Below, piece after piece: positions 1 through 40,079 of a stretch of 40,079 nt of DNA. The position numbers and the translations under genes are program-made. Within the stretch, counting starts at the first letter, position 1. The number at the start of each line of letters is the position of its first letter. Below the pieces are notes generated by a model, which saw nothing but the letters and a program-made list of their open reading frames with translations, was not told the origin of the DNA and ran no database searches. The stretch lies in assembly GCA_017435865.1 (NCBI GenBank), contig JAFSEF010000041.1, forward strand, positions 1-40,079. The letters are read 5' to 3'. Source of the DNA: Clostridia bacterium. GTDB taxonomy: Bacteria > Bacillota > Clostridia > Oscillospirales > Acutalibacteraceae.

Positions 1-218
1 CCATAATTTGTCTTAAGTTGACGACATTGCCCTTTCAGGGGCGACAAGTGTTTGAGAGGTCAGCTTGCGAGTTCAGGAAAGTTTCATCAAACTGCGAGTT
101 TGCACAAAAAACTGAAATAAAGAAATTCCTTAAGTTGACGACATTGCCGTTGTTACAGGTTTCTCAGAACAAATGAAATTCCCGACAGTATCAATAAAAC
201 GGTGGTGATCCTGCGGAT
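1..218. other. Intergenic stretch with a 20-bp direct repeat
   Basis: No gene can be supported here. The only clear structure is a perfect 20-bp direct repeat, CTTAAGTTGACGACATTGCC, at 12-31 and again at 129-148 (period 117 bp). The sequence between the copies shows no convincing frame with a ribosome binding site. The repeat contains a CTTAAG palindrome and a TTGACG that resembles a -35 box, but no matching -10 follows at the right distance. It could be the 3' flank of a gene outside the window or the remains of a mobile element. I cannot choose between these. Confidence 0.5.
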
Positions 219-367
219 TTTTTTATTATATAGGAAACTGCTCGCGATTGTGAGCAGTTTGCATATAATTCGCCTGCGGCTCATTGAATGACGCAAGCTT
301 ATTGAACAAAAAACACCTTTTCACCCCCAAGATTGGGGGACGAGGAGGGTATATAGAATATTTTTTA
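219..367 (+). repeat. Two-hairpin intergenic repeat, left copy
   Basis: This copy carries two stem-loops. The first, near 233-262, pairs AAACTGCTC with GAGCAGTTT. The second, near 323-340, is CCCCCAA-GA-TTGGGGG. The same element occurs in reverse orientation at about 4226-4336. Compared with that copy, this one has about 37 extra bases (roughly 269-305) between the hairpins. It starts directly beyond the stop codon of the reverse-strand lipoprotein gene, so it lies in that gene's 3' flank. It resembles REP-type intergenic elements. It may also act as a transcript end or stabiliser, but it has no long T-run of its own. Confidence 0.7.
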
Positions 368-1000
368 TTACTGAATGACTGCCTCTTCGCAGAGCTTTTC
401 GATCATATCATCATATTTCTTTGCAATTGCCGTTTTGCGTGCGGCGGTATAATTTTCCTCTTGTGTGCCGAAATTTTCAAGACAGGCATTGATTTCTTCT
501 TCCGTCGGTGCAAGCTCCTTTTCACCGAGAATGTTTTTAAGTTCCATAACGCCCGTATCAATATAGTAAGTGTAAAAGGCAGACATATCAATTGTTTTTA
601 AACCAATGGCTCCGCTTTTATCCTGACTGTTGAAGTTTTCTGCCTTTTGACGTAAACCAACGAATGAAATGTCATCGTAAATTCCGTTTTCTCTGCAAAG
701 AACAAGCTGAATTTTTGCTTTTATACATTCGTTGATGGCTCTGTCTTCGAGATCTTTTTCCGGTGTTGTTCCGTTAAAATCCGTCTGCCAGAAATCCTCG
801 TCAACCTCAGCATCGAACGCAGAGATATAATAATTTATAACATTTGCTCTTTGACGGGCTTTGAAATAGTCAAACTCCTCCTTTGTTACCGTTTCACCGT
901 TGACAACAGCGACCGTAGTGTCTGCTTCGTCCTTGGCACACGAACAAAAGAGAAACAAAAAAACGGAACTTAAAATCAAAAGGGTGGAGACTTTTTTCAT
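368..1000 (-). CDS. Lipoprotein with SurA-like N-terminal region
   Basis: A 210-aa exported protein. It has a Lys-containing start, a hydrophobic stretch of about 15 residues and a probable lipobox ending FCSC (acylated Cys near residue 20), so it should sit on the outer face of the membrane. The mature N-terminus reads VAVVNGETVTKEEFDYF, the typical opening of SurA/PrsA-type chaperone or foldase N-domains. No PPIase domain follows: the remaining ~130 residues are helical and charged. The ATG at 1000 is preferred over an in-frame GTG six bases upstream because AGGAGG lies 7 bases before it. A sigma-A promoter is at 1020-1049, and a two-hairpin repeat follows the stop. Assignment to the SurA_N-like group is moderately sure; the substrate is unknown. 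Confidence 0.75.
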   Translation of the reverse strand: MKKVSTLLILSSVFLFLFCSCAKDEADTTVAVVNGETVTKEEFDYFKARQRANVINYYISAFDAEVDEDFWQTDFNGTTPEKDLEDRAINECIKAKIQLVLCRENGIYDDISFVGLRQKAENFNSQDKSGAIGLKTIDMSAFYTYYIDTGVMELKNILGEKELAPTEEEINACLENFGTQEENYTAARKTAIAKKYDDMIEKLCEEAVIQ

Positions 1001-1019
1001 AGGCACACCTCCTGTCGGA

Positions 1020-1049
1020 ATTATATATCACCGCTGCGACAATTGTCAA
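1020..1049 (-). promoter_or_regulatory. Sigma-A promoter of the lipoprotein gene
   Basis: Reading the reverse strand, TTGACA (1044-1049) and TATAAT (1020-1025) are separated by 18 bp, just upstream of the AGGAGG of the lipoprotein gene. Both hexamers are perfect consensus. Confidence 0.75.
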
Positions 1050-1181
1050 CAACGATGAAGTAAAACATCTCATTTTATAAAAAGGATCCCAACACCCGCA
1101 GGTGTGCATAATGTCGGCTTGATTTTCTGCCGAAGCGACCGCAGTGCGAGAACCGAAATTTTTCTTCATTTCTATCAAAGT

Positions 1182-1207
1182 AAAGCACCGCTGTGAGGCG
1201 GTGCTTT
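1182..1207 (-). terminator. Stem-loop after the Ig-like gene
   Basis: A perfect 10-bp stem, AAAGCACCGC / GCGGTGCTTT, with a 6-base loop. On the reverse strand it is followed by TACTTT, a poor T-run, about 70 bases after the stop of the Ig-like gene at 1277. It is a probable terminator for that gene. The rest of 1007-1276 shows nothing else I can support. Confidence 0.5.
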
Positions 1208-1276
1208 GTGTTTAAGCGATATGAGCACAGCTTTCTTGCAGTCCGGTCAGGAACATTCACTGCACGATGGCGGTTT

Positions 1277-1687
1277 TTATCCCGGTGTTTGCATGACCGC
1301 AAAGACACAGGGGGTCGGGCAATAGGCAAGCACCAGTCTGTATGTTCCTGCCTGCAGGCTGTGACCGTATGCGTTTTGCAGGTCGATCGTCAGGCGGACG
1401 GATTGACAGTTGTACAGAATGATTGCAATTGAGGGTGTTGCGAAGTCTTCATTGAACGGCAATGCTTCCCAACCGTCATCGGTCTGCTTTTCAATTCTGA
1501 AATACTTGTCAGCAATCAGCGTGACTCCTGTGTAGTTTGTGACTTCATAGGTGATTTCGGTGCTCCTGTCGGTTACGGGATCGGTAATCTGCACATCAAC
1601 CTTTTCTGCGTTGCCGCCCATGAGCATAAAAAAGAAACTCATAAGAACAGAAAATATTTTTTTGAAAAACTGAATCGGAAATGTCAT
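1277..1687 (-). CDS. Small secreted Ig-like domain protein
   Basis: A 136-aa protein with an N-terminal hydrophobic signal (about residues 8-24, ending GGNAEK with no lipobox Cys). One domain of about 105 residues follows. Its pattern (ITYEVTNYTGVTL, YFRIEKQ, GWEALPF, AGTYRLVLAY) matches bacterial Ig-like domains of the Big_14 kind, which occur as short exported proteins in Firmicutes. GAAAGGAG lies 9 bases before the ATG. Transcription should start from a near-perfect promoter at 1778-1806 whose -35 lies inside a palindrome shared with the divergent padR promoter. I infer that it is a target of that PadR regulator. Its ligand is unknown. Confidence 0.7.
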   Translation of the reverse strand: MTFPIQFFKKIFSVLMSFFFMLMGGNAEKVDVQITDPVTDRSTEITYEVTNYTGVTLIADKYFRIEKQTDDGWEALPFNEDFATPSIAIILYNCQSVRLTIDLQNAYGHSLQAGTYRLVLAYCPTPCVFAVMQTPG

Positions 1688-1777
1688 TTTTGTTAACTCC
1701 TTTCACTGTTGTTTTTTCACACGGGTGCGGTTTGAATGCGGACATCACCTCCGGCGGCGTATTACGATCGCAGTTTT

Positions 1778-1806
1778 ATCATAGCACATTATGGGTTTTG
1801 TGTCAA
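1778..1806 (-). promoter_or_regulatory. Promoter of the Ig-like gene
   Basis: On the reverse strand, TTGACA (1801-1806), a 17-bp spacer and TATGAT (1778-1783). This predicts a leader of roughly 85 bases before the ATG at 1687. The -35 hexamer overlaps the left arm of the palindrome at 1796-1827. Confidence 0.8.
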
Positions 1807-1827
1807 TATATATTTTGCGACACAAAA
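1796..1827. promoter_or_regulatory. Candidate PadR operator palindrome
   Basis: A perfect inverted repeat with 9-base arms, TTTTGTGTC (1796-1804) and GACACAAAA (1819-1827), separated by 14 bp. It covers the -35 box of the reverse promoter and ends 22 bp upstream of the -35 of the forward padR promoter. PadR-family proteins usually bind such dyads beside their own divergent promoters. That PadR from this locus binds here is inference. Confidence 0.6.
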
Positions 1828-1849
1828 TAAGATCAAAACAGAAACCGTC

Positions 1850-1878
1850 TTTACTTTTACATAAGCTTGTGCTAAAAT
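1850..1878 (+). promoter_or_regulatory. Promoter of padR
   Basis: TTTACT (1850-1855), a 17-bp spacer and TAAAAT (1873-1878). Its -10 overlaps the ATG at 1877. This rules out that ATG as the start of the regulator and supports the downstream TTG. Confidence 0.6.
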
Positions 1879-1921
1879 GAATGCCGTAACAAAAAAAGGT
1901 ATAAAGGAAGGAGCTGATCGG

Positions 1922-2257
1922 TTGGTTAAGAATGAAAATTTCAGACGCGGTACGATTGAACTTGCGGTTCTTGCCGTATTGCATCGTAAAGATATGTACG
2001 GGTATGAAATTGTCAAATCCATTGCAGAACTCAGTGACGGGAATTATACCACCCCGATCGGCACATTGTATCCTGTTTTGTATCGCTTTACGGAAAGCGG
2101 TTTTGTGTCCGACAGGGACGAAATAGTGAACAAAAGACTCCGCAAATATTATCATCTTGAAGATGCAGGAAAACAGTATTTTCAGGAGATGCTTACCGAA
2201 TACAGGAAGATTGTTACCGGTATTGATTTGATTGTAAATGACGATTTCGCTCCGTAA
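1922..2257 (+). CDS. PadR-family transcriptional regulator
   Basis: A 111-aa winged-helix regulator with the family hallmarks: FRRGTIELAVLAVL, then the DMYGYEIVKSI helix, GTLYPVLYRFTESGFV in the recognition helix and wing, and RLRKYYHLEDAGKQYF in the wing strand. A C-terminal dimerisation helix follows. I start it at TTG 1922, with AAGGAAGGAG 8 bases upstream, because the in-frame ATG at 1877 lies in the -10 box. The resulting length is normal for short PadR proteins. A dyad at 1796-1827 lies between it and the divergent Ig-like gene and suggests autorepression plus control of that gene. The ADP-ribosylglycohydrolase-like gene follows 18 bases after the stop and is probably cotranscribed. Confidence 0.9.
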   Translation: MVKNENFRRGTIELAVLAVLHRKDMYGYEIVKSIAELSDGNYTTPIGTLYPVLYRFTESGFVSDRDEIVNKRLRKYYHLEDAGKQYFQEMLTEYRKIVTGIDLIVNDDFAP

Positions 2258-2275
2258 ACAGCCGCAACTGCGGTC

Positions 2276-3685
2276 TTGAAAAGTATCTATGAACTGATGA
2301 ATGAGGTGTTTCTTGTGTTTGCAAAAATATACAATACTGAAATCAGCCCCGATTACAACAATGCAGACGGCCTGAATCGCTATCCGCAGGATTTGCTTGC
2401 CGAATATGTGCAGTCCATGGAAGAAGGTCTGGATGTTGAGCGATACAAAGGACTTTTTGAGTCTGTCGCTGCACTTGAACCGGGTGAAATCAAGACAAAG
2501 ATGAGCGATCTTTTGTATGAACTTGTCATCAATGCTAAACTGCAGGCAGGCTATCTCTATGATGAGCCGCGTTCTTTGGGTGAAATCAAGGCATTACGCA
2601 GTGCCCATGATTTTGCGGCAACGCAACCCGACACGGAAACACTCAGAAAGAAGATTCATGGTGCATGGCTCGGTCGTGCAATCGGCTGTCTGCTCGGTAA
2701 ACCCGTCGAGGGGATCCGCAGCGATGAATTGATTCCGCTGCTGCAGGAAACAGGGAACTATCCGCTGCACAGATATTTGCTATCTTCCGATATGACACCG
2801 GAAGTCTGTTCTCATTATAAATTCTTACTCCGCGGAAAAGCGTTTGCCGACACGGTGGACGGAATGCCTGTGGATGACGACACAAACTATGTGGTGCTTG
2901 CACAAAAGATCATCAGCGAGTACGGCAGGGATTTTGAGTCGGATGATGTTGCATGTGCATGGATGCGGTATCAGTCCGTGTATTCCTATTTTACGGCGGA
3001 GCGTATTGCTTTCGTCAACTTCATGAACTGCCTGCAACCGCCTGCCTCCGCAATGTATAAAAATGTATGCCGCGAATGGATCGGAGCACAGATCCGCGGT
3101 GACTATTTCGGTTACATAAACCCCGGAAATCCCGAAGAAGCTGCCCGTATGGCTTACACGGATGCACGTATTTCCCATGTCAAAAACGGTGTTTACGGTG
3201 AGATGTTTGTTTCTGCCATGATCGCCTGTGCGGCCGTTACGGACAATATGGAAGATATCATTTTCGGCGGTCTTGCACAGATTCCTTATACCTCCAGATT
3301 GCACGAAGCGGTGCTGCAGGTGGTGGAAGCTTATAAAACAGGCAAAACATACGAAGAGTGCTTTGCCCTGATCCATGAAAAATACGATGAACACACCGAT
3401 CACGGCTGGTGTCATACCATTTCCAATGCCATGATCGTCACGGCGGCACTGTTGTACGGTGAGGGTGATTTCGGCAAGTCCATCTGTGCGGCTGTCGGGA
3501 TGGCTTTTGATACGGATTGCAACGGTGCAACGGTCGGTTCGATTCTCGGTATGCGTAACGGCATTGACGGAATCAGTGAAGAATGGGCACAGCCCGTGAA
3601 CGGAAAAATCCATACTTCGATCTTCGGTGTCGGTACGGTTAATATTGAAGAAGCGGTTGAAATGACCATGCAGCATCTTTGCTGA
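2276..3685 (+). CDS. ADP-ribosylglycohydrolase family protein
   Basis: A 469-aa cytoplasmic protein. About 120 N-terminal residues are not recognised. A domain of the ADP-ribosyl-[dinitrogen reductase] hydrolase (ARH/DraG) family then begins at GAWLGRAIGCLLGKPVEG. Metal-site motifs are VDDDTNY in the middle and AFDTDCNGATVGSILG near the C-terminus. The usual GD of the first motif is GC here, and the usual DTD(T/A) ends in Cys, so hydrolase activity towards ADP-ribose is plausible but not certain. The start is unsure: TTG 2276, ATG 2297 or GTG 2315, the last having GAGGTG 6 bases before it. It follows padR by 18 bases. Its substrate may be an ADP-ribosylated protein, nucleic acid or small molecule. 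Confidence 0.85.
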   Translation: MKSIYELMNEVFLVFAKIYNTEISPDYNNADGLNRYPQDLLAEYVQSMEEGLDVERYKGLFESVAALEPGEIKTKMSDLLYELVINAKLQAGYLYDEPRSLGEIKALRSAHDFAATQPDTETLRKKIHGAWLGRAIGCLLGKPVEGIRSDELIPLLQETGNYPLHRYLLSSDMTPEVCSHYKFLLRGKAFADTVDGMPVDDDTNYVVLAQKIISEYGRDFESDDVACAWMRYQSVYSYFTAERIAFVNFMNCLQPPASAMYKNVCREWIGAQIRGDYFGYINPGNPEEAARMAYTDARISHVKNGVYGEMFVSAMIACAAVTDNMEDIIFGGLAQIPYTSRLHEAVLQVVEAYKTGKTYEECFALIHEKYDEHTDHGWCHTISNAMIVTAALLYGEGDFGKSICAAVGMAFDTDCNGATVGSILGMRNGIDGISEEWAQPVNGKIHTSIFGVGTVNIEEAVEMTMQHLC

Positions 3686-3760
3686 AACACCTTGTCGGAT
3701 TGTACGGAATGGTTGAAATATTATACACTGTTTGTTGAATAATTATAATGTGAGGTTATT

Positions 3761-4228
3761 ATGTCCATAGAACTTGTAAAGGCATATCTTGCCGAAAAAG
3801 GATACGGTGAAAGAGTGCTCGAATTTTCGGTTTCCAGTGCAACCGTGGAGCTTGCGGCACAGGCTCTCGGATGCGAACCCTGCCGTATTGCAAAAACACT
3901 TTCTTTTCTTGTGGGCGAGGATGTGATTCTCATTGTTGCTGCAGGGGATGCAAAGGTTGACAATCCGAAATACAAAGCCTGTTTCGGCACAAAGGCAAAA
4001 ATGATTCCTTTTGCCGAGGTCGAAGAAAAAACAGGTCACGCTGCAGGCGGTGTGTGTCCGTTTGTTGTCAAACAAAATGTAAAAGTATATCTTGATACCT
4101 CTTTGCAGCGATTTGACATTGTGTATCCTGCGGCAGGCAGTGCCAGCAGTGCCGTTCGTCTGACGCCGCAGGAACTGTATTCGTTGAGCAATCCCGTTGA
4201 CTGGGTGGATGTCTGTAAAACCGTATAA
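3761..4228 (+). CDS. YbaK/EbsC-type aminoacyl-tRNA deacylase-like protein
   Basis: A 155-aa single-domain protein of the YbaK/ProX editing family, which hydrolyses misacylated tRNA (Cys- or Ala-tRNA-Pro) in the cytoplasm. Visible features are the conserved Lys in CRIAKTLSFLV, the AAGDAKVDN segment, the GHAAGGVCPF loop (GG.(C)PF is the family signature) and the C-terminal VYPAAGSASSAVRLTPQEL. GAGG lies just before the ATG. The length is normal for a free-standing member, so the precise tRNA specificity cannot be read from sequence. The stop codon adjoins the right copy of the two-hairpin repeat. A 75-base gap separates it from the gene upstream, so it may have its own promoter. Confidence 0.88.
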   Translation: MSIELVKAYLAEKGYGERVLEFSVSSATVELAAQALGCEPCRIAKTLSFLVGEDVILIVAAGDAKVDNPKYKACFGTKAKMIPFAEVEEKTGHAAGGVCPFVVKQNVKVYLDTSLQRFDIVYPAAGSASSAVRLTPQELYSLSNPVDWVDVCKTV

Positions 4229-4336
4229 AAAATATTCTATATCAACCCCCCGTCCCCCAATCTTGGGGGCGAAAAGGTGTTTTTGTTATATGCAAATTGC
4301 TCACAACGCGAGCAATTTCCTATATAATAAAAAATG
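4226..4336 (-). repeat. Two-hairpin intergenic repeat, right copy
   Basis: This is the inverted counterpart of the element at 219-367, without the ~37-bp middle insert. The CCCCCAA/TTGGGGG hairpin is identical. The other hairpin reads AAATTGCTC / GAGCAATTT, where the left copy has AAACTGCTC / GAGCAGTTT, so both sides of one base pair changed together. It begins at the stop codon of the YbaK-like gene. Read from its own upstream gene, its orientation is the same as that of the left copy. Confidence 0.7.
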
Positions 4337-4386
4337 AAGCACTTTTTTTGAAAGCATCAGTTGCACAAAAAAAGTGCTTTTATTCT
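4337..4386 (+). terminator. Intrinsic terminator before the purine operon
   Basis: A 14-base stem, AAGCACTTTTTTTG (4337-4350) with CAAAAAAAGTGCTT (4366-4379), followed by TTTATT. It ends transcription from the YbaK-like gene before the purine promoter at 4422. Confidence 0.75.
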
Positions 4387-4421
4387 TGTTATTTTTGTGA
4401 AAGCGTAAATTGCATTCTGAC

Positions 4422-4451
4422 TTGACATAATATTTATATTTATGCTATTAT
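4422..4451 (+). promoter_or_regulatory. Purine operon promoter
   Basis: TTGACA (4422-4427), an 18-bp spacer and TATTAT (4446-4451) preceded by TGC (extended -10). Transcription would start near 4458, giving a leader of about 200 bases that contains the riboswitch. I saw no convincing PurR-type PurBox. Confidence 0.8.
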
Positions 4452-4464
4452 ATTGTTTGAAAAC

Positions 4465-4629
4465 ACAAAGACTGTCTGTGACCGACGGAGCAGAACCGGC
4501 AGATGCAATCGTATTTTGTTGCATTTGTCTGTTAAAAGCGGAATTGACCGCATGGAAGCAGTGAGTTCAGTCTGTTTTGCCGACCGTCTGGGCAGTCTTC
4601 CTCTTGCAAAAAGGGGCAGGCTGTTTTTT
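4465..4629 (+). promoter_or_regulatory. ZTP (pfl) riboswitch with terminator
   Basis: The purine leader carries the two conserved blocks of the ZTP/ZMP aptamer: 5' GACCGACGGAG (4480-4490) and 3' CCGTCTGGGC (4584-4593), with a variable linker. An intrinsic terminator starts within the 3' block: CAGTCTTCCTCTT pairs with AAGGGGCAGGCTG (one mismatch) and is followed by seven T (about 4593-4629). The known logic of this class is that ZTP or AICAR monophosphate, which build up when 10-formyl-THF is short, stabilises the aptamer and prevents termination. The overlap here fits such an ON switch. The class call rests on recognised motifs; no covariance model was run. Confidence 0.85.
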
Positions 4630-4654
4630 TATTATACAATTTACGGAGGAAAAA

Positions 4655-5149
4655 ATGAAAAAAGTTGCCGTTATCATGGGTTCCGACAGCGATCTGCCTG
4701 TCGTAGAAAAAGCCATCACAACGCTCAGGGAATATGATGTTCCTGCGGAAGTGCACGTTTATTCCGCACACAGAACACCCGAACAGGCGAGAGAATTTGC
4801 ACTGCAGGCCAGAAAGAACGGCTTCGGTGCCATCATCTGTGCCGCAGGAAAAGCAGCACATCTTGCAGGTGCCTTTGCTGCCAACACAACCTTGCCGGTG
4901 ATCGGCATTCCCGTAAAGAGTTCCACCCTTGACGGTATGGATGCTCTTCTTTCCACCGTGCAGATGCCCGCAGGCATTCCTGTTGCAACCGTTGCCATTG
5001 ACGGTGCTGCCAATGCTGCACTGCTTGCCATTGAAATTCTGAGTGTGTCCGATGATGCACTTGCAGAACGCTTGCAGGCCGCACGTGCTGCCGCAACCGA
5101 AGCAGTTCTTGCAAAGGATGCAGCTGTTGTTGCAAAATTTAATTCATAA
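4655..5149 (+). CDS. purE: PurE, N5-CAIR mutase / AIR carboxylase
   Basis: A 164-aa protein for the carboxylation step of purine synthesis that yields CAIR. Motifs are MGSDSDLPVVEKA at the N-terminus, the SAHRTPEQ loop, CAAGKAAHLAGAFA and GIPVKSSTLDGMDALLS, all around the active site of the octamer. The ATG at 4655 follows ACGGAGGA by 5 bases and lies just after the riboswitch terminator. In-frame sequence upstream falls inside the riboswitch and is not coding. No purK is seen in the window, so whether it works as class I (N5-CAIR mutase) or directly on AIR and CO2 is open. It is the first gene of the operon, 72 bases before purF. Confidence 0.95.
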   Translation: MKKVAVIMGSDSDLPVVEKAITTLREYDVPAEVHVYSAHRTPEQAREFALQARKNGFGAIICAAGKAAHLAGAFAANTTLPVIGIPVKSSTLDGMDALLSTVQMPAGIPVATVAIDGAANAALLAIEILSVSDDALAERLQAARAAATEAVLAKDAAVVAKFNS

Positions 5150-5221
5150 ATCAATAAAGGCGGAGGATTCCGTCTTTTTTTCGTTGCTATAAGAGAAAAA
5201 CTATAACTGAGGAGGAAAACA

Positions 5222-6646
5222 ATGGGCGGTTTTTTCGGTGCAGTTTCAAAAAATGACTGCATTCTTGATGTTTTTTTCGGTACGGATTATCATTCCCATC
5301 TGGGTACACGCAGAGCCGGTATGGCTGCATACAATCCGACTGACGGGTTTCAGCGTGAAATCCACAATATAGAAAACTCACCGTTCCGCACGAAGTTTGA
5401 AGATACCCTTGAAGAAATGCACGGCAATTCCTGCATCGGTATTATCAGCGATTCCGATCCGCAGCCGATGCTCATCCGTTCCAATTTAGGAACGTATGCC
5501 ATTTGCACCATCGGGGTCATCAACAACGCAAAAGAGCTGATTGATTCTTTCCTGTCTTTCAGCGGCGGTCATTTCGGTGCCATGAGCGGCGGCAGAATCA
5601 ACAATACAGAACTTGTTGCGGCACTCATCAATCAGAAAAGCGATTTCTGTGAGGGCATCCGCTTTGCACAAAAGCAGATTGACGGCACTGCTTCCATCCT
5701 GATTCTTAAAGAAGACGGATCTCTGCTTGCTGCCCGTGACAAGCTCGGCAGACTGCCCGTGCTCATCGGCAAAAGGGAAGACGGCTACTGTGTTTCGTTT
5801 GAATCTTTTGCTTATTACAAGCTCGGATATGAAAATTACAAAGAGCTCGGACCGGGTGAAATCGTCTCACTGACAGCAGACAGCTGCGAAGTGGTTTCTC
5901 CCGCAAATAATGAAATGAAGATCTGTGCTTTCCTGTGGTCTTATTACGGATACCCGACCTCTGTGTATGAAGGTATCAATGTCGAGTGTATGCGTACAAG
6001 AAACGGCGAAATCATGGCAGCCTTTGAAAGAGACAGCGGCAATCTGCCCGATGTCGATTTTGTCTGCGGTGTTCCCGATTCGGGTACACCCCATGCCATC
6101 GGTTATGCCAACGAAAGCCGCATTGCTTTTGCAAGACCCTTTATCAAATATACTCCCACCTGGCCGCGTTCGTTCATGCCGCAGAATCAGCAGGAACGCA
6201 ACCGCGTGGCAAAAATGAAGCTCGTTCCCATTCACGATCTCATCGAAGGCAAAAAGCTGTTGTTTGTGGACGACAGCATTGTACGCGGCACGCAGCTGAG
6301 AGAAACGGTTGACTTTTTGTATGAAAACGGTGCAAAGGAAGTGCACATCCGTTCTGCCTGTCCGCCTATTATGTACGGATGCAAATACCTGAACTTTTCA
6401 AGAAGCAATTCCGATCTTGATCTGATTGCACGGCAGACCATCCGCGAACTCGAGGGCGAAGCAGGTGACAAGTATATTGAAGAATATTCGGATCCCACCA
6501 CCGAACGCGGCAAAAATCTCCGCAAAGCCATCTGTCAGAAACTTCATTTTGCATCCCTGGAATACCAGTCCATTGAAAACTTAATCAAAGCCATCGGGCT
6601 TCCCAAAGAGAATATCTGCACCTATTGCTGGAACGGCAAGGGTTGA
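5222..6646 (+). CDS. purF: PurF-like amidophosphoribosyltransferase lacking the glutaminase Cys
   Basis: A 474-aa protein for the first committed purine step (PRPP to phosphoribosylamine). The phosphoribosyltransferase half is intact: [13 protein letters not shown], then [11 protein letters not shown] with Asp350-Asp351. Four Cys that could hold the B. subtilis-type 4Fe-4S cluster are present (about 235, 387, 466 and 469). The N-terminal Ntn glutaminase half is recognisable but degenerate. The protein starts MGGFFGAV, so Gly replaces the catalytic Cys1. The usual HRGQ..AG, RY(S/A)T and HNG motifs read [15 protein letters not shown] and IGVINN. It therefore probably uses free ammonia or a partner glutaminase, or is a variant subgroup. 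GAGGAG precedes the ATG. Position between purE and purM supports a purine role. Confidence 0.88.
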
Positions 6647-6663
6647 GAAAGGATGAAAGAAAA

Positions 6664-7704
6664 ATGATTGAAAATTCAAGAAGCGAAAGTTATGCAGCAG
6701 CCGGCGTTGATATTACCGCAGGTTACAAAGCTGTCGAACTGATGAAAACCCACATTGCACGCACTCTCACAAGCGGCGTCGTTTCCGATGTCGGCGGTTT
6801 CGGCGGTCTGTTCGCTCTGCCCGAAGGCTATCAGAAACCTGTTCTTGTTTCCGGTACGGACGGTGTCGGCACAAAGCTCAAACTTGCATTTTTGCTCGAT
6901 AAGCATGATACGGTCGGTATTGACTGTGTTGCCATGTGTGTCAACGATGTCATCTGCTGCGGTGCAAAGCCTTTATTCTTCCTCGACTACATTGCCTGCG
7001 GCAAGAATGTTCCCGAACGCATTGCACAGATCGTTGCAGGTGTTGCAGAAGGTTGTGTGCAGTCAGGTGCTGCTCTCATCGGCGGTGAAACGGCTGAAAT
7101 GCCCGGTTTCTACCCCATCGACGAATATGACCTTGCAGGTTTTGCAGTGGGTATCGTCGAAAAGGACAAAATTCTCAACAACAAATCCATGAACGCAGGC
7201 GACGTCATCATCGCACTGCCTTCTTCGGGTGTGCATTCCAACGGTTTCTCCCTTGTCCGCAAGGTGTTCAATGTGGAGCATACCGATCTTCGTATGCCTC
7301 TTGATGCTCTGGGCGGCAAAGGTCTGGGCGAAACCCTCCTGACTCCCACCAAGATTTATGTCAAGCCCATGACCGCATTGTTTGATGCCGTTACGGTCAA
7401 GGCTGTTTCCCATATCACGGGCGGCGGTTTCTATGAAAACATTCCGCGTTCTCTGCCCGACGGCTTCTGTGCAAAGATCGAAAAGAGTGCCGTCCGCATT
7501 CTTCCCATCTTCGATCTGCTTGCAAAGACCGGCAACATCGACGAAAGAGATATGTTCAACACCTTCAACATGGGTGTCGGTATGAGCTGTGTGGTTGCCA
7601 AGGAAGATGCCGACAAGGCACTCGGAATCCTGCGTGCAAACGGCGAAGATGCTTACATCCTCGGCGAAATCGTCAAGGGTGAAGAAAAGGTGCAGCTGAT
7701 TTAA
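6664..7704 (+). CDS. purM: PurM, AIR synthetase
   Basis: A 346-aa phosphoribosylformylglycinamidine cyclo-ligase, which closes the imidazole ring using ATP. Family motifs are [16 protein letters not shown], the [14 protein letters not shown] nucleotide loop, [33 protein letters not shown] and [14 protein letters not shown]. The start is ATG 6664. An upstream in-frame ATG at 6625 would overlap the end of purF and lacks a ribosome binding site, whereas GAGAAAGG lies before 6664. The gene begins 17 bases after the purF stop, and purN starts one base after its own stop. Length and motifs are normal. Confidence 0.97.
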
Positions 7705-7705
7705 C

Positions 7706-8323
7706 ATGAATAACACACCGAAAACAAAAATTGCCGTGCTTGTCAGCGGCGGCGGCACAAATTTGCAGGCTATTTTAGATGCACAGCGTGACGGAAAAAT
7801 CACCGACGGGGAAGTGGTGTTGGTCATTTCCAACAATCCCGACGCATATGCACTCGAAAGAGCAAAAAATGCAGGTGTCAAGGGTGTTGTGGTGCCGAAA
7901 AAAGGCAGAACAAGAGAGGACTTTGAAAAAGACCTCGTGGCTACCCTCGAAGAAGCAGGCATTGAGCTGATTATTCTTGCAGGCTTCATGTGCATTCTGT
8001 CGGCTGATTTTACAAACCGTTATCCCGAACGCATTATAAATGTCCATCCGTCTTTGATCCCTTCGTTCTGCGGTGAAGGCTTTTACGGACTGAGAGTCCA
8101 TGAAGCAGCACTGTCCTACGGCGTGAAGGTGACGGGTGCAACGGTGCACTTTGTCAATGAAATTCCCGACGGCGGCAGGATTATTCTGCAGAGAGCCGTG
8201 GAAATCAAAGACGGTGACACCCCCGAAATTTTACAAAAACGAGTGATGGAACAGGCTGAATGGCATCTGCTGCCTGCAGCGGCACAGCTTGTAAGCAAAA
8301 ACATCCGTGAAAGGAAAGAATAA
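7706..8323 (+). CDS. purN: PurN, GAR transformylase
   Basis: A 205-aa phosphoribosylglycinamide formyltransferase that moves a formyl group from 10-formyl-THF to GAR. It shows the N-terminal VLVSGGGTNLQAIL phosphate loop, the catalytic Asn and His in INVHPSLIPSF and the catalytic Asp in NEIPDGG. It starts one base after the purM stop, which implies translational coupling. As a folate-dependent step it fits control by the upstream ZTP riboswitch. The folate loop reads IPSFCGEGFYGLRVHEA, where many members have the shorter FxGxxAxxxA form. Confidence 0.95.
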   Translation: MNNTPKTKIAVLVSGGGTNLQAILDAQRDGKITDGEVVLVISNNPDAYALERAKNAGVKGVVVPKKGRTREDFEKDLVATLEEAGIELIILAGFMCILSADFTNRYPERIINVHPSLIPSFCGEGFYGLRVHEAALSYGVKVTGATVHFVNEIPDGGRIILQRAVEIKDGDTPEILQKRVMEQAEWHLLPAAAQLVSKNIRERKE

Positions 8324-8326
8324 ATT

Positions 8327-9043
8327 ATGGCTTATGAACTCCATTGCATCGGCAAATTGCTGAGCGAAAATACATATCCCGGCAGAGGCATCATTGCAGG
8401 TCTCACTCCCGACGGCAAAAAGGCCGTCAGTGCTTATTTCATCATGGGCAGAAGTGCAAATTCCAGAAATCGTGTGTTCTCTCTCAAGGACAACGGCGAG
8501 TTGTATACCGAACCCTTTGATGCAAGCAAGGTCGAAGATCCGTCACTCATCATCTATGCAGCCGTTCGCAAACTCGGCAACAAGCTCATTGTCACCAACG
8601 GCGATCAGACCGATACCGTGTATGACCTCATGAGCGAAGGCAAGACCTTCTCCGCAGCTCTTGCAACCCGTTGCTTTGAGCCCGACGGTCCCAACTGGAC
8701 CCCGAGAATCAGCGTTCTGCTTGACTTTGAAGACGGCTTCAATTACTCCATGAGCATTCTCAAGAGTGCAGATGCAGACGGCTCCGCCTGCAACCGCTTC
8801 ACATTCGACTATGCTCCCATTGCAGGTGTCGGTCATTTTATTCACACCTATGACCATGACGGCAATCCCATTCCGACCTTCTCGGGTGAACCCGAAAGAA
8901 TCAAAACATTCGACGACATGAACGAATTTGCGGAAGTTGTGTGGAACAACCTCAACGAAGATAACAAGATTTCTCTGTTCGTGCGTTACGTTGACCTTGC
9001 AACCGGCGAAGCAGAAACCAAAATCTACAATAAAAATATCTGA
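8327..9043 (+). CDS. purO: PurO-type IMP cyclohydrolase
   Basis: A 238-aa protein of the archaeal-type IMP cyclohydrolase family (PurO, PF07826), which closes FAICAR to IMP. Visible features are NTYPGRGIIAGLTPDGKKAV near the N-terminus, the FIMGRSANSRNRVF segment, TPRISVLL and GVGHFIHTYDHDGNP. It lies directly before a separate AICAR transformylase gene, so the two jobs of bifunctional PurH are split here. Stop-to-start spacing is 3 bases to purN and 11 bases to the next gene. The family call comes from recognised motifs and gene context; I could not run a profile. Confidence 0.88.
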   Translation: MAYELHCIGKLLSENTYPGRGIIAGLTPDGKKAVSAYFIMGRSANSRNRVFSLKDNGELYTEPFDASKVEDPSLIIYAAVRKLGNKLIVTNGDQTDTVYDLMSEGKTFSAALATRCFEPDGPNWTPRISVLLDFEDGFNYSMSILKSADADGSACNRFTFDYAPIAGVGHFIHTYDHDGNPIPTFSGEPERIKTFDDMNEFAEVVWNNLNEDNKISLFVRYVDLATGEAETKIYNKNI

Positions 9044-9054
9044 AGGAGACTGAC

Positions 9055-10239
9055 ATGAACGAATTTGAACTCAAATACGGCTGTAACCCCAATCAGAAAC
9101 CGTCCCGCATTTTCATGGAAGACGGCTCCGACCTGCCCGTAGAAATTCTTTGCGGCAGACCCGGCTACATCAATTTCCTCGATGCGTTCAACGCATGGCA
9201 GCTTGTCAAGGAACTCAAGGACATTCTCGGCATGCCCGCTGCCACTTCTTTCAAGCATGTCAGCCCCGCAGGTGCGGCAGTCGGCGTCAAGCTCAGCGAT
9301 GCACAGAAAAAAGCCTGCTTCGTGGACGATATTGAAGGTCTTGACGATTCTCCTCTTGCCTGCGCTTATGCCAGAGCCAGAGGCAGCGACCGTATGTCCT
9401 CCTTCGGCGACTGGATCGCCCTCAGTGATGTCTGCGACAAGACCACGGCTCTCATCATCAAACGTGAGGTTTCCGACGGCGTGATCGCTCCCGGTTACAC
9501 CGACGAAGCACTCGAAATTCTCAAAACAAAACGCAACGGTACTTACAATATTGTGAAAATCGATCCCGATTATGTGCCTGCCGAAATCGAACGCAAGCAG
9601 GTATTCGGCATCACATTCGAGCAGGGAAGAAATAACTTCCGCATTGACGAAGAACTTCTCGGCAATGTTGTGACCGCCAACAAGGAACTGCCCGACAGTG
9701 CAAAGAGAGACCTTATCATTGCTCTTATCACCCTCAAATACACCCAGTCCAACTCCGTTTGCTTTGCTGTGGACGGTCAGGCAATCGGTGTCGGTGCCGG
9801 TCAGCAGTCGCGTGTGCACTGCACCCGTCTTGCAGGCAACAAGGCCGATTTGTGGCATCTTCGCCTGAGTGAAAAGGTGCTGTCTCTGCCCTTCCGTGCA
9901 GAAGTCGGAAGACCCGACAGAAACAACTGCATCGACATTTATCTGTCCGAAGACGACGATGTTGTTCTTGCAGACGGCAACTGGCAGAAGTGGTTTACCG
10001 AACAGCCCGAACGCTTCACCGCAGAAGAAAAGAAAGAATATCTCTCCCACATCACGGGCGTTTCCCTCGGCTCGGATGCTTTCTTCCCGTTTGACGACAA
10101 CATTGAACGTGCCAAGAGAAGCGGTGTCAGCTACATTGCAGAGCCCGGCGGCAGCAAGCGTGACGAAGACGTTATTGCAGCCTGCGACAAATACGGCATG
10201 GCAATGGCCTTCACAGGCATGAGACTGTTCCACCATTGA
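9055..10239 (+). CDS. purV: AICAR transformylase (stand-alone PurH C-domain)
   Basis: A 394-aa protein matching the AICAR formyltransferase part of PurH, with no IMP cyclohydrolase (MGS-like) domain in front. Signature pieces are the opening LKYGCNPNQKPS, the Lys-His catalytic motif SFKHVSPAGAAVG, ARARGSDRMSSFGDW, KYTQSNSVCFA, GAGQQSRVHC and the end SDAFFPFDDNI...GVSYIAEPGGS. It transfers a formyl group from 10-formyl-THF to AICAR, making FAICAR for the PurO-type enzyme upstream. AAGGAGA lies 6 bases before the ATG. The symbol purV is used for stand-alone enzymes of this kind; some databases label them purH. Confidence 0.92.
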   Translation: MNEFELKYGCNPNQKPSRIFMEDGSDLPVEILCGRPGYINFLDAFNAWQLVKELKDILGMPAATSFKHVSPAGAAVGVKLSDAQKKACFVDDIEGLDDSPLACAYARARGSDRMSSFGDWIALSDVCDKTTALIIKREVSDGVIAPGYTDEALEILKTKRNGTYNIVKIDPDYVPAEIERKQVFGITFEQGRNNFRIDEELLGNVVTANKELPDSAKRDLIIALITLKYTQSNSVCFAVDGQAIGVGAGQQSRVHCTRLAGNKADLWHLRLSEKVLSLPFRAEVGRPDRNNCIDIYLSEDDDVVLADGNWQKWFTEQPERFTAEEKKEYLSHITGVSLGSDAFFPFDDNIERAKRSGVSYIAEPGGSKRDEDVIAACDKYGMAMAFTGMRLFHH

Positions 10240-10249
10240 GGTACGAAAA

Positions 10250-11518
10250 ATGAAAAAAGTAATGCTCATCGGCAGTGGCGGACGCGAACATGCTCTGCTT
10301 AAAAAACTGCGTGAAAATAAAGAAATCGGCGAAATCTTTGTTCTGCCCGGCAACGGCGGAATGAAGGAAGAAGCCACCCTTGTACCCATCGGTGCAAAGG
10401 ACATTGACGGCATGGTGCAGTTTGCAAAGGAAAATGCAATCGACTTTGCCGTGGTTGCACCCGACGATCCTCTGGTGCTCGGTGCCGTGGATGCACTCGA
10501 AGCCATCGGTGTGAAATGCTTTGGCCCGAAAAAGGATGCTGCCATCATCGAAGGCAGCAAGATTTTCTCCAAAAACTTAATGAAAAAGTACGGCATTCCC
10601 ACCGCACAGTACGAAGTTTTCTATGACGTTGCACCTGCACTCGCATATCTGCGTACAGCTCCCATCCCTACCGTTATCAAAGCCGACGGTCTGGCACTGG
10701 GCAAGGGTGTTGTCATTTGCACCACCCGTGAAGAAGCCACCGCTGCGGTTGTTTCCATGATGGAAGACGGTCAGTTCGGTGAATCGGGTAAGAGCATTGT
10801 CATTGAAGAATTTTTGGAAGGCCCCGAAGTGTCGGTGCTCAGTTTCACCGACGGCAACGTGGTCGTCCCCATGGTTTCTTCCATGGATCACAAACGTGCT
10901 CTTGACAATGACGAAGGTCTCAACACAGGCGGTATGGGTACGGTCGCACCCAATCCGTACTACACAAAAGAGATTGCAGACCGTTGCATGGAAGAAATCT
11001 TCCTGCCCACTATCAAGGCCATGAATGCAGAAGGCAGAACTTTCAAGGGTTGCCTGTATTTCGGTCTGATGCTCACAAAGGACGGTCCGAAGGTCATCGA
11101 ATACAACTGCCGTTTCGGTGATCCCGAAACCCAGGTCGTGCTGCCGCTTCTTGAAACAGACCTGTTTGAAATCATGAATGCGGTTGCTGACGGCAAGCTT
11201 GCAGATATTGATGTAAAATTTGCCGACAAGAATGCTGCTTGCGTCATTCTTGCATCCGCAGGCTATCCCGCTTCTTACGAAAAGGGCAAGCTCTTCACGG
11301 TGGATGCCGACTTCGGTGCAACCCTTTATTGTGCAGGTGTCAAGGCCGACGGTGATGTTCTTAAAACCGACGGCGGCAGAGTGGCAGGTGTTACCGCCAC
11401 CGCAGACACCCTCAAAGAAGCCCTTGCAATTGCTTACAAGGAAGCCGAAAAAGTACATTTTGAAAATAAATACAGCCGCTCTGACATCGGTCAGCGTGCG
11501 CTGAACGCCGTTCTGTAA
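10250..11518 (+). CDS. purD: PurD, GAR synthetase
   Basis: A 422-aa phosphoribosylamine-glycine ligase of the ATP-grasp superfamily. It opens with the LIGSGGREHAL phosphate loop. The ATP-grasp core includes PTVIKADGLALGKGVVIC, EEFLEGPEVSVLSF, TGGMGTVAPNP and EYNCRFGDPETQVVLP, with the metal-binding Glu and Asn in the last. It makes GAR from phosphoribosylamine, glycine and ATP. It starts 10 bases after the transformylase stop and ends 11 bases before purL. Length is typical for the family. Confidence 0.97.
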   Translation: MKKVMLIGSGGREHALLKKLRENKEIGEIFVLPGNGGMKEEATLVPIGAKDIDGMVQFAKENAIDFAVVAPDDPLVLGAVDALEAIGVKCFGPKKDAAIIEGSKIFSKNLMKKYGIPTAQYEVFYDVAPALAYLRTAPIPTVIKADGLALGKGVVICTTREEATAAVVSMMEDGQFGESGKSIVIEEFLEGPEVSVLSFTDGNVVVPMVSSMDHKRALDNDEGLNTGGMGTVAPNPYYTKEIADRCMEEIFLPTIKAMNAEGRTFKGCLYFGLMLTKDGPKVIEYNCRFGDPETQVVLPLLETDLFEIMNAVADGKLADIDVKFADKNAACVILASAGYPASYEKGKLFTVDADFGATLYCAGVKADGDVLKTDGGRVAGVTATADTLKEALAIAYKEAEKVHFENKYSRSDIGQRALNAVL

Positions 11519-11529
11519 AGGAGATTTCT

Positions 11530-14500
11530 ATGGTTTACAGAGTATATGTAGAAAAGAAAAAAGAACTTGCAAACGAAGCCAACGCACTGAAAAACGAAGC
11601 CGTTTCTCTGCTTGGTATTGAAAATCTGACAGATGTTCGTCTTTTCAACCGTTATGACGTTGAAAACATCGAAAAAGACCTGTTTGACTATGCCGTCAAC
11701 ACCGTGTTCTCCGAGCCGCAGATGGACATTGTTACTTTCTCTCTGCCCGAAACGGATGCTTTTGTGTTCGCTGTGGAATTCCTGCCCGGTCAGTTTGATC
11801 AGCGTGCAGACTCCGCCGCACAGTGCATTCAGATCCTGTCGCAGGGTGAACGTCCGACCGTACGTTCTGCAAAGGTCTATATGCTTTACGGCAACCTGAG
11901 TGAACAGGACATTGCCGCAGTCAAGAATTATGTCATCAACCCCGTCGAATCAAGAGAAGCAGCACTTGGTCGTTTTGAAACCCTCAAGACCGAGTTTGAA
12001 ATTCCCGAAACGGTTGAAACGCTCCACGGTTTCCGTGAACTTGAAATGGACGGCATTGCAGAATTTGTCAAAAAGTATGCCCTTGCCATGGATGCGGATG
12101 ATCTGATGTTCTGCCGCGACTATTTCCGCAGCGAAGACAGAGATCCCACCATCACGGAAGTGCGTATGCTCGACACATACTGGTCTGACCATTGCCGTCA
12201 TACCACATTCCTGACCACCATTGACAACGCAAGCTTTGAAGACAGCTTGCTGCAGGAAACCTACGAGCAGTACATGGCTGTCCGCAAGGAACTCGGCAGA
12301 GAAAACAAGCCTGTCAACCTCATGGATCTTGCAACTGTTGCCGCAAGATACCTCAAAAAGAACGGCAAGCTGCCCAAGCTTGACGAATCCGAAGAAATCA
12401 ATGCCTGCACCGTCAAAATGCAGATCGACCACGACGGTGTCAAAGAAGACTGGCTTCTTCTGTTCAAAAATGAAACCCACAATCACCCGACCGAAATTGA
12501 ACCTTTCGGCGGTGCTGCCACCTGCATCGGCGGTGCCATCCGTGACCCGCTGTCAGGCAGAAGCTATGTCTATGCCGCTATGCGTGTGACAGGTGCTGCC
12601 AACCCGCTTCGTCCCGTCAGCGAAACCATCAAGGGCAAGCTGCCCCAGAGAAAGATCGTCACCACCGCTGCCGCAGGGTATTCCTCCTACGGCAACCAGA
12701 TCGGTCTTGCCACCGGTCAGGTCGATGAACTGTATCACGAAGGCTATGCTGCAAAACGCCTTGAAATCGGTGCTGTTGTCGGTGCAGCTCCCGCTGAAAA
12801 TGTCCGCCGTGAATGCCCTGTAGATGGCGATATTGTCATTCTGCTCGGCGGCAGAACCGGCCGTGACGGCTGCGGCGGTGCAACAGGCTCGTCCAAGTCC
12901 CACACCCTTGAATCTTTGACTTCCTGCGGTGCAGAAGTGCAGAAGGGCAACGCCCCCGAAGAAAGAAAACTGCAAAGACTGTTCCGCAACAAGGAAGCAT
13001 CGCTTCTCATCAAACGCTGCAATGACTTCGGTGCAGGCGGTGTTTCGGTTGCCATCGGTGAACTTGCCGACGGTCTTGAAATCAACCTCAATGCTGTTCC
13101 CAAGAAGTACGAAGGTCTTGACGGCACGGAACTTGCCATCAGTGAATCGCAGGAAAGAATGGCGGTTGTTGTCGCTAAGGAAGATGTTGCACGCTTCAAG
13201 GAACTCGCAGACAGCGAAAACCTCGAAGCTACCGTCGTTGCAGAAGTCAAAGCCGAACCCAGACTCAGAATGTTCTGGAACGGCAACTGCATCTGTGATA
13301 TTTCCCGTGAATTCCTCAACTCCAACGGTGCACAGAAGCACACCGACATTGCTCCCGAAGCTCCCAAGTGCTTCAAAAAGGCAACACCTGCCAACTTTGC
13401 AGACGGCATGAAAGCCCTTGCAGATGATCTCAACACCTGCTCCAAACGCGGTCTGTCCGAAAGATTCGACTCCACCATCGGTGCAGGTACGGTCATGATG
13501 CCTTTCGGCGGTAAATATCAGATCACACCCAACCAGGCTATGGTCAACAAGGTTTCCGTTGAAACCGGCTCGACCGACACCGTTTCCTATATGGCATGGG
13601 GCTACAACCCCTACATTGCCGAAAAGAGTCCCTACCACAGTGCCTACCTTGCAGTTGTGGAATCGGTTACCAAGCTCATCGGTGCAGGTGCTTCTTTTGA
13701 AGATGTGTACCTGACCTTCCAGGAATATTTTGAAAAGCCCAACCGCGATCCCAAGCGTTGGGGTCAGCCGCTTGCAGCACTGCTCGGTGCATTCAAGGCA
13801 CAGCTTGACCTCGGCATCGGTTCCATTGGCGGTAAGGACTCCATGAGCGGCTCGTTTGAAGACATTGACGTTCCGCCCACACTTGTCAGCTTTGCAGTTA
13901 CCACAGGTGATGCAAGCGAAGTCATCTCCCCCGAATTCAAAAAAGCAGGCAGCCGTCTTGTGCTTGTCACACCCGAAACGGACGAAAACCATCTGCCTGT
14001 TGCCGCTTCTCTGATTGCAAACTACAATGCTGTCACGGCTCTTATGCGTGCAGGTGAGGTGCTTTCCGCATCCACACCCACCCTCGGCGGTCTTGCAGAC
14101 CTTGCCATGAAGAATGCATTCGGCAACGGCATCGGTGTAAAGTTTGAAAACATCAGTGACGATATGCTGTTCGGCTACAACTACGGTGCACTTCTTCTTG
14201 AACTGACCGAGGATGCCGATATGATCGGCACATTGGTCGGTTACACCACCGAAGAAGCAGCACTCGTTAAGGGTGACGAAAAGGTAGCACTTGACGAACT
14301 GCTCAAAGTGTATGAAGACAAGCTTGAACCCGTCTTCTCCTGCAACATCAAAACCGACAAGACTCCTGTTCCCGCTTTCACTTATGCTGCAAAATCGCAT
14401 CCGCACGCATCAACAAGCATTGCCGAGCCGCGTGTACTGATTCCCGTATTCCCCGGCACAAACTGTGAATTCGACACCGCACGTGCCCTTGCAGCAGCCG

Positions 14501-15222
14501 GTGCAAAGCCCGAAATCTTTGTCATCCGCAACCTGACCGCAGCTGCCATTGCAGAATCGGTGGAAGCCTTCTCCAAAAAGATTGCCGATTCGCAGATCAT
14601 CTTCATCCCCGGCGGCTTCTCCGGCGGTGACGAACCCGACGGTTCTGCAAAATTCATCACTTCGTTCTTCCGTAACGCACAGGTGAAGGATGCCGTTCAC
14701 GAGCTTCTTAAAAACCGTGACGGCTTGATGTGCGGTATCTGCAACGGTTTCCAGGCACTTGTCAAGCTCGGTCTTGTTCCCTACGGCGAAATCATCGACA
14801 CCGATGAAAACTGCCCGACACTTACCTATAACCGCATTGCACGCCATCAGTCGAGAATCGTTCATACTCGCATCGCTTCCAACAAGAGCCCCTGGCTTGC
14901 AAACACCAAGGCAGGCGATGTTTACACCGTGCCGATTTCCCACGGCGAAGGCCGCTTCCTTGCAAGCGAAGACCTCATCCGTCAGCTTGCAGCCAACGGA
15001 CAGATCGCAACGCAGTATGTTGATCTCGCAGGCAATCCGACCAATGACATCCGCTTCAATCCCAACGGCTCGTCGCTTGCGGTTGAGGGTATCACCTCGC
15101 CCGACGGCAGAGTATTCGGCAAGATGGGTCACTCCGAACGTAAAGGCAATTTCCTTTACAAGAACGTCCCCGGCGAATACGAAATGGGTATGTTCGATGC
15201 CGCTGTGAAGTATTTCAAATAA
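11530..15222 (+). CDS. purL: PurL, FGAM synthase, large fused form
   Basis: A 1230-aa single-chain phosphoribosylformylglycinamidine synthase. It combines a PurS-like N-terminal part, two AIR-synthase-like halves and a C-terminal class I glutaminase. Motifs are YWSDHCRHTTF, FKNETHNHPTEIEPFGGAATCIGG, SIGGKDSMSGSFED and IPGGFSGGDE. The glutaminase nucleophile is Cys1071 in GICNGFQ, with His1138 and Glu1140 in HGEGRF. It converts FGAR to FGAM using glutamine and ATP. Because the glutaminase is intact here but not in PurF of the same operon, the PurF change is not a general loss of glutamine use. GGAG precedes the ATG, and the gene closes the operon before a strong hairpin. Confidence 0.97.
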   Translation: MVYRVYVEKKKELANEANALKNEAVSLLGIENLTDVRLFNRYDVENIEKDLFDYAVNTVFSEPQMDIVTFSLPETDAFVFAVEFLPGQFDQRADSAAQCIQILSQGERPTVRSAKVYMLYGNLSEQDIAAVKNYVINPVESREAALGRFETLKTEFEIPETVETLHGFRELEMDGIAEFVKKYALAMDADDLMFCRDYFRSEDRDPTITEVRMLDTYWSDHCRHTTFLTTIDNASFEDSLLQETYEQYMAVRKELGRENKPVNLMDLATVAARYLKKNGKLPKLDESEEINACTVKMQIDHDGVKEDWLLLFKNETHNHPTEIEPFGGAATCIGGAIRDPLSGRSYVYAAMRVTGAANPLRPVSETIKGKLPQRKIVTTAAAGYSSYGNQIGLATGQVDELYHEGYAAKRLEIGAVVGAAPAENVRRECPVDGDIVILLGGRTGRDGCGGATGSSKSHTLESLTSCGAEVQKGNAPEERKLQRLFRNKEASLLIKRCNDFGAGGVSVAIGELADGLEINLNAVPKKYEGLDGTELAISESQERMAVVVAKEDVARFKELADSENLEATVVAEVKAEPRLRMFWNGNCICDISREFLNSNGAQKHTDIAPEAPKCFKKATPANFADGMKALADDLNTCSKRGLSERFDSTIGAGTVMMPFGGKYQITPNQAMVNKVSVETGSTDTVSYMAWGYNPYIAEKSPYHSAYLAVVESVTKLIGAGASFEDVYLTFQEYFEKPNRDPKRWGQPLAALLGAFKAQLDLGIGSIGGKDSMSGSFEDIDVPPTLVSFAVTTGDASEVISPEFKKAGSRLVLVTPETDENHLPVAASLIANYNAVTALMRAGEVLSASTPTLGGLADLAMKNAFGNGIGVKFENISDDMLFGYNYGALLLELTEDADMIGTLVGYTTEEAALVKGDEKVALDELLKVYEDKLEPVFSCNIKTDKTPVPAFTYAAKSHPHASTSIAEPRVLIPVFPGTNCEFDTARALAAAGAKPEIFVIRNLTAAAIAESVEAFSKKIADSQIIFIPGGFSGGDEPDGSAKFITSFFRNAQVKDAVHELLKNRDGLMCGICNGFQALVKLGLVPYGEIIDTDENCPTLTYNRIARHQSRIVHTRIASNKSPWLANTKAGDVYTVPISHGEGRFLASEDLIRQLAANGQIATQYVDLAGNPTNDIRFNPNGSSLAVEGITSPDGRVFGKMGHSERKGNFLYKNVPGEYEMGMFDAAVKYFK

Positions 15223-15237
15223 AACAGATGCACAAAA

Positions 15238-15265
15238 ACAGGGACTGTCCTCGGACAGTCCCTGT
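15238..15265. terminator. Bidirectional terminator after purL
   Basis: A perfect 12-bp stem, ACAGGGACTGTC / GACAGTCCCTGT, with a CTCG loop. Forward it is followed by TCTTAT. On the reverse strand it is followed by TTTTT, which serves the convergent phosphoesterase gene better. Confidence 0.8.
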
Positions 15266-15279
15266 TCTTATGCTGTAAT

Positions 15280-16236
15280 TCAGTTCAGTTCAAAAACAAA
15301 GGAGTCATAGCCTTCGAGCCATTCTTCGGTGATGTAGTTTCTGAAACGCAGAAGAACGCTGTCTTCATATACTTCCAGCTGCAGACCGATTCCGGCTTCA
15401 CCGCAGGCTTCATTGGCAGGATAATAGTTACCGCCGTTGCCTGTAGAGGGGAGATTTACGTAGGTGACATTGTTGTGGGTTTCCACCGTGGATTCGCTGA
15501 CACCGTAGTGAGAGTGTCCGCTGAAATAGAACGTGCGAACACCGCTGTTTTCAAGAATCTCCGTAAGGCGGTCATTGTTGTCGGCAATGTTGAAAGCTGC
15601 ATAAGAACGGCTGCCGTTTTTGCCGTAAACAAGATAATGATTCAGCACAAAGCAGGGTTTGTTGCTGTCTGCAAGGGCTGTAAGTTCACTTTCGAGCCAG
15701 TCGAGCTGCTCATCGGACAGAATCTGTTTGCCGTTTTCATCCGAACGGGCATCAGCAGCAAGTGCAATAAAGGTGTAGCCGTTGATTTCGCGGCTGAAGT
15801 ACAGTTTTTCGCCGTCGTTTGCAAAAAAGAGGTTACGCAGACGAACAAAACGCTTTGCAAGTGCATCATAGCTGCTCTTGTTGTTTTCGTTGTCGTCCAG
15901 GTCATGGTTTCCGGGGATGCTCAATACGGAATCTGCAGAGAAAAACCTGCTGACCAGACCGTAAAACGGAATGGTCTCAATGATCTGTCCGTTCATTGTG
16001 TTGTCACCCAGAAGAATCAGAGCATCGCTGTCTGCTTCTTTGGCAGCTTCGAGTGTTTTGCCGATGCGTTCATGTCTTTCCTTGCTGTTGGATTCCATGT
16101 GCATATCCGACAGAACCGTTGCGGAAAGAAGACAGGTTTCGGCATCTGCTTTTTCGATTTTTTCAGGGATAGAGCCGGTGGGTAAAAAAATGAAAACAGA
16201 AATAATCAGTGCCAGGAGTCTAATGATACTATTCAT
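15280..16236 (-). CDS. Secreted calcineurin-like metallophosphoesterase
   Basis: A 318-aa protein with an N-terminal hydrophobic segment (about residues 4-21; no lipobox Cys) that should export or anchor it. The catalytic domain has all five motifs of the family in order: SDMH (DxH), GDNTMNG, GNHDLDD, the lone His in LNHYLVY and GHSHYG. These bind the two metal ions. AGGTGA lies 7 bases before the ATG. It is transcribed towards the purine operon, and the two units share the hairpin at 15238. The substrate is not predictable: members hydrolyse nucleotides, phosphodiesters or phospholipids. Two other metallophosphoesterases in the window are only distantly alike. Confidence 0.88.
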   Translation of the reverse strand: MNSIIRLLALIISVFIFLPTGSIPEKIEKADAETCLLSATVLSDMHMESNSKERHERIGKTLEAAKEADSDALILLGDNTMNGQIIETIPFYGLVSRFFSADSVLSIPGNHDLDDNENNKSSYDALAKRFVRLRNLFFANDGEKLYFSREINGYTFIALAADARSDENGKQILSDEQLDWLESELTALADSNKPCFVLNHYLVYGKNGSRSYAAFNIADNNDRLTEILENSGVRTFYFSGHSHYGVSESTVETHNNVTYVNLPSTGNGGNYYPANEACGEAGIGLQLEVYEDSVLLRFRNYITEEWLEGYDSFVFELN

Positions 16237-16254
16237 TCAAATCACCTCAAAACT

Positions 16255-16283
16255 ACTGTATCATTATTGTTCTATTTTGTCAA
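16255..16283 (-). promoter_or_regulatory. Promoter of the secreted phosphoesterase
   Basis: On the reverse strand, TTGACA (16278-16283), a 17-bp spacer and TACAGT (16255-16260) preceded by TGA (extended -10). Confidence 0.6.
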
Positions 16284-16327
16284 TATGCAAAAAAGAATCG
16301 ATTTGTATATAGATAACAGCTTTTTTG

Positions 16328-16356
16328 TTTACAAAATTAAATAAATATGTTATAAT
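16328..16356 (+). promoter_or_regulatory. Promoter of the GH3 glucosidase unit
   Basis: TTTACA (16328-16333), a 17-bp spacer and a perfect TATAAT (16351-16356) with TG two bases upstream. It drives the 125-aa gene and, with no terminator in the 50 bases that follow that gene, probably the GH3, symporter and phosphoesterase genes as well. Confidence 0.75.
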
Positions 16357-16385
16357 CAAATTAATAATGTGATGAGGTATAAGGA

Positions 16386-16763
16386 ATGCGATATTTTGAT
16401 AAAGATGCTTTTCTTGAGCTGACAAAGCAACAAATGATCTCGTTGCAGGATGAAGCAATGCGGCTCATCAGGGAAGGAAAAACCAAAGAAGCCGAATATG
16501 TAAAAGCGGAACGCAATATTTATATCTGCTATCGCACGACCTATTCCGCCCATTGGTATGATCGTTATGATGAAGAAGCGTTGCAGCAATTCATCAATTA
16601 TGATATGACCATTCAGACAGGCAGAATTGCAAAAACAGAACAGGAAATGCAGGAAATTCTTGATTCCGATGTGCCGCAGGGTGTCAAGCAGACGGCACTT
16701 GCCAAACACAGGGGCTATATGCAATTGCTGGAAATTTTCAACAGTTGTTTTAAAGAAGAATGA
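16386..16763 (+). CDS. Unknown 125-aa soluble helical protein
   Basis: I do not recognise this protein. It is charged and predicted mostly helical, with no signal peptide or membrane segment. It begins MRYFDKDAF and has an aromatic central patch (YICYRTTYSAHWYDRYDEE) and a Gln/Glu-rich second half. TAAGGA precedes the ATG, and a near-consensus promoter lies 30 bases upstream, so it is a real gene. It leads a unit whose other members handle beta-glucosides; a regulatory or adaptor role would be a guess. Confidence 0.65.
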   Translation: MRYFDKDAFLELTKQQMISLQDEAMRLIREGKTKEAEYVKAERNIYICYRTTYSAHWYDRYDEEALQQFINYDMTIQTGRIAKTEQEMQEILDSDVPQGVKQTALAKHRGYMQLLEIFNSCFKEE

Positions 16764-16813
16764 AATATAATTGTATTATTGGGTGATAACCGAAATAAAA
16801 AAGGAGAGATCCT

Positions 16814-19258
16814 ATGTCAGTTTTTACAAAAATCGTAAAAAAAGTTCTCCAATTTGCTGATTCTGTCGGCGGCGGTCTTTCGCAGACTTCCACCGATGCA
16901 AAGGCAGATACCACACCTTTTGAAAATATGCCGCAACTCGGCCGCAAGGTCGCTGCGGAAGGTGCGGTGTTGCTTCGCAATGACAATGTGCTTCCTTTTA
17001 AGGCAAATGAAAAACTGTCCGTGTTCGGCCGTTGTCAGTCCGATTGGTTTTTTGTCGGCTACGGATCGGGCGGTGATGTCAATCCGCCCTATAAATCCGG
17101 TCTGTTGCAGGCCATCCGTGAAAGCGACCGTCTGCAACTGAATGAAGAACTCGCCAATGTGTATGCACGTTGGATTGAAAAGAATCCCGCTGACGACGGA
17201 TTTTGGGGACATTGGCCACGCAGCCATCCCGAAATGCCGCTGACACGGGAATTGGTCGAAAGAGCTGCCGCACAGTCCGATGCCGCTGTGGTGGTTATCG
17301 GCCGTTCTTCCGGCGAAGACCGCGAAAATGTTGCCGAAGAGGGCTCGTGGTACCTGACCGACAGTGAAAAAACGATGCTGCAATACGTGACGGATGCGTT
17401 CAGCAAAACGGTTGTTCTGCTGAATACGGGCAGCATGATGGATCTTCGTTGGGCAGCACGCGGTTATGACAATCAGGTGGCTGTGCTTTGTGTATGGCAA
17501 GGCGGTATGGAAAGCGGCAACGCGATTGCGGATCTGCTTTGCGGCAGGATGAATCCTTGCGGAAAACTGCCCGACACGGCAGCAGTGCTCGGTGATTATC
17601 CTTCTGCTGCATCCTTCGGTAACAAAGACTATAACAATTATACAGAAGACATTTTTGTCGGTTACAGATGGTTTGAAACCTTTGCAAAAGAAAAAGTCCT
17701 GTATCCTTTCGGCTTCGGTCTGAGCTATACGTCTTTCAGAATTGCTTTGCAGGATGCAAAAAAAGAGGACAGCAACGTCTGTTTGTCATTTGACGTGAAA
17801 AACACAGGAGATTCCTTTGCAGGCAAAGAAGTCGTACAGGTGTATGTGCAGGCCCCCCAGGGCAAACTCGGTAAGCCGCTGCGTTCGTTGTGCGGTTTTG
17901 CAAAGACCGGGATTCTGCAACCGGGTGAACAGGAAACGGCTACGGTTGCATTTTCGCTTTATACGCTTGCTTCGTTTGATGACTCCGGTGTGACGGGCAA
18001 CAAAAATGCCTGGATCGCAGAACAAGGTGAATATGTCTTTTACGCAGGCAACGATGTTCGCAACGCACAGAAAGTATGGTCATTCACACTCGATGAGGAT
18101 ATTGTTTTTGAACGTGTGCAGGAAGCTGCCGCACCTGCCGAAAGTTTTCTGCGGACCGTTGCGGTGCAGAGTGATGACGGTCTGATGGCGGCAAAACAGC
18201 CTGTACCCGTGGCAAAAAGGGATCTCAAAGCAAGAATTCTGCAGAATCTTCCGCAGGCGGTTTCCATGTGCGGTGACAAAGGTATCCGTTTGCAGGATGT
18301 TGCGGACAAAACGCACACTTTGCAGGAGTTTGTTTCTCAGCTGAACCTGACGGAACTTGAGGCGATCAGCCGCGGGGATTACGTTATGAACAGCCCCTTG
18401 GGTGCATCGGGCAACGCAGGTGTTCTCGGCGGTGTGCTGCCGTCGTTGCGTGAAAAAGGAGTTCCGCCCGTCACCTGCACGGACGGTCCTTCGGGAATCC
18501 GTCTGAATACGGTTTCCACGCTGCTGCCTGTCGGTGCTCTGCTGGCTTCGACCTGGGATACAGACCTTTGTCGTTCGCTGTATGAAGCACAGGGAAAAGA
18601 AATGGTAAAAGTCGGTTCCGATATGCTCCTCGGTCCCGGCATGAATATTCACAGAAGTCCGCTTTGCGGCAGAAATTTTGAGTATTTTTCGGAAGATCCG
18701 TTGCTGACGGGTAAAATGGGTGCCGCAGTGGTGCAGGGAATACAGACTTACGGCTTTTCTGCCTGTCCGAAACACTTTGCCTGCAACAACCAGGAAACCA
18801 ACCGCAACCGCAACGACTCAAGAGTGTCGCAACGTGCACTGCGAGAGATTTATCTCAAAGGTTTTGAAATCTGTGTCAAAGAAGCAAAACCGCTGACCAT
18901 TATGACCTCTTACAACAAGATCAACGGTGTCTGGGCACATTATCATTATGACCTGTGCAATGTAATTCTGCGGCAGGAATGGGGATATGACGGTCTTGTC
19001 ATCACCGACTGGTGGATGCGTTCGTCTGCAAGTCCCGAATTTCCGCAGCTGCGTGACAACGCTTACAGAGTGCGTGCAGGTGTGGATGTGCTTATGCCCG
19101 GCGGCAACCGTGCAGGTGCACGCAGGCCCGACGGTACATTGCTGAAAACATACGGCAAAGAAAACGGCATTTCGCTCGGTGAATTGCAGTTCACCGCTGA
19201 AAATGTGTTGCATCTTTGTCTGAAAAAAATAAGACATGCCGGAAAGGAGACTGAATAA
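16814..19258 (+). CDS. GH3 beta-glucosidase with inverted domain order
   Basis: An 814-aa glycoside hydrolase family 3 enzyme whose domains are permuted. The alpha/beta sandwich comes first (residues ~35-290, with GRSSGEDRENVAEEGSW near 163-178 as the likely acid/base loop and WQGGMESGNAIADLL). A fibronectin-III-like domain follows (~300-440). The TIM barrel comes last (~490-810, with CTDGPSGIR, GPGMNIHR, PKHFACNNQE and the nucleophile Asp732 in VITDWW). This order is known from Ruminococcus and Butyrivibrio beta-glucosidases. No signal peptide is seen, so it acts inside the cell on imported glucosides. The first ~20 residues form an amphipathic helix. GGAGAG precedes the ATG. The stop shares a base with the next start. 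Confidence 0.93.
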   Translation: MSVFTKIVKKVLQFADSVGGGLSQTSTDAKADTTPFENMPQLGRKVAAEGAVLLRNDNVLPFKANEKLSVFGRCQSDWFFVGYGSGGDVNPPYKSGLLQAIRESDRLQLNEELANVYARWIEKNPADDGFWGHWPRSHPEMPLTRELVERAAAQSDAAVVVIGRSSGEDRENVAEEGSWYLTDSEKTMLQYVTDAFSKTVVLLNTGSMMDLRWAARGYDNQVAVLCVWQGGMESGNAIADLLCGRMNPCGKLPDTAAVLGDYPSAASFGNKDYNNYTEDIFVGYRWFETFAKEKVLYPFGFGLSYTSFRIALQDAKKEDSNVCLSFDVKNTGDSFAGKEVVQVYVQAPQGKLGKPLRSLCGFAKTGILQPGEQETATVAFSLYTLASFDDSGVTGNKNAWIAEQGEYVFYAGNDVRNAQKVWSFTLDEDIVFERVQEAAAPAESFLRTVAVQSDDGLMAAKQPVPVAKRDLKARILQNLPQAVSMCGDKGIRLQDVADKTHTLQEFVSQLNLTELEAISRGDYVMNSPLGASGNAGVLGGVLPSLREKGVPPVTCTDGPSGIRLNTVSTLLPVGALLASTWDTDLCRSLYEAQGKEMVKVGSDMLLGPGMNIHRSPLCGRNFEYFSEDPLLTGKMGAAVVQGIQTYGFSACPKHFACNNQETNRNRNDSRVSQRALREIYLKGFEICVKEAKPLTIMTSYNKINGVWAHYHYDLCNVILRQEWGYDGLVITDWWMRSSASPEFPQLRDNAYRVRAGVDVLMPGGNRAGARRPDGTLLKTYGKENGISLGELQFTAENVLHLCLKKIRHAGKETE

Positions 19259-20766
19259 TGGCAGCACAAAAACAAGCCAAAACAGAAAACAGCCAGGTTG
19301 TTTACAACCGACGTTTTGTCGGCAAGGTTGAAAGAATCGGCTACGTGCTCAATGACTCCGCTGCAAGTCTGAATATCAATGATTTCAATGATCGTTATAT
19401 TTATGACGTTGTCGGAATCAGCTTCAACTATCTTGCCATTCAGAACATCGTCGCAACCATCTGGGATACTCTGAATGATACCTTTATCGGTGTTATTGTT
19501 GAAAGAACACGTACCCGTTGGGGTAAATTCCGCCCCTATCTTTTGCTCGGACAATTTCCGCTGACGATTCTCGGAATGTGGAAATGGCTCATTCCGTTCA
19601 TTTTCCCGAACACACCGGCAACGTATCTGCCGAAGTGGATTTTCTATTTTGTAATGTCCATCATCACCGAAACCGCAGGCACCTTCACTTCTATCGCACA
19701 TGCAGGTTTCATGTCAACCATAACCCCTGACCCTGTCGAACGAACGGGACTCATAGCACTGGCCAATGTAGTGTCGCACATCTTTGAAGACGTGCCGAAA
19801 CAGATTTTCGGTATCCTGTATGACCTGGTCATTGCCGGAAAACTGAAAATTCCGATGCCGAATCTCTTTGCAGGCTTTGCAATTCCGTGTGCACTGCTGT
19901 CGGCCGGATTCATGTTGTTCTTCTTCATGAACACCCGCGAGCGTGTTATGCAGACGATCACAAAGCCGAGTGTTCTGCAGGGTCTCAAAGCCATTATCAC
20001 AAACAAACCGATGCTCATCAATGCCCTGTCTTCGTTCCTGTCGGGCTTCAGCATCGGACAAAGCCGAAGCAACTATTACATAGACGTTTTAGGCTCCATT
20101 ACCCTCAAGACCATTGTCGGTATACCCGCATTCCCCATCAAGTTCATCAGCTACAGCTTTGTAGCTCCCTTACGCAGACGTTTCTCCACAAAAGCTCTCT
20201 GGATTTTCGAGGATATGTGGACAGATATGCTCTGGTTGATCGTATGGGGTATCGGCTCCATCAACGGCAACTTCAAAAAGCGTTCGGTCATGTTGCCCGT
20301 ATTCTGTATTGAAGAAATTTTTGAAATGTGCATTTACGGTCTTCGCCGTATCATTCCTGCCGAAATCGACAACGAATCCATGGACTATTGCGAATGGAAA
20401 AACGGTTATCGTGCAGAGGCTATGACCGGTGTTACAAAATCCCTCATCAGCAAACTGCAGGCTGCTGTCATGGGCAGTGTCAACAACATTGTCATGGGCA
20501 AAATCGGCTATATGCAGGGGCAGACCATCGGTACACAGACCGACAAAACAAAGTGGTGGATTTTTGCTCTCGGTACAGGTATTCCGATCATTTCGAGCAG
20601 CCTCGGTATTATTCCGAAGTTCTTCTATCCGCTGTCCGGTGAAAAACGTGCACAGATGTACAGAGAACTCAAAGAACGCCGTGAAAATGTTGCTCACATC
20701 ATGAATGCTGCCGGTGCGGAAGCTGCCGAAGAACTTGCGAGAAAAGAAAAAGAAATCATGCAGTGA
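19258..20766 (+). CDS. GPH-family sugar:cation symporter
   Basis: A 502-aa membrane protein of the glycoside-pentoside-hexuronide:cation symporter family (MFS, MelB-like) with about 12 predicted membrane segments. The hallmark NDTFIGVIVERTRTRWGKFRPYLL lies near residues 80-103. The charged C-terminal tail is cytoplasmic. Translation is coupled to the GH3 gene through the overlapping TAATG. The pairing suggests uptake of a beta-glucoside (for example cellobiose, gentiobiose or a plant glucoside) that the cytoplasmic GH3 enzyme then splits; the exact sugar is inference. Confidence 0.88.
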   Translation: MAAQKQAKTENSQVVYNRRFVGKVERIGYVLNDSAASLNINDFNDRYIYDVVGISFNYLAIQNIVATIWDTLNDTFIGVIVERTRTRWGKFRPYLLLGQFPLTILGMWKWLIPFIFPNTPATYLPKWIFYFVMSIITETAGTFTSIAHAGFMSTITPDPVERTGLIALANVVSHIFEDVPKQIFGILYDLVIAGKLKIPMPNLFAGFAIPCALLSAGFMLFFFMNTRERVMQTITKPSVLQGLKAIITNKPMLINALSSFLSGFSIGQSRSNYYIDVLGSITLKTIVGIPAFPIKFISYSFVAPLRRRFSTKALWIFEDMWTDMLWLIVWGIGSINGNFKKRSVMLPVFCIEEIFEMCIYGLRRIIPAEIDNESMDYCEWKNGYRAEAMTGVTKSLISKLQAAVMGSVNNIVMGKIGYMQGQTIGTQTDKTKWWIFALGTGIPIISSSLGIIPKFFYPLSGEKRAQMYRELKERRENVAHIMNAAGAEAAEELARKEKEIMQ

Positions 20767-20788
20767 TTGCAGAAACGGAGCAGAAAAA

Positions 20789-22060
20789 ATGGAAACAACA
20801 ACCGCTGAAAAAAAAGAAAAGATTGTAGTGAAGAAGAATCCGAAACGCCATCTGAAACGTTTTTTGATCGTTCTGGCAGTTGCCGTTTGTGTGGCTGTTA
20901 TCGGTACGGTTGCAACCGTTGTCACGCTCAATCAGAATCTGCAATTTGCAAAAAGTCTGCAAAAGGTCAGTTACGAAAATCAGCTTGTGCCCACACAGGA
21001 TGAAAACGGTGTGTACACCTTTGTGACCGACGAAGAATTTAAGGTCATGCAGTTGACCGACATCCATTTTGGCGGCGGCTGGATGAGTGCCGGCAGAGAT
21101 AAAAAGACCATCAACTGTCTTGCTGCCCTCGTTACCGCAGAAAAACCCGACCTGGTTATTGCAACGGGAGATATTGCATACCCCGTACCGTTCCAGGCAG
21201 GCACCTTCAACAACAAAAGCGGTGCAAAACTGTTTGCACAGACCATGGAAAGCCTTGGTGTATACTGGACTCTGAATTTCGGGAACCACGATACCGAAGC
21301 ATACAGCTATTACAGCCGTGAAAAGATTTCTGATTTTTATTCCACGGATATGCAGTATTGTTTGTTCAGTGCAGGTCCCGAAGACATTGACGGCTACGGC
21401 AATCATTTTGTTAAAGTGTGCAACACCAAAGGCGAAATCACGCAGGCTTTGTTCATGCTTGACTCCGGTTCTTACACCGACGGTGATATCCTCGGTATCA
21501 AGTGGTATTATGACAATGTCCACGACAATCAGATCGAGTGGTACAAGCAGCAGGTAGCTGCCTGCAACGAACACAATGCTGCCCTGAATGCAGACAAAAT
21601 CAAGTCCATGCTGTTCATTCACATTCCGTTTGAGGAATATGAGTTTGCATGGGAAGAATACAAGGCAAATGACCACAAGGACACCGAAAATGTCAAATAT
21701 TATTTCGGCAGAGCCGGTGAAACGGACGAACTTGTTTATAACAGCAAGTACGAAAACGGACTGTTTGAAGCTTTGCTTGAAAACGGCACGCAGGCTGTGT
21801 TCTGCGGACATGACCACTTCAACTGCTTCTCGGTGGATTACAAGGGCATTCGCCTGACCTACGGTCTGTCGGTGGACTATCTTGCTTATGATATGACCCA
21901 TTCCATCAGTACCCAAGGCTCGCAGCGCGGTTGCACCGTCATCACCGTGCAGCCCGACGGTACGGCAGACATCGTACAGAAGAATTACTACAAAGACGGA
22001 TTCCCGTCCGTGACCGATCTCGAAAAAGAAGAAGTCACGCTCCAATGGGATGCCGAATAA
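20789..22060 (+). CDS. Membrane-anchored metallophosphoesterase
   Basis: A 423-aa protein with a Lys-rich cytoplasmic N-terminus, one membrane helix (about residues 29-51) and an outside calcineurin-like domain. Its motifs are LTDIHFGG (DxH), ATGDIAYP (GDxx), FGNHDTE, FIHIPFEEYE and CGHDHFNC. The ATG at 20789, with GGAG 8 bases before it, is chosen over an in-frame ATG at 20705 that overlaps the symporter gene. It is the last gene of the GH3/symporter unit and ends before the hairpin at 22134. The domain resembles the purple-acid-phosphatase-like branch of the superfamily. Its role beside glucoside uptake is not obvious. Confidence 0.88.
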   Translation: METTTAEKKEKIVVKKNPKRHLKRFLIVLAVAVCVAVIGTVATVVTLNQNLQFAKSLQKVSYENQLVPTQDENGVYTFVTDEEFKVMQLTDIHFGGGWMSAGRDKKTINCLAALVTAEKPDLVIATGDIAYPVPFQAGTFNNKSGAKLFAQTMESLGVYWTLNFGNHDTEAYSYYSREKISDFYSTDMQYCLFSAGPEDIDGYGNHFVKVCNTKGEITQALFMLDSGSYTDGDILGIKWYYDNVHDNQIEWYKQQVAACNEHNAALNADKIKSMLFIHIPFEEYEFAWEEYKANDHKDTENVKYYFGRAGETDELVYNSKYENGLFEALLENGTQAVFCGHDHFNCFSVDYKGIRLTYGLSVDYLAYDMTHSISTQGSQRGCTVITVQPDGTADIVQKNYYKDGFPSVTDLEKEEVTLQWDAE

Positions 22061-22133
22061 ATGCGGTTCATATTGCCGGCAAATGCACAGGAATATGCAA
22101 CGCATGGATCAGTAAACAGGCAATAGCAAGGGA

Positions 22134-22165
22134 AAATGTCAGGCATATCGATGTCTGACATTTTT
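22134..22165 (+). terminator. Terminator after the GH3 unit
   Basis: A 9-bp stem, AAATGTCAG (22134-22142) / CTGACATTT (22155-22163), followed by a short TT. It lies 75 bases after the phosphoesterase stop. The sequence from here to 22252 shows no other feature I can support. Confidence 0.65.
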
Positions 22166-22252
22166 CGCATATATATTGTTTTGTTTTTGTGCACATCAAA
22201 ATGTATCTTGTAATCAGGACAGTCTGCTGTTCTTTGTAAAGGAGTTTTTTGT

Positions 22253-22459
22253 ATGATCGTATTTGACAAACTGTGGTTGACCATGGAAAAAAAGGGGATG
22301 TCCACATATGTGTTGCGTGAAAAGTGCGGCATTGACAGCAAAACCGTCCGCCGTCTGAAAGCGAATGAAAACATAGAAACAAAAACATTGGACAAACTTT
22401 GTGAAGCTTTGGATTGCAAACTCGAAGACATTGCAGAGTATATCAGTGTAAAAGAATAA
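22253..22459 (+). CDS. Small XRE/Cro-type HTH regulator
   Basis: A 68-aa protein consisting of one Cro/C1-type helix-turn-helix domain. LWLTMEKKGMSTYVL forms the first helices, then CGIDSKTVRRLKAN the turn and recognition helix, and IETKTLDKLCEALDCKLEDI the closing helices, which are the family's most conserved part. AAAGGAG lies 8 bases before the ATG. Such single-domain regulators often control themselves or a neighbour. Its last codons run directly into a terminator that an IS3-family element has split, and a near-copy of the same 3' end occurs after the ATPase gene at 25711. Confidence 0.88.
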   Translation: MIVFDKLWLTMEKKGMSTYVLREKCGIDSKTVRRLKANENIETKTLDKLCEALDCKLEDIAEYISVKE

Positions 22460-22480
22460 AGGACTGTTGCATTTTGATAT

Positions 22481-22546
22481 AATCCCCTTAAAGTAGACAC
22501 TTGAAATAACCAAAAAGTTTCAAGACTACTTTAAGGGGATTTTTTC
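22481..22546 (+). promoter_or_regulatory. Long hairpin masking the transposase start
   Basis: Within the left end of the element, AATCCCCTTAAAGTAG (22481-22496) pairs with CTACTTTAAGGGGATT (22526-22541), with an inner pairing of CTTGAAA / TTTCAAG, and a T-run follows. The likely ribosome binding site of OrfA, AAGGGG (22533-22538), lies in the right arm. Outside transcripts that enter the element would therefore end or have that site hidden. Confidence 0.7.
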
Positions 22547-22547
22547 T

Positions 22548-23231
22548 ATGTCAAAAGCAAAAATAAGTTATGAGCAAAAATTAGAAACAGTATTGCAATA
22601 TATAAAAGGAATCATTAGCCAACCACAAGGAGCAAAAAAGTGCAATGTTTCAGTGACAACATTGCAAGTATGGATTAGGAAGTACCAGGCAGAAGGAGAA
22701 GAAGGACTCAAAAGAACAAACAAGAATAAGAAGTATTCAGCAGAATTAAAAGAGAAAGCAGTTGAAGATTATCTTTCCGGAAAAGGAAGTCAAGAAGAAA
22801 TATGCAAGAAGTATAAAATTTCAAGTAAAACACAATTGCAAAGATGGATAATGTGGTATAATGGTCATAAAGAATTCAAGGAACCGAGTTCCGCCAAAGG
22901 AGAAATATATATGACCAAGGGAAGAAAAACCACACAGGAAGAACGAGCAGAAATAGTAGCATTCTGTATAGAGCACGGAAAGGATTACGGGTTAACAGTA
23001 GAAACATACGGAGTTTCATATCAACAGATATATGACTGGGTAAGAAAATACGAGGAAAAAGGTGTAGAAGGATTAACCGACAGAAGAGGCAAAGCAAAGC
23101 CTGAAAGTGAGCTTACAGAAGCAGACCGTCTTCGTCAGGAAAACAAGATATTACAGGCAAAGATAAAGGATCAGGAAATGGAGATAGCCCTGTTAAAAAA
23201 ATTGAGGGAATTGAGAGGAGGCGGTTGGTAA
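22548..23231 (+). CDS. IS3-family transposase OrfA
   Basis: A 227-aa DNA-binding subunit. It has at least two IS150-like helix-turn-helix repeats: ISQPQGAKKCNVSVTTLQVWIRKY near residues 25-48 and a similar block GLTVETYGVSYQQIYDWVRKY near 148-168. A leucine-zipper-like end (RQENKILQAKI...EIALLKKL) serves multimerisation. A run of seven A at 23195-23201 near the end offers a -1 slip into OrfB, and AGAGGAGG follows it. The ATG at 22548 uses AAGGGG inside a hairpin. Length is on the long side because the N-terminal repeats are duplicated, as in the IS150 subgroup. Confidence 0.92.
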   Translation: MSKAKISYEQKLETVLQYIKGIISQPQGAKKCNVSVTTLQVWIRKYQAEGEEGLKRTNKNKKYSAELKEKAVEDYLSGKGSQEEICKKYKISSKTQLQRWIMWYNGHKEFKEPSSAKGEIYMTKGRKTTQEERAEIVAFCIEHGKDYGLTVETYGVSYQQIYDWVRKYEEKGVEGLTDRRGKAKPESELTEADRLRQENKILQAKIKDQEMEIALLKKLRELRGGGW

Positions 23232-24121
23232 GCGGAGTAAGACAAGAGGATGAATACAAAGCAATACAATATCTGAATAAAACAGAGCAATATCCGATAG
23301 AAAAATTATGTGCAAAGCTTCACATAAACCGTTCATCATACTACAAATGGTTAAGAAGAGAACCAAGCTCAAAACAATTAGAAAATGAACAGATAATTGA
23401 GTGGATAAAAGAGCTTTATGAGGAACAGAACGGTATTCTCGGATACAGACAGATGACAATAACTGTGAACAGAACTCACAAAGTTCAGTATAACAAAAAG
23501 AGAATACGAAGATTAATGCAGATATTAAATCTGAAATCAGTATGCCGAAAGAAGAGATACAATTACATATATTCAAAGCCTGAAATGGTAGCGGAAAATG
23601 TATTAAACAGAGAATTCTACGCAGATGCACCGAATGAGAAATGGCTTACGGATGTAACAGAATTCAAATACTATGTAGGAACAGAGGTTAAGAAAGTGTA
23701 TCTGAGTGCAATACTTGATCTTTATGACAGAAGAATAGTTGCATACAAGATAGGAGCAAGCAACAACAATTCGCTTGTATTTGACACCTTTGATGAAGCA
23801 ATACAAAAGAATCCTGAAGCACATCCGCTGTTTCATAGTGACAGAGGATTTCAGTACACAAACAAAACATTCCACAACAAACTAATGGAAGCCGGAATGC
23901 GACAGAGTATGTCAAGAGTCGGAAGATGTATAGACAACGGACCAATGGAAGGCTACTGGGGACTGCTTAAGTCAGAGATGTATTACCTTAAAAAGTTTTA
24001 TTCAGAGAAAGAACTTACAGAAGCTATTGAGAAATACATAGAATTTTACAATACAAAAAGATACCAATTAAAACTACATTGTATGACACCAATGGAATAC
24101 CATGCAGCATTCGCCGCATGA
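23225..24121 (+). CDS. IS3-family transposase OrfB (DDE integrase core)
   Basis: The 298-aa catalytic part with an rve core. The triad is Asp143 (TDVTEF), Asp206 (HSDRGFQY) and Glu242 (NGPMEGYW), with 35 residues between the last two. The HTH_21 segment LHINRSSYYKWLRR lies in front, and the C-terminal FYNTKRYQLKLHCMTPMEY is the usual ending. The frame is -1 to OrfA and is open back to the slip site. A TTG at 23225 with AGGAGG ahead could also allow separate initiation. All motifs are intact, so the enzyme should work. Confidence 0.93.
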   Translation: MVSGVRQEDEYKAIQYLNKTEQYPIEKLCAKLHINRSSYYKWLRREPSSKQLENEQIIEWIKELYEEQNGILGYRQMTITVNRTHKVQYNKKRIRRLMQILNLKSVCRKKRYNYIYSKPEMVAENVLNREFYADAPNEKWLTDVTEFKYYVGTEVKKVYLSAILDLYDRRIVAYKIGASNNNSLVFDTFDEAIQKNPEAHPLFHSDRGFQYTNKTFHNKLMEAGMRQSMSRVGRCIDNGPMEGYWGLLKSEMYYLKKFYSEKELTEAIEKYIEFYNTKRYQLKLHCMTPMEYHAAFAA

Positions 24122-24123
24122 GA

Positions 24124-24159
24124 ATTCCCCATCCCTCCTGTACAGGAGGGATGGGGAAT
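24124..24159. repeat. 36-bp perfect palindrome at the IS 3' end
   Basis: The palindrome begins two bases after the OrfB stop. Each 18-base arm reads ATTCCCCATCCCTCCTGT and its exact complement, with no loop. The right arm contains AGGAGGG. There is no T-run, so it is not a standard terminator. It could shield the element from transcription entering from the right or stabilise the transposase mRNA. Confidence 0.75.
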
Positions 24160-24221
24160 GGATAGATTAACTACTATTTTTGTTATTTCGTCTGTCTACT
24201 TGACAGGGAGCACATCATTTT

Positions 24222-24396
24222 GCAACAGTCTTTTATCAATATGCTGTGTTTTGTCGAAAAAGCTTTTGTCTCTGCAACTGATACGGAAACCGAACAAAAT
24301 TCGTTGTAAAAAGTGTAGTGATGGCACAAATATTCGTTGTAATTTTTGTAATTCTGTGCTATACTATCTTTGTAATATAACAACGGAGGCATGTGC
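24222..24396. other. Leader of the first DUF4143 ATPase with paired 11-bp repeats
   Basis: No gene is supported here. The 11-bp sequence ATTCGTTGTAA occurs at 24299-24309 and 24332-24342, spaced 33 bp. The second copy forms the -35 box of the ATPase promoter, which makes the pair a candidate operator. Confidence 0.5.
24337..24365 (+). promoter_or_regulatory. Promoter of the first DUF4143 ATPase
   Basis: TTGTAA (24337-24342), a 17-bp spacer and TATACT (24360-24365). GGAGG follows at 24385, and the start ATG lies 7 bases beyond it. Confidence 0.65.
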
Positions 24397-25707
24397 ATGT
24401 ACCGGATTGCCATTGAAAAGCTATTCAAATGGAAAGAAAGCAAACGTCGTAAGCCTTTAATCATTGAAGGTGCACGTCAGGTCGGGAAGACCTGGCTGAT
24501 GAAAGAATTTGGAAGACAGGCGTATGCGGATACTGTTTATGTTAATTTTGACTCTAATTCACAGATGGCAGAGCTGTTTTCTGCTGATCTGGATGCGGAT
24601 CGTTTGATCATGGGACTGGAGTTGTATACAGGGCGAAAAATCAATCCTGAAAAAACATTGCTGATTTTTGATGAAGTGCAGGAAGTGCCGAGAGCTTTGG
24701 CATCTCTTAAATATTTCTATGAAAATGCACCGCAGTATCACATTGTGTGTGCCGGTTCTCTGCTTGGTATTGCCTTGCATCAAGGTACATCTTTCCCTGT
24801 CGGGAAGGTGGATTTTATGAAGCTTTATCCTCTTTCCTTTAAAGAGTTTTTGATGGCAACCGATAAAGAGCAATTTGCCGGGTTGCTGGAAAAACGGGAT
24901 TTTCAGATGATTACGAGTTTCAAGCAAACATATATTGATGCTCTGAAACACTATTATTTTGTTGGCGGAATGCCCGAAGCGGTTCAAAGTTTTGCAGAAA
25001 ATAAAGATTTCGGCGAGGTTCGTGAGATTCAAAAGAGAATTCTTGCAGCTTATGAACAGGATTTTTCCAAGCATGCTCCCAATGAAATTGTCCCGAGATT
25101 GCGTATGTTATGGAACAGCATTCCTTCTCAGTTGGCGAAAGAAAACAAAAAATTCATCTATGGTCTTGTTCGTGAAGGTGCCCGTGCGAAAGACTATGAA
25201 ACTGCGATTATGTGGCTGTGTGACTGCGGTCTTGTGTATAAGGTAAGCCGTGTCAATGCACCGGGTATTCCATTACGGGCGTATGAGGATTTGAAAGCGT
25301 TCAAGCTGTTTGTGGCGGATGTCGGTTTGCTTGGCTGTATGGCAGGACTTCGACAACGGACTTTGTTGGACGGCAATGATCTTTTTGTTGAATTCAAGGG
25401 GGCTCTCACTGAACAATATGTTTGTCAGCAGCTAAAAACAATTGAGGAGCTGGATGTATATTATTACACCAATGACAGAGGTTCCTGTGAGGTTGATTTT
25501 ATTGTTGATACAGGTGAACTGATTGTTCCCGTTGAAGTAAAGGCTGAAGTGAATCTCAAAGCCAAGAGCCTGAAAACCTATCAGGAGAAATATTTACCCG
25601 AAATTTCTGTCCGCACATCCATGGCGGACTACAAAAAAGAAGAATGGCTCATCAATCTGCCGCTTTATGGAATAGAGCAAATCAAAGCTGTGACAGGCAA
25701 TCAATAA
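24397..25707 (+). CDS. AAA ATPase with DUF4143 domain (1)
   Basis: A 436-aa protein with an AAA_14 ATPase domain: Walker A GARQVGKTW near residue 25 and Walker B LLIFDEVQEVPRAL near residue 90, then AGSLLGIAL and PLSFKEFL. A DUF4143 C-terminal domain follows, and its EVDFIVDTG...VPVEVKAE looks like a PD-(D/E)xK nuclease-type core. ATG 24397 is preferred to 24391 because GGAGG is 7 bases before it. Such proteins are common single-gene cargo in gut Firmicutes and Bacteroidetes; their role is not established, with defence or mobile-element links suspected. Codon use is A/T-richer than in the purine genes. A near-copy of the HTH gene terminator follows directly. Confidence 0.9.
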   Translation: MYRIAIEKLFKWKESKRRKPLIIEGARQVGKTWLMKEFGRQAYADTVYVNFDSNSQMAELFSADLDADRLIMGLELYTGRKINPEKTLLIFDEVQEVPRALASLKYFYENAPQYHIVCAGSLLGIALHQGTSFPVGKVDFMKLYPLSFKEFLMATDKEQFAGLLEKRDFQMITSFKQTYIDALKHYYFVGGMPEAVQSFAENKDFGEVREIQKRILAAYEQDFSKHAPNEIVPRLRMLWNSIPSQLAKENKKFIYGLVREGARAKDYETAIMWLCDCGLVYKVSRVNAPGIPLRAYEDLKAFKLFVADVGLLGCMAGLRQRTLLDGNDLFVEFKGALTEQYVCQQLKTIEELDVYYYTNDRGSCEVDFIVDTGELIVPVEVKAEVNLKAKSLKTYQEKYLPEISVRTSMADYKKEEWLINLPLYGIEQIKAVTGNQ

Positions 25708-25710
25708 ACG

Positions 25711-25750
25711 GTAAAAGAATAAAGGACTGTTGTGTTCGCAACAGTCCTCA
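25711..25750. terminator. Bidirectional terminator, duplicate of the HTH gene 3' end
   Basis: The hairpin AGGACTGTTG (25723-25732) / CAACAGTCCT (25739-25748) has a 6-base loop. Its first 22 bases, from 25711, are identical to 22448-22469, where they hold the last codons and the terminator arm of the HTH gene. It serves the ATPase gene forward and the YitT-like gene on the reverse strand. Confidence 0.85.
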
Positions 25751-25753
25751 TTT

Positions 25754-26386
25754 TCATTTTTGTTCTTTTTTGCCGAAGCGTTGTACAAAGCCGATGAGTT
25801 GTCCCGACAGCACCACCGTCAGCAGGGAATATGCAATTCTTTTAACGGGGATGTAACTCAGCGACAACAGCAGTGTCAGCAGGTCGGATGCAAGATACAC
25901 CCACTGGATTTTGATTTTGAACTTCGTTGACAGTGCCATGGCAAGTGCATCGTCACCGCAGGGGGCACCGCCTGCACGCACGCAAAGTCCCGCACCGAGG
26001 CCGACAAACACCGCACCGACCAACGCGGCAAGCAGCGGATAGTCCGCAATCTGCGGATACACCACGGGGAATTGCTCAAAGATCGCATAAAAGACCGAAA
26101 AACCGCCGCCTGCAATGGCAGAATAGCCGATAAAATCCTTGCCGAGGGTTCTCCATCCGATAAAATAGCAGACCGTATTGAGGATGAAGCCCGACACGGC
26201 AGGCGACAGATGCAGCCAATGGTCGCCCAACAGGGTCAGTCCTAATATGCCGCCCTCGGTCACTCCCGAAACGGAATGAATGTTGTACATTCCGAAAGCG
26301 AGGATCGCACTGCCGACAATTGCCTGTATGCACGGAACAGGTTTCAGCTGCGGCAGATGGTTTTTGATTGTTTTTAAGTTATTCAA
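25754..26386 (-). CDS. YitT-family (DUF161) membrane protein
   Basis: A membrane protein of about 210 aa with five or six hydrophobic segments. The sequence GAGLCVRAGGAPCGDDALA, with a following Lys-rich stretch, matches the conserved loop of YitT/DUF161 proteins (G.G.GL....G...GG.D.(I/L)A). The soluble C-terminal DUF2179 domain found in many members is missing, which is seen in the short subgroup. The start is uncertain: TTG 26386 with AAGGTG before it is my choice, and another TTG lies 21 bases upstream. It follows the reverse-strand ATPase by 17 bases and is probably cotranscribed. Its function is unknown. Confidence 0.78.
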   Translation of the reverse strand: MNNLKTIKNHLPQLKPVPCIQAIVGSAILAFGMYNIHSVSGVTEGGILGLTLLGDHWLHLSPAVSGFILNTVCYFIGWRTLGKDFIGYSAIAGGGFSVFYAIFEQFPVVYPQIADYPLLAALVGAVFVGLGAGLCVRAGGAPCGDDALAMALSTKFKIKIQWVYLASDLLTLLLSLSYIPVKRIAYSLLTVVLSGQLIGFVQRFGKKEQK

Positions 26387-26403
26387 CGCACACACCTTGC
26401 AAT

Positions 26404-27612
26404 TCAATATTCATCCGACAACAGGAAATCTGCGATATGCATGGTTTTGATTCCTCTGTCGTTACCACCTGCAAATTCATCAGTACGAAGCAGATATTTC
26501 GGGTGATTGTCTTTGATTTCAAGCAATCTGTCATATTCTCTCTTTTCGTTTTTTTCAGAGTGAATCTCCCGCGTGATCTGAATATACAGTCGCTTGTCTC
26601 GTTTTGTTGCAATAAAATCTATTTCACCGTTCTGTGTTTTGCCGATATTCACATCGTAGTCCCTGCGTAAAAGTTCAAGGAATACAACATTTTCAAGCAT
26701 GGCAGCCACCGATTCGTCACGATATCCCAATACGCTGTATTTGAAGGATGTGTCGGCGAGATAAAACTTTTCCTGCGTTTTGAGAATCTCTTTTCCCTGC
26801 AGGTCGTATCGTGAACAACGGTGCAGGATGTAGGCACTTTCCAGTTTTTCGAGATAGTTGTATACGGTTTCGTTATCAAGTGAACGGTGCTCGGATTTTA
26901 AATAATCCGAGATGGATTTTGCCGAAAATGTTTTTCCGACATTGTCAAAAACAAACTTTACCACTCTTTCCAATTGATCCGCTTTGCGTAGCTGGTTGCG
27001 TTTTACAATATCTGAAAAAATGGTTGAATTGTAAATATCTCGCACAATTGTATATGCGTTGTCAAGCGGATACTGTTGCAGGTGGATTGCCGGAAAACCG
27101 CCGTATTGAATGTAATTCACAAGTTCCTTGTGAACATCTTCAATTGCTGCATATTGCTTTTTGAAAGTAAGATATTCCGCAAAAGAGAGGGTAAAAATGC
27201 GGAACGCAACATATCTGCCTGTGAGGTAAGTTGAAATTTCGGAGGACATCATTCTGGAATTGGAACCGGTCACATAAATATCGACATCAAAATCGGTATT
27301 GATCGAGTTGACGGTTTTTTCCCAGTCGGGTATTTCCTGTACTTCGTCAAGGAACAGGTATGTTTTTTGATTTGCGGAAAGTCTTGTTTTCAGCATCTCA
27401 TAAAGCTGTTTTGCTGTCAAACCGTCATATTCCATAGAATCAAAACGCATGCTGATGATTTGTTCATCACCAATCCCTCTGTTCCGCAGTTCGTCCATGA
27501 TCATCTGCATAATGGTGGATTTGCCGCATCGACGCACACCGGTAAGGATTTTTACAAAAGGTGTATCTGTAAATGCCATAATTTTGTTTACATAGTTTTC
27601 ACGAAAGATCAT
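26404..27612 (-). CDS. AAA ATPase with DUF4143 domain (2)
   Basis: A 402-aa protein. The AAA_14 domain has Walker A TGVRRCGKSTIM near residue 26 and Walker B TYLFLDEVQEIPDW near residue 85, then YVTGSNSRMMS and FTLSFAEYL. A winged-helix-like part (KSISDYLKSEHRSLDNETVYNYLEKLE) follows, then a DUF4143 C-terminus with a nuclease-like GEIDFIAT...YIQIT. The ATG at 27612 with GGAGGTG is chosen over an in-frame codon 33 bases upstream. It shares only the fold with the ATPase at 24397, so the two are independent arrivals, not a recent duplication. Two imperfect ~20-bp repeats lie behind its promoter. Confidence 0.9.
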   Translation of the reverse strand: MIFRENYVNKIMAFTDTPFVKILTGVRRCGKSTIMQMIMDELRNRGIGDEQIISMRFDSMEYDGLTAKQLYEMLKTRLSANQKTYLFLDEVQEIPDWEKTVNSINTDFDVDIYVTGSNSRMMSSEISTYLTGRYVAFRIFTLSFAEYLTFKKQYAAIEDVHKELVNYIQYGGFPAIHLQQYPLDNAYTIVRDIYNSTIFSDIVKRNQLRKADQLERVVKFVFDNVGKTFSAKSISDYLKSEHRSLDNETVYNYLEKLESAYILHRCSRYDLQGKEILKTQEKFYLADTSFKYSVLGYRDESVAAMLENVVFLELLRRDYDVNIGKTQNGEIDFIATKRDKRLYIQITREIHSEKNEKREYDRLLEIKDNHPKYLLRTDEFAGGNDRGIKTMHIADFLLSDEY

Positions 27613-27635
27613 TCTGAACACCTCCGGGCAGTGAA

Positions 27636-27664
27636 AGTATAGCACAAAAGACAGTATTGGTCAA
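27636..27664 (-). promoter_or_regulatory. Promoter of the second DUF4143 ATPase
   Basis: On the reverse strand, TTGACC (27659-27664), a 17-bp spacer and TATACT (27636-27641). The sequence TGTGCTATACT is shared with the promoter of the first ATPase gene. Confidence 0.7.
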
Positions 27665-27671
27665 TAGTTTT

Positions 27672-27732
27672 GCGATTATAACCCGAAAAACTTGCGCGAA
27701 TTGCAAAGTTCTGCGGTTATAATCCGAAAAAG
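27672..27732. repeat. Tandem pair of ~20-bp repeats upstream of the ATPase promoter
   Basis: GCGATTATAACCCGAAAAA at 27672 and GCGGTTATAATCCGAAAAA at 27713 differ at two positions and are 41 bp apart, about four helical turns. They lie just upstream of the -35 box and would suit a dimeric regulator on one face of the DNA. Confidence 0.6.
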
Positions 27733-27746
27733 TGGCACAAAAAAAA

Positions 27747-27775
27747 GACAACCGATCCGGGAAGAACCGATTGTC
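27747..27775 (-). terminator. Terminator of the phosphoesterase-GH5 operon
   Basis: On the reverse strand the stem GACAATCG / CGGTTGTC (one G-U pair) is followed by eight T. It lies 12 bases beyond the GH5 stop codon. Confidence 0.8.
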
Positions 27776-27787
27776 CTTTTTCTTAAA

Positions 27788-29239
27788 TCAATATTCAGCC
27801 ACAATCACGCACTTGCCGTCAACGGCTTCTGCTTTGAGGATGCAGTTGCCCAAGGCATTTTCTTCGAGTGTGTATTTTGCGGTGGAAATGATGTTTTTCG
27901 GTTTTTTGCCGAGGAACACTTCCGTGGGTGCTTTGATGTTTGCATCGCCTGTGTAGTGCAGAACAAATTCCTTTCTCTTGCGGTCAAAGCCGTAGGACTT
28001 GATTTCACCTGCAACCGCTGCCGGGTACGGGCGGGCAAGAATTTCGCCGATGCCGCCGTTGTGCAGCTCATTGTTGTAGTGCCAGTAGGTCTGGCTCCAC
28101 TTGTTGCGGTCGTATTTGCGGATGAGATGCTCAAGGGCAGGGTACTCTTTTGCACCGCTGACCATGCCGCCCCATTCACCGACCAACACAGGTACATTCA
28201 GTCTTTCCTGTGTGCGTTCATGCTCGTTGAAGATCTGATCCACACGGAACGGACTTGCAAAGTTCGTCAGCGGCGTGTCAACCGTCAGGTCATAGCCGTG
28301 CGGTGCAAAGGCAAGGTTCTTTTCCACCGTGCCGTCATTGTAGGTCAGCTTCGGGGTGCTGCAGGGGATGCCGAGGTTAGAGTAGTAGCAGTTTTCCATG
28401 AAAATGATACCCTTGTCCGTGACACTGCGGATGGTTTCTGCCGCACGTTTGAAGAACGGATAATACCGTTTAACATCAAATTCGCGGATCTCTTTTTTGC
28501 CTGCATCTACAAGCTGCGAATACAGCCGTTCGTCGTTGATGCAGTCCAGACAATTCATAATTTCACCACTCATCAGTTCTTGGATTGCCTTTTTGCGGTC
28601 AAAACGCGGATCGGTGGCAACCACTTTTACCACACGCTTGACAATATTGCGGAACACCTTGCCGCCGGGAGTGCCGGGGAAGGGTTCGTTGAACACGTCA
28701 AAGCCGACGAGTGCAGGTTTGTCTTTTAAATAATTGACGGTAAAGCGCAGCATATCGCAGAACCAGTCCTGCAGGCCTCTGCCGTTTACAGCTCTGTTTT
28801 CCCAGAACGCATCAAAGGATTTGTGAACGGGTTTGCGGAAGAAATAACCCTCTGCCCAGATGACATAGATCTTCTTGAGCTTGTCGCCGTCAAACGATGC
28901 CCATGCGGGAGCACCGTCACCGTAACCGGTTCCGAAGTCGGAATACAGGTCCTGATGCAGGTCAAGGAAAGCATACATGCCGTACTTTTCACACCAGTCA
29001 AGTGCCTGCCGCATACTGTCAAGATATGCGGTGTTGTACTTTCCGGGTTCGGGTTCAATGCCCGACCATACGCAACCCAGACGGACTATGTTTGAGCCGT
29101 CGAGTGCCATCAGGCGGAAGTCTTCTTCCGTCCAGCCGGGCAAATGCGGGCTTTTGTTGACGATGTTCATGCCCTGAAAAATGCGTTCTCTTCCGAATTC
29201 GTCAATGAAGTTTGTGTTTTTGGTAAGGATTTCGGTCAT
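27788..29239 (-). CDS. GH5 endoglycoceramidase-like glycosidase
   Basis: A 483-aa glycoside hydrolase of clan A, family 5. FQGMNIVNKSP and DLHQDLYSDFGTGYGDGAP match the start of endoglycoceramidase-type members. The acid/base is Glu185 in FNEPFPG and the nucleophile is Glu355 in VGEWGG. A small beta domain ends the chain. Relatives cut the bond between glycan and ceramide or act on related glycolipids and steryl glucosides. No signal peptide is seen, so the substrate would be inside the cell or the enzyme leaves by another route. It is the last gene of a five-gene reverse operon, 44 bases after the SDR gene. Family assignment is firm; glycolipid specificity is inference. Confidence 0.88.
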   Translation of the reverse strand: MTEILTKNTNFIDEFGRERIFQGMNIVNKSPHLPGWTEEDFRLMALDGSNIVRLGCVWSGIEPEPGKYNTAYLDSMRQALDWCEKYGMYAFLDLHQDLYSDFGTGYGDGAPAWASFDGDKLKKIYVIWAEGYFFRKPVHKSFDAFWENRAVNGRGLQDWFCDMLRFTVNYLKDKPALVGFDVFNEPFPGTPGGKVFRNIVKRVVKVVATDPRFDRKKAIQELMSGEIMNCLDCINDERLYSQLVDAGKKEIREFDVKRYYPFFKRAAETIRSVTDKGIIFMENCYYSNLGIPCSTPKLTYNDGTVEKNLAFAPHGYDLTVDTPLTNFASPFRVDQIFNEHERTQERLNVPVLVGEWGGMVSGAKEYPALEHLIRKYDRNKWSQTYWHYNNELHNGGIGEILARPYPAAVAGEIKSYGFDRKRKEFVLHYTGDANIKAPTEVFLGKKPKNIISTAKYTLEENALGNCILKAEAVDGKCVIVAEY

Positions 29240-29283
29240 AACTGCGCCTCCTGAAATATCAATTTAGGGGTGGTTTTGGCTGA

Positions 29284-30276
29284 TTATTTCTTTTCGTTTT
29301 CCTTGATCCATGCAACGGTGTCTTTCAGGGATTCAAGCAGCGGACGGGGCTTGTAATCAAGCTCTTTTGCAGCTTTTTCATAAGAGAAGTTGCAGTTGGA
29401 GCAAAGTTTGCGAATGGAATAACGGGTGAAAAGAGGAGTCTTGTCAGCTTTCTTGTAGTAGAACTCCATAAGGGGAGCAAAGCTGTAGCAAAGCTTGTAG
29501 CCGATGCCGATCTTGGGTTCTTTGTTGCCGGCAGCTTTTGCAAGCAGACGGATGAATTCGTCCACCGTGCACATCTGATTACAGGCGATGTAGCAGCTTC
29601 CGGGGACACCCTTGAATGCAGCAGCTCTGGTCAGCAGAGCAACGTCACGGACGTCAACAAAGTTGTAGCCGCCGAAGGTCAGGGTGATGGGGAACTTGCC
29701 GCCCATGAACATACGGATCATGCTGCCGACGGAAGAAACCTTGAAATCGTAGGGACCCATGCAGGCTGCAGGCTGCACAACAACAACGTCAAGACCGTTG
29801 TTGCCCTGGTTGTCAAGAACATACTTTGTGGCTTCTGCTTTTGTTTTTGCATATGTGCCTTCGAGTTTGTCGGGATCATAGTCATACACTTCTGTCATGA
29901 CCTGATTGTCGGGCAGCGGAACGTATGTATCAACAGAGGACATGTAAACAAGACGCTTGACACCGCAGGCAAGGCAAGCCTTGACAACATTCTTGGTGCC
30001 TTCGACGTTGATCTTGTAGATCATATCTTCGTAGCCTTCTTTGATTTCAACACAGCCTGCAACGTGGTACACGACTTCGCAGCCTTCAAAAGCTTTCAGC
30101 AGCGAATCGTAATCCGTTACGTCGCCCTTGACTTTTTCAACATCCATGCCTTCAAAGTAGCCGGGATCTTTACGCAGAATGATGCGGGTCTTGTCGCCGT
30201 TGGCGAGCATTTCTTTGAGCAGAGCGTAACCGACGTGACCGGTAGCACCGGTCAGTGCATAGATTTTTTCAGACAT
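29284..30276 (-). CDS. Extended SDR family NAD(P)-dependent epimerase/reductase
   Basis: A 330-aa Rossmann-fold protein. The dinucleotide motif TGATGHVG is at residues ~8-15, VKGDVTDYDSL follows, and the catalytic Tyr-Lys pair is in TYAKTKAEA. RLVYMSSVDTY and VVVQPAACMGPYD are typical of extended SDRs of the 3-beta-hydroxysteroid/dihydroflavonol reductase type. The start is ATG 30276 with AAAGGATAGG before it; an in-frame extension upstream has no ribosome binding site. It lies between the PAQR and GH5 genes of one operon. The real substrate (sugar nucleotide, sterol or another alcohol/ketone) cannot be told from sequence. Confidence 0.88.
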   Translation of the reverse strand: MSEKIYALTGATGHVGYALLKEMLANGDKTRIILRKDPGYFEGMDVEKVKGDVTDYDSLLKAFEGCEVVYHVAGCVEIKEGYEDMIYKINVEGTKNVVKACLACGVKRLVYMSSVDTYVPLPDNQVMTEVYDYDPDKLEGTYAKTKAEATKYVLDNQGNNGLDVVVVQPAACMGPYDFKVSSVGSMIRMFMGGKFPITLTFGGYNFVDVRDVALLTRAAAFKGVPGSCYIACNQMCTVDEFIRLLAKAAGNKEPKIGIGYKLCYSFAPLMEFYYKKADKTPLFTRYSIRKLCSNCNFSYEKAAKELDYKPRPLLESLKDTVAWIKENEKK

Positions 30277-30329
30277 TTTTACACACCTATCCTTTTTTAT
30301 AATTATTTTATTGATTGCCTTTTCTATAC

Positions 30330-31001
30330 TCACAGTGCGGCTGCACTGTAAATGTAATACCAAATTCCGAAGCTGTGAAATGCACTGCCGATGAGCACAA
30401 ACACATGAAAAATGCTGTGGCAGTAACGCACTTTTTTACCTGCTGCATACAGCACCATGCCCAGCATGTAGGCAGCACCGCCGCCGAAGACGGTGATGAG
30501 CGTGCCGACGGGGAATAATTCTGTCATGGGTTTTATGCCCGTAAACGCAAGTGTGATTCCCGAAATGAGCGTAAAAGCAAGACGGAAGGGTTTTGTTTTT
30601 TCAAAATTGATCATTGTCATCAGGATGCCTGCCGTAAAGCATCCCCATGCGGTTGTCCACATGATTTTTGCAAGCAGCGGCTCGTAGTCAAACAGCAGTG
30701 CTGCCGAGGGCGTCGCACAGCCTGCAATGGCAAGAAAGACCATGCAGTGGTCAATCACGCGGCAAATTTTTTTGAGTCTGCCCGGTTTTACACCGTGATA
30801 CACTGCCGAAGCGGTATACATGATGATCATGGAAAGTCCGAACACCACCGCACACACTGTACGCAGGGGATTGCCGATGCGTACGGCACCGACAAGACAG
30901 AAGATCATAACAAACACACTTGCAACCGCACCGATTGCATGGGTGAGTGTATTGAAAAACTCTTCTTTTTTTGTGTAGTCAACAATGGTTACGGATTGCA
31001 T
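30330..31001 (-). CDS. Hemolysin III / PAQR family membrane protein
   Basis: A 223-aa protein with seven predicted membrane segments. The three family motifs with probable zinc ligands are visible: EEFFNTLTHAIG at the start, the Ser-His pair in TASAVYHGV and the C-terminal HSIFHVFVLIGSAFHSFG. VIDHCMVFLAIAG lies between them. Bacterial members (YqfA/TrhA) affect membrane fluidity and energy state; the name hemolysin is historical. Its start overlaps the glycerate kinase gene by 13 bases, so translation is coupled. Confidence 0.92.
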   Translation of the reverse strand: MQSVTIVDYTKKEEFFNTLTHAIGAVASVFVMIFCLVGAVRIGNPLRTVCAVVFGLSMIIMYTASAVYHGVKPGRLKKICRVIDHCMVFLAIAGCATPSAALLFDYEPLLAKIMWTTAWGCFTAGILMTMINFEKTKPFRLAFTLISGITLAFTGIKPMTELFPVGTLITVFGGGAAYMLGMVLYAAGKKVRYCHSIFHVFVLIGSAFHSFGIWYYIYSAAAL

Positions 31002-32281
31002 GGAATTTCCTTTTCTATAAGAAGTATAAACAGGTCATTGACATTTGTGCCTGTCGGTCCTGTCATCAGCAATGCACCGCTGCTTTGCAGGGCAGGGTAG
31101 GCATTGTTATTGGCAAGATACAGCTCTGCGTCTATACCGTTTCGCCGCATTTTTGCAGCGGTTCTTCCGTCCACAATACCGCCTGCAGCATCGGTCGGAC
31201 CGTCTGTGCCGTCCGAACCGCCTGCAAGAAAAACAACGTTCTTTATGCCGTCCAGTTCAAGGGCAGCACGCAGTGCAGCCTGCTGGCTTCTGCCGCCTTT
31301 GCCTTTTCCTCTTACGCAGACAGACGGTTCGCCGCCGCAAATATAGGCACGTTTCCCTATGCAGTGTTCGGTGAAGGACAAGGCGGATCGGATGGTGCCG
31401 CCGGCGACAACTTCCGCATCATCGTTCAGCATATCCTGCAGCGGGTGAAAGGTATACCCTCTGTTTTCTGCTTCTTTGCCGGCATAGAGACAAAGCATCC
31501 GCATATCCCCGACAACCCGGAAATGCGTATCTTCAGGCAGTTCCGCTTTTGGGGGGATGTTATTGAGTACGCCGTCAATGTTCAGATGGTATCGGTCAAC
31601 AATGCGGTAAAATTCCTCATCCGGAAAACGGTCTGCCTGTGTCGGACCGGAGGCAATTACGTCGGGTCGGCTGCCGGGTACATCGGACAAGGCAAATGTC
31701 AGCACCTTTGCAGGATGCATATGGGCTGCAAGTCTGCCGCCTTTTACAGCGGATAAACGCTTGCGTACACAGTTGATTTCATAAATATCCGCACCGCTTT
31801 TCAGCAGAATGTCGGTGATTTCACGCTGCTTTTGTGCATCAATCAGGGAGGTTTCAAACAAAGCGGAGCCGCCGCCTGAAATAAGAACAATGCAGACATC
31901 CTCTGCCGACAGGTTGGCTGTGCGTTCCAATACATATTCCGCAGCTTTTACGGAGTTTTCATCGCTGATGGGGTGGCCTGCCTCAAAACAGATACAGTTG
32001 TCCGCGTGGAAGCCGTCGAGATGATCATATTTTGTGACAAGCACCGCTTCACGGATGTTTTTGGCACCGAAGACATGGTATGCAGCCTGCATCATGGGGA
32101 CAGCTGCTTTGCCGATACTCAGCACAAAACGTATTTTTTCAGCATCTGTTTCCAATAAAGCTTTGCAGGTGCTGTCAAACGGATTGCATTTTGTGACGGC
32201 CGCACCGAAAATAGCAAGTGCATCCTCCTGCATTTGCGAAAGCGGTCCGTTTGTATTTTGAATATAAGGTGTGATTTTCAT
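30989..32281 (-). CDS. Glycerate 2-kinase, MOFRL type
   Basis: A 430-aa enzyme of the GckA/TtuD family that phosphorylates D-glycerate to 2-phosphoglycerate with ATP. An N-terminal glycerate kinase domain has IGKAAVPMMQAA, EAGHPISDENSV, LISGGGSALFE and VRKRLSAVKGGRLA. A C-terminal MOFRL domain carries GGSDGTDGPTDAAGG and TGPTGTNVNDL. It starts 3 bases after the phosphoesterase stop on the reverse strand and overlaps the PAQR gene. No glycerate-producing enzyme is seen nearby. Motifs and length are normal. Confidence 0.93.
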   Translation of the reverse strand: MKITPYIQNTNGPLSQMQEDALAIFGAAVTKCNPFDSTCKALLETDAEKIRFVLSIGKAAVPMMQAAYHVFGAKNIREAVLVTKYDHLDGFHADNCICFEAGHPISDENSVKAAEYVLERTANLSAEDVCIVLISGGGSALFETSLIDAQKQREITDILLKSGADIYEINCVRKRLSAVKGGRLAAHMHPAKVLTFALSDVPGSRPDVIASGPTQADRFPDEEFYRIVDRYHLNIDGVLNNIPPKAELPEDTHFRVVGDMRMLCLYAGKEAENRGYTFHPLQDMLNDDAEVVAGGTIRSALSFTEHCIGKRAYICGGEPSVCVRGKGKGGRSQQAALRAALELDGIKNVVFLAGGSDGTDGPTDAAGGIVDGRTAAKMRRNGIDAELYLANNNAYPALQSSGALLMTGPTGTNVNDLFILLIEKEIPCNP

Positions 32282-32284
32282 TTT

Positions 32285-33697
32285 TTAATCGTTCAGAAGT
32301 GTTACTTCGGTTTTCTGGTGGTCACGATTCGGATATACAAGCTCCTGCATCAGGAGTTCAATCTGGTCGGTGATTTTCAGCACACTCTGCAGCTGCTCTT
32401 TTTTGAAGGGTACCTTGCGGATGATTCTGCCCGGCAGGGAAGCAACGTCCTTTGCCACGGTCTTGGCAGCATCGGGCATTTTGCCCATATCCTTACTGCC
32501 GTCAAAAACGCTCAGCAGAATGGCATACACATAGTCAAGCAGCTTGTCGTCGGCAACCTGTTTGTATGCTTTTTTGTCAATTCCCTTGCCGAAGGTCAGT
32601 CCGTTGACTGTTTTTGCTGCCTTGCCGACGGATGTGGTCAGCAGCTTTTTGCACCCCCATTTTGCGATGGGGTAAATCTTGTCGATCGGCTTGATCTGAA
32701 TGCCCAGAGCACGCAGCTTTTCGTCAAAATCCTCGCAGCTGTTCTGCGATGCGGCAAGAATGCGGCCGACCAGGTCTTTGGTGTGGTCGGTTATGTAAGC
32801 ACCGTCTTTTTCTTCACCGTCAAGCACGAATTTCTGCAGATGCTTCACGGTCACGGTTGCTGTTTTGCCGTCGGTTTCGATGTAGTTGATGGGGGCAGGA
32901 TGGCCGCAAAGCGAGCCGACGTTGATCTGGGTGACGGTGTTGCCGTTTTTGCTTGTAAGTTCACTTGTGCGTTGCATATGGGAATGACCGACGAATATAA
33001 GACGAAGTCCCGCATCGGCCAATCTTCCTGCACGGTATTCGTTGTTGGTGATTTTCTGCGATTTGTTAATAAGGGGAATCAAGTTTTCAAGCAGCAGATG
33101 ATGCTGGAAAGCAATCACCCCTGCACCGTCTTCTTTTGCTTTTTCGATCTGATTGCAAATCCAGTTCAGATGGTCGTCGGAATAACCCGAACCGCTGACA
33201 CCGTCCTGGTCATCTTCGATTGCAAGCAGACGAAGCGTCGGGGAAAGTGCATAGCAATACGAGGATTTGTCAAGGTGGGTGCGGTATTCACCGATGCATT
33301 TGTCGGCACCGAATTTTGCGTAATCTTCACGAAGTCTCGTCGGGGTGTAAACATCGGTTTCGGGTAAAACCTGCTCCCCTTCATAGCGGTGTGCTCTGCC
33401 GTCACAGCACCAGTCGTGGGTGGCAGTGGTCAGAAACACGGGTACGGTTTTGTTCAGGTCTTCGAGTTTTGCAATGACTTCTTTGTGGGAAGCCGTTTCG
33501 CCGTCATCGGAAATGTCGCCTGCAATCAGCACGGCATCAAGTTTTTCTTCTTTGAAGCGTGCAAATGCCGCATCGATGATGGCACCGGTTTCTTTTAAGC
33601 ATTTCTGGTCGCTGCCCTGTCGCAGGTCAAATGCTTTTCCTTCGTCACCGAGTGTTCGCGAATAATGATGCAAATCTGCAATAACAGCAATTTTCAT
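32285..33697 (-). CDS. Metallophosphoesterase with altered GNHD motif
   Basis: A 470-aa cytoplasmic calcineurin-like phosphoesterase with no signal peptide. Its motifs in order are ADLHH (DxH), AGDISDDGE, TTATHDW where GNHD is expected, FQHHLLLE and GHSHMQR. In ATHD the usual metal-bridging Asn is Thr. A C-terminal ~180-residue helical extension (DHTKDLVGRILA and onward) is not recognised. GGGGGAATGAG precedes the ATG, and a sigma-A promoter lies at 33728-33757. It is the first gene of the five-gene operon ending with GH5. A phosphodiester or nucleotide substrate is likely, but the Thr change makes activity less certain. Confidence 0.85.
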   Translation of the reverse strand: MKIAVIADLHHYSRTLGDEGKAFDLRQGSDQKCLKETGAIIDAAFARFKEEKLDAVLIAGDISDDGETASHKEVIAKLEDLNKTVPVFLTTATHDWCCDGRAHRYEGEQVLPETDVYTPTRLREDYAKFGADKCIGEYRTHLDKSSYCYALSPTLRLLAIEDDQDGVSGSGYSDDHLNWICNQIEKAKEDGAGVIAFQHHLLLENLIPLINKSQKITNNEYRAGRLADAGLRLIFVGHSHMQRTSELTSKNGNTVTQINVGSLCGHPAPINYIETDGKTATVTVKHLQKFVLDGEEKDGAYITDHTKDLVGRILAASQNSCEDFDEKLRALGIQIKPIDKIYPIAKWGCKKLLTTSVGKAAKTVNGLTFGKGIDKKAYKQVADDKLLDYVYAILLSVFDGSKDMGKMPDAAKTVAKDVASLPGRIIRKVPFKKEQLQSVLKITDQIELLMQELVYPNRDHQKTEVTLLND

Positions 33698-33727
33698 GTC
33701 TCATTCCCCCAAACTATATCAATTTAT

Positions 33728-33757
33728 AGTATATCATACTTATAAATAAAATGTAAA
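33728..33757 (-). promoter_or_regulatory. Promoter of the five-gene reverse operon
   Basis: On the reverse strand, TTTACA (33752-33757), an 18-bp spacer and TATACT (33728-33733), about 30 bases before the phosphoesterase start. Confidence 0.65.
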
Positions 33758-33783
33758 GAATAATTTCTGCAATAAAGAAAAAA

Positions 33784-33812
33784 CACAACCGTCGTCACTC
33801 GGTTGTGCTTTT
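33784..33812. terminator. Terminator-like hairpin between divergent units
   Basis: An 8-bp stem, CACAACCG (33784-33791) / CGGTTGTG (33800-33807), is flanked by CTTTTT on the forward side and TTTTTT on the reverse side, so it would work both ways. No gene ends here: the genes on both sides point away from it. Confidence 0.65.
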
Positions 33813-33890
33813 TCGGTAGGTGGTATGTAACTCCTTCAATAGGTGAGGGTATTGTAACAGAAAAAAAAGAAAAAAACAAGCAAGGCATGA

Positions 33891-34000
33891 TGAATGGCAA
33901 TGACAAAATACTTGACTTTTTTACGAAAACAGCAAAAAGTGTATTGCAATTTGTTGATAATGTCGATATAATAGAGATAATAAATCATTTGAGAGGGTAG
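33891..34000 (+). other. Possible small frame related to the GH3 N-terminus
   Basis: An open frame of about 36 codons from ATG 33891 ends at TAG 34000, four bases before the next start. Its middle, FFTKTAKSVLQFVDNVD, resembles FTKIVKKVLQFADSV at the N-terminus of the GH3 enzyme, and the DNA is also alike. The ribosome binding site is poor, and a strong promoter (33944-33972) lies within it. It could be a relic of a gene start, a short peptide or chance. I do not call it a gene. Confidence 0.3.
33944..33972 (+). promoter_or_regulatory. Promoter of the double-HTH gene
   Basis: TTGCAA (33944-33949), a 17-bp spacer and a perfect TATAAT (33967-33972). GAGAGGG follows at 33991-33997, and the TTG start is at 34005. 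Confidence 0.7.
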
Positions 34001-34004
34001 TATT

Positions 34005-35834
34005 TTGCTGATTCAACGAATAAAACAAGTATGGACCATACTCGGTTGTTCCAACAAAGACATTGCTGCGTTGTATGATTGCTCCGAATCGCATATCAGT
34101 AAAATATGCAACGGAAAAAGGAAAGTGCGTGAAAACGGAAAAGCAGCACTGCGTTTTTCACAGGCTGTCATTGATTATGCACAGCAAGTGAACCGCACGC
34201 AGTACCTGTGCGGTGTGTGTGATATGCAGCAAGAAAATCTGCATGACCGTTCTTTGGCAGCGTGGTTTTTCGGCGAAGGCAATGTCATATCGCCTGCATT
34301 GGCAGACAATCCTTCCGTGCAGAGTTTCAGACTTCCGTCTTTCAGTGAGAAATTAAACAGCCTGATGGAGCTTATGGACGTCAGCAATGCAAGACTCAGC
34401 CGCAGCCTGAATGTGGATGCATCACTGGTCAGTCGTTACCGCAGCGGAAAAAGAGTACCGCAGGGAGATTCACAGCTTGTGGACCTGATGTGCACATTTT
34501 TTGTCAATCGTATGAACACGCTGCTCTGTTCAAGGGAAGTGGCGGAGCTTACGGAAATTGCTGAAGAGGTTCTGCTGACGGAGGATGCTGCAGGGGCACT
34601 GCATACATGGCTGACGGACAGCGTTTCAAAGAATGATTCCGCAACGCATACGGTTGACTATATGAGAATGTTTTTGCCTTTGACACAACAGCCGAGTGAA
34701 GAGCTGCTGTCAAGGATTGTGGAAAAAGCGGTTGAACAGCAGGAAGATACCTATTGGGGGACGGACGGAATGCGTGCTGCGGCGATCCGTTTGCTGTCGG
34801 AAGCTGCGGCAGAAGGCGGCGGAGAGATATATATGTATGCCGACCAGAGCATGCAATGGCTGCTGGAAGATGCGGATATATTGAAGATGTGGTATCTTTG
34901 CTGTGCCATGTGTATCAGCCGCAATGTGAAAATTATTGTCATTCATGACGTAAACCGCAAAGTGGATGACATGGCAACTGCCATGCAGGTCTGGGTGCCG
35001 TTGTTCATGACAGGTGTTGTCAGACCGTATTATTGTACACTCAACCGCGGCAGCCGATTCAGCCATATGCTGTTTTTGCGTCCCGGTGTTGCGGCCATTT
35101 CATCCGTACAGGTACACGGAACCGAAAACAATAACTTCTATGATTATATTACCGATGCCCGCAAACTCAATGCTTTGAACAGTGAGTTCAAAACGTTGCT
35201 TTCACACAGTGAAAAACTGATCAGAGTTTTTTCAGAGGACAGTATGTTCAATTATTATGACCGTTTGCTGGGCGGAATGAGGAGCACACGGCAAAGTGTT
35301 GCACTGCTGAGTGAACCGTCCACCGTCACAATGCCCGAACACGTGTTGCGTGCGATTCTTGCACGGGCGAATGTGGAGCCCGAAAAACAGGAACTGATTC
35401 TGCAATCGCGTGAATGCACAAGGAATGTGCTCAGCAGAGGCGGAAATGTCACCGAACTGTTTTCACTGCCACCCATACAAGCGGTACGCGACGGCACATT
35501 CAAAATTCGTTTTTCGGATTCACTGGAATCCAGTAATGTCTGTTATACGTATGAAGAATACTGTGAGCATATCCGCGAAATCATCCGCCTGTGCGAAACG
35601 CAGCCGAATTTCCATTGCTGCCTGATTGTCAAAAGTCCTTTTGAAGGGATGCGAATGATTATCATGGAAGACCGTGCCGTCGTTGTGCGTTTGCATGAAC
35701 CGTATACGGCATTTGTTGTGGAAAATGAGTTTTTTGCAAGGGCGTTTGCAAAACATTTGCTGGATTATTACGAACAGAATGTGATTCCGAAAGAAAAAAT
35801 CATTGCAATCTTAAAAAAACATCTTGAAGATTGA
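34005..35834 (+). CDS. 609-aa protein with two HTH domains and an unassigned body
   Basis: The N-terminus carries two XRE-like helix-turn-helix segments: residues ~10-40 (CSNKDIAALYDCSESHISKICNG) and ~120-150 (VSNARLSRSLNVDASLVSRYRSG). About 440 further residues have no domain that I recognise. A conserved-looking core is VKIIVIHDVNRKVDDMATAM...WVPLFMTGVVRPYYC...RFSHMLFLRPG, which reminds me of uncharacterised HTH proteins in other gut Clostridia. No membrane segment or signal is seen. The start is TTG with GAGAGGG 7 bases before it, downstream of a strong promoter. It ends at its own terminator. It is probably a DNA-binding regulator with a large sensor or enzyme-like part; its target is unknown. 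Confidence 0.75.
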   Translation: MLIQRIKQVWTILGCSNKDIAALYDCSESHISKICNGKRKVRENGKAALRFSQAVIDYAQQVNRTQYLCGVCDMQQENLHDRSLAAWFFGEGNVISPALADNPSVQSFRLPSFSEKLNSLMELMDVSNARLSRSLNVDASLVSRYRSGKRVPQGDSQLVDLMCTFFVNRMNTLLCSREVAELTEIAEEVLLTEDAAGALHTWLTDSVSKNDSATHTVDYMRMFLPLTQQPSEELLSRIVEKAVEQQEDTYWGTDGMRAAAIRLLSEAAAEGGGEIYMYADQSMQWLLEDADILKMWYLCCAMCISRNVKIIVIHDVNRKVDDMATAMQVWVPLFMTGVVRPYYCTLNRGSRFSHMLFLRPGVAAISSVQVHGTENNNFYDYITDARKLNALNSEFKTLLSHSEKLIRVFSEDSMFNYYDRLLGGMRSTRQSVALLSEPSTVTMPEHVLRAILARANVEPEKQELILQSRECTRNVLSRGGNVTELFSLPPIQAVRDGTFKIRFSDSLESSNVCYTYEEYCEHIREIIRLCETQPNFHCCLIVKSPFEGMRMIIMEDRAVVVRLHEPYTAFVVENEFFARAFAKHLLDYYEQNVIPKEKIIAILKKHLED

Positions 35835-35840
35835 CTTTTT

Positions 35841-35875
35841 GCTGCTGTCGGTTTACAATGACAGCAGCATTTTTT
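35841..35875 (+). terminator. Terminator between the double-HTH and TauE-like genes
   Basis: A perfect 9-bp stem, GCTGCTGTC (35841-35849) / GACAGCAGC (35860-35868), is followed by ATTTTTTT. It ends only a few bases before the GGAGG of the next gene, so it can also act as an attenuator for that gene. Confidence 0.85.
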
Positions 35876-35895
35876 TCTTTCGGAGGTGATTTCGA

Positions 35896-36678
35896 GTGCT
35901 GTTTTTGCTTGTTTTTGTGTCATGCTGCATCGGTGCCGTGTGCGGATTCGGCGGCGGTGTGGTCATCAAACCCGTGCTTGATTTTGTGCAGTATGATTCC
36001 ACACAGGTTGTCAATTTCCTGTCCGGCTGCACGGTGCTGAGCATGAGCCTGTATACCGTTGTGTCTTCGTTTGTCCGCAGAGAAAAAAGTGTCAAAACAG
36101 CCGTGTCAACCCCCTTGGCAGTCGGTGCAATTGCAGGCGGTATGCTCGGAAAAGAGATCTTCTCTTATCTGCTTGCACATGCAGTGCAACCGGGCATGGT
36201 CAGCGGTATACAGGCGGTTGTGCTTGTTGTGCTGACTTTATGCTGTCTGTTATATATTCTTTTAAAAAAACATATACATCCCTTGCATACAAAAAGTATA
36301 TTGACCGCTTGCGGCATCGGGGTTTTCCTCGGCACGGTGTCGGGATTCTTAGGCATCGGCGGCGGACAGTTCAATCTTATTGTACTGTATTTCTTCTTCG
36401 GAATGGACACCAAAACGGCCGCAACCAACAGTCTTTATATTATTCTGCTGAGCAAAATCTCCAATCTTGTGATGCAGATTTGCACACACAGCATTCCCGA
36501 ATTTGAGTATTCCTCTTTGGCTGTAATGATCCTTGCAGGTATTCTCGGCGGTATCATCGGCAGATTCGTCAACAGGAAGGTGGCCGACAAAACTGTGGAC
36601 AGATTGCTGGTCGGCGTGTTGTGTATTGTCATTGTCATTTGCTGCTGTAATATGATAAGCGGTTTCACGGGGAGGTAA
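35896..36678 (+). CDS. TauE/SafE (DUF81) family permease
   Basis: A 260-aa membrane protein with about eight hydrophobic segments in two repeats. Each repeat holds the family's Gly-rich motif: GAVCGFGGGVVIKP at the start and GTVSGFLGIGGGQFN in the middle. The second repeat continues to KTAATNSLYIILLSK. Members export or import sulfite, sulfoacetate and other organic anions. The GTG start follows GGAGGTGAT. No promoter of its own stands out after the terminator at 35841, so it may depend on read-through. It is followed 3 bases later by the 344-aa gene, which implies shared translation. Confidence 0.9.
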   Translation: MLFLLVFVSCCIGAVCGFGGGVVIKPVLDFVQYDSTQVVNFLSGCTVLSMSLYTVVSSFVRREKSVKTAVSTPLAVGAIAGGMLGKEIFSYLLAHAVQPGMVSGIQAVVLVVLTLCCLLYILLKKHIHPLHTKSILTACGIGVFLGTVSGFLGIGGGQFNLIVLYFFFGMDTKTAATNSLYIILLSKISNLVMQICTHSIPEFEYSSLAVMILAGILGGIIGRFVNRKVADKTVDRLLVGVLCIVIVICCCNMISGFTGR

Positions 36679-36681
36679 AAA

Positions 36682-37716
36682 ATGAAGCTTCCGAAACGTA
36701 TTTTTTCAGGCTATCACGGCGGCTGCCATTGTCAGGGTATTGCCGTTGACCTGCAGAAGGCATTTATTTATTACTCTTTCACCACAAAGCTGATAAAAGC
36801 CGATTTCAGGGGTAATATCCTCGGTACGGTCGAGAATCTGACAGGGCATCTGGGCTGTATTGATTTTCACGAAGCCGACGGCAGAGTCTACGGCTCACTT
36901 GAATACAAAAACGATTGCATCGGCAAGGGAATTCATTCCGTACTCGGTGTTGAACACGAAAACGAAGAAGGCTTTTATTGTGCCGTTTTTGATGCAGACC
37001 GCATTGACCGCATCGGTATGGATGCGGAAAAAGACGGTGTTATGAAAGCTGTCTACCTGTCCGAAGTGGTGAACGATTACTTGCATCCGGGGCATAAATA
37101 CGGTTGTTCAGGCATTGACGGTACTGCCTGGGGACCTGTCTGCGGCAGTACAGACAAAAAAGAGTATCTGCACATTGCTTACGGCATTTACGGCGATGTG
37201 AACCGTACCGACAACGACTGCCAGGTGATTCTGTGCTGCGATGCAGCCGACTGGTGGGATACTGTCGCACAGCCTTTGTCGCAGCTGCATCCCCATAAAA
37301 GCGGCCCCGAAAAGCCCTTGCATAAGTTCTTTCTGCAAACCGGCAACACCGAATGGGGCATTCAGAATCTTGAATATGACTCTCACAGCGGAGATTTTTA
37401 CGCAGCCGTTTACAAAGGCAAAAAGCCGCAATACAAAAACTACGATCTGTTTGTGATTGACGGCAAAATACCGCCCGAACAAAGAACGCATCCCGTCAGC
37501 GGTGAAACGGTCGAATTTTTATCACTGAAAAAACAGGAAAACGGGGAAGACGGCATTTTCTTCCCTTACGGTTCAACGGGTATGTTTGCCGTCGGTGACG
37601 GAAGATTTTATTTTTCAAAGCCAACGAAAAGCAAAAAGCACGGCCACGGCACAAGCATTCACCTTTACCGTGCAACCGCCGATCCGCAAAAGCCGTTTAA
37701 AAAAATCTTAATCTGA
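36682..37716 (+). CDS. Unknown 344-aa protein, propeller-like pattern
   Basis: I do not recognise this family. There is no signal peptide or membrane segment. The chain shows repeated beta-rich units with aromatic and Gly turns (GYHGGCHCQGIAVDLQKAFIY, GCIDFHEADGRVYGSLEYK, IQNLEYDSHSGDFYAAVYKG, GMFAVGDGRFYFSKP), as in beta-propeller proteins that bind a ligand or act as lyases/lactonases. His- and Cys-rich spots near the start (HGGCHCQG) could bind metal. GGAGG precedes the ATG, and the gene starts 3 bases after the permease stop. A job in handling the permease's substrate is a reasonable guess, no more. Confidence 0.7.
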   Translation: MKLPKRIFSGYHGGCHCQGIAVDLQKAFIYYSFTTKLIKADFRGNILGTVENLTGHLGCIDFHEADGRVYGSLEYKNDCIGKGIHSVLGVEHENEEGFYCAVFDADRIDRIGMDAEKDGVMKAVYLSEVVNDYLHPGHKYGCSGIDGTAWGPVCGSTDKKEYLHIAYGIYGDVNRTDNDCQVILCCDAADWWDTVAQPLSQLHPHKSGPEKPLHKFFLQTGNTEWGIQNLEYDSHSGDFYAAVYKGKKPQYKNYDLFVIDGKIPPEQRTHPVSGETVEFLSLKKQENGEDGIFFPYGSTGMFAVGDGRFYFSKPTKSKKHGHGTSIHLYRATADPQKPFKKILI

Positions 37717-37721
37717 TCAGT

Positions 37722-37771
37722 ATTCATGAATGCAAGATTCACTTGCAAGAAAATATTATATGTGGTACAAT
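37722..37771 (+). promoter_or_regulatory. Promoter and dyads of the DUF3990 cassette
   Basis: TTGCAA (37743-37748), a 17-bp spacer and TACAAT (37766-37771). Two inverted repeats overlap the region: ATTCATGAAT (37722-37731) and TGCAAG-ATTCA-CTTGCA (37731-37747). The second covers most of the -35 box. This is the layout expected for autorepression by a toxin-antitoxin complex. Confidence 0.65.
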
Positions 37772-37799
37772 CTAAATATATAAGAAAGGTGGGCGCAAA

Positions 37800-38276
37800 A
37801 TGAAATTATATCACGGCAGTAATGTTTCAGTATGTGAGCCTGCCATTATTCCGAGCAACAGAGCCTTGGATTTCGGTAGCGGATTTTATCTGACTTCGGA
37901 TTTTGAGCAAGCTGCAAAATGGGCAAAGCTTACAGTGTTGCGCAGAAACTGCGGCGAAGCAACCGTAACCGTATATGATTTTTCTGACACGGATGCTTGT
38001 CTGCATACCTTGTGTTTTTCATCTGCTGATTCTGATTGGTTGCGTTTTGTTGCAGCAAACCGAACAGAAAAGAATATTGCAGATTCTTACGATGTTATAA
38101 CCGGACCTGTTGCAAATGACAATACAATGCCGGTGATCAATCTGTATCTGAACGGCGCTTACAGTGAAGAGGAAGCCTTGAAACGCTTGCTGCCGCAAAA
38201 GCTGAAAGATCAATACGTGTTCAAAACGGAAAAAGCGCTTTCATTTTTATTCTTGCGCGAGGTGATTACAATATGA
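37800..38276 (+). CDS. DUF3990 protein, ART-like toxin candidate
   Basis: A 158-aa soluble protein of the DUF3990 family. The opening KLYHGSN, then DFGSGFYLTSDFEQAAKWA, is the family signature. It resembles the His and Tyr motifs of PARP-type ADP-ribosyltransferases (H.G(S/T) and G.GFY). AAAGGTGGG lies before the ATG. Its stop overlaps the next start by 4 bases (ATGA). DUF3990 genes are typically found beside small DUF3791-type partners, as here. I infer a toxin role; the target (protein, tRNA or DNA) is not known, and the catalytic Glu is not obvious. Confidence 0.85.
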   Translation: MKLYHGSNVSVCEPAIIPSNRALDFGSGFYLTSDFEQAAKWAKLTVLRRNCGEATVTVYDFSDTDACLHTLCFSSADSDWLRFVAANRTEKNIADSYDVITGPVANDNTMPVINLYLNGAYSEEEALKRLLPQKLKDQYVFKTEKALSFLFLREVITI

Positions 38277-38524
38277 CAAGAACTTCCGCTGTTATTATGG
38301 ATTATTACAACACAGAAGTCGTTAAAATGATCAGCCTGAAATACGGGTTTACGCCGATGCAGGCTTTTCGCAGTTTTGCCGATTCCGAAATTCACAAAAT
38401 GCTGTCCGATAAAAAATATGAAATGTGGGAATTCGGAGCACCTGCTATTTTTGATATGTGGGAAAGTGAGAAAATTACCGGCGACCCGAGAAATTCTCTG
38501 TATCTCAGGGGGGATTTGTCGTGA
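38273..38524 (+). CDS. Small partner of DUF3990 (83 aa)
   Basis: An 83-aa acidic, helical protein between DUF3990 and the DUF3791-like gene. It overlaps both by 4 bases (ATGA upstream, GTGA downstream). Features are VVKMISLKYGFTPMQAFRSF, then MLSDKKYEMWEFGAPAIFDMWE and a short tail. I have seen this gene type only in such triads and give it no name. It is probably an antitoxin or adaptor; coupled translation implies a fixed ratio with the toxin candidate. Confidence 0.75.
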   Translation: MTRTSAVIMDYYNTEVVKMISLKYGFTPMQAFRSFADSEIHKMLSDKKYEMWEFGAPAIFDMWESEKITGDPRNSLYLRGDLS

Positions 38525-38718
38525 GCCGTGAAATGGCTTTTTTTATGTATCTGACCGAGCGGTATGCCGAGTACAAAAACACAACCGCAGGCAATGTTCT
38601 TGAACAATGGGACAATGCAGGTATAACAGAGCGCATTTTCAATCTTTATGAATTGTATCATACCGAAGCGATTGAAAATGCCTTTGCCGATATTGATCGG
38701 TGTATGAAAAAAGAATAA
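38521..38718 (+). CDS. DUF3791-like small protein
   Basis: A 65-aa helical protein that fits the DUF3791 pattern (FFMYLTERYAEYKNTTAGNVLEQW...ITERIFNLYELYHTEAIENAFADID). It starts with GTG, overlapping the previous stop by 4 bases, and ends before the shared terminator at 38732. DUF3791 and DUF3990 genes are commonly linked; I take it as antitoxin or co-antitoxin. Confidence 0.8.
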   Translation: MSREMAFFMYLTERYAEYKNTTAGNVLEQWDNAGITERIFNLYELYHTEAIENAFADIDRCMKKE

Positions 38719-38731
38719 TCTGAAAAAAGAG

Positions 38732-38764
38732 CATCCCCGATCTGCAACTCGCAAATCGGGGATG
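38732..38764. terminator. Bidirectional terminator between DUF3791 and mscL
   Basis: A 10-bp stem, CATCCCCGAT (38732-38741) / ATCGGGGATG (38755-38764). T-rich sequence follows on the forward side (TATTTCTTATT) and a better T-run on the reverse side (TCTTTTTTC). Confidence 0.85.
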
Positions 38765-38779
38765 TATTTCTTATTGTCC

Positions 38780-39298
38780 TTATTGTTTTTTCAGCAGATC
38801 GCGGATTTCTGCGAGCAGTTCAGCCTGCTTGAGGGTGCTTTCTTCGAGTGCATCCTGACGGGCCTTGAGAGCTGCGGCTTCTTCGTCGGCTTTTGCTTTG
38901 GCTTCGGCGGCTTCGGCTTCTGCTTTTGCAATTTTTTCACTTTCCAAACGCTTTTTGATGTTCATGATAATACGAAGAACAACGAAAATGCAGAATGCCG
39001 TAATCAGGAAATCAATGACTGTCTGCAGCCATGTGCCCCAGAGGATGGCAACTTCTTCCGCAATGACGGCACCGCTTGCATCGAGCTGTGCTTCTTTGAC
39101 AATGATCTTCAGGCTGTCAAGGTTACCGCTTTGGACAAAAATGGCAACAAAGGGATTGATGATGTAATTGACAAGCCCCGTAACGATTTTACCGAACGAA
39201 CCGCCGATGACCACACCGACTGCCATGTCGATGATATTGCCCTTGGTGATGAAATCCTTAAAATCCTTGAAAAATGTAATTTCTTTCATGCTTTTCAT
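38780..39298 (-). CDS. mscL: MscL, large-conductance mechanosensitive channel
   Basis: A 172-aa inner-membrane channel that opens under hypo-osmotic shock. The N-terminal helix FFKDFKDFITKGNIIDMAVGVVIGGSFGKIV holds the pore-lining Gly-rich first membrane helix. The loop has LWGTWLQTVIDFLITAFCIFVVL, the second helix. The C-terminal ~60 residues are an Ala/Glu/Lys-rich coiled coil, longer than in the usual 130-150-aa proteins. GAGG lies 8 bases before the first ATG; a second in-frame ATG is 9 bases further in. It lies 50 bases after the partial gene on the same strand. Confidence 0.96.
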   Translation of the reverse strand: MKSMKEITFFKDFKDFITKGNIIDMAVGVVIGGSFGKIVTGLVNYIINPFVAIFVQSGNLDSLKIIVKEAQLDASGAVIAEEVAILWGTWLQTVIDFLITAFCIFVVLRIIMNIKKRLESEKIAKAEAEAAEAKAKADEEAAALKARQDALEESTLKQAELLAEIRDLLKKQ

Positions 39299-39348
39299 TA
39301 CAAAAACCTCATTTTATGTTTTATTTTGTCGATTGAAAAAGTAAAATT

Positions 39349-40079
39349 TTATTCCGTTTCCCACAGCACCGGTCTTGTCAGAATGCCGACATCACGCAGT
39401 ACATATTCATAACTCCATGTGCAGCCTCGTGTTCTCCAGGAGTCGGGACCGTGCCAGGAATGCTTGTTGTCGCTCAGATGCACCGCACCGAAGCTGTTGA
39501 AACGGTTGCCGAAGAGGGTGATGTCAATGTTGTGCATGCCGTCACCAAGGTCTTTGAGCAGCAGGGAATAAGGCGGATAAATGATTCTGCCCTTTTCTTC
39601 GCCGTCCACGGTCACTTTCATCAGCGTGCCTACATAGCGGGTGGCTTCCAGGGCGATGTTGTTGCCCTTTGCCTGCAAGTGATAGGTCACGTTGCCGCCG
39701 TAGAAGGGAAGCTGCTGATTTCTGAGTGCATCAAAGTACAGCTTTTCGGGCAGTGTGGTGATGGTTTTTCTTGTTCCCGCCACATTCACACCGAAGTTGC
39801 CGAGGATGTAGCACCATTCCGTGTTGGTTGTCGCACCGATGGGCCATGTGATAACAAGGGTGTTGACTCCTTTGTTGATTACGGGAAGTGCAACGGTTTT
39901 GATGTCCTTGTCAACATACCAGCCTGTGATGTCATTGGCAACTTTTTCACCGTTGAATACAATTTCTGCTTTTTCGGCATCTTCAAGAGCAAGCAATGCA
40001 CCTTCGTATGTGATGTCGCTGTTGATTGTAAAACGCAGGGAAATGGTGTGGCAGAGTTCTTCTTTTTCGAGTACCCACG
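39349..40079 (-). CDS. C-terminal part of a large protein, possibly a glycoside hydrolase (partial)
   Basis: The frame is open to the window edge, so only about 243 C-terminal residues are seen; the start is outside. The visible part has two beta-sandwich-like units: one with IVFNGEKV...GWYVDKDIKTVALP..VNTLVITWP (galactose-binding, GH2-type sugar-binding pattern), the other with GGNVTYHL...LLKDLGDGMHNIDITLFGNRFN. Such ends occur in large glycosidases of the GH2 or rhamnosidase-like kind. No catalytic domain is within the window, so the exact family is not given. A translation start inside (TTG 39996) is not supported. Confidence 0.65.
   Translation of the reverse strand, partial: WVLEKEELCHTISLRFTINSDITYEGALLALEDAEKAEIVFNGEKVANDITGWYVDKDIKTVALPVINKGVNTLVITWPIGATTNTEWCYILGNFGVNVAGTRKTITTLPEKLYFDALRNQQLPFYGGNVTYHLQAKGNNIALEATRYVGTLMKVTVDGEEKGRIIYPPYSLLLKDLGDGMHNIDITLFGNRFNSFGAVHLSDNKHSWHGPDSWRTRGCTWSYEYVLRDVGILTRPVLWETE

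Follow-up and report, generated by a model that had tools for sequence, protein, structure and literature searches.

PurF is a textbook glutamine amidotransferase. Ntn hydrolases require an N-terminal Cys, Ser or Thr, and we take Cys1, Arg26, Arg72, Asn102 and Asp127 (B. subtilis numbering) to be the glutamine-site residues of PurF. E. coli PurF in which Cys1 has been replaced still uses ammonia (PMC3261824), and a second report proposes that external NH3 enters the PurF channel via the glutamine site (PMC12017579). Human CPS1 keeps an inactive glutaminase-like domain, from which the catalytic Cys is absent, and takes its ammonia from outside (PMC4655335). PMC3376133 reports that a branch of the NAD synthetases draws on free ammonia in vivo and that no partner was found for it; the same paper describes separate glutaminase subunits as common among other amidotransferases. 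Our search of titles and abstract openings, with subscription papers outside its scope, found no description of the protein type reported here or of its biochemistry.

The window, a 40,079-nucleotide stretch of contig JAFSEF010000041.1 (assembly GCA_017435865.1, a Clostridia bacterium), encodes a PurF homologue with the N-terminus MGGFFG, referred to here as MG-type PurF, or MG (Table 1). An upstream start supplying a Cys1, raised in the earlier note on this DNA as grounds for doubt, was not found. Namely, no ATG, GTG or TTG lies between the in-frame stop, 18 bases upstream, and position 5222; because the TAA at 5204-5206 is followed by no start codon, neither a start-site error nor an upstream Cys1 accounts for the MGGFFG start. 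In an alignment with B. subtilis PurF (1ao0) and 67 canonical PurFs, Met1 falls in the Cys1 column (Gly2 after Met removal), L27 stands for Arg26, T29 for Gln28, I97 for Asn102 and N128 for Asp127, and a gap spans the Arg72-Thr75 block, leaving Gly27 as the sole examined glutamine-site residue still present. At the level of motifs, HRGQ has become HLGT, the RYxT block is deleted and HNG is lost, and the alignment thereby bears out what the earlier note had noticed: an MGGFF start without Cys1 and altered HRGQ, RY(S/A)T and HNG.

Table 1. Features of the window at and around the MG-type purF gene.
Feature	Position	Strand	Basis and details
ZMP/ZTP riboswitch aptamer at the head of the pur operon, before purE	4468..4600	+	Rfam RF01750, 45.7 bits, gathering score 39
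purE	4655..5149	+	TIGR01162 190 bits, cut-off 149.6 (query 4658-5149); ATG at 4655
Shine-Dalgarno AGGAGG of MG-type purF	5210..5215	+	Sequence; in-frame TAA at 5204-5206
MG-type PurF	5222..6646	+	474 aa; ORF translation, profile and PDB searches, alignment
Glutaminase-like (Ntn GATase) domain, residues 1-229, without Cys1, Arg26, Arg72, Asn102, Asp127	5222..5908	+	Alignment; boundary = B. subtilis residue 230
Phosphoribosyltransferase domain, with PRPP loop DDSIVRGT, Fe-S Cys and altered flexible loop	5909..6643	+	Alignment
purM	6664..7704	+	TIGR00878 447 bits
purN	7706..8323	+	TIGR00639 195 bits
PurO-like IMP cyclohydrolase, under curated cut-off	8327..9043	+	NF003167 48.5 bits, cut-off 150
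AICAR formyltransferase without cyclohydrolase half	9055..10239	+	NF005492 683 bits
purD, phosphoribosylamine consumer	10250..11518	+	TIGR00877 514 bits
purL, intact glutaminase Cys (MCGICNGFQ) and His-x-Glu (HGEG)	11530..15222	+	TIGR01857 1849 bits; motifs read

The same substitutions run through the whole protein type. After removal of 10 of 173 MG and 1 of 68 canonical sequences for their N-terminal start, all 163 MG rows, and none of the 67 canonical rows, combine Met in the Cys1 column with Leu in place of Arg26 and the gap over Arg72-Thr75. The canonical rows all carry Cys1, Arg26, Gln28, Arg72, Tyr73, Thr75, Asn102 and Asp127 (B. subtilis numbering). Thr replaces Gln28 in 162 of the MG rows; Val, Ile or Thr occupies the Asn102 column, Asn102 itself being absent from all 163, and Asp127 is present in one. 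Once Met is removed, residue 1 is Gly in 152 rows and Ser in 11; the window protein, with Gly2 after Met, presents no N-terminal nucleophile of the Ntn GATase kind. Judged by these residues, the MG-type glutaminase domain is predicted to be no longer usable for glutamine cleavage. The best PDB match of the window protein is 1ao0 (E 2.7e-39), and its glutaminase-like half scores 34 bits with Pfam GATase_7 (PF13537, gathering score 25) and 16.3 bits, below the threshold of 27, with GATase_6 (PF13522). With TIGR01134, the PurF equivalog model, the protein reaches 169.4 bits, under the curated cut-off of 350, and MG is outside the curated PurF equivalog as defined by the glutaminase. The Evtepia gabavorous MG protein (L166 6001-7416) begins MGGFCG, with Cys and not Phe at residue 5.

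The phosphoribosyltransferase half retains its PRPP and Fe-S motifs. The PRPP loop DDSIVRGT occupies residues 350-357 of the window protein, which is identical to the canonical motif VDDSIVRGT, and each of the loop's D, D, S, V, R, G and T is found in 163 of 163 MG rows (Ile in 156). The Fe-S ligands C235, C387, C466 and C469, of the B. subtilis type, are likewise kept, each in 162 or 163 of the 163 rows, in agreement with the earlier report of an intact PRPP motif and four 4Fe-4S cysteines. The flexible loop of the PRPP site, which in canonical PurF reads KNRYVGRTF, is rewritten from residue 309 of the window protein onwards and is one residue longer in MG; 158 of 163 MG rows have KYTPTW there, and TPTW is found in 0 of 67 canonical rows.

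The glutaminase-like domain is itself strongly conserved. Its mean pairwise identity is 0.60 in MG and 0.56 in canonical PurF, at least 98% identity is seen in 42 of 227 occupied columns in MG versus 46 of 232 in canonical PurF, and dN/dS of the domain is 0.02-0.11 in 7 of 10 pairs, the other three having no usable GATase value (two for length, one for saturated dS). Residues invariant in MG and specific to it include D22, Y23, H24, S25, L27, T29, H48, F55, R56 and D77, and the conserved motifs of the domain include IHxIxxxPFRTKF and SDxxPQP. Since the domain is under purifying selection, it has been remodelled and is not decaying; a decaying pseudogene is ruled out by the domain conservation and the low dN/dS. 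The idea of a clean glutaminase loss with a conserved remainder thus stands in part: the activity residues are gone, but the domain is as conserved as its canonical counterpart and the PRPP flexible loop has changed.

A fast maximum-likelihood analysis of 70 MG and 47 canonical proteins places MG in a single clade (SH-aLRT 100), with long stems of 2.67 and 2.22 changes per column. Carriers among the best 80 of at least 597 matching stretches are Evtepia gabavorous, Flavonifractor sp. An112 and Frisingicoccus caecimuris, together with numerous Clostridia assemblies from rumen and gut. On the evidence of these sequences, MG is a deep, widespread and uncharacterised PurF clade and not a lone mutant; the suspicion that MGGFFG proteins form a subgroup was correct, with one clade present in 107 of 197 genomes of the order. 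Its occurrence in Bacteroidota, considered at first, is unsupported by the single control, Bacteroides ihuae, whose match passes E<=1e-10 and not 1e-30.

The operon around MG has the complete look that was first ascribed to it. A ZTP riboswitch is followed by purE, MG, purM, purN, the PurO-like gene, the AICAR transformylase gene, purD and purL, and the operon in the window contains no canonical purF and no extra glutaminase gene. The final two purine steps are split between a bacterial PurO-like protein, far under the cut-offs of the archaeal models, and an AICAR transformylase on its own (8327-10239). Of 9 MG-only relatives scanned, 8 likewise have a ZTP riboswitch in front of purE. Among 60 fetched MG loci, 41 have at least two other pur genes around them (16 of 20 among loci from MG-only genomes) and 11 have a canonical PurF gene adjoining MG. 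At L104-L113 and L081 the canonical and MG PurF genes are adjacent in either order, an arrangement that would allow mixed oligomers.

Across a sample of 197 genomes from the order to which the source bacterium belongs, MG is found in 107 and PurF above the family cut-off in 129: 51 genomes have both, 78 have canonical PurF only and 12 have neither. The remaining 56 are MG-only: MG is matched (its scores leave a gap between 385 and 170 bits) and TIGR01134 gives nothing above 350 bits, a definition that sets weaker TIGR01134 matches aside and would miss partial canonical copies under the cut-off. Among the MG-only genomes 27 are at least 95% complete, and purD is present in 54 of 56, including 26 of these 27. 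Seven of the 12 genomes with neither PurF type also have purD, so a missing match is no proof of absence. One MG-only genome, G020 (L069, 98% complete), has no purD match and no carB match; MG may have outlived the pathway there. In the window genome, whose assembly is 84.8% complete, a search found no second PurF homologue worth the name. In a wider phylum sample, MG occurs in 24 of 398 genomes, 20 of them outside the earlier set; 19 of these 20 also have canonical PurF and MG is mostly stand-alone, and its role may thus be a different one in those genomes. In a phylogeny of 84 MG genes, which is a gene tree and not a species tree, at least 17 switches between the MG-only and dual states were needed.

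Stand-alone MG genes share no recurrent partner gene, carB in one family excepted. When neighbours at 37 such loci (MG located in 32) were clustered, few families recurred: an ABC-type ATPase-like protein (7 loci, its distance from MG varying), CarB (5) and a spurious antisense-like ORF (5). A dedicated partner was rejected because 10 neighbouring proteins scanned, SfsA, SLH, DUF1508, GNAT and a sensor kinase among them, show no common theme. In four genomes of another family (G207, G292, G381 and G406; five loci), MG comes immediately after carB, both on one strand, and 20-80 bases separate the open frames. A single carA is present in each of these genomes, beside another carB, and the extra carB linked to MG is without carA.

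Given these orphan carB-MG pairs, we examined CarA of the window genome. CarA is the glutaminase subunit of carbamoyl-phosphate synthase, with which pyrimidine and arginine synthesis begin, and as a class I glutaminase it has another fold than the PurF glutaminase and is unrelated to it. Its nucleophile elbow reads AVGLGH where seven of eight relatives (L284-L290) have GICLGH, and its His/Glu motif is NPD versus HPE in those seven, so that Cys has become Gly, His has become Asn and Glu has become Asp in the catalytic triad. The eighth relative, the second CarA of G257 (L292), has lost its Cys. G257 has two CarA genes, one intact and the other, with Cys to Gly and His to Asp, adjoining a carB. 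The triad-less CarA of the window genome still passes the model 'glutamine-hydrolyzing carbamoyl-phosphate synthase small subunit' (311 bits versus a cut-off of 307), and CarB of the same genome is complete. This CarB (L321, contig C120, 30000-44000) is a 1349-aa open frame with the start motif at residue 19, about 300 residues beyond a normal CarB and of the same length in many relatives.

Loss of CarA accompanies MG across the sample. No CarA match (E<=1e-60) was obtained in 29 of 52 MG-only genomes with carB versus 9 of 125 canonical-bearing genomes (Fisher p 8e-12; family-stratified Mantel-Haenszel p 9e-7, odds ratio 11; Fisher tests ignore kinship, and family stratification accounts for it only in part). 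We read CarA in 21 of the 23 CarA-positive MG-only genomes (all but G038 and G195), in 32 of 67 canonical-only genomes, 20 of them picked from lower scores, and in 18 of 49 dual genomes. Fifteen of the 21 MG-only CarAs lack the Cys, with G069 and G083 retaining His and Glu despite this loss, and six are intact. The canonical-only CarAs comprise 24 with Cys-His-Glu, 2 with Cys-His-Asp and 6 without Cys, and an intact CarA is present in 16 of the 18 dual genomes, 4 of which have a second, degenerate CarA. In aggregate, a Cys-bearing CarA is missing from 44 of 50 assessed MG-only genomes with carB versus 17 of 59 assessed canonical-bearing genomes; it is missing from 14 of 40 assessed canonical-only genomes, a count in which low scorers are oversampled and several genomes have further unread CarA matches. 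CarA loss and MG do not go together exclusively, as 6 of the 50 assessed MG-only genomes keep an intact CarA.

The surroundings of carB were read in 18 of the 29 MG-only genomes that gave no CarA match. The CarA N-domain (PF00988) is matched in 5 of the 29, namely G152 and four CarB fusions (G046, G080, G106 and G134). In the fusions the CarA N-domain is joined to CarB and the CarB start motif lies near residue 175-185, so there is no room for a glutaminase domain. In G064, G087, G127, G141, G176 and G186, also MG-only and without a CarA match, MG is preceded by carB in the same orientation at a distance of 1.5-7 kb.

Two other proteins of this genome, PurL from the window and HisH from outside it, retain their glutaminase Cys, so glutamine use has not been lost throughout the genome, and loss of all glutaminases there is ruled out. 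PF00117 has three matches in the window genome: CarA and two proteins identified by their sequence, HisH and one that is MetA-like. No GuaA or PyrG glutaminase domain was found by PF00117 in this 84.8% complete genome, and this absence may reflect assembly incompleteness or further glutaminase loss.

We consider it probable, from sequence and genomic context, that the window protein is this organism's PurF and acts as an ammonia-dependent phosphoribosylamine synthase. The conserved phosphoribosyltransferase loop would bind PRPP, whose C1 would be attacked by free NH3 to give phosphoribosylamine and pyrophosphate, and PurD, encoded in the same operon, would take up the phosphoribosylamine. The operon, the riboswitch and the presence of purD in nearly all MG-only genomes suggest that MG makes phosphoribosylamine for purine synthesis, and the lost residues, together with the linked loss of the CarA glutaminase, point to NH3 and not glutamine as its substrate. 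From these observations we infer the enzyme activity, the ammonia route and cells that would live on ambient NH3 for the PurF step. The glutaminase domain would persist in the fold in remodelled form, most likely serving as an ammonia entry vestibule or as a structural element.

MG is best read as part of a partly coordinated switch to ammonia. In a broader form, to which we give even odds, a large set of gut Clostridia would feed both committed aminations of nucleotide synthesis with free NH3: the PurF step from PRPP to phosphoribosylamine and the CarB step from bicarbonate to carbamoyl phosphate. The Ntn-type PurF glutaminase and the unrelated triad-type CarA glutaminase would have disappeared together, PurL and HisH keeping their dependence on glutamine, and the dead PurF domain would have acquired a new invariant motif and now take in or sense ammonia. 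We conjecture that energy saving in ammonia-rich guts was the motive. Of the three options first offered for this protein (free ammonia, a partner glutaminase or a new amidotransfer route), ammonia is the best supported, with no recurrent partner found and the CarA glutaminase often lost in MG-only genomes.

Two other arrangements were weighed. MG could be the synthase half of a complex, receiving NH3 from a separate glutaminase or, where both occur, from canonical PurF; the 11 of 60 fetched loci in which the two are neighbours fit such a complex, as do the separate glutaminase subunits common elsewhere (PMC3376133). We regard it as unlikely, however, since 56 of 197 genomes have MG and no canonical PurF above the cut-off, the operon in the window lacks an extra glutaminase gene, few families recur around stand-alone MG loci, and CarA itself is missing or degenerate in most assessed MG-only genomes. 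Alternatively, MG might have another job, such as supplying a phosphoribosylamine-like product to another pathway or regulating PRPP use, with MG-only genomes obtaining purines by salvage or an unseen route. A second canonical purF combined with another job had been named at the outset as a finding that would refute the observation. The copy exists in relatives, in 51 of the 107 MG carriers within the order and in 19 of the 20 from elsewhere, and none was found in the window genome (84.8% complete); the many stand-alone MG genes and the presence of purD in 7 of 12 genomes with neither type would also suit another job. That MG occupies the place of purF between purE and purM in ZTP-riboswitch operons, that purD is present in 54 of 56 MG-only genomes, and that 162-163 of 163 rows retain the PRPP loop and the Fe-S cysteines nevertheless make this reading very unlikely.

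A relocated active site, by which MG would hydrolyse glutamine or another amide using D22, Y23, H24, S25, T29, H48, R56, D77 or Cys74, bears on the remodelled domain itself. The first eight of these show at least 98% invariance in MG, and canonical PurF either has another residue there or lacks the position; Cys74 is found in 151 of 163 MG rows. Yet a relocated Cys nucleophile was rejected, as Cys74 is Ile in the window protein and Cys13 is not conserved; residue 2 is Gly in 152 of 163 rows (Ser in 11), and Gly does not answer the Ntn nucleophile requirement; and the Arg and Asn that hold glutamine are gone from all 163 rows. We therefore consider a relocated site extremely improbable, and an ammonia-dependent PurF remains our preferred reading.

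A glutaminase-less clade is the only PurF found in more than a quarter of the sampled genomes of a gut and rumen order, which affects how nitrogen flow, glutamine demand and the response to glutamine-analogue drugs are modelled in such bacteria. Automatic names can mislead, as with a triad-less CarA that passes a glutamine-hydrolyzing model. The link to CarA lifts the finding beyond a single odd PurF, and the linked loss of a second glutaminase poses a testable question, namely when cells drop ATP-costly glutamine for ambient ammonia. Because MG carriers include cultured isolates (Evtepia gabavorous, Flavonifractor sp. and Frisingicoccus caecimuris), experiments are possible.

MG shares with canonical PurF (B. 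subtilis 1ao0, E. coli 1ecb) its two domains, the PRPP loop, the B. subtilis-type Fe-S cysteines and the place in the pur operon; it differs in lacking Cys1, Arg26, Arg72, Asn102 and Asp127, in its rewritten flexible loop and in forming a separate clade. Methanocorpusculum labreanum Mlab_0150 is described as a recent duplicate beside a normal PurF, whereas the MG clade is old and in many genomes supplies the sole PurF found. Type N NadE, the single-domain NAD synthetase, is similarly a partnerless branch of an amidotransferase family that runs on free ammonia (PMC3376133), but it has no glutaminase domain at all, whereas that of MG is conserved and remodelled. A parallel in function is human CPS1, which likewise keeps an inactive glutaminase-like domain and has external ammonia as its substrate (PMC4655335). 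CPS1 has another fold and reaction and is a mitochondrial urea-cycle enzyme, whereas MG is a bacterial phosphoribosyltransferase with an Ntn-type remnant. By this analogy, MG most likely works as CPS1 does for carbamoyl phosphate, as an analogue and not as kin.
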